A DNA stretch of 64,000 nucleotides from Gracilinema caldarium DSM 7334 (lineage in GTDB: Bacteria > Spirochaetota > Spirochaetia > Treponematales > Breznakiellaceae): the NCBI RefSeq assembly GCF_000219725.1, contig NC_015732.1:1426001-1490000 (forward strand), read 5' to 3'. A model generated the notes under the pieces. The model saw only the letters and a program-made list of their open reading frames with translations, did no database searches and had not been told where the DNA came from. Position numbers and translations under genes: made by a program. Positions 1 through 64,000 of the stretch are shown here, piece after piece; positions within the stretch are counted from its first letter, which is position 1, and every line of letters starts with the position of its first letter.

Positions 1-26
1 AACCTTTACTAAAAAACCGGATAAAA

Positions 27-1748
27 ATGTACTCGACAGGGCCTATAAAGGCTTGTAAAGTGGATGTTATGGAAGAACTAGCCTTACTTGGTGATGAGGC
101 TGTTGCTTTGGGAGCTATCCATGCGGGATTGACCGCAGCTTATGGCTACCCTGGCACCCCCTCAACAGAAATAATGGAACGGCTCATTGCCGAATATGAA
201 GCGGGCGGCCCCAAAGCCGCATGGTGTACAAACGAAAAAACTGCCCTCGAGGCAGCCCTTGGAGTCTCCTTTGCAGGCCGCCGTGCCATGGTGACTATGA
301 AGCATGTAGGTCTTAATGTGGCGGCGGATCCTTTTGTTAATGGGGCTCTCCTTGGTATTAAGGGAGGTCTTGTTATAGCAGTAGCCGACGATCCGGGTAT
401 GCACAGCTCCCAGAATGAGCAGGATTCTCGTTTCTATGCATCCTTTGCACTGGTGCCTTGTCTGGAACCCCGGACTCAGCAGGAAGCCTATGATCTTACC
501 CGGGAAGCCTTTGATATTTCCGAAACCTTTCATGTACCGGTTTTGTTACGGCTTGTAACACGTCTCTCCCATGCCCGTTCCGGAGTACGGACTGCTCCCA
601 GCCGAGACCAAAATTCTCTTTCTAAAGCAGACAAGCGGGAGTGGATGCTCCTCCCTGCCTATGCTCGCCGCCGCTATGCCTCCCTTTTGGAACGGCAGAG
701 CTCGATCCATGTCTGGTCAGAAGCCCATCCTGTGAACCGACTTGAACTAGAAGGCCGGGACCTGAGCCGGGTAGTGATTACCACGGGCCTGGGGGGCAAC
801 TATTACGAAGAAAACCTAGCTGACCTGAAAGTCCACCTTCAAAATCAAGGCCGACGACTGCCCGCTCGGCTTCACATTGGTGTCTATCCTGCCCCCCAGG
901 CCCTGATTCGCCGACTATGTCAGGACGCTCAGGAAATCTTGATAATCGAAGAGGGTCAACCTCTGGTAGAACAAAACCTAAGGGGAATTTTACCTCAAAA
1001 ACCTGTTATCCATGGCAAGCTAGATGGAACCCTCCCTGCTTCGGGCGAACTGGACCCCGATGTAGTTCGGCCTGCCCTGGGGATTGCAGCACGACCGGCT
1101 TTACAGATCTCTGCATTGCAGGATGGTTCCTTTACGCTTCCCGGCAGACCACCCCAGCTTTGCAATGGCTGTCCCCATGGTGACAGTTATACCACTTTAC
1201 AGCTTGCGGTAGAGGGCCTTGAATCGGTAGCGATAACCTCCGACATCGGCTGTTATGCCCTGGGTGCTACCCCTCCCTATGATGTACCAGAAACGATCGT
1301 TTGCATGGGAGCCTCGGTGAATATGGCCAAGGGTGCCGCCGATGCGGGTATACAGCATGCCATTGGAGTTATTGGGGATTCAACCTTCCTTCATTCAGGT
1401 ATTACCCCTCTTATCGATGCCATTGCTTCCAATACCCCCATGACCCTTGTCATCCTGGATAACTCTATTGTAGCCATGACAGGTTGTCAGGACACGATGT
1501 TACCCTCTGAAGGTATTGCACAGCTGGTACTTGGGTTGGGAGTTGAACCAGACCATGTGATTCAGCTCGAAGCCAAGCGGTCCAACTTGGAAGTAAATGC
1601 TGAGATCCTTCGCAAAGAAATTCTATACCAGGGTGTCTCGGTAGTGATTTTCAAGCGGGAATGTATCGAAGCAATTAAAAAAAGACAGAAACTGGAGGCC
1701 GCAAAGAAGGCTAAACCGGTATGCGAAGACAGGGGAGGCCAGGCATGA
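27..1748 (+). CDS. iorA: Indolepyruvate:ferredoxin oxidoreductase, alpha subunit, without C-terminal ferredoxin domain
   Basis: This subunit should bind thiamine diphosphate and oxidatively decarboxylate arylpyruvates to aryl-acetyl-CoA, passing electrons to ferredoxin. The N-terminal pyruvate-binding region carries YGYPGTPSTEI, and the TPP-binding part carries CNGCPHGD (about residue 376) and GDSTFLHSG (about residue 450). The protein ends soon after the TPP domain in a lysine-rich tail and lacks the two CxxCxxCxxxCP clusters found at the C terminus of typical IorA, so it is shorter than usual. The ATG at 69 (MEELALLGDEA) matches the usual family N terminus better than the ATG at 27; neither has a strong ribosome-binding site. 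Its stop overlaps iorB (ATGA), and it heads an operon with iorB, two paaK genes and an ACT protein. Confidence 0.9.
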   Translation: MYSTGPIKACKVDVMEELALLGDEAVALGAIHAGLTAAYGYPGTPSTEIMERLIAEYEAGGPKAAWCTNEKTALEAALGVSFAGRRAMVTMKHVGLNVAADPFVNGALLGIKGGLVIAVADDPGMHSSQNEQDSRFYASFALVPCLEPRTQQEAYDLTREAFDISETFHVPVLLRLVTRLSHARSGVRTAPSRDQNSLSKADKREWMLLPAYARRRYASLLERQSSIHVWSEAHPVNRLELEGRDLSRVVITTGLGGNYYEENLADLKVHLQNQGRRLPARLHIGVYPAPQALIRRLCQDAQEILIIEEGQPLVEQNLRGILPQKPVIHGKLDGTLPASGELDPDVVRPALGIAARPALQISALQDGSFTLPGRPPQLCNGCPHGDSYTTLQLAVEGLESVAITSDIGCYALGATPPYDVPETIVCMGASVNMAKGAADAGIQHAIGVIGDSTFLHSGITPLIDAIASNTPMTLVILDNSIVAMTGCQDTMLPSEGIAQLVLGLGVEPDHVIQLEAKRSNLEVNAEILRKEILYQGVSVVIFKRECIEAIKKRQKLEAAKKAKPVCEDRGGQA

Positions 1749-2323
1749 AACGGGATATCATTTTAGCCGGAGTAGGCGGGCAGGGGATCCTTTCTGTGGC
1801 TGCCATTATTGCCAAGGCTGCGGTGGGTCAGCAGCTCCAGGTTAGACAATCAGAGGTCCATGGTATGTCCCAGCGGGGTGGGGCGGTTCTCGCACATCTC
1901 AGGATTGCTGATGGCATCATTTATTCTGATCTCGTCCCAAAGGGTGAGGCAGATCTCATTATTTCTATGGAGCCCCTCGAAAGTCTAAGGTACATTGGCT
2001 GGTTAAAACCGGAAGGAACCCTGGTTACCGCAGCAGAGCCGTTCATCAATATAAGCAACTACCCAGATCTTGAAAAAATCCAGGCCCTCATTCGATCCCT
2101 GCCGCGGTCTTTTATAGTAGAAACCCAGAGCTTAGTCAAAGAAGCAGGTCTCAGCCGGGCTGCAAACATGGTACTTATTGGTGCCGCTAGTCCCTACCTG
2201 CCTATTCCGGCGGATACTATGGAAGGCACAATCTGCGAACTCTTTGCGACGAAAGAGCCAGCGGTTATCGATGCAAATATCAAAGCCTTTCGCCTTGGCA
2301 GAAAAGTCTCGGAGAAAACCTAA
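1745..2323 (+). CDS. iorB: Indolepyruvate:ferredoxin oxidoreductase, beta subunit
   Basis: This is the gamma-type (2-oxoacid oxidoreductase) partner of IorA. The N terminus has the GVGGQGILS motif, and SEVHGMSQRGG follows at about residue 40, both standard for this subunit. Length (192 aa) is normal. The start at 1745 was chosen because AGGGGAGG lies at 1730-1737 and the ATG overlaps the iorA stop; an upstream in-frame ATG at 1721 lies inside iorA and has no such site. The gene acts with iorA in anaerobic oxidation of indolepyruvate or phenylpyruvate to the acyl-CoA, which fits the two aryl-CoA ligases downstream. Confidence 0.92.
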   Translation: MKRDIILAGVGGQGILSVAAIIAKAAVGQQLQVRQSEVHGMSQRGGAVLAHLRIADGIIYSDLVPKGEADLIISMEPLESLRYIGWLKPEGTLVTAAEPFINISNYPDLEKIQALIRSLPRSFIVETQSLVKEAGLSRAANMVLIGAASPYLPIPADTMEGTICELFATKEPAVIDANIKAFRLGRKVSEKT

Positions 2324-2389
2324 GGAAAGATAAATCTCAGGAACCCCGCAATGGCGAAATTGGTAGGGGTTACTATAGAAGGTATGAAC

Positions 2390-3715
2390 ATGAACAGAAT
2401 GGTACAATATCAATATTGGGACAAGGAAACCGAAACACTTCCTCGGGAGGAACTGGAAAAATTCCAGCTTAAACTTTTAAGAGAATCGGTTAATCGGGCT
2501 TTACGGACTCCCTTTTATAAAAAACGGCTTTTCCAGGTCGGGATTACCAGTGGAGATGATATGAAAAGTCTTCAGGACCTTCAAAAAATCCCCTTTACCA
2601 CAAAGCAGGACCTTCGGGATGCTTTTCCCGATGGGATGCTGGCGGTAGATCGGAGAGAGATTGTACGGCTCCATGCATCAAGCGGTACCACCGGTACCCC
2701 CACAACCATTTATTTCACCAAAAAGGATCTGGAACGCTGGGCTTCCTATGTGGCTCGCTGTATCTATGGTACTGGTTGTACCCGGGATGATGTATTCCAG
2801 AACATGATCACCTATGGCCTATTTACGGGAGGCCTAGGGATCCATTATGGGGCAGAAATGGTGGGAATGCTGGTTATTCCCTCGGGGCCAGGAAACACGG
2901 GGCGACAATTTAAAATGATGAAGGATCACCGAACGACAGTAGTCCATGCAACCCCCAGTTTTCTGCTCCATCTTCATTCAAAACTTGAAGAAGAGGGATA
3001 TACGCTTTCCGACCTCGCTCTGCGTAAAGCCTTTGCCGGTGCTGAACCCTATTCGGAGGATACCCGGCGCAGAATAGAAGAGCTCTGGAATATCGATGTT
3101 TATAATTCCTATGGCTTATCGGAGATGAACGGTCCCGGCGTAGCTTTTGAGTGTCAGCATAAGGATGGGATGCACCTCTGGGAAGATGGCTATATTGCGG
3201 AGATTATCAATCCTGACACGTTTGAGCCGGTTGCGAATGGTGAAACGGGTGAACTGGTCCTGACTATCCTCTGCCGGGAAGCTATGCCGATCCTCCGGTA
3301 CCGCACCCGGGATCTCACTTCTTTTTACACCGAACCATGCCCCTGCGGCAGAACCCACCGCCGGATCAGACGTATCACGGGCCGCACCGATGATATGCTC
3401 ATTATCAACGGGGTGAATGTGTTCCCCAGCCAGATCGAAGAGGTCATCATGGGAATTAAGGAAGTGGGAAATAACTATCTCATTCAGGTTGATAAGGATG
3501 GCGCCCTGGATCGGCTCACGGTAAAAACTGAGGTTGGACCAAACATCTTTATGGATGATGCCCGTCCCCTGAATGCCTTAAAGGAACGGATCCGCCATGC
3601 CCTGCAGACGACGATTTCCATCAACCCCAAGGTGGAACTCCATGAACCGGGAGCTTTGCCGGTTTCGGAAGGCAAAGCAAAACGGGTAATCGATACAAGA
3701 CCAAAGGATGTATAG
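2390..3715 (+). CDS. paaK: Phenylacetate-CoA ligase family protein (first paralogue)
   Basis: This is an adenylate-forming enzyme that interconverts aryl-acetates and their CoA thioesters; beside iorAB it probably runs in the ATP-forming or activating direction on indoleacetate or phenylacetate. Visible motifs are the P-loop-like SSGTTGTPT, GAEPYSEDTR, YGLSEMNGPG, the Cys pair EPCPCGRTHRR and GRTDDMLIINGVNVFPSQ, in family order. Length is 441 aa, normal for PaaK. The start at 2390 has AGAAGG seven bases upstream; in-frame ATGs at 2351 and 2384 are less well placed. The next gene is a second PaaK two bases downstream, similar along its whole length, suggesting tandem duplication with division of substrates. 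Confidence 0.9.
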   Translation: MNRMVQYQYWDKETETLPREELEKFQLKLLRESVNRALRTPFYKKRLFQVGITSGDDMKSLQDLQKIPFTTKQDLRDAFPDGMLAVDRREIVRLHASSGTTGTPTTIYFTKKDLERWASYVARCIYGTGCTRDDVFQNMITYGLFTGGLGIHYGAEMVGMLVIPSGPGNTGRQFKMMKDHRTTVVHATPSFLLHLHSKLEEEGYTLSDLALRKAFAGAEPYSEDTRRRIEELWNIDVYNSYGLSEMNGPGVAFECQHKDGMHLWEDGYIAEIINPDTFEPVANGETGELVLTILCREAMPILRYRTRDLTSFYTEPCPCGRTHRRIRRITGRTDDMLIINGVNVFPSQIEEVIMGIKEVGNNYLIQVDKDGALDRLTVKTEVGPNIFMDDARPLNALKERIRHALQTTISINPKVELHEPGALPVSEGKAKRVIDTRPKDV

Positions 3716-3717
3716 CT

Positions 3718-5019
3718 ATGATTTTTAACCCTGAATATGAAGCAATGGATTCACAAGTTCGGGAAAAACTACAATTTGCCCGGCTTAAAAATCTTGTAGA
3801 AAAGGTATACCAGGATGTTCCCTTTTATAAAAAGAAGATGGATGAGGCAGGTGTATCACCGAAGGATATCACCTGTCTTGCGGACATTGCCAAACTTCCC
3901 TTTACCACTAAGGATGACCTCCGGGAGACCTTCCCCTATGGGCTGCTTGCCTGTCCGCAGGCTGAAATAGAAGAAATACACATGTCTAGCGGTACTACCG
4001 GGGTTCCTGTGGTAGATGCCTATACCCGTAAGGATGTGGAAGTATGGGAAGAGGCCATGGCCCGTACCTTAGCCGGTGCGGGAGCTACCCGGAACGACAC
4101 GGTTCAGAACTGTTATGGCTATGGGCTCTTTACCGGCGGCCTCGGAGTTCATTATGGGGCAAAGCGCCTGGGGGCAAATATCATTCCCATGTCTTCCGGA
4201 AACACCCAGAAACAGCTTATGGTAATGAAAGCCTTTGGTTCTACCATTCTGACCTGTACCCCGTCCTATGCTCTCTATATGGCCGAAGAAGCCGCTGAAT
4301 CGGGCATCGATGTTAAAGCCATGAAACTCAGGGCAGGCTGTTTTGGGGCTGAACCCTGGAGCGAAAATATGCGGAAGGAGATCGAGGCCAAATACGGTAT
4401 CGATGCCTATGATATTTACGGCCTTACCGAAATTACCGGTCCCGGGGTTGCCTTTGAATGTGAAGCCAAGGATGGGTTACATATTAACGAAGATTTCTTT
4501 TATCCGGAAATTATCGACCCTGTGACGGGAAAAGTTCTGCCCGATGGAGAAAAGGGAGAACTGGTCTTTACCACCCTGGTTAAAGAGGGTACCCCCCTTA
4601 TCCGCTATCGGACCCGGGATGTAACCTTTCTCCGAAGGGAACGATGCTCCTGCGGCCGCACCACAGTAAAAATGAACCGTCTTTTTGGCCGCACCGATGA
4701 CATGCTGATTATCCGCGGTGTCAATGTATTCCCCAGCCAGATTGAACACGCCCTCATTGAGATTGAAGGCACCGATCCTCACTATCTCATTATCGTTGAT
4801 CGTGGACCTTCCCACCTGGATGAAGTAGAATTACAGGTGGAGGTAAAGAAGGATCTCTTTGGAGATGAAACAAAGAATCTGGAGGCTCTGCGAAACAAGA
4901 TTGAAGGGGTGATGAAATCCAAGCTGGGTATCGCATTACGGGTTAAGCTGGTGGAACCAAAGACGATTGAACGTTCCATCGGGAAAGCAAAACGGGTAAT
5001 CGACCGTCGAACCATATAG
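3718..5019 (+). CDS. paaK: Phenylacetate-CoA ligase family protein (second paralogue)
   Basis: This is a second aryl-CoA ligase of the PaaK family, 433 aa, co-linear with the upstream copy. It keeps SSGTTGVPV, GAEPWSENMR, YGLTEITGPG, CSCGRTTVK and GRTDDMLIIRGVNVFPSQIE, so both copies look catalytically intact. It is preceded by AAAGGATG and starts two bases after the first copy ends, so the two are translated as an operon pair. Substrate cannot be read from sequence; the iorAB and ACT context suggests aromatic amino-acid breakdown products. Confidence 0.9.
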   Translation: MIFNPEYEAMDSQVREKLQFARLKNLVEKVYQDVPFYKKKMDEAGVSPKDITCLADIAKLPFTTKDDLRETFPYGLLACPQAEIEEIHMSSGTTGVPVVDAYTRKDVEVWEEAMARTLAGAGATRNDTVQNCYGYGLFTGGLGVHYGAKRLGANIIPMSSGNTQKQLMVMKAFGSTILTCTPSYALYMAEEAAESGIDVKAMKLRAGCFGAEPWSENMRKEIEAKYGIDAYDIYGLTEITGPGVAFECEAKDGLHINEDFFYPEIIDPVTGKVLPDGEKGELVFTTLVKEGTPLIRYRTRDVTFLRRERCSCGRTTVKMNRLFGRTDDMLIIRGVNVFPSQIEHALIEIEGTDPHYLIIVDRGPSHLDEVELQVEVKKDLFGDETKNLEALRNKIEGVMKSKLGIALRVKLVEPKTIERSIGKAKRVIDRRTI

Positions 5020-5028
5020 GAGGCAATG

Positions 5029-5445
5029 ATGCAGATTAAACAGATATCAGTTTTTCTGGAAAATACCGCTGGCAGGCTTGCGGAAGTAACAAAGGTATTG
5101 GCTGCTGCAAAGATTAATATCCGGGCTATATCAATAGCTGATACGGCAGATTTTGGCATTTTGCGTATTATTGTTGATAAGGTGGATGTAGCCATGGAGG
5201 CCCTTAGCAAAGCAGGGCTTACCGTCCGAACTACCGATGTGCTGGCAGTTGAAATAACCGATGAACCAGGAAGTCTCGCCAAGGTAATGGAACTGTTCCA
5301 GGCTACCAAAGTAAATATTGAATATCTATATGCTTCCTTGGAAGGGTCCCCTGGAAAAGCGGTGGTTATCTTCAAAGTTGAAGATATTAAACATGGTTTA
5401 CATATTGTTCAGGAACATGGTCTTTCGGTACTGGAAAAATTCTGA
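5029..5445 (+). CDS. Tandem ACT-domain protein
   Basis: This small protein (about 138 aa) consists of two ACT domains: one starts at QISVFLENTAGRLAEV and the second at AVEITDEPGSLAKV. ACT domains bind amino acids and regulate enzymes; stand-alone double-ACT proteins commonly sit beside iorAB/paaK genes, so it may sense aromatic amino acids for this operon. TAGGAGG at 5017-5023 fits the ATG at 5029 (five-base spacing) better than the ATG at 5026 (two-base spacing). It is the last gene of the operon that starts with iorA. Confidence 0.85.
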   Translation: MQIKQISVFLENTAGRLAEVTKVLAAAKINIRAISIADTADFGILRIIVDKVDVAMEALSKAGLTVRTTDVLAVEITDEPGSLAKVMELFQATKVNIEYLYASLEGSPGKAVVIFKVEDIKHGLHIVQEHGLSVLEKF

Positions 5446-5467
5446 AAATCGCATAGAATGAATTACT

Positions 5468-6946
5468 ATGAAAATACTTATGACCACCAGCGAAGCGGTG
5501 CCCTTCGCCAAAACCGGAGGGCTTGCCGACGCAGTTTCTGCGCTGGCAATAGCCCTTTCTAAATTAGGCAACGATGTACGAATTGTTCTTCCTCGTTACT
5601 ATGCAATCTCCCGCGATAAACTTACAAAGCTGGAAGGTCCCCTCGGAGTACCTGTTGGGTATGGGGAAGAATGGTGCGCTGTCTATGAAACCTTGCTCCC
5701 CGGTTCGGATGCTCAAAGTCCAATTCCGGTGTATTTTCTGGATCATGAAGGTTTTTACGGTCGTGATGGGGTCTATGGTACACCCTTTGAGCCTGACTTT
5801 TCCGATAATCCACGCCGTTTTTCTTTTTTAAGCCGCGGAGCTTTTCAGCTTTGTAGAAAACTTGGGTGGTTTCCCGATATTATGCACGCCCATGACTGGC
5901 CGACCGCACTTGTTCCGGTCTATTTAAAATATGTAGAGCGGCATAGAGAATTTGCTCATACCGCTTCGGTATTTACCATTCATAATCTGGGGTATCAGGG
6001 TGTTTACAGTAAGGATTTTTACCCCTATACCCAGTTAAGCTGGGATGTATTTACCCAAGCCGGTTTCGATGATTGGGATCGGATGAACTTGCTTAAGGCA
6101 GGTCTTACCAGTGCAGATTATCTTACCACTGTTTCACCCACCTATGCTGAGGAAACAAAGACCCAGGCCTACGGATTTAGGCTCGACGGGGTACTCCGCC
6201 AACGGGCATCCGATTATATTGGTATACTGAATGGTATTGATACGGAGGTTTGGAATCCGGAAAAAGATCCCTATATTCCACAAACCTATAGTTATACCAA
6301 TCTGGAAGGTAAACAAACTGCGAAAGCGGCACTGCAAAAAGAATACGGCTTGCCTGTAGATCCCTCTATTCCTGTTATTGGTATGGTAAGCCGGCTTACG
6401 GAACAAAAAGGTATTGGCGAACTCTTTGGTCCAGCCTATGGATCAGCTTGGTCTATCTGTCATGATATGAAACTACAATTCGTGTTATTAGGATCCGGTG
6501 AACGATGGTGTGAGCAGGAGGTGCGGAATTTAAGCAGTCAACTGCCTAACTTTAAGGTACAGATTGGATACAGCGAACGACTCAGCCATCTCATCGAAGC
6601 AGGAAGTGATTTCTTTCTCATGCCAAGCCGCTATGAGCCCTGTGGTCTTAACCAGATGTATTCTTTAGCCTATGGGACACCACCAATCGTGCACCGGACT
6701 GGAGGACTTGCAGATACAGTAGAAAATTATAACCAGGACACAGGAGAAGGTACGGGCTTTATGTTCGATGATCTTACTCCCCGGGCAATCTATGATACCG
6801 TTGGCTGGGCGATATGGGCCTACTATAATCGGCCCCAGCACATTCAAGCTATGAGAAAGCGGGGTATGCAGAAGAACTTTTCCTGGGAAAGTTCTGCACT
6901 AAAATATATTGAGGTTTACGAAAAAGGTTTAACCCGTTTTAGGTAA
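5468..6946 (+). CDS. glgA: Glycogen synthase (ADP-glucose type)
   Basis: This GT5-family enzyme transfers glucose from ADP-glucose to the growing alpha-1,4-glucan. The N terminus carries the KTGGLAD motif (residues 15-21), HAHDWPTALVP lies near residue 138, and the C-terminal GT-B half has SRYEPCGLNQMYSLAYG and a second TGGLADT. Length (492 aa) is typical. There is no Shine-Dalgarno sequence; a TAGAAT hexamer at 5454-5459 ends eight bases before the ATG, suggesting an internal promoter with almost no leader. A strong terminator follows directly. Confidence 0.93.
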   Translation: MKILMTTSEAVPFAKTGGLADAVSALAIALSKLGNDVRIVLPRYYAISRDKLTKLEGPLGVPVGYGEEWCAVYETLLPGSDAQSPIPVYFLDHEGFYGRDGVYGTPFEPDFSDNPRRFSFLSRGAFQLCRKLGWFPDIMHAHDWPTALVPVYLKYVERHREFAHTASVFTIHNLGYQGVYSKDFYPYTQLSWDVFTQAGFDDWDRMNLLKAGLTSADYLTTVSPTYAEETKTQAYGFRLDGVLRQRASDYIGILNGIDTEVWNPEKDPYIPQTYSYTNLEGKQTAKAALQKEYGLPVDPSIPVIGMVSRLTEQKGIGELFGPAYGSAWSICHDMKLQFVLLGSGERWCEQEVRNLSSQLPNFKVQIGYSERLSHLIEAGSDFFLMPSRYEPCGLNQMYSLAYGTPPIVHRTGGLADTVENYNQDTGEGTGFMFDDLTPRAIYDTVGWAIWAYYNRPQHIQAMRKRGMQKNFSWESSALKYIEVYEKGLTRFR

Positions 6947-6954
6947 TTTTTATG

Positions 6955-6980
6955 AAAGCACCCCACTGGGGGTGCTTTTT
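6955..6980. terminator. Bidirectional rho-independent terminator
   Basis: A perfect ten-base stem (AAAGCACCCC / GGGGTGCTTT) with a four-base ACTG loop is followed by a T run on the plus strand and by A/T-rich sequence on the minus strand. It separates the convergent glgA and P83/100-like genes and can serve both. Confidence 0.85.
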
Positions 6981-7047
6981 GGGATTGATACTACAAAGAC
7001 AGGGCTTGCACAAAGGATTGGTTGTGAAAGCCTTTTATAGTAAGGGT

Positions 7048-8667
7048 TTATTGAGCTTTATTTTCGGTTAAATTCTTGCTGTTTAGTAATAAGGGTGTTC
7101 CATCTGCTTTTTGGGTTAATAGGGTTTCACCATAGAACAGTACAGAAGCGAATGGATGAATCTCTGTGGTCGATTTATTCAGCAGCTGTAAATTCTGATC
7201 AAAACGGGCGAGATACAGTTTCCCCGATGTATTGGCCAGCGCAAAAATATCCTGGCCCTGAGCCCAGAGCAGGCTCGTAGATGCAATATCTACATCTCCC
7301 TGTTTCAGCATTTCAAGGCTCTTCGGATCAATCTGGACCAGCCGTACTGCGCCGCTACCCTGGGCTTGACCGGCGATCGCAATGATTTTATCCGGCAGGA
7401 TAAGCATAGCCCTGCTGTTGATCGTATTCAGAGTCGACTGTTTCATGGCAGTACCGTTAGTGGGATTTACCAGAACGAGTCTTCCAAGGGCATTGGTATT
7501 TTGCAGTAGACTGATCCCAAGAAGGCCCTCTGGGACGGTTTTTGCTGCTTCCTGCCTCTGAATGACCTGCTGCTGGTCCTTGGCTATTTCTGCCCGTTCT
7601 GCTTTAGCTTCCTGTTCTTTTTGTGCTGCCCTGGCTTCTGCAGCTGCAACTTCCTGTTTTTGAGCTTCCAGAGCCTGTTCTTTTTTGGCAATAGCCTGTT
7701 CCTGAGCCCTTATGGTTTCTTCTTTAGCCGCCAGTTCTTGGGGACTCAGTGTTTTTTCATCGGCTTTTTTCGATTCCGCAGCGGCTTTGACTGTTCCGCT
7801 CTGTTGTACCGATCCTGCTTTTTCTGATGCTTGTTCAGCCCTGGTTTTTTCTTCAGCAAGGTAGGCTTTATCCTGTTCAAGAGCTGCCTTCTCTGCGGCA
7901 AGTCGTGCTTCTTCCTGGGCTATGGCTTCTTTCTGAACTTGAGCTGTTTGCTTCGCTTCCTGGGCTTCCCGTTCTTTGAGATCTACCATATCTTTACGAG
8001 CATCGAGCCCAAGATCTTTATCTTTTTTAAGCTGTTCAATTACTGGTTTTTGAGTTATTTGACTGGTGTCGATGGCACTGAGCGACCCGGCCTGACCTAT
8101 AGCAAGGGGTATAAGTATCAGCGACTGCCCCGGCCATTCATCAAACCGGATAGAAAGACCGGTCTTCTCTTTGGTAAGTTCACTGACTACCTTAGGTGTA
8201 TATCGGCTGGTAACATAGTTCCAGTTGCCCCGATAGACCGCATTATAAATTGTAATAAATTGGGCTAGCAAGGCTGCATCGGAAGCGCTATAATCATAGG
8301 CGCCTTCCAGATAGCCCTGCAGAATAAGCCGCAGGTTTTTAATATGATCTACCCCTACATCAATCCCAAGCCCAAAAATGTCCGCATCGAGCTGGGTAGT
8401 CCCTGTTGTTACTGAGTGGATAGCAAAATAACGGTTTGTACTACCGGCCCGTAAGGCTCCAGCCTTAATTGCCCTGCCTAAGGCATAGCCGATGCCGCGG
8501 ATATCTTCCCTGGTCTCGATTCTGCCATGGGGACCCTCATAGCTAATAAAGAGTATCGAACTGTTCCGGGTGGATTCCAGTTCTGCCTTATCTACTTCGA
8601 TAGCAAAAACTGAGGGGAACATGAACAGTGCTGTAAGTATGATGAGCAGTATATACTTGGCTTTCAT
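7048..8667 (-). CDS. P83/100-family antigen homologue
   Basis: The N-terminal half (after a signal peptide ending around residue 23) resembles the Borrelia P83/P100 family: KAELESTRNSSILFISYEGPHG and REDIRGIGYALGRAIKAG. The middle (about residues 210-375) is a long charged Glu/Ala/Gln/Lys coiled coil, and the C-terminal part looks like a small beta-rich domain. The family is largely restricted to spirochaetes; function is unknown, with an envelope or periplasmic location likely. AGGAG lies eight bases before the ATG at 8667; an in-frame TTG at 8670 is less likely. Confidence 0.82.
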   Translation of the reverse strand: MKAKYILLIILTALFMFPSVFAIEVDKAELESTRNSSILFISYEGPHGRIETREDIRGIGYALGRAIKAGALRAGSTNRYFAIHSVTTGTTQLDADIFGLGIDVGVDHIKNLRLILQGYLEGAYDYSASDAALLAQFITIYNAVYRGNWNYVTSRYTPKVVSELTKEKTGLSIRFDEWPGQSLILIPLAIGQAGSLSAIDTSQITQKPVIEQLKKDKDLGLDARKDMVDLKEREAQEAKQTAQVQKEAIAQEEARLAAEKAALEQDKAYLAEEKTRAEQASEKAGSVQQSGTVKAAAESKKADEKTLSPQELAAKEETIRAQEQAIAKKEQALEAQKQEVAAAEARAAQKEQEAKAERAEIAKDQQQVIQRQEAAKTVPEGLLGISLLQNTNALGRLVLVNPTNGTAMKQSTLNTINSRAMLILPDKIIAIAGQAQGSGAVRLVQIDPKSLEMLKQGDVDIASTSLLWAQGQDIFALANTSGKLYLARFDQNLQLLNKSTTEIHPFASVLFYGETLLTQKADGTPLLLNSKNLTENKAQ

Positions 8668-8767
8668 CAATATATCTCCTGAACTCTGGGTACTGAAAAG
8701 TCACCTTTTGTATTATAACCTATTTTCAAAAATTATCGACGATAGAATTAAAAAAACTTGAGATTAT

Positions 8768-10516
8768 CTATTCAATCATGCTTTTCAACGCCTTTTCTGC
8801 ATTAGAACGTACAACTGGTGCTTTATCTGCTTCACTAAGTTTAATAAGATAGGGAATTCCTGCGTTGCTAAGGGGCGGACCAGAAAAACGGCACAGGGCT
8901 CCTATAGATTTGGCAATAGCAGCGAGAACACGTTCATCCTGACGGAATAAACCTGAATGCATAAGTTCTTCAAAGGCTGCCAGGGCGAGCCCTTCGGGAT
9001 CTACACCGATATGACCAATTGCAGTGGCAATTTCGGAAACCACAAGGTTGTCCGTTTCTTTTGTTGCTAAATTAGTTAAAAAGGGTATCGTTTCCCGTGA
9101 ACCTAGTCGGGCAAGGAGGCGGATTGCCCAGGAACGATACAAGGGCTGCACCGGAGGTTGCAGCTGAAAGGGCATGCCACGGTTTTGTTGTCCCGAAGAT
9201 GCAATATACATGAGTATTGCAAGACTTTCAGGTTCTTCAATACCAATTGTTCCGTTATCCAGTAATGATTCAATGTAAGATAGCTTGTTTATCAAATTGG
9301 ATTCGTTCAAGAAAAAGGGATCTGTTGTGATTTCTGGGTCTGCAAGACTTTCGAGCCGATAAATTCCTTCCGGAGCAGGGCCATAGATCGAACGGACTAC
9401 GGAACGAACCCGGTCCTCTAGTTTGTAGGCATAGAGTATCCAGTCATTTCCACCAGAATACAGAATGCCCTCATCGGAGAAGCCGGGGCTTGAAGCTGCT
9501 CCATCGATGGTAATGGTCCACAATCGTCTGCCATCTTCGGTAAAGCCCGTGGCACCAGAAAGCCTCTGCACATAGATACCCCGTTCATCAAACAGAAGGT
9601 AGGGCCGGGTATTGGTTTTCCCTGGTAGGGGAAAAGTTGTCTGTTCTCCATGTATTTTTACCGGTCCGGTACCGGTCCAAAGGATACGGTTGTTTTCTAA
9701 AGAAATGGTATGTAGTTGCCCTGAATCAAGGAGTACGGCAACTTTAGACCCGTTCCGATTCCCTGCGACAGGGATCCCTGATAGACTCGGAAGCTCCTTC
9801 TGAAGGCCAGTAAAACTGCGCCATTCGCCCTTGCCGTTCTGGTAATACACAAGGAATGAAGACTGTACAGACCCCGAAGTTGCCACCGGTGCAGATACAA
9901 GAACCGATGGGGTATCCGTAAGTTTGAGTCCATGAACCTTGCCGATTGGGGAAATGTTCAGGACCTGATTAGTTTTTAATGTGATAAGAATACCGCCACC
10001 TCCGTCAGACACCGGAGGCAATGCCAGGGGTGCATCAAGCTGGATCGCCCATCGCTGGTCCCCGGCGGCACTGATACAGAATATTGATTGTTCCAGGGGA
10101 ATAAAAAGCCGACCATCCCATCCGATGAGGGGACTTTCCACAACCATGCCAGGTATTTTTTTAGTCCAAAGGAGTCTCCCTGATCGATTTACCGCCATGA
10201 GGGTACCATCCTGACGGCAAATATAACTCGTTCCTTCTCTAGAACGGCTGACAAAGGGCATGAGTTTTCCCCTGGCATCAAATTGCCAGAGTGGTCGGCT
10301 GGTGTAGCTATAAGAACGGAGTATGCCGTCATCGGTTACCAAAACCACCGACTCGGCCTGAGCAACGGGGATACTTAATACTTTGCCTCCCAATGCCTGG
10401 CGCCACTTTGCCTCAGAGGCTTCCTGCTGACCAAATAATGAGCCATGTATGCCTATAGCGATTAGTAACCAGAGACTCCTAAAGTTGAGCTGTAGTATTA
10501 CCCGCAATCGGTTCAT
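8768..10516 (-). CDS. Secreted beta-propeller (PQQ-like) and HEAT-repeat protein
   Basis: A signal peptide (hydrophobic stretch followed by GSLFGQQ) precedes repeated blade-like segments such as GILRSYSYTSRPLWQFDARGK and TLMAVNRSGRLLWTKKIPG, typical of PQQ-like propellers. From about residue 400 the protein is alpha-helical with HEAT-like repeats (SRETIPFLTNLATKE, NAGIPYLIKLSEADKAPVVR). It is probably periplasmic and scaffold-like; no enzymatic motif is visible. Its ATG overlaps the stop of the upstream methyltransferase gene (TGATG), so the two are translationally coupled. Confidence 0.75.
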   Translation of the reverse strand: MNRLRVILQLNFRSLWLLIAIGIHGSLFGQQEASEAKWRQALGGKVLSIPVAQAESVVLVTDDGILRSYSYTSRPLWQFDARGKLMPFVSRSREGTSYICRQDGTLMAVNRSGRLLWTKKIPGMVVESPLIGWDGRLFIPLEQSIFCISAAGDQRWAIQLDAPLALPPVSDGGGGILITLKTNQVLNISPIGKVHGLKLTDTPSVLVSAPVATSGSVQSSFLVYYQNGKGEWRSFTGLQKELPSLSGIPVAGNRNGSKVAVLLDSGQLHTISLENNRILWTGTGPVKIHGEQTTFPLPGKTNTRPYLLFDERGIYVQRLSGATGFTEDGRRLWTITIDGAASSPGFSDEGILYSGGNDWILYAYKLEDRVRSVVRSIYGPAPEGIYRLESLADPEITTDPFFLNESNLINKLSYIESLLDNGTIGIEEPESLAILMYIASSGQQNRGMPFQLQPPVQPLYRSWAIRLLARLGSRETIPFLTNLATKETDNLVVSEIATAIGHIGVDPEGLALAAFEELMHSGLFRQDERVLAAIAKSIGALCRFSGPPLSNAGIPYLIKLSEADKAPVVRSNAEKALKSMIE

Positions 10517-11682
10517 CAAGCTCTCCGCAGAACTGCAAGGCTTTCTATATGGGATGTCTGTGGATAAAAATCATAGAACTCCAATCGTTCCAGGGTATAA
10601 CCTGCCTGAACAAGGCTTTTGCAGTCCCTTGCCTGGGTTGCTGGATCACAGGAAACATAAGCAATCAATGGTGGTCCTTCTGTAGAGAGATAGTTTCGAA
10701 GAGAAGGGGAAAGACCTTCCCGAGGAGGGTCCAGAACCATAAAACCATAACGATGAGCTTGATGTTTTGTCAGTGCCTGCTTTGCCCATTGTTCATCGCT
10801 CACTGCAAAGTAACGGGCCTGTGAGTGGGTAATGTTTTCCTTTGCTAATGCAAGAGCTTTTGGGTTCTCTTCCATAAGATCCAGCGCAGAAAAGATGTCC
10901 TGGATAAAATAGGCAAAGGTTCCCACTCCACAATACAGATCCCCTGCAGGAAGGCTGTGGTCTGCCTGAGCTGCTACGGATCGGACTGTTTCAAGCAGTT
11001 TTTCCAGGACTTGGGCATTACTCTGGAAAAAGACACCTGCATCCATATGAATTGGGGCACCTAAAAGCGGTACCGTTCCCCGTTGTTGTTTACCTTCTTG
11101 TAAGAACATATCGAAACGAGAATAAACGGTGAATCGATCAAGCGCAGGAGGCGGTACCAGTTCTTTAGCTTGCAAGGCTCGTTGAATACCTGCATTAGCA
11201 ATGGGACAGGTTTCTATGGGAAGTACCTGATCACTGGACCGTTCTTTTAAGCCCACCCGGCTTTGTCCTGTCTTTGGTTTTGGGACGCGGTGAAACTGCA
11301 TACGATTCCGGTATCCATAGGGTTCAGAGGCAACAATATTGATGTGTGGAAGGCGGTTTATGCCGCCAATTCTGGTAAAATGGTCCTGCAGCAATTGTTG
11401 TTTAATCTGCAGTTGCATAGTATAGGTTAGGTGCTGGAGGTTGCAGCCACCACAGTGCTGATAATACGGACAGGGGCTTTGGGTACGATGGGGCGATGCT
11501 TCATGAATCTTTTGCAGAGTTGCTCTGCCCCAGGAAGGGGTCTCTTCTGTGATAACTGCACTAACAAGGTCGCCCGGTGCGGTATAATCGATGAACAGAG
11601 TCTTTCCCTGCCAACGCAGAATTCCCGCCCCTCCGGCAGCAATAGACACTATGATGCCTGATACTTTTTCACCAATTGCCAT
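10516..11682 (-). CDS. 23S rRNA (uracil-5-)-methyltransferase, RlmD/RumA family
   Basis: This enzyme should methylate C5 of a uridine in rRNA using S-adenosylmethionine. It has an N-terminal TRAM-like segment, an iron-sulphur cysteine set (CPYYQHCGGCNLQHL plus a later CPIA), the SAM-binding DLYCGVGTFA, and the catalytic motif SCDPATQARD near the C terminus. The start at 11682 (MAIGEKVSG) gives the usual N terminus; there is no Shine-Dalgarno site, but TATATT at 11689-11694 lies six bases before the ATG. Which uridine it targets (RlmC, RlmD or TrmA-like) cannot be settled here. Confidence 0.85.
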   Translation of the reverse strand: MAIGEKVSGIIVSIAAGGAGILRWQGKTLFIDYTAPGDLVSAVITEETPSWGRATLQKIHEASPHRTQSPCPYYQHCGGCNLQHLTYTMQLQIKQQLLQDHFTRIGGINRLPHINIVASEPYGYRNRMQFHRVPKPKTGQSRVGLKERSSDQVLPIETCPIANAGIQRALQAKELVPPPALDRFTVYSRFDMFLQEGKQQRGTVPLLGAPIHMDAGVFFQSNAQVLEKLLETVRSVAAQADHSLPAGDLYCGVGTFAYFIQDIFSALDLMEENPKALALAKENITHSQARYFAVSDEQWAKQALTKHQAHRYGFMVLDPPREGLSPSLRNYLSTEGPPLIAYVSCDPATQARDCKSLVQAGYTLERLEFYDFYPQTSHIESLAVLRRA

Positions 11683-11688
11683 AAAGCG

Positions 11689-11694
11689 AATATA
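11689..11694 (-). promoter_or_regulatory. Candidate -10 element of the RlmD-type gene
   Basis: TATATT on the minus strand ends six bases before the ATG at 11682, so transcription would begin at the start codon. No clear -35 is visible and there is no Shine-Dalgarno sequence. Confidence 0.4.
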
Positions 11695-11700
11695 GCATGA

Positions 11701-11730
11701 TTGCCAGAACGATGGTATAGGGTTTAGAAT
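11701..11730 (+). promoter_or_regulatory. Sigma-70-type promoter of the hydrolase gene
   Basis: TTGCCA (11701-11706) and TAGAAT (11725-11730) are separated by 18 bases, each matching five of six consensus positions. Six bases separate the -10 from the ATG at 11737, so the predicted transcript starts at the start codon itself. There is no well-placed Shine-Dalgarno site. Confidence 0.6.
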
Positions 11731-11736
11731 ACTTTC

Positions 11737-12684
11737 ATGAAGGAACAAACTCGTTATATTTCATCAAAGGATGGAATACATATCTTTGTCCGTATCTGGA
11801 GTCCCGATGTATCACCCAGGGCGGTTGTACAGGTTGTCCATGGTATGGCGGAACATTCAAAGCGATATGGTCTTCTGGCAGAGGCCCTCTGTGCTGCGGG
11901 TATTGAGGTGTGGGCCGATGATCATCGTGGTCATGGTCAAACTGCACAATGCGGAAAAAATCCTCTCGATGCTGGTGGGTTGCTGGGGCATTGTGCTGAT
12001 AGAGACGGATTTTACAAAGTTGTGGCAGATCTGGAACTACTCAGTAGGGATATTCGGAAAGAGCGCCCAAATGTGCCACTATTTTTATTCGGTCACTCCT
12101 GGGGGTCTTTTCTTGCCCAGGCCTATATTGAGCAATTTGGACAAAACCTGGCGGGTTGTATACTTTCAGGAACCCGTGGCCCGGGAGGACCAGAAGAAGT
12201 TATTGGTGCAGCGCTGGCAGGGCTTATTGCAATTGTAAAGGGGGGCAAAAAATTCTCTCCCCTTGTGTATCGCCTCGCAGATGGCCCATATAACAAGGTT
12301 TTTAAGCCAAACCGTACCCAATTCGATTGGTTGTCTCGAGATAATGCGGAGGTCGATACCTATGTGGCGGATCCACTTTGCGGGTTTCCCTGTTCTGTTG
12401 CGTTTTATCGAGATCTCGCGCAGGGACTCCGAAGTATACATACCCAAGAGGCTATGGACAGAATACCAACAAATTTGCCAATATTTGTTTTTGCCGGTTC
12501 AGCAGACCCGGTGGGTGAAATGGGAAAGAGTCCCACAAAGCTGGTCGAAGCCTATAAACAGCTGGGGATTAAGGATCTGGAATTTATTCTGTACCCTGAA
12601 GGTCGGCATGAGATGCTCAATGAAATAAATAGGGAAGAGGTTATCCAGAATCTGCTTTCCTGGATCACTCGGCATCTGCATTAA
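11737..12684 (+). CDS. Alpha/beta hydrolase, monoacylglycerol lipase-like (lysophospholipase)
   Basis: This is a serine hydrolase of the YtpA/PldB/monoacylglycerol-lipase type, likely cleaving fatty acyl esters from lysolipids or monoglycerides in the cytoplasm or at the membrane. Visible features are the oxyanion motif VVHGMAEHSKRY, the nucleophile elbow GHSWG with Ser121, a probable acid in FAGSADPVG and the catalytic His in EGRHEML. No signal peptide is seen. It is divergent from the RlmD-type gene and starts a plus-strand pair with pcnB. Confidence 0.85.
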   Translation: MKEQTRYISSKDGIHIFVRIWSPDVSPRAVVQVVHGMAEHSKRYGLLAEALCAAGIEVWADDHRGHGQTAQCGKNPLDAGGLLGHCADRDGFYKVVADLELLSRDIRKERPNVPLFLFGHSWGSFLAQAYIEQFGQNLAGCILSGTRGPGGPEEVIGAALAGLIAIVKGGKKFSPLVYRLADGPYNKVFKPNRTQFDWLSRDNAEVDTYVADPLCGFPCSVAFYRDLAQGLRSIHTQEAMDRIPTNLPIFVFAGSADPVGEMGKSPTKLVEAYKQLGIKDLEFILYPEGRHEMLNEINREEVIQNLLSWITRHLH

Positions 12685-12711
12685 TATAACCCTATTTCTA
12701 ATGAGGCAACA

Positions 12712-13881
12712 TTGCGTTTCAGATATTCTACCGATGAACGTGGTCGCCCTGTAAAGAAGGCGATCGTTTATACTTCAGATGAACATCACATTAACAGCTT
12801 CGATGTCGATATCGAAGCTGTTCGTATTGTAGGTCGTTTAAAACAGGCGGGACATGAAAGCTTTATAGTGGGTGGAGCAGTCCGGGATCTTATTGTTGGT
12901 AAAAAACCAAAGGATTTTGATATTGTAACCAGTGCAAGCCCCTCACAAATCAAACGGCTTTTCAGAAATGCCCGGATTATTGGCCGGCGTTTCAGGCTTG
13001 TCCATGTTTATGTTGGTGATACGATTTATGAGGTGGCCACCTTTCGTTCCCTTAGAGATGGACACAACGGAAATACCTACGGAACCATAGAAGAGGATGT
13101 ACTCCGCCGAGATTTTACCCTGAATGCTCTTTTCTATGACCCAAAAGAACAGGTTGTTGTCGATTATGTGGAAGGTTTTAAGGATATCAAGACAAGGTTA
13201 ATCCGACCAATTATTCCTCTTTCGGTTATGTTTAAGGATGATCCAGTTCGGATGCTCAGGGCGGTAAAATATGCTGCCACAACGGGCTTTAGACTATCCT
13301 TACCGCTACGTTGGAAGATCAAACAGCAAGCTCACCTGCTTGATACGGTGTCGCCATCCCGGCGTACGGAAGAACTATTTAAAATTATCAATTCGGGAAA
13401 TTCCTTTGCTATTGTAGATCAACTTCTAAAATTTTCCCTTTACCAGTATCTTCAACCCAACGCAGTGAGTATGATGTCGTCCGATGCAAAGTTTAAAAAT
13501 CTATATATGCAGAGTCTTTTGGCATTGGATCAGCTTATTAAATGTGGCAAAGAGCTCCAGAGCGGTGAAGTTATAAGCTATTTTATAAGGGATTATCTTA
13601 ATACGATTGTAGATTGGAAACAGGAACCCTTCGAAGCCTACAGGGCAGCCCTTACCGCATGCCGGGCTTATGTGTTACCGATGAATCCACCCCGTATAGA
13701 GCTTGAAAATGCGGTACGGCTCCTGTTCCGAGAACATGGCATTGGCATTAAAAAAGCACGTACCTTTGAAAAGGGCCGGAACAAGGAAGCTATTCCTGAG
13801 CCTGCGAATGAAGCAACACAAGTCCCTGGAAGTCAGGGACCAAAAAAAAGGCGCCGCAGGCGTAAGAACAAGCCTACTTAA
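12712..13881 (+). CDS. pcnB: Poly(A) polymerase / tRNA nucleotidyltransferase family protein (PcnB-like)
   Basis: The N-terminal half is a class II nucleotidyltransferase: FIVGGAVRDLIVGKKPKDFD with the catalytic Asp pair, followed by RRDFTLNALFYD and DPVRMLRAVKYA. The C-terminal tail is strongly basic (KKRRRRRKNK), a PcnB-like trait that favours poly(A) polymerase over CCA-adding enzyme. The start is a TTG at 12712 with GAGG six bases upstream; no in-frame ATG lies near the family start. The end overlaps the convergent TPR gene by eight bases. Confidence 0.8.
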   Translation: MRFRYSTDERGRPVKKAIVYTSDEHHINSFDVDIEAVRIVGRLKQAGHESFIVGGAVRDLIVGKKPKDFDIVTSASPSQIKRLFRNARIIGRRFRLVHVYVGDTIYEVATFRSLRDGHNGNTYGTIEEDVLRRDFTLNALFYDPKEQVVVDYVEGFKDIKTRLIRPIIPLSVMFKDDPVRMLRAVKYAATTGFRLSLPLRWKIKQQAHLLDTVSPSRRTEELFKIINSGNSFAIVDQLLKFSLYQYLQPNAVSMMSSDAKFKNLYMQSLLALDQLIKCGKELQSGEVISYFIRDYLNTIVDWKQEPFEAYRAALTACRAYVLPMNPPRIELENAVRLLFREHGIGIKKARTFEKGRNKEAIPEPANEATQVPGSQGPKKRRRRRKNKPT

Positions 13882-15052
13882 ACCGTGGCAAAAGTTCCTG
13901 TACCTTAGCTTTATACCGTTCAGGGGCTGCAGCGGCAGCTTTTTCAAGATACTGTACCGCATCGGCTTTACGGCCAGCAGCCCCTGCATTAAGTCCTAAG
14001 GCATAATTCACCAGAGCTTCATCAGCCCCATAGAGTAGGGCAGATCGATAGTAATTCTCTGCCATATCGTATTTTTTCTGTTCATAGGACAGTAAGCCTA
14101 GGTAATAATGGGGAGCATAATGATGGGGTTGAAGATTCATGGCTGACAAAAACAGTACCTCTGCCTTAGGTAGATCCTTAGCACTATATGCCTGCCGACC
14201 TGCCTCTATAAGTTCTGCAAAGGTTTTTCGTTCTTTAATGTAATTCTGATACTCCTTACTAATTTCATCAATCTGAATCCATGGAATTATCCGTTCTAAC
14301 GCTAGTTTACTGTTCCCTTCCCGGCTTTCAGAAGGAGAAAGCGCCATGAAAATCTCATAGAGTGAACGGCGATATTCCTCGATATCAGTATTTAACAAAA
14401 ATGATACCAGAGCCCAGGAAGCTCCTTGTAACTTTGGTGAGGGAAGAGGACCCTGAATATCGGACATAATAACCGATTCAAGGCTTGGTGCGGTAGTTCC
14501 CCAGCTTTTTACCATATCGAGCCAGGCGAGGTTTTCTTCATAGGTCGCTTCACCCTTGGTCTGGTCATATCCCAGGGTAGCAAAATAAATAGCAAGCCCT
14601 TCCTGCAGCCAGGTAGGAGGATTCGGAACAAAGGCCCGCAAAAACTGCATGAAAGCCTGGTGGGGAAATGTGTTCAGTAAGGCTTCTGTATTCTCTAAGC
14701 GGACTAGTTCGTTTAAATCAGGTCTATTGTTGTAGTGGAGATACACCGCACCATTGCTCAGTGTCCCCAGTTTTGTTTGTATATAGGTATCATAGGCAGT
14801 TTTTGTTGTAAAGGATCGGACTACAAGGGGCTGACTTAATCGGGACAGAGAAAAACGGAAGAGCTTATTGTAGACTGAAAAACGAACATCCATTTCCATT
14901 GCAAGTGACTTTGCTGCTTCCTGCCCCCCCTCAGCATACACTTTATAATGGGTACCTGTAAATTCTGCAAATTGTGTATCTACAGCCTGAGCAGTCACGT
15001 TGATAGTGCGTAAACATACTAACATGAGCACTATCACCCATATTTTTTTCAT
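13874..15052 (-). CDS. Secreted peptidase-MA-like / DUF1570-type protein with C-terminal TPRs
   Basis: A signal peptide (MKKIWVIVLMLVCL) precedes a domain that resembles peptidase-MA-like proteins: the segment FPHQAFMQFLRAF followed by PTWLQEGLAIYFA. The usual HExxH is replaced by HQAFM, so metalloprotease activity is doubtful. From about residue 300, TPR-like repeats follow (AEVLFLSAMNLQPHHYAPHYYLG). The start at 15052 has GGAGG five bases upstream; the ATG at 15064 is part of that site. It is the last gene of a minus-strand operon with the P-loop/Asp23 and RluA-type genes. Confidence 0.7.
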   Translation of the reverse strand: MKKIWVIVLMLVCLRTINVTAQAVDTQFAEFTGTHYKVYAEGGQEAAKSLAMEMDVRFSVYNKLFRFSLSRLSQPLVVRSFTTKTAYDTYIQTKLGTLSNGAVYLHYNNRPDLNELVRLENTEALLNTFPHQAFMQFLRAFVPNPPTWLQEGLAIYFATLGYDQTKGEATYEENLAWLDMVKSWGTTAPSLESVIMSDIQGPLPSPKLQGASWALVSFLLNTDIEEYRRSLYEIFMALSPSESREGNSKLALERIIPWIQIDEISKEYQNYIKERKTFAELIEAGRQAYSAKDLPKAEVLFLSAMNLQPHHYAPHYYLGLLSYEQKKYDMAENYYRSALLYGADEALVNYALGLNAGAAGRKADAVQYLEKAAAAAPERYKAKVQELLPRFK

Positions 15053-15064
15053 GTCAACCTCCAT

Positions 15065-15931
15065 TTATTCGGTGATTTTGTCTATTATAATATTGACTTC
15101 TTCAATCAGTATACCCGTATAACGCTCTATCGTATCTATCAAGTATTGCTGTAATTCATGAATATTGCCAGATAGTTGGGTACCAAAGGGCACGTCGATG
15201 GTAATGACAAGCCGATACCCTTGACCGTCTTCTTTTACAACGATTTTCTTAATCCTGATATTGGGGTTAAATTCATCCACACAGTGGAGAACCATCTGAC
15301 TGAGGGCTGCTTCTGAAATAATTACCTTACCCCGTTTGGAATATTCCGGTCGTACCACTGATTTTTCATGGACCTTGGTGCTGGTTCCTACAGGAGGCAA
15401 AACACCCCGTTTTAAGAATACCCGGATTGCGTCGTAAAAAATATTAGGATAGTTACGTTTTACCTCGATGGAAGGAACGGGAATAACGTGTTTACCTTCG
15501 ATTTTCCTCGTTCGTATTGCCTTTTCTATTTCTTCCTGGGTGGCTATATCTTCTATTTTGATGATCTTGCTTGGCTGGGATAATTGCAGCCGGGCGGCAA
15601 TTTTATTCACCATTTTGATTGATGTGCCGAGGATAAGAATCTTTTTAAATTTTTCTGTCTGTAGTTTTCTGGCCACCTCGTCCCGATGGGCCTTATCATC
15701 GAACAGGGCTACTTTTACCGCTGCAAGGAAGGTTTTTTCCTTCTTTGCTGAATGTCCTGCCAGAATCCGGTTATCCCGAATTAAAAGGCCATCGTCGATA
15801 ATGAGATCAATACCATATTTTTGTGCTACCAGTTTTGCCCGGAAACTTTTCCCTGTCCCGCTTTCGCCGACAAGGGCGTATACCTTAACACCTTTGAAAA
15901 ACCAGAATATATCACTCAGTATGCGAAACAT
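15065..15931 (-). CDS. P-loop NTPase fused to an Asp23/Gls24 (DUF322) domain
   Basis: The N-terminal domain has a clear Walker A (ALVGESGTGKSF, around residues 19-30) and an IIDDG Walker-B-like strand. A DUF322 domain occupies about residues 200-288: GKVIISEAALSQMV, then VPFGTQLSGNIHELQQ and YTGILIEEVNIIID. Asp23/Gls24 proteins are usually small stand-alone envelope-stress proteins, so the fusion is unusual. ATP-dependent work at the envelope is inference. Its ATG overlaps the RluA-type stop (TAATG), so it is translationally coupled. Confidence 0.7.
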   Translation of the reverse strand: MFRILSDIFWFFKGVKVYALVGESGTGKSFRAKLVAQKYGIDLIIDDGLLIRDNRILAGHSAKKEKTFLAAVKVALFDDKAHRDEVARKLQTEKFKKILILGTSIKMVNKIAARLQLSQPSKIIKIEDIATQEEIEKAIRTRKIEGKHVIPVPSIEVKRNYPNIFYDAIRVFLKRGVLPPVGTSTKVHEKSVVRPEYSKRGKVIISEAALSQMVLHCVDEFNPNIRIKKIVVKEDGQGYRLVITIDVPFGTQLSGNIHELQQYLIDTIERYTGILIEEVNIIIDKITE

Positions 15932-16962
15932 TACTTTATTATAGCACCAAGAAGGTCCGTAATGGGAGTGGTTTCTTGAAGCCTTTGTATAAAAAGTCTT
16001 TGTTTTATTTCAGTAAACAATGTTTTCAGGTATATTACTTGAACATCCGGAAGCGGCGCCTGAATGCTGTCAGGAAGCCCAAGGTCTAACCGCCCAAGCC
16101 CTGCAAGTGTATAGGCATGGAGCACCCATGGTCGAGCCTGTTTTTTTGCCCCATATTTTATATCCCCCAGAAGCGGATACCCATGGTGTGCGGCCTGAAC
16201 TCGGATCTGATGGGTCCTTCCTGTTTCCAGTTTGATGAACACCAGGGTAGCAGGATTATGGGTATGAGCAGTATGAAACAGTGGATAGACCCTGGTTATC
16301 GCTTGTTTACCCGCGTCAGTTTCGCTCACAAGGTTACTCATCCGGCGGTTTTGGTCACGAATCAATGTATCTGTCCATTGGGCTGGCTCAGTCATACATC
16401 CTTGCAGCAGTGCCACATACCATTTTTCAAGCCGGTGTTCTCTCAGAGCAATGCTAAAACACTGGGCCCCCATCAGGTTTTTAGAAAAGGTGATAATACC
16501 GCTGGTTCCCTGATCGAGCCGATGGAGCGGTCCGGGCCTAAAGGAAAGGGAAGGAGACAGTTTTGGCCCTAGATAGGTCTGTACCGCTAGAGCTAGACTG
16601 TCCTTCCCGTGGACAGGAATACCAGCTTCCTTATTGATGAACAGCAAAGCTTCATTTTCAAAGAGTATTTGAAAGGATGGCCCCTTGTCTGTGCTCTGTA
16701 GCCGTACAGGTGGTGCCTTTGAAACCTTACCCCTTGTAATTGGAATCTTTTGTGGTGTTTCTGCAACAAGTTCAGGAATTTCCAAAATGGAGCCCAACTG
16801 AGGCTTAAATGAGGCCGGGACCGGCTTCCCATCAATATATACCTGGCCTTTTCTGAACATTTTATGAATTGCCGAAAGGGGGAGCTGGGGCAAGGCTTTC
16901 CGTACAATCCGGTCTAAACGCCGGTTCTGATCATTCTCGGTGATTTGTGCAGTAAAGGCCAT
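15931..16962 (-). CDS. RluA-family pseudouridine synthase
   Basis: This enzyme isomerises uridine to pseudouridine in rRNA or tRNA. An N-terminal S4 domain (NRRLDRIVRKALPQLPLSAIHKM region) is followed by the catalytic domain with LHRLDQGTSGI, whose Asp is the catalytic residue, and by KLETGRTHQIRVQ. The start at 16962 (MAFTAQITEN) gives the family N terminus; an in-frame ATG at 17034 would overlap the divergent gene. There is no Shine-Dalgarno site; TAGAAT at 16970-16975 lies seven bases before the ATG. RluC/RluD-like by architecture, target site unknown. Confidence 0.87.
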   Translation of the reverse strand: MAFTAQITENDQNRRLDRIVRKALPQLPLSAIHKMFRKGQVYIDGKPVPASFKPQLGSILEIPELVAETPQKIPITRGKVSKAPPVRLQSTDKGPSFQILFENEALLFINKEAGIPVHGKDSLALAVQTYLGPKLSPSLSFRPGPLHRLDQGTSGIITFSKNLMGAQCFSIALREHRLEKWYVALLQGCMTEPAQWTDTLIRDQNRRMSNLVSETDAGKQAITRVYPLFHTAHTHNPATLVFIKLETGRTHQIRVQAAHHGYPLLGDIKYGAKKQARPWVLHAYTLAGLGRLDLGLPDSIQAPLPDVQVIYLKTLFTEIKQRLFIQRLQETTPITDLLGAIIK

Positions 16963-16969
16963 ATATGGT

Positions 16970-16975
16970 ATTCTA
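16970..16975 (-). promoter_or_regulatory. Candidate -10 element of the RluA-type operon
   Basis: TAGAAT on the minus strand ends seven bases before the ATG at 16962. No convincing -35 is visible. The absence of a Shine-Dalgarno site suggests a leaderless transcript. Confidence 0.4.
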
Positions 16976-17024
16976 TCAAAAGCTAGTTCTTGACAAAAGG
17001 GCTTACATAGGGGATTGTTAGGCA

Positions 17025-17513
17025 ATGATTTCATTTATTCCGTTACGTACAGGGGATTTGTCAGCTTTTTTTGAAAACCCTGTTTTTTTATCGGCGATCA
17101 CAAGTCTTATTTTTGCACAACTCTTGAAAGCAATTATTGTACTCTTAAAAAATACTAAAAAATCTGCTAAAGAAATCGTAGCAACCCTGCTATGGAAAAC
17201 CGGTGGTATGCCATCAAGCCACTCTTCGCTGGTAACTGCCCTGGCTACCTCAGTTGCTTTTAAGGAAGGAATAGGTTCCACTTTGTTTATTGTAACCCTT
17301 TGTCTTGCCCTGATTGTGATTAGGGATTCTATGGGAGTACGGAGATCCGCAGGCTTACAAGCTAGGGCGCTGAATCTTTTAGGTAAACAGGTTGGCGATC
17401 GGCTTAACATTGAATATCATCAGGTTAAAGAAATTCAGGGCCATGCACCACTTGAGGTCCTGGTAGGTTCCCTTTTGGGTATACTCATTGCTGCAGCCTT
17501 TGCGCTTCTGTAG
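17025..17513 (+). CDS. DUF212 (divergent PAP2 / acid phosphatase-related) membrane protein
   Basis: This 162-aa membrane protein belongs to the DUF212 family related to PAP2/vanadium-haloperoxidase phosphatases. It keeps the family hallmarks KTGGMPSSHSSLVTALATS and IRDSMGVRRSAGLQARALN, with hydrophobic helices near the N terminus, around 90 and at the C terminus. A role in lipid or isoprenoid phosphate turnover is possible but unproven for the family. It lies 14 bases upstream of the next membrane-protein gene and may be cotranscribed with the Rnf-like operon. Confidence 0.8.
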   Translation: MISFIPLRTGDLSAFFENPVFLSAITSLIFAQLLKAIIVLLKNTKKSAKEIVATLLWKTGGMPSSHSSLVTALATSVAFKEGIGSTLFIVTLCLALIVIRDSMGVRRSAGLQARALNLLGKQVGDRLNIEYHQVKEIQGHAPLEVLVGSLLGILIAAAFALL

Positions 17514-17527
17514 GTGATTTTTTCATC

Positions 17528-18943
17528 ATGAAGTGGATCCGGGTTTTTTGGTTTTTCGCACTCCTCTATATTTTTGGGTTTGCAGGGATCCTTCTATTTA
17601 GCTTTAGTATAAGCAATACTCGACAGCCCGCTTCAATGCTTGTTGTGAGTACTTCCGATATCATTAGTGAGTCCTTTGTTTTGGATCGTTTGTCTGATGC
17701 TGGTTTTCATCATGTGGTTTCAGAGTCTAACCAATGGGTGTATATTGATGATTTTGAGGGACCGAAATCCATACCACTTAAGGATTATTATGATTGTATT
17801 GAACCTTTAGATCCTCGGAATGATGGGTATGCAGATTTATTAAAAACTATTTTTGTATCCAATGGTGTACGGCGATATTTTATTACAATGCAGGGTCTGT
17901 ACCCTTGGAATTCATCAGATACGCTTGTAAGAAAAATAGATAAGATCCTTGTAAATGTAAAACCAACAGTTCAGTTGTATATGACTAATACTGTAGTATT
18001 TCCCTGGTGGCTTATTGGTTTGGTTTTAATGAGTATCTTGGTATATACAGCTTTCAAGTTAGGTTATAAAAAGGAAGTCTTACTTTCTATTCCCGCAAGC
18101 TTAATTCTTTTACCATCAGGTCATGGAAGTATACTGAGTATCGGCCTACTAGTGTCATTACAAATTTGTCTAGGACAATTTCAACATGATATCTTGATTC
18201 GATATTACCATAATGAATTTGATGCTGTTCGATCTCTTATTCGATGGTACAAAGGATCTCTTATTTATGGAATTGTGTTAGTAATGGGTTATTTTTTAAA
18301 TGCTTATGTCTTTACCATTAATTGGATTTGTACTATAGGGGCATTGGTTATACATCCTATGACAGGAATTATAGTTGTTTTACTACGCTTATTTTATTAT
18401 CATGAACTTGGCCATCATCATTTTTTGCCCATAGAGCTCGTGGGTACAACAAAAAAACGTATTGATCCTGTACGAGCTATAATACCCTTTGCTTTTGGTG
18501 CAATAGGTTTTTCCATCTTTTTATTGATTATTCCAGTTAATCCATCAAATAACCTCATGAACAATTCCATTTCAATTCCGTTGACATTAGACCAATATCA
18601 GGCTCATCTTAATACTCAATCTCGTTTTTCTAGTACATCGCTTCATCGCAAAACATCCGAAGGGTATTCCTATAATACCTTTATGCTGGATTCGGATGGT
18701 CTACTATCAAACGAAAAACCTGTCCCGCATGAAAATACATATATAAATTTAGCGATACCACCACTGGAATCTCTACTATTGTCTTTGAATAGTTCTAGCA
18801 TAATAGATCATGAAACTATTGGAAATGTGATATATCTTATGATTGTTATTGCTGGTGCGTTCATTTTATTGTATCGTGCGTCGCATGGTACATTATTACT
18901 TATGTATAAGTCTGGATATTTAGATAAACGGATTGCAGCATGA
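17528..18943 (+). CDS. Unknown multi-spanning membrane protein preceding the Rnf-like genes
   Basis: I do not recognise a family. The protein has an N-terminal membrane segment (about 8-30), a hydrophilic domain of roughly 125 residues, five or more membrane segments between about 157 and 345, a hydrophilic loop to about 430, and a final membrane segment. An HELGH sequence (292-296, within HELGHHH) at the end of a membrane segment formally fits a zinc-metalloprotease HExxH, but no further site-2-protease motif is visible. Its stop overlaps the rnfC-like start (ATGA). It is AT-rich like the genes downstream, and was probably recruited to that membrane complex. Confidence 0.6.
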   Translation: MKWIRVFWFFALLYIFGFAGILLFSFSISNTRQPASMLVVSTSDIISESFVLDRLSDAGFHHVVSESNQWVYIDDFEGPKSIPLKDYYDCIEPLDPRNDGYADLLKTIFVSNGVRRYFITMQGLYPWNSSDTLVRKIDKILVNVKPTVQLYMTNTVVFPWWLIGLVLMSILVYTAFKLGYKKEVLLSIPASLILLPSGHGSILSIGLLVSLQICLGQFQHDILIRYYHNEFDAVRSLIRWYKGSLIYGIVLVMGYFLNAYVFTINWICTIGALVIHPMTGIIVVLLRLFYYHELGHHHFLPIELVGTTKKRIDPVRAIIPFAFGAIGFSIFLLIIPVNPSNNLMNNSISIPLTLDQYQAHLNTQSRFSSTSLHRKTSEGYSYNTFMLDSDGLLSNEKPVPHENTYINLAIPPLESLLLSLNSSSIIDHETIGNVIYLMIVIAGAFILLYRASHGTLLLMYKSGYLDKRIAA

Positions 18944-20256
18944 AAATATATCATTTTCCGCAAGGTGGACTCAAGTTAGAGGATGCTACAGTTCCTCCTG
19001 CAGATACCAGTACCATAGCATTTCTTCCAACTTATGCCTTGATTTCGCTTACCCAACACCCTGGAAAGGAAGCTTTGCCCTTGGTTGATACTGGAGCTTT
19101 CGTTCAAGAAGGGATGCTTATTGGACGGGGCCAAGGAATGGGATCTGCAAATATTCATGCATCTATTCCAGGGCAGGTGGTCAAAATTGTGTCTTGGAAA
19201 TTAGCTGATGGTAGAACTACCCAGGGAGTATTAATTCGCTTAGAAGGCTCTTTTGAAAAATTGGGGAAAAAAAAGGATAACTATAATTGGCAGGGGCTTA
19301 GCAGCTTTGATTTGTTGAGAATTATTTCAGAAAAGGGTATTGTAGAAATGGAAGAGCCAGGTAAACCCTTTATAGATATAATACGGGATGCAACAGGACA
19401 ATCAAAAAAAGTGACCCTTGTTGTAAGAATGATTTTTGACGACCCATGGCTCGTAGCCGACTATGTGCTTGCACAGGAACGCTTGGATGAAATTCTCATC
19501 GGTTCAGCAATTACTTCAAAAGCATCTAATGCAAGTACTATTGTTTTCGTGATTTCTAATGATGAAATTGAGTTAGCAGAACGGATTACAAGTCGTTCAA
19601 AAGATTTGGGTATTCAGGTTACTGTGATTATTACTGGATCCCGTTATCCGCAGAGAAATAAACGGGAACTTGAAACTGTTCTGAAACAATATCAAAAAAA
19701 TGAATCTATTGATTTGGGGTCATACTGTATCTGTAACCCTGCAACCTTGGCAGCTGTGTATGACGCAGTTGTACAGAATAAACCAATACTTGAGCGGTAT
19801 GTTGCTGTTGGTGGCGGCGCTATTAAGCATCCTCAGGTCTTGAGGGTAAGAATAGGTACAAGAATCGGTGATCTTATTTCACAATGTGGAGGTTTTCTCA
19901 TTCAGCCAAAAAAGATTGCCACAGGATCACCGCTCAAGGGAATGATTATACAGGATCTTGATGAACCGATAACCAAAACTACCATTGCGATTGTAGCTCT
20001 GACTGAAGAGCAAATTGGTGGTGAAACGATGAATGACTGTACCAATTGTGGTGAGTGTAGATCTGTGTGTCCTGTTAGGTTAGATCCTGAATATTTATAT
20101 AAATTAGCTTTACTTGGACGGGATTCTGAGGCATTACTTCATAAAGCACATAGTTGTCATGGATGTGGATGTTGTGAAGTTGTTTGTCCTTCCCGGTTAC
20201 CCTTAAGTTCAACTATTAGGGTGTCAATTAAGCGAGGAGCGCAGCAGGCTCTATGA
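18940..20256 (+). CDS. RnfC-like protein, lacking FMN/NADH-binding motifs
   Basis: The protein opens with the RnfC/NqrA-like biotinyl/sandwich domain (FPQGGLKLED, and IHASIPGQVVKI) and ends with two ferredoxin-type 4Fe-4S motifs, CTNCGECRSVCP (about residue 366) and CHGCGCCEVVCPS (about residue 407). The flavin/NADH part that in RnfC reads GxGGAxFPT and NxxECEPY is not recognisable; the matching place reads GIVEMEEPGKPF and RMIFDDPWLVADY. Electron transfer through Fe-S might persist, but NADH oxidation looks lost. It is translated from an ATGA overlap with the upstream gene and overlaps the rnfD-like gene by four bases. Confidence 0.8.
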   Translation: MKIYHFPQGGLKLEDATVPPADTSTIAFLPTYALISLTQHPGKEALPLVDTGAFVQEGMLIGRGQGMGSANIHASIPGQVVKIVSWKLADGRTTQGVLIRLEGSFEKLGKKKDNYNWQGLSSFDLLRIISEKGIVEMEEPGKPFIDIIRDATGQSKKVTLVVRMIFDDPWLVADYVLAQERLDEILIGSAITSKASNASTIVFVISNDEIELAERITSRSKDLGIQVTVIITGSRYPQRNKRELETVLKQYQKNESIDLGSYCICNPATLAAVYDAVVQNKPILERYVAVGGGAIKHPQVLRVRIGTRIGDLISQCGGFLIQPKKIATGSPLKGMIIQDLDEPITKTTIAIVALTEEQIGGETMNDCTNCGECRSVCPVRLDPEYLYKLALLGRDSEALLHKAHSCHGCGCCEVVCPSRLPLSSTIRVSIKRGAQQAL

Positions 20257-21308
20257 ATAGTATTTATGTTGCACGAAAACCCTTAATACACATACGTGAT
20301 GCTACCAGCTACCGGATGTGGCTTGTCTCTAGTGTAGCTCTGCTTGTTATTATACAATCAGCCTTGCATGATAACTACGCATCCTTGATTGTAGCTTTAG
20401 TAGCAGTTGTTTCTGCAATAGTAATGGAACTTGCCATTAATGGGGTTAGAGGTACCTTTACTCTTAATGATGGAAGTGCTGTAACCACAGCCCTCATTCT
20501 TTCTCTGCTTATGCCAAATTCCATCCATCCGGTGATTGTTTCTTTAGGGGCAATTTTCGCAATTGGTGTTGTGAAGCATGTATATGGTGGTCTAGGTACA
20601 AACTGGTTAAATCCTGCTTTAGGCGGTTGGTTATTTACCCTTGTTTCTTGGCCAGAGCGTTTTAGCGAAGCCCTGAATGATTCAGTTTTACAAACCTTTT
20701 ACCAAGCCATTGAACGAGGAGTTATTGATGTTTCAGGGTCACCCCTCGCGATTTTAAAAATTGTTGGTTATAAGGTCAGTTCACAGGATAGTATATTAAC
20801 TGGCATCGTTAATCATTCCTTGTTTTCGCTTATGAATGCAGAACTACCCTCCGGTTATTTTGATTTTTTTTCTCTTTCTAGTCCCGCGATTATTGCCGAT
20901 CGTGGAATTTTAATGCTACTAATCGGAACGATAATTTTAACGGCCTTTCGAATTAATAAACCGCTCATTCCGGCTATGTATATAGCAAGTTATCTATTCT
21001 TAATCCGCCTTTTTGGAGCCATTCCCTTTGGTGGATCCTTTGGTAATGGTGATATGATATTTGGTTTATTACACGGCGGAACGCTTTTATCTGCTTTTAT
21101 TTTGGCAACTGATCCTGGTACCGGAACGAAATCCTATGAGATAGGTATCCTAGTAGCAGGAATTGCGGCGATTTTTGGATTTATATTCAGATATTTAGGA
21201 GGGGTCCCTTATGGAGCTCTCTACGGAATCCTTATAACGAATACGCTTATTCCAACTATACGCTCTCTAGAAATAAGATTGTTTTATACAAATCGGAGAT
21301 CCCTATGA
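20253..21308 (+). CDS. RnfD/NqrB-like membrane subunit, altered flavinylation site
   Basis: Family features of RnfD are present: about ten membrane segments, NWLNPALGGWLF (about residue 120), and the C-terminal LHGGTLLSAFILATDPGTGT with GGVPYGALYGILI. The loop where Rnf/Nqr proteins carry FMN on a Thr (SGATPL-like) reads DVSGSPLA (about residues 159-166), one residue shorter and with Ser where the flavinylated Thr is expected. Flavin attachment is therefore uncertain. It overlaps both neighbours by four bases. Confidence 0.82.
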   Translation: MNSIYVARKPLIHIRDATSYRMWLVSSVALLVIIQSALHDNYASLIVALVAVVSAIVMELAINGVRGTFTLNDGSAVTTALILSLLMPNSIHPVIVSLGAIFAIGVVKHVYGGLGTNWLNPALGGWLFTLVSWPERFSEALNDSVLQTFYQAIERGVIDVSGSPLAILKIVGYKVSSQDSILTGIVNHSLFSLMNAELPSGYFDFFSLSSPAIIADRGILMLLIGTIILTAFRINKPLIPAMYIASYLFLIRLFGAIPFGGSFGNGDMIFGLLHGGTLLSAFILATDPGTGTKSYEIGILVAGIAAIFGFIFRYLGGVPYGALYGILITNTLIPTIRSLEIRLFYTNRRSL

Positions 21309-21733
21309 AACAAGTCGTTAAGGATATTACCATTCTTATGACATGGATCGCTGTTCTTTTTATTTGTTCTTGGTTGCTTGTATGGGTTACTTCGGATATT
21401 AGAAATGCCGCGTTGATCGATGACTGTAACACGAAACTAATAAAGCAAGGAAATAATATTTTGGTAAAACAAATCATAAGCGCTCATGATGGGACTGTAC
21501 TATTCTCATCCAACAAAACTAATAAACATGCCTTGCTTTCATCTATAATCACCACTTCAGGCACTTCGTTGAACCTAATAATCCTAGATGCTTCGAATCG
21601 AATAGATGATCTTTACCCTATAGATTCAAGTTCAAGAATAATAAATCAGCGTACTGATCCAAAAGTGATACACTTTAATGTACGTACGCTGTTATCGAAT
21701 GCGGTTTTAAAAGAGAAAAGGAGTAAGCAGTAA
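21305..21733 (+). CDS. RnfG-position protein, short and without flavinylation motif
   Basis: The gene sits where rnfG lies in C-D-G-E-A-B operons and encodes one N-terminal membrane helix (about 8-28) plus a small extracytoplasmic domain, like RnfG. At 142 aa it is about 60 residues shorter than usual, and the C-terminal SGAT[ST] sequence that takes FMN is absent; the closest stretch is TTSGTSLNL. The assignment rests mostly on position and topology. It overlaps rnfD-like by four bases and ends two bases before rnfE-like. Confidence 0.55.
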   Translation: MKQVVKDITILMTWIAVLFICSWLLVWVTSDIRNAALIDDCNTKLIKQGNNILVKQIISAHDGTVLFSSNKTNKHALLSSIITTSGTSLNLIILDASNRIDDLYPIDSSSRIINQRTDPKVIHFNVRTLLSNAVLKEKRSKQ

Positions 21734-21735
21734 TT

Positions 21736-22374
21736 ATGGATAAGATTGAATCTCATCCTTTCTGGGGTAAACATTCTCCTCTGGCTCAACTATCCTACAT
21801 ACCGTTTCTTCTTGGTGCTTCATCTCGTCTATCAATTGCAATTATGAGTTCAGCCGCACTTTCCTGGGTTTATATGCTATCGAGTGCTACCATACTTGTA
21901 ACAAACAGGTTCATTCCATCCATATTTACATCATTTATTCATGTGTTGATTTGTAGTTTTTGGTCCCTTGTGTTTGGTCTTATTGTATATTTCTTTTCTC
22001 CTGTCTTGTTTTATGAAATGCAATTTCCTCTGATTTTTACTGCAGTTCTTTACATTATCTCTGGAATTGGAAACTCTCTCGAGGTTGATACGCTCAGTAA
22101 TGCAATGAAAAAAACAGTAATACAAACACTTGTTGTAAGTTTTATTATTCTCATCTTTGCTTTAATAAGAGAGACTTTTGGATTTGGCGCCCTCAGTTTG
22201 CCTACTCGAGAGGGTATTTCGGAAATCCTTACTTCAGAAATATCTAGTGATCTTGCTATCAGAAGTATTGCTGCTACCAGTGGAGGACTGATGTTATTAG
22301 GATTTATAATCGGTTTTTATCGAATCATAAGAGAAATGTTAGTCACCTATTATTCCCAGCGGGAGAAAAACTAA
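21736..22374 (+). CDS. RnfE-like membrane subunit without the conserved cysteines
   Basis: This 212-aa protein has six predicted membrane segments and RnfE-like stretches: PLAQLSYIPFLLGASS, PLIFTAVLYII and FALIRETFGFGALS, the last matching the conserved IRE-xxGxG region. In canonical RnfE/NqrD a Cys precedes Pro in the first helix and another follows Asn in PLIVVNC; here these are Ile22 and about Val104. The only Cys is residue 73, elsewhere. The intramembrane 2Fe-2S ligands thus appear lost. Its stop is joined to the rnfA-like start. Confidence 0.75.
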   Translation: MDKIESHPFWGKHSPLAQLSYIPFLLGASSRLSIAIMSSAALSWVYMLSSATILVTNRFIPSIFTSFIHVLICSFWSLVFGLIVYFFSPVLFYEMQFPLIFTAVLYIISGIGNSLEVDTLSNAMKKTVIQTLVVSFIILIFALIRETFGFGALSLPTREGISEILTSEISSDLAIRSIAATSGGLMLLGFIIGFYRIIREMLVTYYSQREKN

Positions 22375-22937
22375 TGTCCTTTCTGTTAACTTTAAGCACA
22401 GCCTTTTTCCTTTTTAATGCCATTATCCAAAATGGTTTTGGCATTGAGTATGCAAGAAATCCGAGAAATGCTCTTATTCCTATAATGGCGATGATTTTAT
22501 CGAGCATCGTGAGCTGGTCTATCCATACCTTTCTATTGAAACCTATTGGTTTTGGAGTATTTGGAGTATTTCTTATATTTCCCATCAGTGTTGTATGCAG
22601 TTTGTTTGTAGCTAAAATTTCGATCCTATTCAAGAGAGGAAGCAGGGAAGACCTTGATCCAACATGTTTTAGCGGATTTAATGGGCTGGCGTTTTTTAGT
22701 GCGTTTCAAATCGTGATCTTTGCACAATCTTTCTTACAGGCCCTCATTATAGCTCTGGGAGGAACTTTAGGCTTTTTATGCATCATAATTCTTTTAAATG
22801 GCATTCAAAAAAGGTCCGAGGTAGAAGCGGTACCCCAATTTTTTAAGGGACAACCATTATTACTCATATCAACAGGTTTAGTATCCCTTGTTTTTTCGGA
22901 ATTACTTCCTATTGTGATACGTATTTTTACAAACTAA
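22374..22937 (+). CDS. RnfA-like membrane subunit without the canonical CP and NC motifs
   Basis: This 187-aa, six-helix protein matches RnfA/NqrE best in SWSIHTFLLKPIGFGVF and in the C-terminal VPQFFKGQPLLLISTGLVSL. The first-helix LGLCP sequence is replaced by FGIEYA, and the ITTNCAVLG loop by SGFNGLAFF, so both usual 2Fe-2S cysteines are missing there, although a Cys occurs a few residues before the second site. It is the last gene of the operon; no rnfB follows. The next gene encodes a GH57-like protein after 138 bases. Confidence 0.75.
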   Translation: MSFLLTLSTAFFLFNAIIQNGFGIEYARNPRNALIPIMAMILSSIVSWSIHTFLLKPIGFGVFGVFLIFPISVVCSLFVAKISILFKRGSREDLDPTCFSGFNGLAFFSAFQIVIFAQSFLQALIIALGGTLGFLCIIILLNGIQKRSEVEAVPQFFKGQPLLLISTGLVSLVFSELLPIVIRIFTN

Positions 22938-23075
22938 ACCCATTATTAAAGTACTTTTGAATATGATACAGAGCTTTTTTTATGTTTTGTTAGAAATCTT
23001 GCTTTTCAGACTGATAATTATGGTCTATTATAAGGAATTAAGAGAATCATACGGCGTTAGAAGTGGAAACTATAT

Positions 23076-24917
23076 ATGAATAAAGTAAAAGTCATTATCC
23101 TTACCCATCATCACGTCCCGTTTGGTTCTTCTGGGGAAGAATTTGAATCCTATTATACGAAAAGACTAAAACCTCTTGTTACCAGCCTTTATAAGGCCCC
23201 TCATTTTTCAATTCTTTTGCATTGTTCAGGAGTTTTACTCGAATGGATAGAAAAACATCATCCTGAATTGTTTATGCTCTTGGAAGAACTGATTAATCGA
23301 AAGCAGATTGAACTATTAGGTGGTGGCTATTATGAACCTGTTTTTCCGCTTCTTTCTGTTACTGACAAGATTGGACAAATAGAATTACTCACTACCTACA
23401 TCAGAAAGCACTTTGGTAAACGTCCACGAGGATGCTGGTTGCCGGGAATGTTCTGGGAACAGAATTATGCTTCTGTTTTAAACACCTGTGGTATTGATTA
23501 CGCCTTTGTCCATTATGATCAATTTTTACATACTAGGAATGATGAAAGCATAAACCATATATTTATAACTGAAGATCAGGGAAAACTTAGTACTCTTTTC
23601 CCGGTAAAGCCTATTGGTTCATGTGATGAGGCTATCGCCTACCTCGACAAGTATAAAACCATTGTAAAAAAAGGAGAGCGAGAGGACCAAATCCTATCTT
23701 TACTGATAAATCTTGAATCTGTGGGTCCAGAAGATACGTATATTGATGAAGTTGAACGCGGTTTTGATTCCTTGTTTGCTTATATTTCCAAGGAATCCGA
23801 GTGTTTTGATTTAACATTACCTATAAAATATCTCAAACAGGATGTAAAGGCCGTTAAAACATATTTAACAGGAGTAAATCCTCGACAAAGTCTCGTTAAA
23901 TATCCAGAAGCAAACGATATTTATGGAAAAATGATTTATGTCCATACCCTGGTAAATCAGCTTAGGGGTGACAAGGCCCGTAAAAAAAATGCCCGGGAAG
24001 AACTCTGGAAAGCCCAGGGTATTGATATGTTTTATATGGATTCATCCAGGGGCATACAGAATAGGATGCTTCGAAAAGCTGTTTATAAGTCTTTACTTGA
24101 GGCCGAAAGAATAACCAGGGAGAAGGGAGTCTTTATTCCCTCTATTCTTACCTTTGATTTTAACTTGGATGGCAAACCTGAATATGTTATACAGGGTAAC
24201 GAAATAAGTTGCTGTATCAGTCAAAAGGGTGCATCCGTATTTGAACTAGACTATTTCCCTGTTGCGACAAATTATACCGATACCTTTAGATTACAAGAGG
24301 AAGGGGGTACTAGGTCCTATAAACGAACCTCTTTCGTAGAATATCTCTGTCCTGCTGGAAGCTCCTTGCATGAAATACTATCGGATAGTCAGAATCGTAA
24401 TCGATTTCTTGGTGACGAATGGTTTACAGAAGAAACAGTAAGTCGTTCACAAAACTCAATTGGTTTTAGTACCGATGGCATAAAAACAAAACCCTTTGGT
24501 ACTATAGAAGTTAAAAAACAGTATTCACTGAAAAAGAATGTGCTCACCGTAAACTATATCTTGATTAACAGAGGTATTGAATCTGAACGATTCACCTTTT
24601 TACCTCAAATAGAATTTTCTTTCGCTGAGTTTTCAACCAGGGCATATCAGTTGTTTGTCCTTCAGGGTGATATAAAAAAAGAACATGACCTGGATGTTTG
24701 GGAAATTCGAAATGCTGATTCTGTTCTTTTTAAGGATTGTGTAAACGATGTGTTAATATCAATAAAATCAGTCATGCCCTTTGATACCTGGCAGTATCAA
24801 GTGTTTGAGCCCCAGTCGGTATATCAATCTACCTGTATTCTTCCGGTTAAAGAAGTTCTGTTGACTCCCGGCGAACAATGGGAAACCAGTTTTCAACTTG
24901 TCTTTGAAAAGCTGTGA
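23076..24917 (+). CDS. GH57-like protein, probably catalytically altered
   Basis: The N-terminal barrel resembles GH57 4-alpha-glucanotransferases: LTHHHVPFG (motif 1), GGGYYEPVFP (motif 2, about residue 82) and CWLPGMFWEQ (motif 3, about residue 120), with a beta-sandwich C-terminal half. In active enzymes motif 3 reads WLTERVWEP, where the first Glu is the nucleophile; here that position is Gly124. The GDDGEKFG motif carrying the acid/base Asp reads INLESVGPED. The protein may bind glucan without cleaving it. It stands between the Rnf-like operon and metG, and shares their AT-rich composition with the former. Confidence 0.75.
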   Translation: MNKVKVIILTHHHVPFGSSGEEFESYYTKRLKPLVTSLYKAPHFSILLHCSGVLLEWIEKHHPELFMLLEELINRKQIELLGGGYYEPVFPLLSVTDKIGQIELLTTYIRKHFGKRPRGCWLPGMFWEQNYASVLNTCGIDYAFVHYDQFLHTRNDESINHIFITEDQGKLSTLFPVKPIGSCDEAIAYLDKYKTIVKKGEREDQILSLLINLESVGPEDTYIDEVERGFDSLFAYISKESECFDLTLPIKYLKQDVKAVKTYLTGVNPRQSLVKYPEANDIYGKMIYVHTLVNQLRGDKARKKNAREELWKAQGIDMFYMDSSRGIQNRMLRKAVYKSLLEAERITREKGVFIPSILTFDFNLDGKPEYVIQGNEISCCISQKGASVFELDYFPVATNYTDTFRLQEEGGTRSYKRTSFVEYLCPAGSSLHEILSDSQNRNRFLGDEWFTEETVSRSQNSIGFSTDGIKTKPFGTIEVKKQYSLKKNVLTVNYILINRGIESERFTFLPQIEFSFAEFSTRAYQLFVLQGDIKKEHDLDVWEIRNADSVLFKDCVNDVLISIKSVMPFDTWQYQVFEPQSVYQSTCILPVKEVLLTPGEQWETSFQLVFEKL

Positions 24918-24934
24918 ATCCAATCAACTTTAGC

Positions 24935-24963
24935 TTGACAGAGCAGTAACTGCTCCCTATAGT
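24935..24963 (+). promoter_or_regulatory. metG promoter with a palindromic operator in its spacer
   Basis: TTGACA (24935-24940) and TATAGT (24958-24963) are separated by exactly 17 bases. The spacer contains the palindrome GAGCAGT-A-ACTGCTC (24941-24955), seven-base arms, well placed for a repressor. Only nine bases separate the -10 from the metG ATG, so the leader would be about three bases. Confidence 0.7.
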
Positions 24964-24972
24964 AACAAAACT

Positions 24973-27276
24973 ATGAAGCGACGATTAGTAACCTCTGCAT
25001 TACCTTACGTAAATAATGTTCCCCATTTGGGAAACCTGATTCAGGTTCTTTCTGCGGATGTATTTTCCCGGTTCTGCCGCTTGCGCGGGTATGATACGCT
25101 CTATGTTTGCGGCACCGATGAGTATGGTACGGCTACTGAAACAAGGGCTGCCGAAGAAGGGATCAGTCCTCGGGAACTCTGTGACCGTTATCATGCGTTA
25201 CATACCACTATTTATAAGTGGTTTAACATTGGCTTTGATAAATTCGGCCGGACTTCTACACCGATACAGACAGAAGTAGTCCAGGATATTTTTAAAAAAC
25301 TTGATGCCCAGGGCTTTATTGTGGAACGCACGATTGAACAGCTTTTTTGTGAACAGTGTAACCGGTTCCTTGCCGACCGGTATGTCCGTGGTGTCTGTCC
25401 CCATTGTGGATATGCCGATGCCCGGGGCGATCAATGTGAAAACTGCGGTAAATTATTGGATCCTACAGAGCTCAAGGAAAGCCGCTGTTCCACCTGTGGC
25501 TCACAACCCAAACTGAAATCAACAAAGCACCTGTATATCGACCTCCCCCGTATTAAAGACCGGCTGGAAGCCTGGATTGCTGAAGCTTCAGTCAAGGGCT
25601 TTTGGGCAAATAATGCAATTCAGATGACCAATGCTTGGATCAGGGATGGACTTAAAGAACGGGCTATTACCCGGGACCTTAAGTGGGGTATTCCTGTACC
25701 AAAACCGGGCTATGAAGATAAGGTGTTCTATGTGTGGTTTGATGCACCGATCGGTTACATATCCATTACGGGGAACCTAGCTGCTGACCGTGGTGAAGAC
25801 TGGCGGGCTTTTGTTGCAGATTGGTGGAAAAATCCTGATGAGGTTGAACTGTTCCAGTTTATTGGCAAGGATAATATTCCCTTCCATACGGTTATATTCC
25901 CTTCGAGCCTCCTTGGTACCGGTGAAAAATGGACGATGCTTCATCATATGTCCAGTACGGAATATCTGAACTATGAAAGCGGAAAATTCTCAAAATCCAA
26001 AGGCGTTGGTGTGTTTGGTTCCGATGCGATGGAATCGGGCATTCCTGCCGACATCTGGAGATTCTATATTTTCTATAACCGGCCTGAGAGGGCGGATGCC
26101 CTCTTTACCTGGAAGGATTTTCAGGAAAAGGTAAACGGCGAACTGATTGGTAATTTAGGGAATCTGGTAAACCGGACCCTTTCTTTTGTAAGCCGCTACT
26201 ATGATGGAAAGGTCCCTGAAGGAAAGGCAAATACCGAATTTTGGAATATGATTAAAGCCTATGAAGCCTCTATCCAGGAGAAACTAGATAGGGCAGAACT
26301 CAGGGATGCGTTTCGAACTGTCTTTGAATTATCATCCTTTGCAAATAAAACCTTCCAGGATGGAGAACCCTGGAAAAAAAGAAAGGAACAGCCAGAACAG
26401 GCTGCAAGCCTTATCCGTGATCTTTGTTATGTTGTGCGGGATTTAGCTATTTTACTGCATCCCTATATCCCTGGAAGTGCTGAAAAGCTTGCTTCTTTCT
26501 TCGGTCTTACTATTGGGAAAGATGGCCTGTCCTGGCAGGATTTGGGAAAACTTGAAGGTCTCGATACAATAGTAAAGACAGAAGTACTCTTTACAAAGCT
26601 GGAAGATGAACTCATACAAACCCTCCGGGAACGCTATTCAGGCAGTCAGAAAGAACGGTTTGAACGGGACAGAGAACAACCTAGTGGCACTCCCGCTTTG
26701 GCAGACTCAAAGGCAGCGCCTGCTCCACAGTCTCCTGTTGAGCCTGCAATCGGCCAAAAAGCAGTGTTCCCTGATGAGCCGCTTTGCCAGAAATTTGCCC
26801 GTCTTGTAGATCTACGGGTAGCAAAGATAACCCATATCGAACGGCATCCTAAGGCGGATAAACTCTATATAGAAACCCTCGATGTGGGTGGAGAAAGTCG
26901 GACCATTGTTTCAGGTCTTGTACCGTACTATAAGGAAGAGGAACTACTGGGAAAACATATTGTGGTGGTATATAACCTGAAGCCTGCCAAACTTCGTGGT
27001 GTAGAAAGTATGGGCATGCTCTTAGCTGCCTCCGCTACCCAGAGCGATGGATCTGAAATGGTTGAGGTTCTCGATGCAGGCTTTGCAGAACCGGGAACCC
27101 GAATTCAGGTTGGTACTATACCACTTTCAGAGCCCCCTGCAGAAATAGATATAGACACCTTTTTCTCTATGCCCATTGTCGCCAAGGATGGAATCATTTT
27201 GGTGGATCAACAGCCCTTAAGCTGTAATGGCCAAGCCCTGTCTACGCAACGGGTATTACAAGGCGAGGTTGGTTGA
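24973..27276 (+). CDS. metG: Methionyl-tRNA synthetase
   Basis: This class I aminoacyl-tRNA synthetase charges tRNA-Met. It carries the HIGH-type motif PHLGN near residue 17, a zinc-finger insertion with paired CxxC motifs (CEQCNRF, CPHCGY, CENCGK, CSTCGS), the KMSKS-type KFSKSKG (about residue 338) and a C-terminal EMAP-II/tRNA-binding domain beginning around residue 605 (ARLVDLRVAKITHIERHPKADKL). Length (767 aa) fits the two-domain bacterial form; the linker at 570-600 is proline/alanine-rich. It has no Shine-Dalgarno site. Its stop overlaps the next start (TGATG). Confidence 0.96.
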   Translation: MKRRLVTSALPYVNNVPHLGNLIQVLSADVFSRFCRLRGYDTLYVCGTDEYGTATETRAAEEGISPRELCDRYHALHTTIYKWFNIGFDKFGRTSTPIQTEVVQDIFKKLDAQGFIVERTIEQLFCEQCNRFLADRYVRGVCPHCGYADARGDQCENCGKLLDPTELKESRCSTCGSQPKLKSTKHLYIDLPRIKDRLEAWIAEASVKGFWANNAIQMTNAWIRDGLKERAITRDLKWGIPVPKPGYEDKVFYVWFDAPIGYISITGNLAADRGEDWRAFVADWWKNPDEVELFQFIGKDNIPFHTVIFPSSLLGTGEKWTMLHHMSSTEYLNYESGKFSKSKGVGVFGSDAMESGIPADIWRFYIFYNRPERADALFTWKDFQEKVNGELIGNLGNLVNRTLSFVSRYYDGKVPEGKANTEFWNMIKAYEASIQEKLDRAELRDAFRTVFELSSFANKTFQDGEPWKKRKEQPEQAASLIRDLCYVVRDLAILLHPYIPGSAEKLASFFGLTIGKDGLSWQDLGKLEGLDTIVKTEVLFTKLEDELIQTLRERYSGSQKERFERDREQPSGTPALADSKAAPAPQSPVEPAIGQKAVFPDEPLCQKFARLVDLRVAKITHIERHPKADKLYIETLDVGGESRTIVSGLVPYYKEEELLGKHIVVVYNLKPAKLRGVESMGMLLAASATQSDGSEMVEVLDAGFAEPGTRIQVGTIPLSEPPAEIDIDTFFSMPIVAKDGIILVDQQPLSCNGQALSTQRVLQGEVG

Positions 27277-28379
27277 TGCCCGATGCGGCAGTTACATTGA
27301 TACGCTCCGTAACACCTACCGATTTAGGGCGGTGTGACGGAGCAAAAAGCTTTTTACAATCCGGTTTTTGGGGAAGTTTTAAGGCTCGATTCGGCTGGAA
27401 TGCCCGGTCATTTCTTGTTGATTGGGGCGAAGGGGGAAAGTTACCCCTTCTTGTCATAAGGCGTCGCTTAGCACCGGGTGTTTCTTTTGCCTATGTTCCG
27501 CTTGGCCCAGAATTGCCAGATCAATTTTCGGAAGCAGATTCAAATCGTAACCAAGCTCTTCTAGAATTGGCCCTTATTTTAAAAAAAGAACTTCCCCATG
27601 ATACAGCCTTTATTCGCTTTGATCCACCATGGTATGTCACTGGTGAAGGAATAGCTCCACTTCCATTCCCAAAACCCTTTATACGCTCTGGAGCGGATGT
27701 TCAACCCCCCGATACAGTCATTATCGATATCAGCAAAGATGAAGAAAGTATCCTTTCAGCTATGAAACCAAAATGGCGTTATAACATCAGACTGGCAGAG
27801 AAAAAAGGGGTAAGAGTAACCAGACAGGATGAAGCCGGTTTGGAAGTCTTTTACGAACTTTATAAAACAACGGCACGGCGCGATAAAATAGCTATTCATG
27901 GCATTGACTATTACCGTACCCTTTTCCAGCATAGCCGTGAGTATCGGGATGGTAACCAGGATATACGGCTATATTTAGCAGAACATGAAGGTGATGCCTT
28001 GGCCGCAATTATCGTTCTATTCCGTGGAGAGGAGGCTACCTATTTATATGGAGCTTCATCGGATATAAAACGCAACCTTATGGCACCCTATGCACTCCAA
28101 TGGAAAGCAATACAAGATGCCCATGCACGGGGTTGTTTTCGTTATGATTTGTTTGGTATTCCGCCGGAAGAAAATCCGTTGCATCCTATGGCAGGACTCT
28201 ACCGGTTTAAGACAGGATTTGGAGGAATGATTATACATCGTCCCGGAAGCTGGGACTTTGCATATAAACCACTTATTACCCAGGTCTTCCGTTTTGCGGA
28301 AGCTTCAAGAAAAAAAATTCGTTCTTTAAAAAAAGCGATGCGTTCTCTGCGACGGGGACAATCCATGAGGAGCCTATGA
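27276..28379 (+). CDS. FemA/B-like aminoacyltransferase (GNAT-fold)
   Basis: The protein resembles FemABX peptidoglycan-bridge transferases: MKPKWRYNIRLAEKKGV, DIRLYLAEHEGDALAAIIVLF, YLYGASSDIKRNLMAPYAL and YDLFGIPPEENPLHPMAGLYRFKTGFGG in family order. Such enzymes add amino acids from aminoacyl-tRNA to lipid-linked peptidoglycan precursors; in a spirochaete the acceptor is unknown. The ATG at 27276 overlaps the metG stop, and its own stop overlaps the rnz start. Confidence 0.82.
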   Translation: MPDAAVTLIRSVTPTDLGRCDGAKSFLQSGFWGSFKARFGWNARSFLVDWGEGGKLPLLVIRRRLAPGVSFAYVPLGPELPDQFSEADSNRNQALLELALILKKELPHDTAFIRFDPPWYVTGEGIAPLPFPKPFIRSGADVQPPDTVIIDISKDEESILSAMKPKWRYNIRLAEKKGVRVTRQDEAGLEVFYELYKTTARRDKIAIHGIDYYRTLFQHSREYRDGNQDIRLYLAEHEGDALAAIIVLFRGEEATYLYGASSDIKRNLMAPYALQWKAIQDAHARGCFRYDLFGIPPEENPLHPMAGLYRFKTGFGGMIIHRPGSWDFAYKPLITQVFRFAEASRKKIRSLKKAMRSLRRGQSMRSL

Positions 28380-29305
28380 ACTTAGAAGCCTTTATTCTTG
28401 GTACCGGCGGTATGATGCCTCTGCCGAACCGATTTCTTACCTCGGTCCTCTTGCGGCGTGAAGGAGAGCTTTTTCTGTTCGATGGAGGAGAAGGCACTCA
28501 AGTATCCTTACGAAAATTGAATCTACGGTGGAAAAAAATTTCCGCAATATTCATCAGCCATACCCATGCAGATCATGTTACCGGTTTACCTGGCATTCTT
28601 ATGCTTTCTTCGCAGGTGGACCGGGATGATCCTCTTACTATTATCGGTCCCCCAAAAATTGCAGAATACATTGAGTCGAGTCGACGGGTGCTCGATATGT
28701 ATATCAACTATGATATTGTGGTTAAGGAAATAACCGAACCTGGTATTGTGTATGAGGGAGAGCATTTTCATATCCGGGCTTTCCCCTTACGGCATACTAA
28801 GCCCTGTGTGGGGTATGTATTTGAAGAAGATCCACGGCCCGGGGCTTTCCATCCGGAAAAAGCTGAGGCCCTTAAGGTTCCCCGGGGCCCACTTTGGTCT
28901 AAGCTCCAGAATGGAGAACCAGTGGTATCCAGCGATGGGGCCATGGTTTATCCAGAACAGGTTATGGGTGAAAAGCGGAAGGGACGAAAATTTTCCTATG
29001 TTACCGATACCCTTGCATTCCCAGAAATTGCATCGGAAGTAGCTAATTCAGATCTATTTGTTTGTGAAGGCATGTTCGAACGGGACCTCCTTGAAAGTGC
29101 GAAGGAAAAAAAACACATGACCGCTGAACAGGCCGCACAAATCGCTGTCCAGGCTGGGGGGATAAAAAAACTTGCCCTCATTCATTATAGTCCTCGCTAT
29201 ACAGAACATAATTTAAAACAGCTTTTAAAGGAAGCTCAGGCCATATTCCCCGATACGGTACTTTCCCGGGACCGGGCGGTGTTTCCCATTGAATATGAAG
29301 ATTAA
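28376..29305 (+). CDS. rnz: Ribonuclease Z
   Basis: This metallo-beta-lactamase-fold endonuclease trims tRNA 3' trailers. The HTHADHVTGLPG motif (about residues 62-73) provides zinc ligands, with further ligands in FPLRHTKPCVGYVFEE, TDTLA and LIHYSPRY. Length (309 aa) matches bacterial RNase Z. It is translated by ATGA overlap after the FemAB-like gene. Confidence 0.92.
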   Translation: MNLEAFILGTGGMMPLPNRFLTSVLLRREGELFLFDGGEGTQVSLRKLNLRWKKISAIFISHTHADHVTGLPGILMLSSQVDRDDPLTIIGPPKIAEYIESSRRVLDMYINYDIVVKEITEPGIVYEGEHFHIRAFPLRHTKPCVGYVFEEDPRPGAFHPEKAEALKVPRGPLWSKLQNGEPVVSSDGAMVYPEQVMGEKRKGRKFSYVTDTLAFPEIASEVANSDLFVCEGMFERDLLESAKEKKHMTAEQAAQIAVQAGGIKKLALIHYSPRYTEHNLKQLLKEAQAIFPDTVLSRDRAVFPIEYED

Positions 29306-29377
29306 AATACCCAAGGGATAACCTGTAACCATTTATCAATTAATTTTTTTCTTATCTTTTAGGATAGGAGAAGCAAC

Positions 29378-30349
29378 ATGATAGAAGTACAACATCTGTC
29401 TAAACAGTATGGCAATGTACAGGCTGTCCGCGATGTATCCTTTCAGGTAGGCACAGGACAGGTTATTGGACTTCTGGGACCAAACGGTGCTGGCAAAACC
29501 ACCATTATGAAAATCCTTACAGGGTATCATTTCCCGAGCTCTGGAGTCGCCTACATCGACGGGCTTTCGGTAGAGGATTACCCTGAAGAAATTAAGAAAA
29601 AGATCGGGTACCTTCCAGAAAATGCACCGTCCTATGGGGATCTTACGCCCCTTGAGTACCTCTCCTTTGTGGCAGAGGCCCGTCAGCTACCAAAAGAAAA
29701 ACGACAAAACCGTATCAACGAAGTAATGGCCCTCTGTTCTATACAGGAGGTCAGGAACAAACCTATCGAGACCCTCTCTAAGGGATATCGTCAGCGACTT
29801 GGACTGGCTCAGGCTATCATTCATGATCCGGCTATACTCATTTTAGATGAGCCAACCACAGGGCTTGACCCTAACCAGATTCTCGAGATTCGTTCTCTCA
29901 TCCGAGAACTTGGAAAAAGCAAAACCGTCATTCTTTCTACACATATATTGCAGGAAGTGGAAGCGGTCTGTTCCCAGGTAATCATCATCCATCAAGGGCG
30001 TATTGCAGCCCAGGGTACCAGTGTTGAAATTGGCCGAACTCTGAAAGGCCAAGACAGCTGGAAGTTAGCACTCAGGGGCAACCTGCCTCAGCAGCTTCCA
30101 CAAAATGTCATTTTCAATGATAAAAAGTTTATTATACAGACCCAATCCAGATCTGGCGACGGTACAATTTCCATTTCAATTAGTTATATTGATGAATCTA
30201 CAATGGATATCAAAGATCCCCAGTTAATAGGTGAAACCATTTTTGATTGGGTCGTTGCCCAGGGGTATAAAATCATCCACATGGAGCATCAGAAGGTAAG
30301 CCTGGAAGATATTTTTGTACAGCTTACCAAGGAAGGAGACGCTAAATGA
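29378..30349 (+). CDS. ABC transporter ATP-binding protein (GldA-like)
   Basis: This ABC ATPase has Walker [10 protein letters not shown] (about residue 36), signature [14 protein letters not shown], Walker [15 protein letters not shown] and the switch His in [11 protein letters not shown], plus a regulatory C-terminal tail of about 90 residues. With the next three genes it forms a cluster of the GldA-GldF-GldG-DUF4340 type, an ABC-2 exporter known from gliding Bacteroidetes but widespread in non-gliding bacteria including spirochaetes. AGGAGAAG precedes the ATG. Its substrate is unknown. Confidence 0.9.
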
Positions 30350-31080
30350 AAGGCCTTTCATCCCAAACAATAGCCCTTGCAAAAAAGGAACTCTCTTCCG
30401 CTTTACATAGTCCTGCAACCTATGGAGTGTGGGTATTCTTTTTGTTATTTATGAGTATTACCTTTTTTTATCTGCAAAAGTTTTTCAGTCTTGATACCGC
30501 ATCGTTGCGTCCCTATTTTTCCGTAATTCCCTTGGTATATACCTTGCTTATACCGGCTATTACCATGAAAAGCTGGGCAGAAGAACGTAAAACCGGTACA
30601 GCGGAGCTTCTTTTAACGATGCCCTTTTCAGAATGGGATTTAGTTTTAGGTAAATTCCTTTCATCATTCATCATACTGATTATTGCATTACTGCTATCCC
30701 TTGGCATACCTATGAGTCTATTGCCATTGGGTGCTTTTGATCTGGGGGTTATCTTCAGTGAATATATAGGAGCCCTCCTCCTTGGGATGACAGCATTGGC
30801 ATTAGGGCTTTTATTTTCAGCAATCGCCAAAAATCAGATTAGTGCCTTTCTGGGCGGTGTGGTAGTTCTGCTTGTCATGATGCTGCTTAATCAAATTACC
30901 ACCATCATGGATCTTCCAAGGGTGATTGCAGATATAGTGAACTATCTGTCATTAGCCTTTCATTTTGAAAGTTTTGCAAGGGGGATACTGGATAGCAGGG
31001 ATATATTGTATTTTCTGCTGGTTACATGCTTGTGTTTGTTCATCAACACCAGGGTCTTACTGTTTAGGAAATGGAGATAG
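30346..31080 (+). CDS. ABC-2 type permease (GldF-like)
   Basis: The protein (244 aa) has six predicted membrane segments and typical ABC-2 stretches: LAKKELSSALHSPATYG, VYTLLIPAITMKSWAEERKTGTAELLLTMP and LGLLFSAIAKNQISAF. It forms the membrane channel with the upstream ATPase, overlapping it by ATGA. Confidence 0.9.
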   Translation: MKGLSSQTIALAKKELSSALHSPATYGVWVFFLLFMSITFFYLQKFFSLDTASLRPYFSVIPLVYTLLIPAITMKSWAEERKTGTAELLLTMPFSEWDLVLGKFLSSFIILIIALLLSLGIPMSLLPLGAFDLGVIFSEYIGALLLGMTALALGLLFSAIAKNQISAFLGGVVVLLVMMLLNQITTIMDLPRVIADIVNYLSLAFHFESFARGILDSRDILYFLLVTCLCLFINTRVLLFRKWR

Positions 31081-31083
31081 ATT

Positions 31084-32700
31084 ATGAAAAAACGACAGGC
31101 TGTTCTCATAACAATTTTAACATTGATTGTCATACTGCTTGGTATTCTTAATGCTCAGCGGCTGTATGTTCGTTTTGATATTACGAAAAATAAATCCTAT
31201 ACCCTTTCAGCGGTGTCTAAAAATCTTTACAAGGAAATTCCTGAACAGGTTACCATAACCTATTATGTCTCGGATAAACTGGTAAAGATGCACCCGGTTC
31301 CCGGAGAAATTCAGGATCTGCTTCATGAGTATGTAGCCCAATCAAAAGGGAAAATCCGCCTCTTCGTAAAAGACCCGGTGAAAGCGGGAGTCGTTGTAGC
31401 GGTGGAACGGCTTGGCATACAACCCCAGCAGATACAAACCGTTGAACAGGATCAGGCCAGTGTGGCTACTGTGTATACAGGTATTGTTATTGAGTACCTG
31501 GATAAGACAGAGGTTTTACCAGTGGTCTTTTCTCTCGAAACCCTGGAGTATGATCTCACGTCACGAATACGGAACCTGGTAAAAAATACGGAGCGACAGG
31601 TAGGAGTGCTTGTTGCCGATGCAGATAAAAGCTGGTCCAATGATTATCAGTATGTTGATAAGATTCTGCAAAAAGCCGGCTATAAGGTTCGGCAGCTTTA
31701 TAGGGGCGATGAAATTCCCGAGAGTCTTTCAGCAGTCTTTGTATTTGGTGGTGCAGCGGCTCTTGATGAATGGGATCTTTACCGCCTTGACTATTATCTG
31801 CAAAGGGGAGGAAAAATCCTCTATGCAGTAGATGGTGTGTTTGTCGACTCCCGATCTAACTTACAGGCCCGAGCTATAGAAGACAAGGGCTTGCTCCGTA
31901 TGCTTGAAACCTATGGTGTGAGGTTAGATACAAAGCTTGTGCTGGATAAAGCAAACCTTACTATCCCTTATCAGTCTATGAATATGTCAGGGATGGTTCA
32001 GGTAAAGCTTGTACGCTATCCCCATTGGGTAGTAGTACTGCCCCAGAACAGCAACAGTAAACATCCTCTCACAGCCCGGTTTGATGGTCTCGACCTCTTT
32101 TGGGCAAGTCCCCTCACCGTAAATCCACCAGCAGGAGTATCAGGGGATAGGCTTTTCAGCAGTACAAAAGAAGCATGGCTTATGACCAAGGATTTCATTA
32201 CCAATCCCGATATGGAATCCGTTTTTACCAATGAAGCAAGTTCTACCAGGGGACAATATACCTTAGGTGTCAGTCTGTCAGGGACCTTTCCCAGTTATTT
32301 CCTAGGAAAAAAGAAACCGGTTAAAGAAGGTTCTAAGGATATGCTTCCTGATCTGCCGAGTGAACCAAAGACAGGACGAATCATCGTGATTGGGGACAGT
32401 GAGTTCCCTACTAATTTGGTACAATATACCAACAGCAACCAGAATCTCGAATTTCTTGTTCAGGCGGCAGACTGGCTTGCAAGTGATGATGATATTCTGT
32501 CTATCCGTACGAGACTTCCTGTCAGTGGGCGACTCAACAAAATAAGTGACCCCATTGAGCGGGCACAGGCTATACTGATGAGTCAACTTATCAATATGAT
32601 TATTATTCCCCTCCTTGTTATTGGCTATGGAGTGTTCCGAATTATGAGGAGAAAGGCAAGATTACAAAACCAGGAGGCTCGAAATGCAGTATCAGCGTAA
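31084..32700 (+). CDS. GldG-like ABC auxiliary protein
   Basis: One N-terminal membrane helix is followed by a GldG/DUF7088-type extracytoplasmic domain (RLYVRFDITKNKSYTLSAVS; EQVTITYYVSDKLV), a Rossmann-like region (VFVFGGAAALDEWDLYRLDYY; IIVIGDSEFPTN) and a C-terminal membrane helix. This matches the auxiliary subunit of Gld-type transporters. Length 538 aa. GGAGATAG precedes the ATG. Confidence 0.87.
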   Translation: MKKRQAVLITILTLIVILLGILNAQRLYVRFDITKNKSYTLSAVSKNLYKEIPEQVTITYYVSDKLVKMHPVPGEIQDLLHEYVAQSKGKIRLFVKDPVKAGVVVAVERLGIQPQQIQTVEQDQASVATVYTGIVIEYLDKTEVLPVVFSLETLEYDLTSRIRNLVKNTERQVGVLVADADKSWSNDYQYVDKILQKAGYKVRQLYRGDEIPESLSAVFVFGGAAALDEWDLYRLDYYLQRGGKILYAVDGVFVDSRSNLQARAIEDKGLLRMLETYGVRLDTKLVLDKANLTIPYQSMNMSGMVQVKLVRYPHWVVVLPQNSNSKHPLTARFDGLDLFWASPLTVNPPAGVSGDRLFSSTKEAWLMTKDFITNPDMESVFTNEASSTRGQYTLGVSLSGTFPSYFLGKKKPVKEGSKDMLPDLPSEPKTGRIIVIGDSEFPTNLVQYTNSNQNLEFLVQAADWLASDDDILSIRTRLPVSGRLNKISDPIERAQAILMSQLINMIIIPLLVIGYGVFRIMRRKARLQNQEARNAVSA

Positions 32701-33655
32701 AATACAAATACTCGGTACCATGATTATCATTCTTTCTGTAACTTTACTCAGTTCTTTTATCTTTAATCCCGAAGCCCGTTCTGTGCGTCAAGCTACGGGG
32801 GTATTACTGGATCCCAAAAAAATACAGAATATCACTAAAATAGAAATCAAGGGACCGACCAAATCTGCCTTAACATTTATTAAAAGAACTGGTTTATGGT
32901 ATGCAATCCGGGACGGTAAAGAATATCCTGTTAAAAACGAACGTATCGGTGACTTCCTCAAACCCTTTAGTAAGCCATCTTTCCTTCCTCAAAGAGCATC
33001 TTCAGCTCAAACCCATGAACGGCTCGGCCTGGGAACGGCATCAGCAAGCCGGGTTACCTTCTGGGGAGAAGATACAGAAAAGCCTGTGCTCGATATGTAT
33101 TTTGGTTCCATGGATGCTACAGGCAAGGAAATCTATTTCCGTTTCTCCGATTCAGATAGTGTTAAATCTATAGAGGACCGTTTCAGTTCCTATATCCAGA
33201 GCAGTCCCCAATCCTGGTATGACCTTAGGATATTTCCCCAGTCTGGTAATCAGGGGATGAAACCAGAATTGATTCAACGTATTATCTGGACCTTAGATTC
33301 AAACGTCGGCTTTAGCATCAGTAGGTCTGGTCCTGCCAATTGGGTTGGAAAAGAAGATAATCTTGAAGGTAAAGAGCTCGATACCAATAAGATAGATACC
33401 TTTCTCCAAGATCTGATAAATGCCACTGGTGATGATTTTACTGAAATAACAAATCAGAGTGCAAAAGTAAATCAGGTGACCATTACTGCAGAACTTGGAG
33501 ATGGAAGAACAAAAAAAGTAACTATCCGCTCTGATCCTGAAACCAAGTCCCACTGGGCCACAAGTTCTGACACTCCCTATACCTATACATTGTCTGAATG
33601 GCAGTACAACAGATTAGTAAAGGAACGTAATTATTTTATAAAATCTGAAAAATAG
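32684..33655 (+). CDS. DUF4340 domain protein
   Basis: After one membrane helix (about 8-28), the extracytoplasmic part carries DUF4340 features: NITKIEIKGPTKSALTF, WYAIRDGKEYPVKNERI and FYFGS-type segments, repeated in the second half. DUF4340 proteins regularly close GldA/F/G clusters. AGGAGG lies six bases before the ATG, which is inside the end of the gldG-like gene (17-base overlap). Confidence 0.85.
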   Translation: MQYQRKIQILGTMIIILSVTLLSSFIFNPEARSVRQATGVLLDPKKIQNITKIEIKGPTKSALTFIKRTGLWYAIRDGKEYPVKNERIGDFLKPFSKPSFLPQRASSAQTHERLGLGTASASRVTFWGEDTEKPVLDMYFGSMDATGKEIYFRFSDSDSVKSIEDRFSSYIQSSPQSWYDLRIFPQSGNQGMKPELIQRIIWTLDSNVGFSISRSGPANWVGKEDNLEGKELDTNKIDTFLQDLINATGDDFTEITNQSAKVNQVTITAELGDGRTKKVTIRSDPETKSHWATSSDTPYTYTLSEWQYNRLVKERNYFIKSEK

Positions 33656-33687
33656 GGAACCTGCACCGTTAATAAGTTTAATTAATC

Positions 33688-33719
33688 CAAGGGGCTCATA
33701 AAGAGCTCCTTGTTGTATT
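33688..33719. terminator. Bidirectional terminator between the DUF4340 and GGDEF-like genes
   Basis: A ten-base stem CAAGGGGCTC / GAGCTCCTTG with one wobble and a five-base ATAAA loop is followed by TTGTATT. It lies between convergent genes. Confidence 0.7.
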
Positions 33720-33724
33720 GAGGA

Positions 33725-34936
33725 TTATGTTCTCTTGGAAATAAAAGCTCGATACCGTTCAGGATCACTTTTAAAAGCAACAATTGGTGAATTACTATCT
33801 TCAAGAGCCTTTTCAAATGCCCGTGTAGCTTCAAGTAAAAGCCGATCCGCTTCGATTAATCTTCCTGAGCGGGAACTTAAACCTATAGCCCAACGAGCCT
33901 TTATAAGGATTTCAGAGTTAATTTTAGAAAATAGTTTATTTCGGAACTCTTCTGCCATTTTAAAACTATGGTCCAGATCAATATTAGGCAGGAGTATGCA
34001 AAATCCTTGTCCTTTCCATTCAAAAATAAGATCACGGAAGGTAAAAAACGCTACAATCTGGTCTGCAATATTTTTAAAAAGATCAGGGTAAGCTGAAAAA
34101 CTCAAGTCCGGAAAGGCAATAATCATTACAGTCAGATCCTGTTCAAAAGATGCACTGCGATGCAGTTCAGCTTCCAAACGTTCTTGGGTATAATCCTCCC
34201 AACTGACCGAAAGTAAAGGAGTATAAAGCCCCCGGGGTGTTCCATCGGCGCAGTCCGAATTATGGTCAGCAATAGGTGGGGAGAAATCTTGTGTATCCAG
34301 TTTGGGTATTTCAAAGGGCATTTCTTCATCTAACAGGATTGAGGAGCCTCGTGTCGATGTGGATTCCCTATCCATACTTTGGGCGGTATATGGTTCTGAT
34401 GATGTGTCTGATAATGTTTTTAATGAGGAGAAGGCAATAGTCCCAACCGCAAGTACCAGAGCGATAAGAACAGTAATCAGACTGTTGATGAGAATTTTGT
34501 GAATCAATACAAAATCGATCTCTTCAGCCACCGCACTTATGGTAATATTTCGATATCCTTCTACCATGATAGGACGGATAAGAGGAGGTTTTGACAATCC
34601 AAAGGTATCGGTGAAGGTGGGGTCTCCAGTATTCCACTGAAGATATCCAGGTTTTTTTTCTAGTGCATACATGACACCGTTACTATCAGAAATGATGACA
34701 GCCATTAGTGTTCGAGATGTTTCCAGGGTGTCTTTCACAGCTTCACGGAAAGGATCCGACATAAAACCAAGAGCCGCAGCTGCAGTAGCCCTATCGGATA
34801 ATAAGAGAAAATCCTGCTGAGCCTTTACTTTTCTCTCTGAAATAGATTGAGAAATGGTAACAATTGCAAATACAATGGCTACCATATACAAAAAACCGCA
34901 AATCAGGGCTACAATTGAAGTATACTTGGTTCGCAT
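33725..34936 (-). CDS. Membrane protein with degenerate GGDEF-like C-terminal domain
   Basis: Two membrane segments (about 8-30 and 150-170) enclose an extracytoplasmic sensor-like domain, and a low-complexity linker leads to a C-terminal domain (about 255-395) that has the nucleotidyl-cyclase pattern: an ELHRSASFEQDLTVMII start and EWKGQGFCILLPNIDLDHSFKMAEEFRNKL where GGDEF would fall. The GGDEF loop is replaced by WKGQG, so cyclic-di-GMP synthesis is unlikely. There is no Shine-Dalgarno site; TATAAT lies six bases before the ATG. Confidence 0.6.
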   Translation of the reverse strand: MRTKYTSIVALICGFLYMVAIVFAIVTISQSISERKVKAQQDFLLLSDRATAAAALGFMSDPFREAVKDTLETSRTLMAVIISDSNGVMYALEKKPGYLQWNTGDPTFTDTFGLSKPPLIRPIMVEGYRNITISAVAEEIDFVLIHKILINSLITVLIALVLAVGTIAFSSLKTLSDTSSEPYTAQSMDRESTSTRGSSILLDEEMPFEIPKLDTQDFSPPIADHNSDCADGTPRGLYTPLLSVSWEDYTQERLEAELHRSASFEQDLTVMIIAFPDLSFSAYPDLFKNIADQIVAFFTFRDLIFEWKGQGFCILLPNIDLDHSFKMAEEFRNKLFSKINSEILIKARWAIGLSSRSGRLIEADRLLLEATRAFEKALEDSNSPIVAFKSDPERYRAFISKRT

Positions 34937-34942
34937 AGTTTC

Positions 34943-34948
34943 ATTATA
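34943..34948 (-). promoter_or_regulatory. Consensus -10 element of the GGDEF-like gene
   Basis: A perfect TATAAT (minus strand) ends six bases before the ATG at 34936, so the start codon is the predicted transcript start. The -35 region is poor. Confidence 0.5.
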
Positions 34949-35031
34949 TACGTTTTTTTTATTACATGCTAGAATAATGACACCGATTTTAAAGAATCTT
35001 ATATTTCTGAAATCATCCTAAGGAGCGTTGT

Positions 35032-35868
35032 ATGAGGATACGAAAACCAGTTTTACCGAGCGGTTGGTATCCAACACATCCTGCATCTGTAGAAGATTTC
35101 ATTTTAAAAGTACAAGAACGTATACAATCAGATCCTACATTTTCACAAAATGCCAAAGCTTGTATTGTACCCCATGCAGGATGGAGCTTTTCTGGAACCA
35201 TCGCTTTGACAGCACTCCTTCGCTTACAACCAGGTCCACAAACTCTCATTGTTTTTGGCGGCCATCTTGGTCCATCTCATCAACCATTAATGCTCATGGA
35301 TGATGGAGTGGAAACTCCTCTAGGAATCATGTCTGTTGATATAGGTTTGCGAACAATGCTGCTTGAGAAGATTCCCTGTAGTTCTGACATCTATCAGGAT
35401 AATACTGTGGAAGTGCAATTACCTTTTTTACACTATTTATTTCCTGAGTCAGAAATTATCTGGATGCGGCTTCCTGCAAAACTTGAATCCTTTAAAATTG
35501 GCAAACAGATTTCTGAAATTATTTATTCCCAGCATAAGGATGTCAGGGTTATTGGGTCCACCGATTTAACTCATTATGGGCCAAATTATGATTTTACCCC
35601 CCAGGGTGTCGGTGAAAAGGCGTACCAATGGGTGACTAAGGTGAATGATGCAGAGATTATTGCCGCAGTACTTTCAATGGATAAGGAAAAGGTTTTGCGA
35701 AAAGCAACGGAGGATTCTGCTGCCTGTTCAGTCGGAGCAGTGCTCGGAACCATGGGTTATTGCGATGGAATTAGTCTTGGAAAACCTGAACTGATTGCCT
35801 ATGGCACCAGTAGAGATAATTATAATTCCGACTCCTTTGTTGGATATGCTTCCTTTATCTGGAAATAG
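35032..35868 (+). CDS. amrB: Memo-family protein (AmmeMemoRadiSam system protein B)
   Basis: The protein belongs to the Memo family: LPSGWYPTHPASVEDF, CIVPHAGWSFSGTIA, VFGGHLGPSH, TVEVQLPFLHYLFPES and STDLTHYGPNYDFTPQG in order, with the His residues that coordinate the metal in Memo proteins. The biochemical role is not established, although it is commonly linked to a radical-SAM protein and AMMECR1; neither is in this window. AAGGAG precedes the ATG. It overlaps the convergent DUF115 gene by 14 bases. Confidence 0.88.
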   Translation: MRIRKPVLPSGWYPTHPASVEDFILKVQERIQSDPTFSQNAKACIVPHAGWSFSGTIALTALLRLQPGPQTLIVFGGHLGPSHQPLMLMDDGVETPLGIMSVDIGLRTMLLEKIPCSSDIYQDNTVEVQLPFLHYLFPESEIIWMRLPAKLESFKIGKQISEIIYSQHKDVRVIGSTDLTHYGPNYDFTPQGVGEKAYQWVTKVNDAEIIAAVLSMDKEKVLRKATEDSAACSVGAVLGTMGYCDGISLGKPELIAYGTSRDNYNSDSFVGYASFIWK

Positions 35869-37531
35869 AACTTAAAAACCTATTAATTTCTTGACTAGCA
35901 ATTTCTTTAAGAATTTCTATCAGCCTGTACAGTGGAATATCCTGATGGGTTCGTCTAATAAAAGCAGCTAACGGAATCAGCGTTGTGAATATATCCCGTT
36001 GGTATTCAGATAGTTGTTGTATATATTGAGGTAAGCTGGTTTCACACAAAGGTAGCCCCATGATACACTCCACATAGGAATATAAAAATTCCTTAGCAGA
36101 TGCACTAACAGCACCAACTGTAAAAACGGGCTTTATCTTACTTAAATTTAATTTTTGAACATTGTGGTGTACGCTAATCGGTGCGCCTTTGCCTTCAGAA
36201 ATAACCAGTTGGGCCTGTATACGTTCAGATAAGGCTTCTAATTTTTTTCGGTAATTGATTAATGGTTTTGTTTCATATCGCCAAGTTGTTGCATTACTGA
36301 TTTTTAAGAGCTGGCTATTTCTAAATAGAAACCCACTGAACATAGCTTCTGCAGGATGTAGTCTATCTTGTTTATTATAAAACAGTTTATGTATATAGGT
36401 TCCTCGGGCATAGGATTCTCCTTCAGGGTAGGAAAAATCTACCCCATAAAGGGTAATTTTGCGGGCACCTAATTGATCTGCTAAAGCAACTGCTGCAAAG
36501 GTAACATTCCCACCTGAAGTATCAACAAATGGGAATGAACGCCAATAATGAGAAATATATTGGGTAAAAGGATGTCCTCCTGAAAAAAAATAAGTGTTAT
36601 CAGATAAATTAGCTAAAACCGGTGGACTTGAAAGATCTAAAAAGAGGGGTATATGTTTTGGTTTTCCAGGAACAAAGTGGTAATAGCTGATATGCTGACA
36701 ATCAATAGAAATAACTCCATCTGGTTCTATTCCATGTTCCAATAGAGCAGGAAGAGATGTATCTGTAGCAAGTAAAAAAGATTCATTTCGATCTCGTTTA
36801 ATATCTTGAATTTGTAGTTCTAAAGATGGCCCCGCTGCTGTAATAGCAACATTCTGGGGCATTACAAAAGGATGAACATGTTTTTCTGAATTAATAATAT
36901 TACGAACCGTGTTGGAAAACCATGGCTTCCCAAAATATGCCTGTACGGAATAATCTTCAGAAATCGTTTCAATAGATACTCGTATCATATCAGATGCTTC
37001 CGTAAAAGGTTCGGGATCATAGTCAACTCGGGGCCGTAGAGAAATCACCTGTATTCCCCCATGAAGAGCCGGTTTATATGTTTCGAGAAGATAATGATAA
37101 ATCAGTTCAGCACTGGGTTCCACAAGCAAGGATATTCGCGGGTCGCTCAATAGTGATACATAATCAATCAGTGAGAATAGCTCTGCACATGCATTCAAAT
37201 TAAAATCAATAATAAGTACTGATTGAATATCAGGTCGTTTTAGAGCTTCCTTGGCAAAATACCCCCCACCTAACCCCATAATAATAAGGTACCCTGCTTT
37301 CTCAACGGTTTTAATAATACGTTCAGCCTCTTTATAAGGATCGAATAATGAATGTAAAGGTTGCAATGAACCATCTAATCGTTGAAGTGCAGGAACAGGA
37401 AGATTATTTTTTGAATACATTAATTTGTAATACCCTCTCGTTGTCTCAGAACTGCTTAGCTTTGTACATAATTCGGGTGATTTGCCATGCAGAACCAACA
37501 AATTACGGTCAAAAAGTTCTGCCCTATCCAT
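35855..37531 (-). CDS. DUF115 motility accessory factor (Maf-type) protein, second copy
   Basis: This 558-aa protein has the DUF115/MAF glycosyltransferase core: GLGGGYFAKEAL, TAAGPSLELQIQDIK, the DGVISIDCQ region and YGVDFSYPEGESYARGT. Maf proteins are thought to add nonulosonic acids to flagellin, and treponemal flagellins are glycosylated, so modification of flagellar subunits is the likely role. AAGGGG lies six bases before the ATG at 37531, which overlaps the end of the upstream paralogue by eight bases; an upstream in-frame start at 37603 lies well within that gene. Confidence 0.85.
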   Translation of the reverse strand: MDRAELFDRNLLVLHGKSPELCTKLSSSETTRGYYKLMYSKNNLPVPALQRLDGSLQPLHSLFDPYKEAERIIKTVEKAGYLIIMGLGGGYFAKEALKRPDIQSVLIIDFNLNACAELFSLIDYVSLLSDPRISLLVEPSAELIYHYLLETYKPALHGGIQVISLRPRVDYDPEPFTEASDMIRVSIETISEDYSVQAYFGKPWFSNTVRNIINSEKHVHPFVMPQNVAITAAGPSLELQIQDIKRDRNESFLLATDTSLPALLEHGIEPDGVISIDCQHISYYHFVPGKPKHIPLFLDLSSPPVLANLSDNTYFFSGGHPFTQYISHYWRSFPFVDTSGGNVTFAAVALADQLGARKITLYGVDFSYPEGESYARGTYIHKLFYNKQDRLHPAEAMFSGFLFRNSQLLKISNATTWRYETKPLINYRKKLEALSERIQAQLVISEGKGAPISVHHNVQKLNLSKIKPVFTVGAVSASAKEFLYSYVECIMGLPLCETSLPQYIQQLSEYQRDIFTTLIPLAAFIRRTHQDIPLYRLIEILKEIASQEINRFLSSISR

Positions 37532-39038
37532 GTATAACCCCTTGGGAAAATAGATTTGAGACTTGTTGGATAATTTCTGAACTTGAAAGAGCTTCCTTAT
37601 CACCTGTTAGAAGAAAACTAAGCTCTTTTCTCATCAATTCATGTTCTGGAGAGGTTTGTAATTCTTGAATTAAAAGTAACAAAAGGCTTTGTATCCTTTG
37701 CTGTATGTTACCATTTTTCCGTGGAAGTATATAAAATGATGGTGCTTCATAGGATTGCCAACTTATTCGTTCAACCGCAGTTAGCATTGGAAATCGTGGA
37801 TGCTTTGTACCAATAACAAAGATTCGTTCAGTTTTATCTGAAAAATACCAATTAAACCAATCTGCATAGATTGATAAAGCTTCATAGTTTGCATCAATAA
37901 GAGCCCGTTTGAACTGTAGATGATATAAAGGTGAAAATCGATTGACCTTTTGATCATAATAAAAATCGAGTCCATATGGTCGAGCATGGGTCATCATATC
38001 CCGATGAGCCATATCCATCCCAGTTATATAAATTGGTCCACTAGTAAGTGCCATGGCAATATCAATAATTGTTGCAGAAACAGTCCCTCGTTGAGGTAAC
38101 TGAATATAAGGAACCTCCAGTTTCTGCAATAATTTTGTTTGCCATATACTTCCATCGCTAATGACAAGCTGGGGGACCTGGGCTACATGAGAAGAAAGGT
38201 AAGCATTTAAGCTCGTTGCCAAAGGGAATGGAAGTACATTCATGCCCTCTGCTTTACTAGAAGAAAATGCTGGAAATAAACGAACCCGGCGAGATTGGTC
38301 AATAAGATGAAAGGTAGCCCAGGTCCCCCCATCGGTAGCAACCGATAGGGATGGTATAATATGGTGGTATAGCAACGCAGGCACTGAAGACGCTGCAGCA
38401 ATAATACAGGCCGGTCCTTCTTGAAGTGTCTTATATATCAATGGAATTGTTTCTTCAAGGCTTGGCCCAGCACCGGTTACTATAACAGGAATAGTCCCAG
38501 CATTAAAATAAAGAGGATTTTGCAAACGAGCTAGATTTTTTATACTATTTTTTATCCAGCGTTTGCCAAAACCTTCTGTAGTTCTGATATTTGCAGCCTC
38601 ACGTTTAATAAATTGTTGAACTATATTCCATAGGTTTTGATATTGTTGTCCAAAGGCAACCGCAGAGGGTTTCCATTCAATTAGAAAAGAATGAGACCCT
38701 TCTGGAATTTCCTGTTCAAGGAAATCAAGTAAATCGATATCTCCTTCTGGAAACCATACCTTATGAGCTTCGTCATCGAAACTCTCTGATACATGTTTCA
38801 AAAAATTTATTGCATGAATGACAAGTATTCTCTTGTTGGGAAAAGACTTTTTAATAAAAGGTATACAATACCCAAGTCCTGGTTCAAGAATAATAAGATT
38901 CTCACAATTATGTGGAATATTGAGCGCTTTTACAAACCGTTCTGCTTCATAAAGAGGATTATAACTAGAATGTATTAAGTTATTTCCCACTAACATTGTG
39001 GGTTGCCCTAAACGACTTGGTACAAGTCGAGGTATCAT
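37524..39038 (-). CDS. DUF115 motility accessory factor (Maf-type) protein, first copy
   Basis: This 504-aa DUF115 protein has EPGLGYCIPFIKKSFP, VTGAGPSLEETIPLIYK, the SVATDGGTW region and YITGMDMAHRDMMTHARP. It is a diverged paralogue of the downstream gene, and the pair probably acts in flagellin glycosylation. Its ATG overlaps the stop of the upstream 253-aa gene by ATGA, so all four minus-strand genes from 41911 form one operon. Confidence 0.85.
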   Translation of the reverse strand: MIPRLVPSRLGQPTMLVGNNLIHSSYNPLYEAERFVKALNIPHNCENLIILEPGLGYCIPFIKKSFPNKRILVIHAINFLKHVSESFDDEAHKVWFPEGDIDLLDFLEQEIPEGSHSFLIEWKPSAVAFGQQYQNLWNIVQQFIKREAANIRTTEGFGKRWIKNSIKNLARLQNPLYFNAGTIPVIVTGAGPSLEETIPLIYKTLQEGPACIIAAASSVPALLYHHIIPSLSVATDGGTWATFHLIDQSRRVRLFPAFSSSKAEGMNVLPFPLATSLNAYLSSHVAQVPQLVISDGSIWQTKLLQKLEVPYIQLPQRGTVSATIIDIAMALTSGPIYITGMDMAHRDMMTHARPYGLDFYYDQKVNRFSPLYHLQFKRALIDANYEALSIYADWFNWYFSDKTERIFVIGTKHPRFPMLTAVERISWQSYEAPSFYILPRKNGNIQQRIQSLLLLLIQELQTSPEHELMRKELSFLLTGDKEALSSSEIIQQVSNLFSQGVIHG

Positions 39039-39796
39039 AATATCCGTTCTACCGCAGCAAGACTATCGGCGGTTTCAAATGCATCTAAAAGTTTAATATT
39101 AAAACTGTTTTGTATCCTATGAAAAAAAAGTTCAAAGTCTACAGTAGATTCCAAAATGATGATCAATCTTGATTCATCCAAAATATGAGAACGACCATAG
39201 TGACATAGGATTTTTTCTATTTCCTCAGGTTTTTCTGGTTTTTCAAAAATACCTATACCTAAGGTTGCCCCCGGTTTTAACAATTCAGTAAATATGTTAT
39301 TTATCCATTCGACAGGATCCCAGCTTGTCGCAAAAATACCATGAATTCGGCTAAGGATGTACGAAAGATCATCAATCATTATTTTTTTCTGTGGTTCTTC
39401 AATAAATACAATAAAGATTGTTTCTACAGATGATTTACGTATCAGGTAGCCCTGGGCCGAAGATACTATAACTGTCTGTAAGAATGGTAAAGATGTAATA
39501 AAGTCAGCAGAAAACCAACTATTTTCTTTTTCAGGTAAATATGAAAGTATATCTGAAGCCTTAATGGTAAATGCTGGAATATCAAACCCGATAATTTCCA
39601 GAGATGTAAAATTATCCTGTTGTTGTTTAAATACAAAGGCTCCTTGAAAGGGTACATAAGTCTTTAAAAGAGACAGTACCATATATACCCTGTTTGATGA
39701 GGGGCCTAATCGCAGCATTCTTTCAACAAGGGCATCTGCCATTGGATCCCATTTGCTATTAATGGATGTACTGGCAGCCCTTTGTAATAATCCCAT
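39035..39796 (-). CDS. Unknown soluble protein in the Maf operon
   Basis: I do not recognise a family. The 253-aa protein has no signal peptide or membrane segment, and alternates helical and beta segments, with a GAF-like feel in the first half (RVYMVLSLLKTYVPFQGAFVFK; then LEIIGFDIPAF). No catalytic motif is visible. Its ATG follows the TAA of the acidic-protein gene directly, and its stop overlaps the first Maf gene, so it should be coexpressed with both. Confidence 0.6.
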   Translation of the reverse strand: MGLLQRAASTSINSKWDPMADALVERMLRLGPSSNRVYMVLSLLKTYVPFQGAFVFKQQQDNFTSLEIIGFDIPAFTIKASDILSYLPEKENSWFSADFITSLPFLQTVIVSSAQGYLIRKSSVETIFIVFIEEPQKKIMIDDLSYILSRIHGIFATSWDPVEWINNIFTELLKPGATLGIGIFEKPEKPEEIEKILCHYGRSHILDESRLIIILESTVDFELFFHRIQNSFNIKLLDAFETADSLAAVERIL

Positions 39797-41911
39797 TTAT
39801 ACCAAACCTAACTCTTCGAATAATTTTTTATAAGTCTCAAAATATTCTGATTTTGCAAATTCTTCTATTTTCTCTTCAGGCAAGGATTCAAGGAGCTGAT
39901 CCATATAGGAAAGCACAGCCTTAATTTCCTGAGTAAGATTCGGTGAACCAACTATTTTCTCCTTTGGTTGCACTACCTCCGGTTCAATCTCTTGATTTGC
40001 TAGAGTTTCTTCTGGTATTGCTTCTAAAACCTCTTCTTCTAACGGTGTTTTAGAGGTATCGATAGGTTCAGCTTCTTCAGGTTCAACGACAAAACCCTCA
40101 GGTAGTACCTCTTCAAAACTTTCTTCCTGAATAGGAGTACTTATATCCTCAAGTTCTTCTAAATTTTGTAAAGTTTCTGTTTCAAAAGCAAGAGGACTTT
40201 CAACCTCAGATCCTTCAGAAGTGTCCAGTTCGATATGAATATCTTCGATAGCGGGCTCTTCGAGAGGCTGTTCTTCAAGCACCACACCGCTTAAATCTGG
40301 TTCTTCGATAACTGCCTCTGAAAGATCTAACTGGGGTGAATCGTGCAGTTCTTCAGAATGTAGACTTATTTCATTCAGATCCTCTGCTAGATATTCTAAA
40401 TCCTCAGGGGCTTCAATAATTGGTTTTACCCCCTCTTCTTGTAATTCTGCAATACTTTCATCAACAGGCAGTTCAATTGCTTCCTCTCCCAGGCCTTCCT
40501 CTATAGGCGTTTTTGAAGTAATTTCATCAGAAAAGGTTGCTTTAATCACATCTGTATTCAAATCAGCTGATCCTGAAACACCTGTTTCAATTGTCGTTTC
40601 CGGTATAGGATTCGGAATTTCATCTATTTCAGCAGATTCATCGGAAATAAGATCTTCCTTTTCACTCAGTAGCTCCGATTCTTCAAAATTATCTGTAATT
40701 TCCGGTCCTGCCTCTTCGGTAAATTCAGCTGTGTTTAAAATATTATCTAGTTCATCGCCAGTAAGGGCTATTTTTTCATCCTCTTCGTCATCAAAAAAGC
40801 CCTTTTGTTTTTCTTCGCTTGAACTTTTTGTTTCTTCGTTTATAGATGGTTTATTTTTATATGTTGCGAGCTCTTCCTTAAGCGTTGATAATTCTTTTTT
40901 AATGGTGGAAAGCTCATCAGCAATTTTCATAAGTAATTGAGTAGAAAGATCTACCGAACTTTCAGAATTTTCGTGTTGTGTAGCAATTTGGGGTTGTTGT
41001 AGTGTTTCAGGAACAACAGTCGCTGCTTCTAGTTCATGGTGTACCGCTTCTACATCATTAAAATCAGCAGTATTTTCATGTGTTATGGTACTTTTATCTG
41101 AAGTTGAAGGATTTTTCTCCTGTGAATCATCTTCAGAGGCTTCTCCTAAATCACTCAGGAAGTCATCAAAATCTGAGACAGATTCTAGATTTAGATCAGA
41201 ATCCTTCGCCTCTGATACTGTTCCTATATCCATTGCACTTTCTGCATTCATCATGTTTAAATCAACAGACTCATTAAACTCTAGATCGATATCAAAAGAT
41301 TCTTCTTCGACTTGTTCCTGTTCAGCAACAGATGTTGTGTCAAAATCATTGGTATCGAGGAAATCATCCATCGAAAGTTCGGTAAATTCGTCGGTATTAG
41401 ATGCTGGCAGGTTATCTTCTTCAGGAATAAAAGATTCTGTTTCTAGCCCAATTTCTTCTTTTTTATTTTCTAACACCGGTTCTGATGTTTTAGGCCGATC
41501 TTCAATACTCGTAAAATCTACAACATCGAAGCTTGTTAATTCTTCAAAAGTATCGCTTGAATTAACTGCTTGTGGTAATTCTTCTACAGAAAAATCTTCT
41601 GGTTCGGGCAGATTCCCAAAATCTTGAATCGATGCATCAGTAGTATTGGTAACCTCCGAACGACTATCATTTGTCAATTCTATATCAGGAAGCGTATCCA
41701 TTTCCAAATCAGGTAAATCTTCAATGTCTGGAAGAGAAGGTTCAAAGGAATCATCTATCATTTTAGTACTTTCTGCGTTATTTTCAGTTTTCTTTACATC
41801 AGATACATCCTTTGGTTCGCTTTTAACCCAGACGCCATATTCGTCTAATTCATCAGAAGAACCAATAGTTGAACGATCAGTAAAAATAGATGGATCTTTA
41901 TCGATTGCCAT
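39797..41911 (-). CDS. Highly acidic, low-complexity protein heading the Maf operon
   Basis: The 704-aa protein is dominated by Glu, Asp and Ser with short imperfect repeats (runs such as SLPDIEDLPDLEMDTLPDIE); it is largely predicted disordered, with one lysine-rich helix near the middle (ADELSTIKKELSTLKEELATYK) and a compact C terminus (LTQEIKAVLSYMDQLLESL onward). There is no signal peptide. A scaffolding role in motility or in recruiting the Maf proteins is inference from the operon. The start at 41911 has GGGAGAAGG just upstream; the ATG at 41926 overlaps that site. Confidence 0.65.
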   Translation of the reverse strand: MAIDKDPSIFTDRSTIGSSDELDEYGVWVKSEPKDVSDVKKTENNAESTKMIDDSFEPSLPDIEDLPDLEMDTLPDIELTNDSRSEVTNTTDASIQDFGNLPEPEDFSVEELPQAVNSSDTFEELTSFDVVDFTSIEDRPKTSEPVLENKKEEIGLETESFIPEEDNLPASNTDEFTELSMDDFLDTNDFDTTSVAEQEQVEEESFDIDLEFNESVDLNMMNAESAMDIGTVSEAKDSDLNLESVSDFDDFLSDLGEASEDDSQEKNPSTSDKSTITHENTADFNDVEAVHHELEAATVVPETLQQPQIATQHENSESSVDLSTQLLMKIADELSTIKKELSTLKEELATYKNKPSINEETKSSSEEKQKGFFDDEEDEKIALTGDELDNILNTAEFTEEAGPEITDNFEESELLSEKEDLISDESAEIDEIPNPIPETTIETGVSGSADLNTDVIKATFSDEITSKTPIEEGLGEEAIELPVDESIAELQEEGVKPIIEAPEDLEYLAEDLNEISLHSEELHDSPQLDLSEAVIEEPDLSGVVLEEQPLEEPAIEDIHIELDTSEGSEVESPLAFETETLQNLEELEDISTPIQEESFEEVLPEGFVVEPEEAEPIDTSKTPLEEEVLEAIPEETLANQEIEPEVVQPKEKIVGSPNLTQEIKAVLSYMDQLLESLPEEKIEEFAKSEYFETYKKLFEELGLV

Positions 41912-42099
41912 TACCTTCTCCCGCATTAGGATACATCGGGCCCCCCCAGCACTCAGCCAGAGGTCCCTTAGTCCTTTTCAGTATCGACACAAAGAAGAAA
42001 ATAATTAATATTTCTCCTCTATTTAATCGTATCTAACCAATCTCTACTTGTCAATGGAGACCACTAAAGACTTTTACGTAAATAACCGAAAACCAAGTA

Positions 42100-42555
42100 A
42101 TGAAGCTTCGATATGTTATGCTTTCTATTTGGGTTACTGTAGCGATTTATTCTCTTGGCTCATTTTGTTATGGGCCCACTGGAATACTAGCTATGAACCA
42201 TCTTATACAGCAAAAAGAAAAGTTAAGTACCAATATAGAACAATTAGGAATACTTCAACAGAATTTGTCATATTCTGTTAACGCTCTATTGTATGATCGG
42301 GATACTATTGAAGTATTAGCAAGAGATTTAGGTTATGGAAAATCTGATGAGTTATTTATTCGAATCTCTAGTACCGAATCGATAAATAAAAGTCGTTATA
42401 TTGTTGGTGGTCTTGTTATACCTGAAGCTTATACCCCACCTCTGCATGAAGTTACATTACGAATCATTGCGATAGCCTCTGGGTTCATTATACTCATTCT
42501 AACTATAATTTTGGGAAGAACATTAAAAACAAATAAGGCTACGTCTAAACCCTAA
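42100..42555 (+). CDS. FtsB/DivIC-like septum formation protein
   Basis: An N-terminal membrane helix, the GPTGILAMNHLIQQKEKLSTNIEQL segment and a short coiled coil followed by LARDLGYGKSDELFI match FtsB/DivIC proteins, which join FtsL and FtsQ in the divisome. A second membrane helix near the C terminus (about 122-142) is atypical. No good Shine-Dalgarno site is visible. The end overlaps the convergent gene by four bases. Confidence 0.65.
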   Translation: MKLRYVMLSIWVTVAIYSLGSFCYGPTGILAMNHLIQQKEKLSTNIEQLGILQQNLSYSVNALLYDRDTIEVLARDLGYGKSDELFIRISSTESINKSRYIVGGLVIPEAYTPPLHEVTLRIIAIASGFIILILTIILGRTLKTNKATSKP

Positions 42556-43442
42556 TTACCTGTACGCACCCATTCTGCATCTCGTTCGGTATCATGAATG
42601 ACCTCAAGAATCTGGTCTTGATCATAGCGAACAGCGGTACTTATCTTTTTCCCGCGGAGAACCGATGTATTAGTCAATTCTGTAAATATCCAACGCATCG
42701 GTTTAGCAAGAGCAACAAGTTGAAGTGCCACTTTATATGGAAGTGGATGATAATATCGTTCAGTATTTTGAGAAATTTGATATACGATAAGATTTCCATT
42801 GTGAATAGAATATTTAAGATCCATTCGTGCACCGGATGTTAGTATTGCCTGTCCAGTTCCTCCTGAGAAAAGCCGAACAAGTTCTATGCCCTTATCTCCA
42901 CGCCAAGTGCCAAGAATTTCTGTTTCAGATTCTATTACTTTTTGGACTTCGTTTTCTTTGTTTTTAATGGTGTCGGGCTGTTGCATTAAAGTCTTTAAAA
43001 GTAATATTTTAAGATTTGCAGATAGCATATCGACCGTTGGTTCAATGGATGAAAAACTTATCTTTTCGCCTGTTTTTACCTTTATAACTTCAAGTGTTAA
43101 AACATAACCATTTCCCAAAATACCAAGGGTTCCCTGTAATAGATAATCAGCTGATAATAGGCTCCCCAATTTTTGTGTTTCTGTTATGTCAGTAAATGCA
43201 TTATTTATTGCATATTCCCACTCTAAAAGAATACGATCACGATCTTGTATCGCGGTTAGTCTAAAAAGATTTAGCTCGGTAATATAACTTTGAACAAGTT
43301 TTTCTAACTGAAGACATTCATCTTGTAGATCTTGGACAGCTGTAAAAGGTAATATTGTTAAAACTGGTTGTTTTTGTTGTGCGGATAATGAAAATAAAGT
43401 AAATAATAACAAGCTACTCAACGTGAGCCAACGTCTAAACAT
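42552..43442 (-). CDS. Secreted CsgG/LpoB-like protein (tentative)
   Basis: A signal peptide (FRRWLTLSSLLLFTLFSLSAQ) is followed by a fold typical of CsgG/FlgT-M/LpoB-type periplasmic domains: VLTILPFTAVQDLQDECLQLEKLVQSYI, LGSLLSADYLLQGTLGILGNGYVLTLEVI. The second half (about 180-296) holds a lipocalin- or META-like beta region (ILGTWRGDKGIELVRLF). The family call is by pattern only. AAGGAGG lies upstream with a long 11-base spacing. smpB lies upstream after a large hairpin. Confidence 0.5.
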   Translation of the reverse strand: MFRRWLTLSSLLLFTLFSLSAQQKQPVLTILPFTAVQDLQDECLQLEKLVQSYITELNLFRLTAIQDRDRILLEWEYAINNAFTDITETQKLGSLLSADYLLQGTLGILGNGYVLTLEVIKVKTGEKISFSSIEPTVDMLSANLKILLLKTLMQQPDTIKNKENEVQKVIESETEILGTWRGDKGIELVRLFSGGTGQAILTSGARMDLKYSIHNGNLIVYQISQNTERYYHPLPYKVALQLVALAKPMRWIFTELTNTSVLRGKKISTAVRYDQDQILEVIHDTERDAEWVRTGN

Positions 43443-43466
43443 TAGTACTTTTTCCCCTCCTTAACA

Positions 43467-43506
43467 ATGGAACCCTTTACGTATGGTAATGTAAGAGAGG
43501 TTCCAT
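43467..43506 (-). terminator. Stem-loop after smpB
   Basis: An eight-base perfect inverted repeat (ATGGAACC / GGTTCCAT) with an inner TTAC/GTAA pairing begins at the smpB stop codon. There is no T run, so it may be a processing or attenuating hairpin rather than a true terminator. Confidence 0.4.
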
Positions 43507-43967
43507 CAATGCAATTTCTCTCTGAACTCCCGGGAAACTTCCCGTTGTATGTCCCGTTCGCGAATATCTGCACGTTTATCAAAGGCTTTTTTACCCTTAC
43601 ATAACCCTAATTCTACCTTAACTTTTCCATTTTTAAAATAGAAGGATAGAGGAATCAGGGTGTATCCCTTTTCTTCCACCCTTCTGGCAATCCTCTTTAT
43701 TTCATCCTTGTGGAGTAAAAGCTTTTTTTTACGGTCCGGATCATGGTTAAAGATCGATGAAAAGGGGTTTTCTGCAATTCTGAAAGAGTTGAGCCAAATT
43801 TCGCCATTTTTTACCTCTGCCCAAGCATCGGGAAAGGATATTTTTCCTTCACGAACAGATTTAATCTCCGTTCCCATGAGTACAATACCGCACTCGTAGG
43901 TTTCATCTATGGTAAAATCGTGCCGGGCCTTGCGGTTAACCGCAATAATTTTAACACCCTCACTCAT
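43506..43967 (-). CDS. smpB: SsrA-binding protein SmpB
   Basis: SmpB brings tmRNA to stalled ribosomes in trans-translation. The 153-aa protein shows the family pattern: IIAVNRKARHDF, ETYECGIVLMGTEIKSVREGKISF, RKKKLLLHKDEIKRI, GYTLIPLSFYFKNGKVKVELGLCKGKKAFDKR and the basic C-terminal tail. The start at 43967 (MSEGVKI) has GGGAG upstream and overlaps the preceding gene by eight bases; the longer in-frame extension to 44096 lies inside that gene and has no family similarity. No ssrA gene is seen in the window. Confidence 0.95.
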   Translation of the reverse strand: MSEGVKIIAVNRKARHDFTIDETYECGIVLMGTEIKSVREGKISFPDAWAEVKNGEIWLNSFRIAENPFSSIFNHDPDRKKKLLLHKDEIKRIARRVEEKGYTLIPLSFYFKNGKVKVELGLCKGKKAFDKRADIRERDIQREVSREFREKLH

Positions 43968-45435
43968 GGAAACGCTCCCTTGCAAATACGGGTCGAAACC
44001 CAACAAAGGGGGATGACGAATCGGGCGGTAAGGAAGCCCTGGTTTCAGCCTGTATCGTTTGGGCTTTATTAGCCCAGGAACCTCCCTTAACCACAAATTC
44101 GGGAGAGCTTAGCAGATTTCGAAAGTTCTCTGGAGCTTTAAGTTCAGGGAAGGGAACAAAAGGGGTATCGCACCATTCCCAAAGTCCACCAATGATATTG
44201 GTAAAATTCCTGTTGTTGAAATGGCTTGCCGCACTATACCACTCTAGTTCTGTCGGAAGCCGTACCTGATAGTCTGTTGTCCTACCGGTTTTAAGCCCCT
44301 GAGGAACTTTTGTAGTAAGCCAGGCACAGAACGCCTTTGCGGCGTAATAGGAAACTCCAGGAACAACCCCTGCAGGAAAGGCGTTATTATCAGCAGATTC
44401 CAGGTATTCAGATCCCACAAGCCCCTGAGCAATGAGGGCATCTTTTTTTTCTTTTGCCCATTCAGGGTGTTCAGCTACAAAAGTGTCCCATGCTTGCTGG
44501 CTTACTTCCTGTTCAGCCATATAAAAAGTGCTGTCTCCTATACTAATTTCACGGAATTGGAGGGGGCCAATGCTGATGCGTGTTCCAAGCAGGGCTGGTT
44601 TCTCTTTTAAGCTATCCCATTCGGTTTGTGATGCCAATGTATGCTTTTTATACCAATCTGTACTGGCGAGAGCCTTGGATTCCGTTGAAGGTAAGGCCGA
44701 CAGGAGCCATGCTGGAGCAGCCGGATTTTCATTGATATAGGCAAGGGCATCCTGAAGGGCAGAAAGGGTGGTGACATTCGATGGTGCCAGTCCTGAAGTA
44801 TGGGCAAAAAAATGGGCCCTGCTCAGGTCTCGCAGCGCTACAGAGGTACTTGCAAAACGGGCAGAAGCTGAAAGGATGCCCAGAAGTTCATCACCATGAC
44901 CAGATTGTACAGCCTGGAAGGCACCACGGTACATGGCTTCGGAAAGCACCAGAGGAACCTGATAGGTAGCACTTGGTTCTCCCGCAAAGGTCCATGCTGC
45001 ATAGGCTTGAGCCCCTGCTAAAATTGCGTTAAGAGGGTCATCGCTGCTTAATTTTAAAAATAATTGCTTATGTTTCGGGAAGAAGAGAGATCCGAAAATC
45101 CGATTCCCTACATCAAGAGTCTTTTGCTCTGCAGTAAAACCGGGGAGAACCGCCGAAATGGTATGGTTCCCTTCGGGTACAAAAATAGTACAGGGGCTAG
45201 TCCCCTGATACACATCATCGATACGGATTGCGGCTCCAGCAGGCTCTGTCTGTATTGTATAGATGCTTCCCCGTTTGGTCAGCCCCGGATAGAGGAGTAA
45301 AAAAAACAGCAGCCCCACTATGAGTAGTGCATAAAGGACTGTTAAGTATTTCCCCGGTTCAATTCCAAAAATAGGTTTAAGTGTAACCCTATCTTCTGGG
45401 AGTATTTCGGTTTTTTTCCTTATAAATCCAAACAT
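43960..45435 (-). CDS. Membrane-anchored PEGA and FGE-sulfatase (SUMF1)-domain protein
   Basis: One membrane helix (about 31-50) is followed by a PEGA domain (TIQTEPAGAAIRIDDVYQGT), a helical middle, and a C-terminal formylglycine-generating-enzyme-like domain (EQEVSQQAWDTFV, FPAGVVPGVSYYAAKAFCAWL, VRLPTELEWYSAA, GGLWEWCDT, VVKGGSWANK). The FGE-type catalytic Cys pair is not evident, so it is probably a binding rather than sulphatase-activating protein. There is no Shine-Dalgarno site; a consensus promoter ends six bases before the ATG. Confidence 0.8.
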   Translation of the reverse strand: MFGFIRKKTEILPEDRVTLKPIFGIEPGKYLTVLYALLIVGLLFFLLLYPGLTKRGSIYTIQTEPAGAAIRIDDVYQGTSPCTIFVPEGNHTISAVLPGFTAEQKTLDVGNRIFGSLFFPKHKQLFLKLSSDDPLNAILAGAQAYAAWTFAGEPSATYQVPLVLSEAMYRGAFQAVQSGHGDELLGILSASARFASTSVALRDLSRAHFFAHTSGLAPSNVTTLSALQDALAYINENPAAPAWLLSALPSTESKALASTDWYKKHTLASQTEWDSLKEKPALLGTRISIGPLQFREISIGDSTFYMAEQEVSQQAWDTFVAEHPEWAKEKKDALIAQGLVGSEYLESADNNAFPAGVVPGVSYYAAKAFCAWLTTKVPQGLKTGRTTDYQVRLPTELEWYSAASHFNNRNFTNIIGGLWEWCDTPFVPFPELKAPENFRNLLSSPEFVVKGGSWANKAQTIQAETRASLPPDSSSPFVGFRPVFARERFHE

Positions 45436-45441
45436 GGGCGA

Positions 45442-45470
45442 ATTATAAGTTGGCAGCTAGACCTTGTCAA
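45442..45470 (-). promoter_or_regulatory. Near-perfect sigma-70 promoter with start site at the ATG
   Basis: TTGACA (45465-45470) and TATAAT (45442-45447) on the minus strand are separated by exactly 17 bases, both full consensus. Only six bases separate the -10 from the ATG at 45435, so the transcript of the PEGA/FGE-smpB operon is predicted to be leaderless. Confidence 0.8.
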
Positions 45471-45498
45471 CGACGGTACTTCATGGTAGGTTTTTATC

Positions 45499-46485
45499 AT
45501 GGTACAGGGCAGCGAGTTTTTTAACAAGGTACAGCAATTTACAGAGCAGATGCTCACCCGGCGGCGTGCAATAATACGGGCAAAAAAAGAAAAACAGAAA
45601 GCTAAAAACCCAATCATCGATTGGATAGAAGCCTTCGTGTGGGCCGCTGGCGTGGTATTGATCATTAATCAATATCTTTTTCAAGCCTATCAGATCCCCT
45701 CGGGGTCCATGATCGACACACTGCTCATTGGGGATCGGATCTTTGTAAATAAACTTGTCTATGGACCGGAGCTCCTTCCCGGTGTGGGTAAACTGCCCAG
45801 TCCTTTTAAGCCTCAGCGGAATCAGGTCATCATCTTTGAGAATCCTTCATATATATCCCGCGGTCCCGCCTTTGATGTGCTCCAGCGAGTTCTCTATATG
45901 CTCACCCTGTCACTGGTGGATATAGACAGGGATGAAAATGGGGCTCCCAAGGCACACTTTCTCATTAAACGGGCTGTGGGCATGAGCGGAGACACTATTA
46001 CTATGAAAGATGGTGAAATATATTTTCTGTTCCCCGGTGAAGACAGGATTGTGGCAGAACGGGATTATATCAAAGCAACGAATATGAATCATAGAATTAA
46101 CAGGTTGATGGATATCTCTGCCTATCCTGCACTGCAAGCGGCAGGGCGTATGGCAGCCTATTCAGATATGGGTTTACAGGTTCCTGCCGCTTTACTGGAA
46201 CAAGTTAAGGGTGCTGCCACACTACAATATCCCGATTATCTGGAACACGAGCGGTCCCGTATTTCAGTACTACAGGCTGCAAATCCTCAAGACCGGCGAT
46301 ATACCATGCTCGCTGCCCGGTTCAAACTGGGCTGGTACGTTCCCGAAGGGCGAATCTTTCCCATGGGAGATAATCGGGATAATTCCCGGGATGCCCGCTA
46401 TTTTGGTGCAGTCCGCCTATCCAAAGTACTCGGCCAGGGATCGCTTAAATATTGGCCCCTCTCTCGGTTTGGTAGTATCAAATAA
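45499..46485 (+). CDS. lepB: Signal peptidase I (first copy)
   Basis: This membrane serine protease cleaves signal peptides during Sec or Tat export. An N-terminal hydrophobic helix is followed by the Ser box QIPSGSMIDTLLIGDR (Ser about residue 70) and the Lys box HFLIKRAVGMSGDTI (about residue 157), with MGDNRDNSRDARYFGAV near the C terminus. At 328 aa it holds a roughly 100-residue insertion between the Lys box and the last motif, common in spirochaete forms. A second signal peptidase gene follows after eight bases. Confidence 0.92.
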   Translation: MVQGSEFFNKVQQFTEQMLTRRRAIIRAKKEKQKAKNPIIDWIEAFVWAAGVVLIINQYLFQAYQIPSGSMIDTLLIGDRIFVNKLVYGPELLPGVGKLPSPFKPQRNQVIIFENPSYISRGPAFDVLQRVLYMLTLSLVDIDRDENGAPKAHFLIKRAVGMSGDTITMKDGEIYFLFPGEDRIVAERDYIKATNMNHRINRLMDISAYPALQAAGRMAAYSDMGLQVPAALLEQVKGAATLQYPDYLEHERSRISVLQAANPQDRRYTMLAARFKLGWYVPEGRIFPMGDNRDNSRDARYFGAVRLSKVLGQGSLKYWPLSRFGSIK

Positions 46486-46493
46486 GGTCCGCT

Positions 46494-47216
46494 ATGATAT
46501 ACAAGAAATGGCAAAAATATTCATACACAGCTCAACGACATCAGCGACATCGGCTCCTTGTGGCTCTTCTATGGATTTTAGGGACTTTTTTGCTGTACCT
46601 TTTTATTTCCAGTTTTTTTATTTTTTCATTTTATGTTGAATCCGATTCTATGGCTAAGACGCTTACCCCTGGTGATGTAGGGCTTGCCCTCTCTACTCGA
46701 CTCTTTCCTCATGACAAAGAGTCTTCTCTTTTTCCCTATAAGCATGGGGATCTCATTGTTCTTGAGAAATCCTATTCTACCACGTCCTCTTCATGGTATG
46801 TTCGTTTGTGGGATAATTTTATTGCCTTTTTTACTGCCCAACGGGCGGTGCATGTAAACGAGGCCAGACGCCTTTTTATAAAACGGATTATTGCGCTGCC
46901 GGGAGATGAAATTTCCATCACTGATAATATTGTACGGGTCAAACAGGTAAATCAGGACTATAACCTTACTGAATTCGAGCTAAGTTCAAAAACCTATGAT
47001 ATTACCGTACCCAATGAAGAGGGCGGAGCAGGGAATACATTACCCTTTGCTTCGAATATGGCTCTTATTCGTCTTAAAGAAGGGGAATGTTTTGTGCTCT
47101 CCGACGATCGCAGTGATTGCAACGATTCCCGCACCTGGGGGCCGGTTACATTATCTGATATAAAGGGAAAGCCCTTTTTCCGTTATTGGCCCTTTTCTCG
47201 TATCGGAAAACTGTAA
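46494..47216 (+). CDS. lepB: Signal peptidase I (second copy)
   Basis: A second S26-type peptidase, 240 aa, with one membrane helix (about 20-45), the Ser box ESDSMAKTLTPGDV (Ser about residue 52), the Lys box LFIKRIIALPGDEI (about residue 130) and LSDDRSDCNDSRTWGPV. All catalytic parts are kept. The tandem arrangement suggests division of substrates. AAGG lies about six bases upstream of the ATG. Confidence 0.9.
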   Translation: MIYKKWQKYSYTAQRHQRHRLLVALLWILGTFLLYLFISSFFIFSFYVESDSMAKTLTPGDVGLALSTRLFPHDKESSLFPYKHGDLIVLEKSYSTTSSSWYVRLWDNFIAFFTAQRAVHVNEARRLFIKRIIALPGDEISITDNIVRVKQVNQDYNLTEFELSSKTYDITVPNEEGGAGNTLPFASNMALIRLKEGECFVLSDDRSDCNDSRTWGPVTLSDIKGKPFFRYWPFSRIGKL

Positions 47217-47231
47217 ATTTCGGGCTTGTTC

Positions 47232-48518
47232 ATGACCGCTTCCTTATATATTCATATTCCCTTTTGTGTTTCCCATTGTGATTATTGTGATTTTTATTCT
47301 GAATTGGCCCTACGCCTGGCCCCACCCTCGAAATCCGATAGTTCAGGGCTCCTTCATCGGTATGTAACCGCTCTCAAGGGGGAACTGGATTGGGCCCTGA
47401 GTTTTTATGGGCTGGAGTATGGGCTGGAGCATGTGCCCACCCTCTATATTGGCGGCGGGACTCCTACGGTTCTCGGTCTGGAGGGGCTGGAAGCCCTGCT
47501 TCTGCATTTGTCCCATGTGCTCCCCAACTGGCCTGCTGAGGTAACCCTGGAAGCAAACCCTGAATCGGTGAACGAAGACATCCTGAGCATGCTCCGGTGC
47601 CGGGGGGTGAATCGGCTCAGTCTTGGGATCCAGTCCTTTCATGAACCAAGCCGCCTTGCAGTACACCGAAGCGGAACCGTAGACCAGTGCTTTTCCGCTT
47701 TGGACATTGCGGGGCAGTATTTTCCCCAGGCCTTTTCAGTAGACCTTATGGCTGGGCTCCCTTTTCAAACAGCCCAAGGACTGTGTGCGGATATTCAGCG
47801 GGTGCTCGATGCCGGTACCAATCATGTTTCTCTCTATTCCCTTATCTTGGAAGCAACTACCCCCCTTGCCAGGTATGTCCGTGCCGGTACGATTCACCTC
47901 CCTTCCGAAGAGGAAGCTGAAGACATCTGGCTTGCCGGCCGGGATGCTCTGACAGCCCGGGGCTTGCTGACCTATGAAGTATCTAACTTTGCAGTCCCGG
48001 GCTATGAAAGCCGGCACAATATGCGGTACTGGCGTATGGAAAGCTGGATTGGCTGTGGTCCCGGAGCTTCTACGACGCTTATAGATGAAAAGAATGGCAC
48101 CGGTCAGCGCTTGACCAACAGACCTGATTTACAAGCCTATTTCCATTGGGCTGAAAAAAAATTGGCTGAAAAAAAGTGGGCTGACAAAATATCGCCCCGG
48201 GGTGAAATGGTTCTACCCGATGAGTCAGTCACCCCCGATAGGGTGTCTCCTCCGGCGGATAGGGAATTTCTAGATCAGAGCACGTTGATGAAAGAAAGCC
48301 TCATGATGGGCTTCAGGACAATTGCAGGACCCGATGAAGCCCTTTTCGAAGCTCGTTTTCATCAATCTATAGGATCCCTCATTGGGCGTACGATCAGCCT
48401 CTGGAAAAAACGGGGACTTTTTCAGAAAGACCGATGGGCCCTCACGTCGGAGGGTCTCCTCCTCCTCAATAGTTTCCTGGTGGACTGTTTTCAGGAACTG
48501 GAACAGCAGGGGCTGTAG
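47232..48518 (+). CDS. hemW: HemW-type radical SAM protein
   Basis: The radical-SAM motif CVSHCDYC (Cys 12, 16, 19), GGGTPTVLGLE, LEANPESV, LGIQSFHEPSRLAVHR and the MRYWRMESWIGCGPGA region match HemW (formerly coproporphyrinogen-oxidase-like HemN paralogue), a heme chaperone with a 4Fe-4S cluster. The HemN-specific extra motifs are absent. Between about residues 310 and 350 there is a low-complexity insertion (KKLAEKKWADK and prolines). ATG at 47232 was preferred over the in-frame TTG at 47226; ribosome-binding support is weak for both. Confidence 0.87.
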   Translation: MTASLYIHIPFCVSHCDYCDFYSELALRLAPPSKSDSSGLLHRYVTALKGELDWALSFYGLEYGLEHVPTLYIGGGTPTVLGLEGLEALLLHLSHVLPNWPAEVTLEANPESVNEDILSMLRCRGVNRLSLGIQSFHEPSRLAVHRSGTVDQCFSALDIAGQYFPQAFSVDLMAGLPFQTAQGLCADIQRVLDAGTNHVSLYSLILEATTPLARYVRAGTIHLPSEEEAEDIWLAGRDALTARGLLTYEVSNFAVPGYESRHNMRYWRMESWIGCGPGASTTLIDEKNGTGQRLTNRPDLQAYFHWAEKKLAEKKWADKISPRGEMVLPDESVTPDRVSPPADREFLDQSTLMKESLMMGFRTIAGPDEALFEARFHQSIGSLIGRTISLWKKRGLFQKDRWALTSEGLLLLNSFLVDCFQELEQQGL

Positions 48519-48536
48519 GGCCCTTTTGTCGAGCCC

Positions 48537-51038
48537 TTAGGCCAAATATGATGCAAGGCGACGATAGGTCTGGTTAACCCGATCCTTCCATTCCAGATTA
48601 ATCTCATCTCCCAGTTCATCGATAAGATTTTCCAGACTGGCTACACTTTCGTTAATTGCCGTATGAAAGCCCCGGGAACACTTAAACCAGTAATTGCCTC
48701 CGTTGTCCGTAAAGAGACAGAGAAAGCCCAGTTCGTTTTTCCCCTGTTTCCAGAACGCCGCAGTCCCCACCAGCGGGAGAGCCTCGATGAGTTCGGAGAG
48801 GTTTTCATGGATGGAAAAGTTTTTCTTTCGGGGCCAACTTTTATTCAGCCCTTCATCGAGGTTAAGGGTAGGAGCCAGATTTAAAATAAGTTCAAGCCGT
48901 TCCCCTGCAAGAATGGTGTACTTGTTGTTTAGGGTAACGATGCCCTTAAGGTCCTTGTACATACTCGCCGTGTCAATGCCGATTTGCCCCTTAATTTTTT
49001 CCAGTTTTTCCCAGGGAAGCACCACCGTCTTAACACCTTTGATTTTTTCAATATCAAAGACTTCGGTGAGTATTTTACAGCGATTGGTGAAATCCCGGGC
49101 CTGTTTTGGTTTTGTTTCGGTCTTGGAAATTTTGCCAACCAAGCCTTCATAGAGGGTTGGATGGATTTTCCCCAAGGCGCTTTTGGGCAGGGGCGAAACC
49201 GACATGGCATACATACGGGTCGTCCTGACTATTTCTCCCGCCACAATGTACATGGGATCTTCCCGGAACATTACTGAACCGGGATGGATGAAAATACGGT
49301 CCGCAGTAAGGCTCCGATACATATCTCGGCCAACTCGTACGCAGACAAACTGGATGAGCCCTTTGCCAACACAACAGAGATAGTCCTCGGTGGCCCCCCC
49401 GGATAATATTGGGAGTCCCATATCAGATACAATCAGTTCCAACTGTTCCTTTACATTGACAATTTCCACCATGGTCTTTTCGTCCAGGTAGTTCTTGTCG
49501 CAAAATTTACTCTTATTTTTAGCCTCTTTAAATGCCTTAAAGAGTTTGAGGTAGGACACAAAATCCCCAGCGGGGTCCCGGAAGGTATGATGAGCCTTCC
49601 GGGCATCGGTCTCCTCCCCCGGCGGGAGAATGTAAGGGCTCTGGGTCGAAAGAAAGGCCGCTGCGATAAGGGTTTCCTCCGTAACCTGGGGGTAACTTCG
49701 CAGGGCTTCCACAATAATACGGGATTGGCGCGGGGGCAGGGGAAATTGAACCATCATTTTCCCAATTGATGAGAGGTTCCGGTCATCATCAAGAGCATCC
49801 AGGAGATTGAGGGTTTCTATGGCCGCAATGAGCCCTTCTCGGTTCGGTGGAGAAATAAAGTCGAATTCTTCAAATGTCGTAACACCCAGCTCGGCCATAC
49901 GGAGAACGACCTCGGAAAGATCGGTCCGATAAATTTCTTCCGTGGTAAAAAGGGGCCGGTTTTCAAAGTCCTTGCGGGAATAAAGCCGGTAACAGGTCCC
50001 TTCCTGGGTTCGTCCTGCCCGTCCCTTGCGCTGATTGCAGGACGCTTTGGAGATCGGCCCTTCGATCAGGCTCGATGTAAAGGTTCTTGGATTATAGTAA
50101 TTGAGTTTCGCTAAGCCCGAATCAATAACCGTGGTAATGCCGTCTATGGTAACCGAGGTTTCTGCAATATTCGTGGAAACCACCACCTTGGTTTTCCCCC
50201 AGGGGGCAGAATCAAAGACCCGATCTTGTTCCTCCTTGCCAAGTCTGCCATAAAGGGGAAGAAGATGCAGGCTTCTTCCAACAGAACAGGATACCAGCAT
50301 TGCCATACAGTCCTTAATCGCTTTTTCACCGGGAAGAAATATGAGGATGTCTCCGGGCCGTTTTTCGCTGACGACCCGTTCTACAATGGCGGTGATTTTG
50401 AGAAGTTGGGCTTCCAGGGCCGCTTGTCCCGTAGCAATTCCCTCGCTCACCACAGTCGTATCTGGCGGATCATAGACCACTGTGACCGGATAGGTAATAG
50501 CATCAATTTTAACCACCGGACATTCACCAAAGTATTCGGAAAAGACCTGGGTGTTTATGGTAGCTGAAGAAACGATGACCTTAAATTCCGGTCGAACCTC
50601 TAAAACCCGTTTCAGGAGTCCCAGAATAAAGTCGATATTTAAACTTCGTTCATGGGCTTCATCAACCATAAGCACATCATATTTGGAAAGGTAGGGGTCG
50701 AGCTTCATTTCCTGAAGCAGAATCCCGTCGGTCATGATTTTTATTTTGGTACTGTGGTCAGTTTGATCTTCAAAACGCATTTTATAGCCTACAAGGCCAG
50801 GGATTTTCGTTCCCATCTGACGGGCGATGAATTCACTGACCGATACCGCCGCGATCCGTCGCGGCTGGGTAACCCCGATCATGCCATGCTGGGCAAAACC
50901 AGCATCATACAATATAACTGGCATTTGGGTCGTTTTCCCAGAACCGGTGGGGCTTTCAACAACAATTACTTGGTGTGTCTGTAGGGCTGAAACAATAAGA
51001 TCCTTATGCTGATAGACCGGTAAATCTGTATACTTCAT
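48537..51038 (-). CDS. hrpA: DEAH-box RNA helicase, HrpA type
   Basis: This ATP-dependent helicase has Walker A ESPTGSGKTTQMP, the DEAH box VDEAHERSLNID (about residue 124), SSATINT, the motif QRKGRAGRTQEGTCYRLY and the HA2/OB-fold region typical of HrpA/HrpB and eukaryotic DEAH helicases. At 833 aa it is shorter than enterobacterial HrpA and lacks the long C-terminal extension. It probably acts on mRNA or ribosome assembly. TATAGT six bases before the ATG and no Shine-Dalgarno sequence suggest a leaderless transcript. Confidence 0.9.
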   Translation of the reverse strand: MKYTDLPVYQHKDLIVSALQTHQVIVVESPTGSGKTTQMPVILYDAGFAQHGMIGVTQPRRIAAVSVSEFIARQMGTKIPGLVGYKMRFEDQTDHSTKIKIMTDGILLQEMKLDPYLSKYDVLMVDEAHERSLNIDFILGLLKRVLEVRPEFKVIVSSATINTQVFSEYFGECPVVKIDAITYPVTVVYDPPDTTVVSEGIATGQAALEAQLLKITAIVERVVSEKRPGDILIFLPGEKAIKDCMAMLVSCSVGRSLHLLPLYGRLGKEEQDRVFDSAPWGKTKVVVSTNIAETSVTIDGITTVIDSGLAKLNYYNPRTFTSSLIEGPISKASCNQRKGRAGRTQEGTCYRLYSRKDFENRPLFTTEEIYRTDLSEVVLRMAELGVTTFEEFDFISPPNREGLIAAIETLNLLDALDDDRNLSSIGKMMVQFPLPPRQSRIIVEALRSYPQVTEETLIAAAFLSTQSPYILPPGEETDARKAHHTFRDPAGDFVSYLKLFKAFKEAKNKSKFCDKNYLDEKTMVEIVNVKEQLELIVSDMGLPILSGGATEDYLCCVGKGLIQFVCVRVGRDMYRSLTADRIFIHPGSVMFREDPMYIVAGEIVRTTRMYAMSVSPLPKSALGKIHPTLYEGLVGKISKTETKPKQARDFTNRCKILTEVFDIEKIKGVKTVVLPWEKLEKIKGQIGIDTASMYKDLKGIVTLNNKYTILAGERLELILNLAPTLNLDEGLNKSWPRKKNFSIHENLSELIEALPLVGTAAFWKQGKNELGFLCLFTDNGGNYWFKCSRGFHTAINESVASLENLIDELGDEINLEWKDRVNQTYRRLASYLA

Positions 51039-51044
51039 GCAGCA

Positions 51045-51050
51045 ACTATA
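51045..51050 (-). promoter_or_regulatory. Candidate -10 element of hrpA
   Basis: TATAGT on the minus strand ends six bases before the ATG at 51038. The same hexamer serves as the -10 of metG. No good -35 is visible. Confidence 0.4.
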
Positions 51051-51096
51051 CTACAAATTATGAAAATAATCCCCTTTCTTTTTTTTGTATATATGC

Positions 51097-51102
51097 TATT
51101 CT
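51097..51102 (+). promoter_or_regulatory. Candidate extended -10 of ppdK
   Basis: TATTCT preceded by TGC forms an extended -10 about 24 bases before the ppdK ATG, leaving room for the GGAGG Shine-Dalgarno site. No clear -35 is visible. Confidence 0.35.
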
Positions 51103-51126
51103 TAATTGATATGGAGGAAAGAACTA

Positions 51127-53790
51127 ATGGCTAAGCAGAAATTTGTGTATTTCTTCGGTGAAGGTAAGGCCGAAGGGGATGCCAAGATGAAGGAGCTTCT
51201 TGGTGGTAAGGGAGCCAATCTTGCAGAAATGACGAATTTAGGCATCCCCGTGCCTCCGGGGTTTACTATTTCGACCGAGGTCTGTGCTGCCTACTATGAG
51301 AATAAGCAAAAGTATCCTGAGGGACTGGAAAAGGAAGTTCTGGATAATCTCACAAAACTGGAAAAAGTGATGGGTAAAAAACTGGGCGATCCTGAGGATC
51401 CTCTATTAGTATCAGTACGTTCCGGTGCAGCGGTTTCCATGCCCGGTATGATGGATACAATCCTGAATCTTGGCATGAACGACAAGGCTGTAGTGGGTCT
51501 GGCCAATAAGACCGGGAACCCCCGTTTTGCCTGGGATGCCTACCGGCGCTTTATCCAGATGTATGGCGACATTGTCATGGGAATCCCCCACGATGAGTTC
51601 GAAGAAGCCCTGGCGGCCATGAAAAAGGCTAAGAAGGTTGAGCTGGATACGGGCCTCGATGCGAAGGATCTGGAAAACCTGGTGGTGGAATACAAAAAAA
51701 TCTACAAAAAGCACACCAAGAAAGATTTCCCCCAGAATCCGCTGGATCAGCTCTGGGGCGCCATTAATGCGGTTTTTGGTTCTTGGATGAACGAACGGGC
51801 CATCAAGTACCGGGAACTCAACAATATCAAGGGCCTCAAAGGCACCGCGGTGAATGTGCAGTCCATGGTATTCGGCAACTTCGGTGATGATTCGGGCACC
51901 GGTGTTTGTTTTAGCCGTGATCCTTCTACGGGTAAAAATGAATTCTACGGCGAGTTCCTCATGAACGCCCAGGGCGAAGACGTGGTCGCCGGTATCCGTA
52001 CTCCCGAAAAGATTGCTACCCTGGCAAAGAAAAACAAAAAGGTCTATGAACAGTTATTAGATATTAAAGACAAGCTTGAAAATCATTTCCGCGACATGCA
52101 GGATATGGAATTCACTGTTCAGCAGGGGGTCCTCTATATTCTGCAGACCCGTAACGGCAAACGGGCAGGGGCCGCGGCAGTAAAAATCGCCGTTGATATG
52201 GTGGCCGAAGGACTCATTGACAAGGAAACGGCTATTAAACGGGTTACCCCGGAACATCTGGATCAGCTCCTCCATCCTATGATCGATCCGAAGGCTCTAA
52301 AGGGGATTAAACCTCTGACCAAGGGCCTCAATGCTTCTCCCGGTGCTGCCTGCGGCCGTATCGTCTTTACCGCCAAGGATGCAGAGGAATGGGCAGAGCG
52401 AGGCGAAAAGGTACTCCTCGTACGAAAAGATACCAGCCCCGAGGATATTGGCGGTATGGTAGTTTCCGAAGGCATCCTCACCAGCACTGGCGGTATGACG
52501 AGCCATGCGGCAGTCGTTGCCCGCGGTATGGGAACCCCCTGTGTGGCCGGTGCCAAGGGGGTGTCAGTACAGGGCAAAAAAGTCGTTATCGGTGAAAAGA
52601 CCTTTAAAGAAGGGGATTGGATTACCATCGATGGTTCCACCGGAGATGTCTATGAAGGCCAGTTTCCCCTTATCAGCCCCAAAATGTCCAAGGACCTGGA
52701 AACCTTCCTCTCCTGGTGTGACAAGGTTTGCGCCGATTCGGTCCGCGGCAATGTGAAGGGCTTCCTCGTACGGACCAATGCGGACCAGCCAGAGGATGCC
52801 AAACGGGCCTTTGATTTCGGCGCCCAGGGCGTCGGTCTCTGCCGAACTGAACACATGTTCTTCGATAAGGAAAAACTCATCCACTTCCGGACCATGATTG
52901 TGGCCGATACAGAAGAAGCCCGCAAGGAAGCCCTTAAGAAGATTCTGCCCCTGCAGAAAAAGGACTTCTTCGGCATCTTTAAGGCCATGGAAGGCCGGCC
53001 GGTTACCATCCGGCTCCTCGATCCGCCGCTCCATGAATTTGTACCCCACACCAAGGAAGAGGTGGCAGAGCTTGCGGAACATCTCGGTGTGAAACCCAAG
53101 GACCTCCAGCCCAAGATTGATAAGCTCCACGAAGCTAACCCCATGCTCGGTCACCGGGGCTGCCGCCTTGCGGTTACCTATCCGGAAATCTACGATATGC
53201 AGGTAGAAGCCATCGTGCTTGCCGCTATAGACTGTGTGAAGAAGAATATTCCTGTAAAGCCTGAAATTATGATTCCCATTGTCTGCGATGAACAGGAACT
53301 GGCCCTTCTCCGGCCCAGGGCAGAAGCAATCATTAAGAAAAATCTGGAAAAAGCCAAGGTGAAACTGGATATCCAGATCGGTACCATGATCGAAGTACCC
53401 CGGGCTGCTCTCCTGGCGGACAAAATCGCCGCATTTGCAGACTTCTTCAGCTTCGGTACCAATGACCTGACCCAGATGACCTTTGCCTTCAGCCGGGACG
53501 ATGTGGGCTCCTTTATGCCTGCCTATGAAAAACTGGGTCTTCTCGATGTGGATCCCTTTAAATCGGTTGATGAAGAAGGGGTGGGTATGTTGATGAACTG
53601 GGCTACCACCAAGGGCCGTTCTGTAAAGAGCGATCTCAAGGTGGGCATCTGCGGTGAACAGGGCGGCGATCCTGCCACAATCGATTTCTGTTTCCGCACC
53701 GGACTCAACTATGTATCCTGCTCTCCCTTCCGGGTCCCGATAGCCCGGCTTACAGCAGCTCAGGCGGTTTTGCGGAATACCAAAAAATAG
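51127..53790 (+). CDS. ppdK: Pyruvate, phosphate dikinase
   Basis: PPDK interconverts pyruvate, ATP and phosphate with phosphoenolpyruvate, AMP and pyrophosphate; in anaerobes it often works glycolytically. The N-terminal ATP-grasp part begins GGKGANLAEMTNLGIPVPPGF, the swivelling domain holds the phospho-His in GGMTSHAAVVARGMG (about residue 457), and the C-terminal PEP-binding barrel ends with SFGTNDLTQMTFAFSRDD and the GICGEQGGDP Cys motif. Length (887 aa) is standard. The start at 51127 has GGAGGAAAGA just upstream; the ATG at 51106 overlaps it. Confidence 0.97.
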   Translation: MAKQKFVYFFGEGKAEGDAKMKELLGGKGANLAEMTNLGIPVPPGFTISTEVCAAYYENKQKYPEGLEKEVLDNLTKLEKVMGKKLGDPEDPLLVSVRSGAAVSMPGMMDTILNLGMNDKAVVGLANKTGNPRFAWDAYRRFIQMYGDIVMGIPHDEFEEALAAMKKAKKVELDTGLDAKDLENLVVEYKKIYKKHTKKDFPQNPLDQLWGAINAVFGSWMNERAIKYRELNNIKGLKGTAVNVQSMVFGNFGDDSGTGVCFSRDPSTGKNEFYGEFLMNAQGEDVVAGIRTPEKIATLAKKNKKVYEQLLDIKDKLENHFRDMQDMEFTVQQGVLYILQTRNGKRAGAAAVKIAVDMVAEGLIDKETAIKRVTPEHLDQLLHPMIDPKALKGIKPLTKGLNASPGAACGRIVFTAKDAEEWAERGEKVLLVRKDTSPEDIGGMVVSEGILTSTGGMTSHAAVVARGMGTPCVAGAKGVSVQGKKVVIGEKTFKEGDWITIDGSTGDVYEGQFPLISPKMSKDLETFLSWCDKVCADSVRGNVKGFLVRTNADQPEDAKRAFDFGAQGVGLCRTEHMFFDKEKLIHFRTMIVADTEEARKEALKKILPLQKKDFFGIFKAMEGRPVTIRLLDPPLHEFVPHTKEEVAELAEHLGVKPKDLQPKIDKLHEANPMLGHRGCRLAVTYPEIYDMQVEAIVLAAIDCVKKNIPVKPEIMIPIVCDEQELALLRPRAEAIIKKNLEKAKVKLDIQIGTMIEVPRAALLADKIAAFADFFSFGTNDLTQMTFAFSRDDVGSFMPAYEKLGLLDVDPFKSVDEEGVGMLMNWATTKGRSVKSDLKVGICGEQGGDPATIDFCFRTGLNYVSCSPFRVPIARLTAAQAVLRNTKK

Positions 53791-53824
53791 TGATTTCTGC
53801 TTAATCAGGAGCCTATAAACCACG

Positions 53825-53938
53825 AGGGTCTGTTCCGATAGCTATCTTTATGATATATATCAGGATGTTTCGGGACAGACCTTGCACCATTTTAAAAGCA
53901 GGGCCAGGACGCTTGTTCTGGTCCTGTTTCTTTTGTAT
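53825..53938 (+). promoter_or_regulatory. Structured leader with terminator-like hairpin before the importer genes
   Basis: A 14-pair helix joins 53825-53838 and 53870-53883 (two wobbles, 31-base loop containing GATAGCTATC). A second hairpin, CAGGAC/GTCCTG (53905-53926), is followed by TTTCTTTTG and looks like an intrinsic terminator. Together they resemble a riboswitch or attenuator leader, though the second hairpin could simply end ppdK. No TPP or SAM riboswitch consensus was recognised. Confidence 0.45.
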
Positions 53939-53959
53939 TGTTACGTAAAGAGGTGTCCT

Positions 53960-54925
53960 ATGAAAAAACTTATGTTTAGCTGTCTGTTATCCTTCATCGT
54001 TTTTGCAGGTCTTACTGCACAGACTACACCAATTACGGTGTATACCCTTAAGGGGCCTTCCGGAGTCGGTATGGTGAAACTCTTTGAAGCTCCTCCCCAG
54101 GCAACGGGCTATACCATTATGATAGAAGCCCTTGCCCAAGCAGACCTGATGGCGGCCAAATTCCTCAGTGGTGAGGCTCAAGTTGGTATATTACCCGCTA
54201 ATATGGCGGCAAAACTTGCAAGTTCCGGCAAGGATATTTCCGTGGCCGCAGTCATTGGTCAGGGAATGCTGAAACTTATTTCAGCGGACCCGACTGTTCG
54301 CAGTATTACGGACTTGAAAGGTACATCAATAGAAGTAGCAGGTCAGGGAGCAACCCCCGACTATGTATTTCGCCGTATATTACACAATTATAAACTTGAT
54401 CCTGAAAAGGATGTTCAATTGGGGTATGCTCTGGCTTATCCAGAAATAGCACAATCCCTCATTGCTGGAAAAATCAAGCTGGCCCTTCTTCCTGAACCCT
54501 TTGCAACCATGGCATTGGCTGGAAACAAGGACCTGAAGGTAGTTGGGGATATTCAGGCTGAATGGGTAAAAGCAGGGGGGCGCGAAAATTATCCCATGAC
54601 CGTATTGGTGGTTTCCCGGGATCTGGCCCAAAAGCACACCGCAGCATTGAAGGCTATATATGAAGCGGTTGAGAATTCAATTGTCTGGGTGACTGGCCAT
54701 CCTGCAGAAGCTGGTGCCCTGGTTGAAAAATACAATTTAGGTATCAAGGCTCCTGTGGCAACAGTAGCGATCCCGAAGAGTTCTTATGTATTTATACCAG
54801 CCCCTCAGGCTCGTCCCTCATTGGAAGCTCTTTTTTCCGCATTCCTTGAGTATGCTCCTCAATCAATCGGAGGAAAACTGCCTTCTGACAACTTTTATCT
54901 GGATGTAAAGCCTATTCATGAATAA
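53960..54925 (+). CDS. ABC transporter substrate-binding protein, NMT1/SsuA-like
   Basis: A signal peptide (MKKLMFSCLLSFIVFAGLTAQ) with a signal-peptidase-I type end, not a lipobox, precedes a periplasmic binding protein of the NMT1/THI5/SsuA family: LKGPSGVGMVKLFE, DLKGTSIEVAGQGATPDYVFRRIL and IAGKIKLALLPEPFATMA. Such proteins bind sulfonates, taurine, nitrate or thiamine precursors; the ligand is not readable here. The start at 53960 has AGAGG upstream; the longer in-frame extension to 53882 lies across the terminator-like hairpin. It overlaps the permease gene by eight bases. Confidence 0.87.
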   Translation: MKKLMFSCLLSFIVFAGLTAQTTPITVYTLKGPSGVGMVKLFEAPPQATGYTIMIEALAQADLMAAKFLSGEAQVGILPANMAAKLASSGKDISVAAVIGQGMLKLISADPTVRSITDLKGTSIEVAGQGATPDYVFRRILHNYKLDPEKDVQLGYALAYPEIAQSLIAGKIKLALLPEPFATMALAGNKDLKVVGDIQAEWVKAGGRENYPMTVLVVSRDLAQKHTAALKAIYEAVENSIVWVTGHPAEAGALVEKYNLGIKAPVATVAIPKSSYVFIPAPQARPSLEALFSAFLEYAPQSIGGKLPSDNFYLDVKPIHE

Positions 54926-55670
54926 ACGAGAATTTTTCTGGGGAATAGGGGGAGTTTTTGTCCTTCTGGTGCTCTGGGAACTGGGAAGCCGTGTTCTTGC
55001 AAGTGATATTCTCTTGCCTGATCCCCGGAAGACCTTAGTAACTTTGGTAGGGCTCATTGGTACTCAGAAGTTTATGAAAGCTTTGGGTATGAGCCTTGTC
55101 CGAATCCTTATCAGTATGACGATCGCCATACCAGTATCGTTGCTTATCGGTATACCTTCAGCATTAAACTGGCGTATCCGTGCTTTTATGAGGCCCTTTT
55201 TTCTGGTTATTGCCGCTACCCCAGTTCTGTCCATCATTCTTATCGCTTTTATCTGGTTCGGTCAGGAGCGAACACCTATTTTCTCTGCCTTTCTTATGAT
55301 GTTTCCAATTCTCACTTCGAATATTATGGCAGGGATACAGTCTGCAGATCCAAAACTCCGTGAAGTGCTCGATCTCTATAACCTGTCTGAATTACAACGG
55401 CTTCGATATCTCTATATTCCGAGTCTGTTGCCTTATATGATTGCGGGACTGCATAGTGCTCTTTCGCTCTGCTGGAAGGTGGTCGTAGCTGCTGAAGTTA
55501 TTGTACAGCCCCGGTTTGCCCTTGGTACAGGAATGCAGATGGCTAAGGCCCAGCTCGAAACTATAGAGCTTATAGCCTGGACCATAGCAACTGTTATTAT
55601 GGCAGGCCTTACAGAATCGGTTTTTCTTGCAATTAAAAAGCTCTTTATGTATAGGGAAGGTGCTTTATGA
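54918..55670 (+). CDS. ABC transporter permease, SsuC/TauC/ThiX-like
   Basis: This 250-aa BPD-type permease has six membrane segments and family motifs such as LPDPRKTLVTLVG, IGIPSALNWRIRAFMRPFF and the EAA-like ELQRLRYLYIPSLLPYMIAGL plus LSLCWKVVVAAEVI. It pairs with the flanking binding protein and ATPase. Confidence 0.9.
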   Translation: MNKREFFWGIGGVFVLLVLWELGSRVLASDILLPDPRKTLVTLVGLIGTQKFMKALGMSLVRILISMTIAIPVSLLIGIPSALNWRIRAFMRPFFLVIAATPVLSIILIAFIWFGQERTPIFSAFLMMFPILTSNIMAGIQSADPKLREVLDLYNLSELQRLRYLYIPSLLPYMIAGLHSALSLCWKVVVAAEVIVQPRFALGTGMQMAKAQLETIELIAWTIATVIMAGLTESVFLAIKKLFMYREGAL

Positions 55671-56386
55671 ACATCACCATAGAGCATCTATTGTTTTCTT
55701 ATCCCAATACAGACAGGGCCTTATTTCAGGATTTTTCGCTATATGTACAGGGGCCGGGAGTGTGTGCTTTACTTGGGCCATCGGGGTGTGGGAAGACAAC
55801 CCTGCTTAGACTCATCGCCGGTTTCTTAAAACCCCAGGCTGGTACTCTTTCTGTCGAAGGGCCCCTCTCGTATGTGTTTCAGGAAAGCCGGCTTTTTCCC
55901 TGGCTCAGCATTATCGATAATGTGAGCCTTCCCCTCTTTCAGCGGGTATCAAAAACCGAAGCCCGCGAAAAGGCGCTTTTTATGCTCGAACAGGTTGGTC
56001 TTGCGGATAAGGCTTTTGATAAGCCTGCCCAATTATCCGGCGGTCAGCAGCAGCGAGTTTCCCTTGTACGGGCTTTTCTATGTCCTGCTTCAGTAATGTT
56101 GATGGATGAACCCTTCCAGGCTTTAGATGTACCGCTGCGTATTCAGCTTATGGATTTGTTTTTACGGTTGCTTCAAGATAAGCCACGGCTCGTACTTGCT
56201 GTAACCCACGATCCTCGGGAAGCGATATACCTGGCGGATCGTACCATTATTCTGCAGGGTCAACCTCTCAATCCCGTGTGGGACAAAAAGATCCTGCTTT
56301 CTCGGGACGAGCGCTGCTATAGTTCACCAGCCCATGCGGAACTGGAAGCCCAGATGTTTGCGGTGTTAACGGCCGTATCGGCCTAA
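55667..56386 (+). CDS. ABC transporter ATP-binding protein, SsuB/TauB/ThiZ-like
   Basis: The 239-aa ATPase has Walker A GPSGCGKTTLLRLIAG, the Q-loop in VFQESRLFPWLSI, the signature LSGGQQQRVSLVRA, Walker B SVMLMDEPFQALD and the switch VTHDPREA. It energises the importer with the two upstream genes and overlaps the permease gene by ATGA. Its stop lies in a 17-base tandem repeat. Confidence 0.92.
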   Translation: MNITIEHLLFSYPNTDRALFQDFSLYVQGPGVCALLGPSGCGKTTLLRLIAGFLKPQAGTLSVEGPLSYVFQESRLFPWLSIIDNVSLPLFQRVSKTEAREKALFMLEQVGLADKAFDKPAQLSGGQQQRVSLVRAFLCPASVMLMDEPFQALDVPLRIQLMDLFLRLLQDKPRLVLAVTHDPREAIYLADRTIILQGQPLNPVWDKKILLSRDERCYSSPAHAELEAQMFAVLTAVSA

Positions 56387-56413
56387 CGGCTGTATCGGCC
56401 TAACGGCCGATAC
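56375..56413. repeat. 17-base tandem repeat and hairpin between convergent genes
   Basis: GTATCGGCCTAACGGC occurs at 56375-56390 and again at 56392-56407. The second copy forms a perfect nine-base stem (GTATCGGCC / GGCCGATAC) with a TAAC loop. The repeat contains the stop codon of the importer ATPase on one strand and that of bioN on the other. There is no T run. Confidence 0.7.
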
Positions 56414-57035
56414 GCAGTTCCAGTGCATGGGCCGTTTCCTTTGCAGACATAATGAGCCGCTCCAGTACCGATGGTATGAGAAGTATCATCATCTGGAGCC
56501 CCTTTTTGCCGCCCCGGGCGAGCCAGGCATCTTCTGCTTCTGACCACTCAAAAAATATACGGGGAATAAAACCCATAGTCAGGGTAAAGAGCAGAGAGAA
56601 ACGGAGATAGTGGGGCTGGGATCTCAGTAAAGGATTTTCAAGGGTTTCAAGGGCTTCGCGTAACTCGGTAAGCTTGGTTGTGTAAAAAAAGAGAGATGCT
56701 GCTGCAAAGGAAATACCAATAGCCCAGAGAAAGCGGAGGCCCCCATACAGGGCCTTACTATCACAATTCAAGGGATGAAGGTTTACAGCACTGAAGAGAA
56801 TAATAATGGTTGTGGTTACTAGAAGGGGTTTTGATCCAACAAAAAGCTTTTGAATAGGAATTTTACCCCATCGGGCTACTATTATAACCCCAAAAGTGAT
56901 GAGGATCAGTACCAGCGTATCCTGTCCCAGAGCCCCCAGGCTTATTCCTGCCATAAAAGCCAATTTCAGGATCGGATGCAAGCGATGCAGGGGCCCTGCC
57001 ACTGGGGTGTATTCAAAGGCTATGCTATGAGCCAT
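56400..57035 (-). CDS. bioN: Energy-coupling factor transmembrane protein (BioN-like EcfT)
   Basis: The 211-aa protein has about five membrane segments, FEYTPVAGPLHRLHPILKLAFM at the start (EcfT pattern) and the coupling ARG motif in EDAWLARGGKKG near the C terminus. It forms the membrane scaffold of the biotin ECF transporter with the ATPase and BioY beside it. AAAGGA lies six bases before the ATG, and it overlaps the ATPase gene by 16 bases. Confidence 0.88.
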   Translation of the reverse strand: MAHSIAFEYTPVAGPLHRLHPILKLAFMAGISLGALGQDTLVLILITFGVIIVARWGKIPIQKLFVGSKPLLVTTTIIILFSAVNLHPLNCDSKALYGGLRFLWAIGISFAAASLFFYTTKLTELREALETLENPLLRSQPHYLRFSLLFTLTMGFIPRIFFEWSEAEDAWLARGGKKGLQMMILLIPSVLERLIMSAKETAHALELRIGR

Positions 57036-57781
57036 GTACAGTCCTTTACGGATCTATAGGTTTGCCGGGGATCCCGGATACCATATTCCGGTTTAAGCCG
57101 GTTCAGCACTTTCTCCGGATCACCATCGTCACAGATATAGCCCTTATGTAAAATAATAAGCCTATCTGCCAGGCCAAGCATTTTTTCTAATTCATGGGTC
57201 AGTACCAGCACTGTTTTCCCTTCCTGTTTCAGATGCATGATCAGTGTCAGAACCTGGATTATGCCAGGGTAGTCCAGGTTGGCAAATGGTTCATCCATGA
57301 TAACCGTACTACATCCCATGGCAAGGATACCCGCTACAGCGAGTCTGCGTTTTTCTCCACCAGAAAGACGTCGGGGAGGTGCTTCCTTTTTAGAGATGAG
57401 CTCAAGACTCTTAAGAATTTCATCAACCTGAAAAGAGAGTTCTGAACCCCGTAAGCCTAAATTTTTGGGGCCAAAGGCTACATCATCTGCTACGGTTTCT
57501 CCTATGATCTGGGCATCCGCATCCTGAAAAACAAGGCCTACCGATTGGCGTACTTCGGTGATTACTTCTCTGAGAGGTTTTCCCCGATACCTAATGATTC
57601 CTTCGCTGGGGTCAACAAGACCAACCAGTGACTTCATGAGGAGGGTTTTCCCTGAACCGTTGGAACCTGCAATAATCGTGCAGGTTCCGTCCCGTAGTTC
57701 TAGGTTAATATCTTTGAGCGCTTCAGTTCCATCGGGAAAACGTTTCCAGAGTTTCTCAATACAATACAACGGCTCAGACAT
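57020..57781 (-). CDS. bioM: ECF transporter ATP-binding protein (BioM-like)
   Basis: The 253-aa ATPase has Walker A GSNGSGKTLLMKSLVG, VGLVFQDADAQIIGETV, signature LSGGEKRRLAVAG and Walker B CSTVIMDEPFANLD, as in EcfA/BioM. A single ATPase and one T protein next to bioY indicate a dedicated biotin system rather than a shared module. It starts eight bases after the bioY stop, without a clear Shine-Dalgarno site. Confidence 0.9.
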   Translation of the reverse strand: MSEPLYCIEKLWKRFPDGTEALKDINLELRDGTCTIIAGSNGSGKTLLMKSLVGLVDPSEGIIRYRGKPLREVITEVRQSVGLVFQDADAQIIGETVADDVAFGPKNLGLRGSELSFQVDEILKSLELISKKEAPPRRLSGGEKRRLAVAGILAMGCSTVIMDEPFANLDYPGIIQVLTLIMHLKQEGKTVLVLTHELEKMLGLADRLIILHKGYICDDGDPEKVLNRLKPEYGIRDPRQTYRSVKDCTWLIA

Positions 57782-57789
57782 GGTGGATA

Positions 57790-58356
57790 TCAGGCATGAT
57801 AAATATCAGAAATGAGACTCCGCAATCGGGGGGTGATAAGACAGGCTACAGCACCTTTAACAAGATCGCCTAAAATAAAAGGAATTAATCCTGCGGTAAA
57901 GGTTTTAGCCCAGTTTCCATTCATAACCATGTTAAGCCTCAAGAGGCCTGGAATATAAATGACAATAATCCCTGCGAGGGCCGCGAGAATAATACGAACC
58001 CAATTTGTGCCTTCATGGGTGCGGGGAGACCCAACAATCAAACCTGCTATAAGGGATGCAAGGAGGTAGCCCAAGAGATAGCCTCCAGTAGGCCCTAGAA
58101 AAATAGCAAAACCACCCTTAGCTCCTGCGAAGACCGGTGCTCCTAGGGCTCCGATAATGAGATATACGGCAGTAGCAGCGCTTCCCATGAGGGGCCCTAG
58201 AATCATACCGGAGAGAAGGGCGAACATATTTTGCAATACTACCGGTACCGGCGAAAAGGGCAGGGGAATACTGATAAAGGTTCCCGCTGCGGTGAGGGCT
58301 GCAAACAGCGCCACCAGTGAGAGTGATAAAAGCATTTTGGTTCGGTTTTCCATCAT
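57790..58356 (-). CDS. bioY: Biotin transporter substrate-binding subunit BioY
   Basis: BioY is the membrane S component that captures biotin. The 188-aa protein has six membrane segments and family stretches: ALTAAGTFISIPLPFSPVPVVLQNMFALLSG, GALGAPVFAGAKGG, LGPTGGYLLGYLLASLI and FTAGLIPFILGDLVKGAVA. Two adjacent ATG codons (58356, 58353) fit an AAGGAG upstream; the second is better spaced. The 5' region contains a CGACTTA/TAAGTCG inverted repeat but no copy of the birA operator. Confidence 0.93.
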   Translation of the reverse strand: MMENRTKMLLSLSLVALFAALTAAGTFISIPLPFSPVPVVLQNMFALLSGMILGPLMGSAATAVYLIIGALGAPVFAGAKGGFAIFLGPTGGYLLGYLLASLIAGLIVGSPRTHEGTNWVRIILAALAGIIVIYIPGLLRLNMVMNGNWAKTFTAGLIPFILGDLVKGAVACLITPRLRSLISDIYHA

Positions 58357-58416
58357 GAAACTCCTTGCAACCGACTTAGTAACTTAATTATTGTTTAAGT
58401 CGACTGTGAGGTATGT

Positions 58417-58443
58417 AAAATAAGAGCCCCTGACAGGAGCTTT
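58417..58443 (-). terminator. Terminator after birA
   Basis: On the minus strand AAAGCTCC and GGGGCTCTT pair around TGTCA and are followed by ATTTTA, immediately after the birA stop codon. Confidence 0.55.
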
Positions 58444-58444
58444 A

Positions 58445-59236
58445 TCATTCACAGCTTTGTGTCTCCCAGGCAGCAAGCAATTCCTTGAGCAGAGCCTTTC
58501 GGGACAAAGGCTTTCCAACAATTCTGCTACAACTGATGCTTTGCTCATCCTCAATTGCATCATTGACATGGACCCCGATGCCAATGGATATCCATTGTAC
58601 CTGCTCATCCAGGGCATGCAATTCCGAAACAATCCCGGCTATTTTTTTTTGTTCCACATAAATATCCGGATACCAGTCATATTGCACCGGTATACTCACT
58701 TCCTTCTCTAAGGCCTGTCCCAAACATTGCTGGGCAAACCGGATATACCGCTGATATTCGGTGAGGGGACATCCGGGACGTTCGAGAAGAGTTACATAGA
58801 GCCCTCCTGGCTTGGAATCCCAACGCCCACCCTGACGTGCGACCGGTCCGGTTTGCCATTCTGCTACAATAACCGCACCGCCAGGACTGCCCTGCTGGGC
58901 TAATTGCCGGGCCCGATGCATGGTGCTGTCGATGTGGTCAAAATAAAAAAAACGATCCTCCCGGCCGGGAAATTCCCAGGGATATAAAAAATCATCGGTC
59001 CAGTTTCCCTTAAGCCGGTATCCTTCGTTTTCAATACTTTCAATAGGGTAGCCTGCATGTTTTAATGCTTCGATTGATTTCCATACAGCGACCCGAGACA
59101 CCTGGGCTCGATGGGCAATTGCCTCACCGGAGAGAATATGGCCCTGGGCATCTCTGAGCAGAGTAAGCACAGTAGCTTTGGTTGTTGGTCTCCCATGCTG
59201 TAAGGTCTCAGGATGGTTTGGCTTTCTGTTAACCAT
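58445..59236 (-). CDS. birA: Biotin--protein ligase / biotin operon repressor BirA
   Basis: An N-terminal winged helix (VLTLLRDAQGHILSGEAIAHRAQVSRVAVWKSIEALKHAGY) is joined to a biotin-ligase domain (FYFDHIDSTM, ARQGGRWDSKPGGLYVTLL, QKKIAGIVSELHA, GIGVHVND). The adenylate-binding GRGRRGR loop is diverged to GPVARQGGR and the KWPND motif to DWYPDI. The C-terminal SH3-like domain is absent (263 aa against about 320 in E. coli). The ATG lies within a long inverted repeat with no Shine-Dalgarno site, suggesting autoregulation. It lies beside the biotin uptake genes. Confidence 0.87.
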   Translation of the reverse strand: MVNRKPNHPETLQHGRPTTKATVLTLLRDAQGHILSGEAIAHRAQVSRVAVWKSIEALKHAGYPIESIENEGYRLKGNWTDDFLYPWEFPGREDRFFYFDHIDSTMHRARQLAQQGSPGGAVIVAEWQTGPVARQGGRWDSKPGGLYVTLLERPGCPLTEYQRYIRFAQQCLGQALEKEVSIPVQYDWYPDIYVEQKKIAGIVSELHALDEQVQWISIGIGVHVNDAIEDEQSISCSRIVGKPLSRKALLKELLAAWETQSCE

Positions 59237-59259
59237 ACGATAAGTATGGTTAACAGAAA
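59223..59259. promoter_or_regulatory. Perfect 16-base inverted repeat at the birA start (BirA operator candidate)
   Basis: TTTCTGTTAACCATAC (59223-59238) and its exact complement (59244-59259) flank a five-base GATAA spacer. The core GTTAACC-N13-GGTTAAC resembles BirA operators, which in many bacteria read TTGTTAACC-N14/15-GGTTAACAA. It covers the birA ATG and the likely -10 (CATACT, six bases before the ATG), so binding would block initiation. Confidence 0.75.
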
Positions 59260-59297
59260 CAACGATTCACGTCAAGGGCCTCGAGGGCTGCATCCAC

Positions 59298-59357
59298 TTA
59301 GACTTCACAACGTTTAAAGCCACATTTAGTAAGGCCGTACCTAGACGGGCCGCCCAT
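59298..59357 (-). CDS. Possible 19-residue peptide gene between lnt and birA
   Basis: The reading frame MGGPSRYGLTKCGFKRCEV stands alone between lnt and birA. It is basic with two Cys five residues apart. GGGAG lies eleven bases upstream, rather far. It may be chance; no family is recognised. Confidence 0.2.
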   Translation of the reverse strand: MGGPSRYGLTKCGFKRCEV

Positions 59358-59380
59358 ACCTGGCTTTACTCCCAGTATTT

Positions 59381-61081
59381 TTATAGGGCTCGGAATCGAT
59401 GGGTTTTTACATAGTTCACAAAAATAAGGCAGAAAAAGACAAGACTTACTAAGGCGGCAAACCAGTCCCCCAAGAGATAATAGGTTGTAAAACTATCAGC
59501 TTTTTGTACTGGTACCACTGTCGCCAGGTACTGCTCGGTAAAAGGTGGTAGGCTCTTGATAACCCGTCCCTCTGCATCAATCACCGCTGTAATTCCCCCA
59601 TTGGTCGAACGAACCAAAACCCGCCGGTTTTCTATTGCCCTAAACCGAGCCGCCACCAGATGCTGGGTTTCGGAGGAGACCGTCTGGGACCAGGAATCGT
59701 TGGTCAGGTTGATAAGCAGGTCTGCTCCGTCTTTAAAAAAGTCGCGGCAGACATCGGCAAAAGCATCTTCAAAGCAAATGGGCGTCCCAAAGCGAATCGG
59801 TGTCCCCTCAGAGGTTTTTACTTCCATAACGACCGCTTCGGTTCCCATGGTCCAGGTTCCATCAACACCAACAACTTTGGCCATGAAGTCCCGCATCCAC
59901 TGATATTCCCAGAAGGGAATGGCCTCAGCAAAAGGAACCGGATGCCGTTTTGCATAGGAATAGCTGATAGTACTATCAGGGTTGATGAAAATAACCGAGT
60001 TTGTGGCATCGTAGGTTTCCCAGTTGAGTACCACTGGGGCTCCAGTTAGCAGGGGGACTTTCTGTTCAGCCAGGAAAGGTACCAACGGGTCATCCTTGGG
60101 GTTACGTTTATAAAAACCAAGATAATCTGCAAAGGGCCGGCGAAGTACCGTTTCGGACCAAACCAGGAGAACCGGTTTTCTAATACCTGTTTCCTTTTCA
60201 TATTGTTCCATACCTTCCCGGCTTAGCCGTACCGCCGTTCCAAGGGCAGAAAGTTCGCCATCCATCCATGAATCTGCGTTATGCTGAATAAGTAGGAGCG
60301 GGACCTCGGCGAGGACAGGTGTAGGATGAGCGAGTCTATATGAACCATATCCAGCAAACCAGATAAATAAAAGAAGCCAGATAATGGTAGTTCGAGCCCA
60401 TGCAGAAAGATCTTTCAAGGCCTTCTTCCCTAGGTCAATACCCGTATTTAGAGCAGACCCTAGTTCAACCAGCAAGGCTGATGCAAGGGCAAGGAAAAAA
60501 CTCAGTCCATAGACACCAAGCCCATCCACAATTTGAGTCATTCGAGGATAGTTATTAAGCCCATAGGCCACAAGCCCCCAGGGATAGCCTAGAAAGCCAA
60601 TAGATTTTCCCCATTCCCATGTAGTCCACCCCAGGGCAAGAACAAAGGGCCTCAGGACAGAAAAATTGTTTTGTACAATCGAACCCATATTCAAAAAGGA
60701 AGTACCCCACCTATATTCCGGCACTGTTCTCGCAGGTATACAGGGCTGCCAGAAAAGTCTTTCAAACCTGGTTACACTAGCCCAGTGCAAAAAGCCTGCA
60801 ACTAACATATGCAGAACACCATAGGCGATGCTGGTGGAACCAATAGTCCAGAATGCAAAATCTTTAAAATAATAGAGCCAATAACTGGAGCTTGCATGGG
60901 AAAGGCTTCCGAATATAAATCCGAGAAAAGCCGCATGCCGATAGGAGCGGCTTCGTCGCAGCGCAATAAAATAAGGCACCAGGGCTACAAAGGCTACCAA
61001 AGCATTGCCATAGGGAGCAAGCTCATTAGGGACTGCTAGCGCGAGAAGCAGGGCAGATAGTATCGATGCAAGCACATTCAT
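59381..61081 (-). CDS. lnt: Apolipoprotein N-acyltransferase
   Basis: Lnt adds the third acyl chain to lipoproteins in the inner membrane. The N-terminal half has several membrane helices (ALLLALAVPNELAPYGNALVAF; TWEWGKSIGFLGYPWG), and the C-terminal nitrilase domain holds LLIQHNADSWM, LLVWSETVLRRPFAD and the catalytic GTPICFEDAF with its Cys, then LLINLTNDSW. A final membrane helix closes it. Length (566 aa) is normal. TAAGAT lies seven bases before the ATG and no Shine-Dalgarno site is visible. Confidence 0.93.
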   Translation of the reverse strand: MNVLASILSALLLALAVPNELAPYGNALVAFVALVPYFIALRRSRSYRHAAFLGFIFGSLSHASSSYWLYYFKDFAFWTIGSTSIAYGVLHMLVAGFLHWASVTRFERLFWQPCIPARTVPEYRWGTSFLNMGSIVQNNFSVLRPFVLALGWTTWEWGKSIGFLGYPWGLVAYGLNNYPRMTQIVDGLGVYGLSFFLALASALLVELGSALNTGIDLGKKALKDLSAWARTTIIWLLLFIWFAGYGSYRLAHPTPVLAEVPLLLIQHNADSWMDGELSALGTAVRLSREGMEQYEKETGIRKPVLLVWSETVLRRPFADYLGFYKRNPKDDPLVPFLAEQKVPLLTGAPVVLNWETYDATNSVIFINPDSTISYSYAKRHPVPFAEAIPFWEYQWMRDFMAKVVGVDGTWTMGTEAVVMEVKTSEGTPIRFGTPICFEDAFADVCRDFFKDGADLLINLTNDSWSQTVSSETQHLVAARFRAIENRRVLVRSTNGGITAVIDAEGRVIKSLPPFTEQYLATVVPVQKADSFTTYYLLGDWFAALVSLVFFCLIFVNYVKTHRFRAL

Positions 61082-61196
61082 GGAATGTATCTTATCAAAA
61101 GAATGGTAGTTTTAAAAGAAGCAATAATATTTTGATTGAATAATAGGCAAAATTCATATATTATGTCATAAAAGAATACTATCGGGGGCCTGCGTT

Positions 61197-62384
61197 ATGA
61201 AGGACATCGGTTCTATACATCTCAAGGAATACGAAGCCGATATTGACCGCTCAGAGCCGGTTATGATTGCTGAGGCCCCCGGCAGATTACATTTACTTGG
61301 TGAACATGGCGAACCCGGTGCAGCTTTACTTCTCACTACAGGAATAAACCGCCATGTCAGGGTAGCCATAAGCCACCGGAAGGACAGTTCACTCCGCTTC
61401 TTTGCTGCTGATTTGGGCGAACGCAAACGGACTACCCTTATCAATCTAAAATATAAACGGGAAGACCGTTGGGCTAATTTCATCAAAATGGCGATTCATG
61501 GCTTTGCTGAATGGGGTTATCCTATCAAAGGGTTGAACTGTACACTGACAGGAGATATTCCCCAGCAGGTAGGGTTGGCCTCTTCTTCGGCCATAGAGGT
61601 CGCCAGCGCTTTGGCCCTAAGGGCCTTACTCGCCCCGAATATGACCGATAAGGACCTTTTAAATCTCCTTGCTGATGCTTCCTTTTCATTCTTTGGCCGC
61701 AATGAACATCCCCTGGATCATCTCATCGCCCTTTCATCGAAGCGAGATCATTTCCTTGTTGTAGATGAACTTACTATGTCTGCTCGGCCGATTCCACTTC
61801 CATTTAAGGGATATAAGATTCTCATTACCGATTCCCGGGTTCCCCGTTTCTCCGTCGAAGCGGAACTGAAACAACGGAACCGGGATATTCGCAAGGGACT
61901 GGAATTGCTCTCTCATAAACGGGAAGGGGCCACCTTCAGGGACTATGTTACCGAGGACCTTATGGAATCCATGGGGGCATTACCAGAGGAAATCCGGCGC
62001 CGCTCCCTCCATGTGGTCAAGGAACTTCGCCGTATCAATGAAGCTGAAGAGGCCCTGAAAAAGAACGATCTAAATAATTTTGCAAAGGCTATTTATCATT
62101 CCCATGAAAGCCTCCGAGACCGTTTGGAAGTGTCCTGTCCTGAAATAGACTGGCTTATCAAGCGGTCCGCTGAAATTCCCGGGGTTCTTTGTTCCCGTAT
62201 GACAGGGCAGGGCTTCGGCGGTTGTACCTATTCACTTATCAAAGATGATGCGGTCGAAGAGTACACTCGCCGTATGGAAGATTATGAACGTATTTTCGGC
62301 TTTAAGCCTATCGTTCATGAAGTTACCGAATCGGGCCCTGCAATGGTCGTTCATGCTGAGCCATTAGTCTCCAGTACGGAATAG
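61197..62384 (+). CDS. GHMP kinase, diverged galactokinase-like protein
   Basis: The three GHMP motifs are present: APGRLHLLGEHGEPGAAL (about 27-45), VGLASSSAIEVASALAL (about 122-140) and RMTGQGFGGCTYSL (about 333-346), and an Asp in NEHPLDHLIAL fits the galactokinase catalytic base. The galactose-recognising EHTDYN of true galactokinases is replaced by EHGEPG, so the sugar substrate may differ. Length (395 aa) fits galactokinase. It precedes a TPR gene by three bases. Confidence 0.75.
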   Translation: MKDIGSIHLKEYEADIDRSEPVMIAEAPGRLHLLGEHGEPGAALLLTTGINRHVRVAISHRKDSSLRFFAADLGERKRTTLINLKYKREDRWANFIKMAIHGFAEWGYPIKGLNCTLTGDIPQQVGLASSSAIEVASALALRALLAPNMTDKDLLNLLADASFSFFGRNEHPLDHLIALSSKRDHFLVVDELTMSARPIPLPFKGYKILITDSRVPRFSVEAELKQRNRDIRKGLELLSHKREGATFRDYVTEDLMESMGALPEEIRRRSLHVVKELRRINEAEEALKKNDLNNFAKAIYHSHESLRDRLEVSCPEIDWLIKRSAEIPGVLCSRMTGQGFGGCTYSLIKDDAVEEYTRRMEDYERIFGFKPIVHEVTESGPAMVVHAEPLVSSTE

Positions 62385-62387
62385 GGT

Positions 62388-63065
62388 ATGGCAGGATCTT
62401 TACAAACCGGTATTCGCCTGTATCGTTCAAAACGCTGGGATGCGGCATTAAAGGAACTGTTACAGGTCGATGCATCCTACTTTGATACAGAAGAGAATAG
62501 AGAGCTAGCCTATTATCTTGGTCTCTGTTATACCAAGCTTGAACAATATGATAATGCTCTCCTGTATCTGGAGCAGGTGGTAACCGGAGGTTCAAATCCC
62601 CTCAGGGCATATCAGTGCCGGATGACCTTAGCCTATATTTATTCTGTTACCGGCCGTTCAAAGCTAGCCGAGTTCGAACTTAAGCGGCTCATAGAGCATG
62701 GTTTTGAATCGGTGCAGATTTATTCAACCATGGCCTATGCCGCCTACAGCCAGAAACGCTACGATGATGCCATTGAACTGTATCAGAAAGCCCTTGAGTT
62801 GGACCGGGAAAGTCCCACAGCTTTGAACGGCCTGGGCTACATCCTTTCAGATACCGAAAAGGATGTCAGGAAAGGGCTTACCTTTTGCAAAAAAGCGATA
62901 GAAAAAAAGCCCCAAAACCCTGCCTACATGGACTCCTTAGGTTGGGCATACTTTAAAAACGGGGAAATCCTCGAAGCCCGTACCTGGATTCGACGGGCTC
63001 TGGACTTGCTTCCCCGACATCCAGAAATTATAAGCCATATGCGGACCATTCTTGGAGCAGATTGA
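62388..63065 (+). CDS. TPR-repeat protein
   Basis: The 225-aa protein is made of TPR-like helix pairs (AYYLGLCYTKLEQYDNALLYLEQ; YAAYSQKRYDDAIELYQKALELDRESPTALNGLGYIL; AYMDSLGWAYFKNGEILEARTWIRRALDLLP). No signal peptide or catalytic motif is visible; it is presumably a protein-interaction scaffold. Its TGA overlaps the next start (TGATG). Confidence 0.8.
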   Translation: MAGSLQTGIRLYRSKRWDAALKELLQVDASYFDTEENRELAYYLGLCYTKLEQYDNALLYLEQVVTGGSNPLRAYQCRMTLAYIYSVTGRSKLAEFELKRLIEHGFESVQIYSTMAYAAYSQKRYDDAIELYQKALELDRESPTALNGLGYILSDTEKDVRKGLTFCKKAIEKKPQNPAYMDSLGWAYFKNGEILEARTWIRRALDLLPRHPEIISHMRTILGAD

Positions 63066-64000
63066 TGAAAAAAATCCTTGTTCTGTTACTTATAGGACAT
63101 TTTATAAGCCCAGGGATGGCTTTGTTTGGCCAGAATAGTCAGGATGCATCAATTGGTGTGGACCGTAATGCGGTTTTTGCCAGGGAGGAATTCCGCAGGG
63201 GGATATTAGCTTATAATCGTTTTGGATTTAATGAGGCAATCCTTTCCTTTGAGAAAGCCCTCTCCTATAAACCTACGGAACCACTCATTCTGGAATGGCT
63301 CGGACGTTCTTATTATCGATCTGGATTGGAAGAAACGGCTCTCCGTCAATGGCAGGAAGCTATTAAGTTGTATCCTGCTGCATCTAGCCAATTCCTCCTT
63401 CTGACCAGTTACCTCGAAACCATTCGGAACCGGCGGAGCCTTTTTTTCATTACCGAAGACCAGGTCCGCTATGTCGAGTCAGGTCGGTACCCTGCCAAAC
63501 AAAATGGCCAGTTTTTATACCGCCAGCCTTCGTCGGTACTACCCCAGCCGGATGGCTCAATCTGGGTGGTGGCCTATGGTTCAAACGAGATTCTACGCAT
63601 CGATGTTAACGGTATTATTAAACAACGATTGCGGGGGCCTCTGAATGGGTTTGACCGTCCCTACGATATTGCCCAAGCTTCCGATGGCCGCCTCTTTGTA
63701 TCCGAATATCGCGGTGGCAGGGTTAGTGTCCTCGATGGGCGGGGAAACTGGAAGTCCTCTATTGGCAGTAAAGGGAGGGGACCTGGCCAGTTTATCGGTC
63801 CCCAGAATATCTGTATCGATGCAGAGGACTACCTCTATGTGGTAGATTTTGGTTCCCTGCGTATTTCTAAATTCAGCCCCGAGGGTACTTTTCTCTTTTC
63901 TTTTGGTACCAAGGGCCCTGATTTTCCGGGTTTTCGGGCTCCCACGGGGATAGCAGTCATAGACGCTATTGTCTATGTGGCAGACCAAGTGAACCGGGTC
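63065..64000 (+). CDS. Secreted TPR and NHL-repeat protein (incomplete at window end)
   Basis: A signal peptide (MKKILVLLLIGHFISPGMALFGQ) is followed by TPR-like helices (AYNRFGFNEAILSFEKALSYKPTEP) and then NHL beta-propeller blades (RPYDIAQASDGRLFVSEYRGGRVSVLD; GPQNICIDAEDYLYVVDFGSLRISKFSPEG; PTGIAVIDAIVYVADQ). The reading frame runs off the end of the window. Probably periplasmic; coupled to the upstream TPR gene by TGATG. Confidence 0.8.
   Translation, partial: MKKILVLLLIGHFISPGMALFGQNSQDASIGVDRNAVFAREEFRRGILAYNRFGFNEAILSFEKALSYKPTEPLILEWLGRSYYRSGLEETALRQWQEAIKLYPAASSQFLLLTSYLETIRNRRSLFFITEDQVRYVESGRYPAKQNGQFLYRQPSSVLPQPDGSIWVVAYGSNEILRIDVNGIIKQRLRGPLNGFDRPYDIAQASDGRLFVSEYRGGRVSVLDGRGNWKSSIGSKGRGPGQFIGPQNICIDAEDYLYVVDFGSLRISKFSPEGTFLFSFGTKGPDFPGFRAPTGIAVIDAIVYVADQVNRV

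Follow-up and report, generated by a model that had tools for sequence, protein, structure and literature searches.

What can an Rnf operon still do once it lacks rnfB and most of its redox cofactor sites? This question is raised by five genes of Gracilinema caldarium DSM 7334 located in the window, the whole stretch of 64,000 nucleotides analysed here. As claimed in the earlier note, the order rnfC-D-G-E-A is intact at window positions 18940-22937; all five reading frames in the ORF list are unbroken on the + strand, rnfB is missing, and the next gene belongs to the GH57 family. Neighbouring rnf frames mostly share 4 bases or 1 base. The conserved unit extends to two genes upstream of rnfC (17025-18943), and the features of the block are as follows.

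17025..17513, + strand: membrane protein of divergent PAP2 type (DUF212) that opens the block (PF02681, 1.4e-42)
17528..18943, + strand: MEM, a fast-evolving membrane protein without assigned family, with positional orthologs; 4-base overlap with rnfC
18940..20256, + strand: RnfC-like (TIGR01945); two 4Fe-4S motifs present, FMN/NADH motifs lost
20253..21308, + strand: RnfD-like (PF03116); riboflavin ligands N124/D248 present, covalent-FMN pocket altered
21305..21733, + strand: RnfG-position protein; a single TM helix with a reduced periplasmic beta domain, flavinylation motif lacking
21736..22374, + strand: RnfE-like (hhalign); both [2Fe-2S] cysteines lost
22374..22937, + strand: RnfA-like (TIGR01943, hhalign); both [2Fe-2S] cysteines lost
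22938..23075, + strand: usual rnfB slot, empty here; in relatives of the canonical or partly stripped type, rnfB follows rnfA and precedes GH57
23076..24917, + strand: GH57-family glycoside hydrolase, conserved downstream neighbour (PF03065, 3.2e-28)

The PAP2 gene holds the same position in most of the Spirochaetia loci examined, MEM orthologs are found at the matching position in most loci examined, and GH57 is the downstream neighbour in other orders too. For MEM, no Pfam or NCBIfam match was obtained, and it was not found in a reduced genome of 1.14 Mb. Comparison of its AF2 model (pLDDT 78) with PDB structures gave no confident match, a negative that carries no weight by itself.

The window RnfC passes the curated model TIGR01945 (248 bits against a cut-off of 245.95) and aligns over nearly its full length with the solved RnfC 7zc6_C (1.2e-57). 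The earlier note described it as devoid of the GxGGAxFPT and ECEPY motifs, and the motif table agrees. GIVEMEEPGKP stands where GxGGAxFP is expected and FDDPW where ECEPY is expected, and GxGGAxF or E[CS]EP occurs in 0 of 76 complete RnfC sequences of the window's family. New motifs are shared across this family, FDDPW in 73 of the 76 and YPQ in all of them. The survival of both CxxCxxCxxxC (4Fe-4S) motifs, also claimed before, is seen in 76/76 members, and the two C4 motifs are present in each complete RnfC sequence checked.

These motifs are not the only survivors, although the earlier note took them to be. The window RnfD (351 aa) has PF03116 as its sole domain (8.4e-56; 189.9 against a cut-off of 27.7), falls below the TIGR01946 rnfD cut-off (130.6 against 207.05) and matches the solved 7zc6_D at 2.3e-18. 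According to the site table it retains the riboflavin ligands N124 and D248 (C. tetanomorphum RnfD numbering). N124 is conserved in 26/26 RnfD of the window's family, and the D248 position is occupied by D in 19 and by E in 7. Both ligands, N and D, are present in all f4, all f5 and the f35 case. In Treponema itself (f3), D or E is found at the D248 position in only 4/12, and riboflavin binding is therefore doubtful there. Conserved ligand residues would in any case indicate pressure on the residue, which is not flavin binding in itself.

The reported loss of RnfD flavinylation is less certain. The flavinylation position of the window protein reads SGSPL, with a Ser retained. Because Ser is common at this position in canonical spirochaete RnfD (9/19) and ApbE is able to use Ser (PMC12052999), SGSPL alone is weak evidence of loss. 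The surroundings of the FMN appear to provide the stronger argument: R130 is replaced by W, E185 by D, and S284 is lost. R130 is gone from all Treponematales except f2, and the FMN-linker segment is shortened or deleted in several other genera.

The protein at the RnfG position is short and without SGAT[ST], as expected from the earlier reading, and no SGA[TS] flavinylation motif is present in it. It has no profile-family match, and no consistent Pfam family was found among 50 G-position proteins. Its AF2 model (pLDDT 91.4) has RnfG 7zc6_G as the best VIA-align match (Z 6.5), with three more RnfG chains within the top 14; Foldseek matches are weak, and hhalign against canonical RnfG profiles yields a probability of only 1.9%. 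The FMN_bind matches of the genome are located elsewhere, outside the operon. The window RnfE and RnfA match PF02508 weakly. Family alignments against canonical spirochaete counterparts give hhalign probabilities of 98.4% for RnfE (E 9e-15) and 98.1% for RnfA (E 9e-14), and the window RnfA matches TIGR01943 at 1.4e-10. All four [2Fe-2S] cysteines of this pair are absent from the window in the Cys table, in line with the earlier claim. The absence of rnfB is also borne out, and extends to 79/80 loci of the window's family; the gene is present in one locus of the family and in other families and orders. An rnfB hidden elsewhere was also considered; the PF04060 matches in the genome are the rnfB of the canonical set and two long frames (582 and 728 aa).

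The origin of the operon can be seen from its relatives. In 19 loci of other orders, the block consists of a phosphatase-like gene, a membrane gene, rnfCDGEAB and GH57, with Rnf motifs intact. In the tree the window groups with this syntenic Rnf, apart from a canonical copy at 712 kb of its own genome. By position, the window operon is thus orthologous to the ordinary Rnf of Spirochaetia, and it was vertically inherited. The stripped operon is found in the same order across the window's family, including 80/80 further loci, and graded versions with successive cofactor-site losses occur across order Treponematales (f2, f4, f5, f3 and f1). Read from ligand residues, these versions show a stepwise loss in Treponematales: RnfC lost its NADH/FMN site, RnfG its covalent-FMN site, RnfA/E their [2Fe-2S] ligands and, apparently, RnfD its covalent-FMN site, with the additional loss of RnfB in the window's family. 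Operon order, all frames and the two RnfC 4Fe-4S motifs were kept, as were, in the window's family, the RnfD riboflavin ligands. The earlier note held that relatives with canonical sites would reveal a decaying pseudo-operon. Such relatives do exist at the same locus in other orders, but they show descent and long retention, not a recent pseudo-operon. The f35 locus L164 was considered as an independent case of stripping and dropped, since the tree sets its long branch among Treponematales. Redundancy as the sole cause of loss was also rejected, because a canonical second RnfC does not track cysteine loss in f4: the cysteines are kept without one (G088, G038), lost without one (G084, G055, G077, G091) and kept with one (G041, G130).

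The genes are read as now serving a purpose other than the textbook Rnf job. The main reading, with a rough probability of 0.42, is a non-pumping Rnf derivative in which the cytoplasmic-side half of the electron chain would act as a redox relay or sensor. A redox role on this side is possible because the RnfD riboflavin site and two 4Fe-4S motifs persist. In the Rnf chain, riboflavin and the two clusters of RnfC come one after another, and replacement of the riboflavin-site residues (N123A or D249A) abolishes activity in A. woodii (PMC11889175; PMC12174285). RnfC and RnfD are also the slowest-evolving Rnf subunits of the window operon, with identities of 0.82 and 0.77 to genome G002. The three survivors would be neighbouring carriers from the middle of the normal chain, and a short relay for electrons may persist on the cytoplasmic side of the complex. 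Ferredoxin or flavodoxin, as a soluble carrier of low potential, could pass electrons to and from the exposed clusters of RnfC, and these would equilibrate with the RnfD riboflavin. As the NAD(H) site is missing and neither RnfG nor RnfA/E would offer a transmembrane route, ferredoxin:NAD+ pumping would not be expected. The most likely output would be a redox sensor or gate, or electron delivery to some membrane partner; the non-redox membrane part would consist of RnfA, RnfE, the G-position protein and MEM. It is tentatively suggested that a new membrane complex of this kind, with riboflavin and two 4Fe-4S clusters only, arose from the ancestral Rnf pump and exists throughout Treponematales, acting either in redox sensing or gating or as a feeder of a membrane acceptor. 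Given the losses at D248 in f3, the relay idea may fail for the order as a whole.

A less likely explanation, close to the view of the earlier note, is a redox-inert channel, transporter or scaffold, in which the periplasmic half could open without the FMN and its loop and the clusters would be purely structural. RnfD is kin to ammonium/urea solute transporters (PMC12174285), its FMN-linker segment is reduced in the genera mentioned above, and D248 has also been suggested to bind Na+ in C. tetanomorphum (PMC9588780). However, a pure channel would have no need of N124, kept almost everywhere, or of all eight RnfC cysteines, which are kept too, and in the A. woodii study RnfD showed no path for ions (PMC11889175).

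Slow decay, with an ancestral relic persisting inside an operon with needed neighbours, is improbable. Identity to genome G002 is 0.60 for RnfA, 0.61 for RnfE, 0.39 for the G-position protein and 0.48 for MEM, compared with about 1.00 for canonical RnfA; these fast rates, the repeated cofactor-site loss, the loss of rnfB and a Treponema rnfC broken over two frames (L119) would agree with decay. Against decay, dN/dS relative to two same-genus genomes is about 0.05-0.25, well below 1, wherever computable, as a rough bound, dS being saturated or non-computable in many pairs; the values for canonical RnfD of G002 and canonical RnfC of G003 were left out (cut or mismatched sequences). The stripped operon is retained in the reduced 1.14-Mb genome, order, C4 motifs and frames are intact over many genera, and RnfC gained the family-wide motifs described above. 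The earlier view that this is not ordinary decay is accordingly upheld.

Hybrid complexes, in which the subunits join the cell's own canonical Rnf or Nqr and receive the missing sites in trans, are very unlikely. The second canonical rnf set that the earlier note proposed to look for is indeed present (rnfCDGEAB at 712 kb), together with nqrBCDEF at 1921 kb. Yet the reduced genome G045 has no further RnfD/NqrB relative beyond the stripped type, and no canonical RnfC was found in G028, G032 and G156 (draft genomes, so not proof), all of which keep the stripped operon. Ordinary Rnf function with cofactors held by other residues is barely credible despite the RnfC score above the curated cut-off, as known ligands of several cofactors are lost together, rnfB is absent, and removal of single ligand sets kills activity in A. 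woodii (PMC11889175).

Among known systems, the Rnf complex of A. woodii, C. tetanomorphum and A. vinelandii shares C, D, E and A homologs and a G-like protein in the same order, along with the two RnfC 4Fe-4S motifs and the RnfD riboflavin ligands; the window differs in lacking RnfB, the RnfC FMN/NADH motifs, the RnfG flavinylation motif and the RnfA/E cysteines, and in its altered RnfD FMN pocket. The B/C/D/E core of Na+-NQR is homologous, and NqrA, too, is related to RnfC and carries no redox cofactors (PMC12174285). By comparison, the window operon has no NqrF, has lost the [2Fe-2S] and apparently the covalent FMN sites, and encodes an RnfC-type subunit with the Fe-S motifs that NqrA lacks. 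In two-subunit NQR/RNF-like flavinylated systems (Meheust 2021, PMC8238504; PMC10979944), the RnfD-like protein lacks the covalent-FMN site and has a non-covalent flavin site, as is apparently the case in the window. Their flavinylated RnfG-like partner and fused NAD-binding domain (PF00175) are absent here, whereas RnfC, E and A are present. The Treponematales provide a natural series, with intermediates, in which a respiratory pump loses its cofactors one after another and its protein complex persists, and it shows what the Rnf scaffold is capable of apart from pumping. Since the RnfC passes the curated cut-off, metabolic reconstructions may count the stripped operon as a working Rnf.

The syphilis agent is apparently among the carriers of stripped Rnf in the order. 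An atypical flavin-dependent RNF has been proposed to generate the ion gradient of T. pallidum (PMC7512555), and this "noncanonical RNF", described there and in an earlier paper cited there, is probably the same locus. It is treated in the literature as a flavin-driven ion pump, whereas the stripped locus is without the needed ligands. If the main reading is true, T. pallidum would not conserve energy by pumping through its only RNF-like complex, contrary to what has been proposed, which bears on how this organism makes energy. In the genome assigned to T. pallidum, the stripped form is the only one: its sole RnfD relative is of the stripped type and lies beside PAP2 and GH57.

Five intact genes in the order C-D-G-E-A, with neighbours overlapping or abutting, form the window operon. 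No rnfB is present among them, and the next gene, GH57, starts at 23076, which agrees with the gene order described in the earlier note.

Rnf-type and Nqr loci
Window 18940-22937, plus strand: stripped operon, rnfC-D-G-E-A
Window 21305-21733, plus strand: G-position protein, standing where RnfG is expected
L007 4250-8248, at about 1921 kb of the window's own genome: nqrB-C-D-E-F operon without nqrA
L133 5431-12067, G045:C1 (a reduced Treponematales genome): stripped block PAP2, C, D, G-like frame, E, A, GH57; the sole Rnf-type locus there

With 248 bits against a cut-off of 245.95, RnfC is accepted by the curated rnfC model, and RnfD likewise by PF03116. As single sequences, RnfE and RnfA gave weak profile matches, and the G-position protein gave none in the same searches. 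When family alignments were compared with canonical spirochaete Rnf, the E protein was matched to RnfE with 98.4% probability and the A protein to RnfA with 98.1%, by which both identities can be regarded as secure. In RnfC, GIVEMEEPGKP occupies the GxGGAxFP position and FDDPW the ECEPY position; the cysteines of RnfA and RnfE are lost, and no SGAT is found in the G-position protein. The losses claimed earlier for the RnfC flavin/NADH motifs, the SGAT and the RnfA/E cysteines are thus confirmed.

The window spans 1,426,001-1,490,000 on a single contig of 3,239,340 bases. The proposed search of this genome for a second canonical rnf set was successful: rnfC-D-G-E-A-B, with motifs present, lies at about 712 kb. 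The Nqr operon of this genome lacks nqrA, and PF05896 has no match anywhere in the genome; 2 further PF04060 FeS domains occur in long frames of 582 and 728 aa (G000:C1:247091 and G000:C1:2707947).

In a first sample of 20 loci from the window's family, with a few contigs cut or without a match for some genes, the block PAP2-like, MEM (a family-less membrane protein), C, D, G, E, A, GH57 is complete in most, often with MetRS alongside. A second sample comprised 80 named loci, mostly from termite-gut Treponema genomes, with Breznakiella homolactica in addition. Gene order is kept in all 80, and rnfB is present in only 1. Among the 76 complete RnfC proteins, both CxxCxxCxxxC motifs and YPQ are universal and FDDPW is found in 73, with neither GxGGAxF nor E[CS]EP in any (0/76 each). 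One family member carries two tandem RnfC-like genes, both different from the stripped RnfC (G107:C83:15254-17862).

Other Treponematales families have the same block, most often with rnfB between A and GH57, and the losses are graded. In family group f2 the RnfA/E cysteines are still present, together with SGATPL and an ESEPY motif; in f4 and f5 some of these sites persist in varying mixtures; nearly all are lost in f1 and f3 (Treponema). In 19 loci of other Spirochaetia orders the block encodes Rnf with intact motifs, and GH57 lies directly downstream in 17; in the remaining 2, the contig or the stretch stops before that point. In the RnfC and RnfD tree, the window groups with this syntenic lineage, and the 712-kb canonical copy falls outside; support is 1.0 for the window's family, the values for other groups being set aside as computed on non-clade sets. 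Synteny, the intact motifs in other orders and the tree identify the window operon, in descent as well as in position, as the ancestral spirochaete Rnf. The evolutionary statement that this Rnf was stripped in steps, yet retained, is strongly supported, and the earliest losses appear to be those of the NADH/FMN site of RnfC. No description of this stripping was found in a search of open-licence papers.

Two single loci may be added. In one Treponema genome rnfC is split over two overlapping frames (L119 7696-9173), which reflects either a genuine disruption of the gene or an error in the sequence. Genome G211, of another order by label, holds a stripped Rnf block (L164 5002-11383) with RnfA/E cysteines lost, 8 RnfC cysteines and no match for G or B; possibly it represents an independent case, its tree placement being uncertain.

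The 1,139,633-base genome G045, which we take to be Treponema pallidum, has exactly one PF03116 match (1.6e-18). At its stripped locus RnfC keeps 8 cysteines, the FMN/NADH motifs are absent, A and E have no cysteines at the expected places, and the MEM gene was not found. For T. pallidum, a flavin-driven ion pump termed a 'noncanonical RNF' has been postulated (PMC7512555); if this locus is meant, ligands needed for such a pump are missing.

The G-position protein is modelled well by AF2 (pLDDT 91.4), and the best VIA-align match of the model is C. tetanomorphum RnfG (Z 6.5, rmsd 7.3, 135 aligned), a Z below 8 not being decisive. Three more RnfG chains are within the top 14, and profile comparison was negative. 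Second place goes to BB0365, a periplasmic protein of Borrelia (Z 6.2, rmsd 3.2). For MEM, profile and structure searches found no family and no confident fold match.

In solved Rnf, electrons pass from RnfB to [2Fe-2S] in A/E, FMN in G, FMN and then riboflavin in D, two 4Fe-4S and FMN in C, and NAD+ (PMC12174285; PMC11889175; PMC9588780). The two RnfC 4Fe-4S motifs had been claimed as the sole survivors; this is too narrow, since RnfD of the window's family also keeps N124 (26/26) and D248 (D in 19/26, E in 7/26; C. tetanomorphum numbering). In the FMN pocket, R130 has given way to W, A or F, and 25 of the 26 sequences have D in place of E185. At the riboflavin ligand positions, N and D are kept throughout f4 and f5, and Treponema f3 has N in 11/12 and D or E in only 4/12. 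The kept residues make the survivors in the window's family consecutive carriers on the cytoplasmic side. Because of this, a half-chain redox relay or sensor is the preferred reading of the residues: a predicted riboflavin in RnfD and the two 4Fe-4S of RnfC would form the remaining cytoplasmic-side relay. An inert channel or scaffold is an alternative.

Selection was estimated by NG86 against two same-genus genomes, many dS values being near or past saturation and the figures therefore rough. Against G002, dN/dS was lowest in D (0.049) and C (0.064) and higher in A (0.196), E (0.233) and MEM (0.245); it could not be computed for G because dS was saturated. Among the Rnf genes and MEM, finite values against G003 were obtained only for E (0.22), A (0.25) and MEM (0.21). 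These rough estimates fit purifying selection, stronger on C and D. Slow decay of the operon is the other alternative to the half-chain, and the canonical copies of the same genomes are far more conserved, with RnfA identity of about 0.99-1.00 versus 0.52-0.60 for the stripped RnfA.
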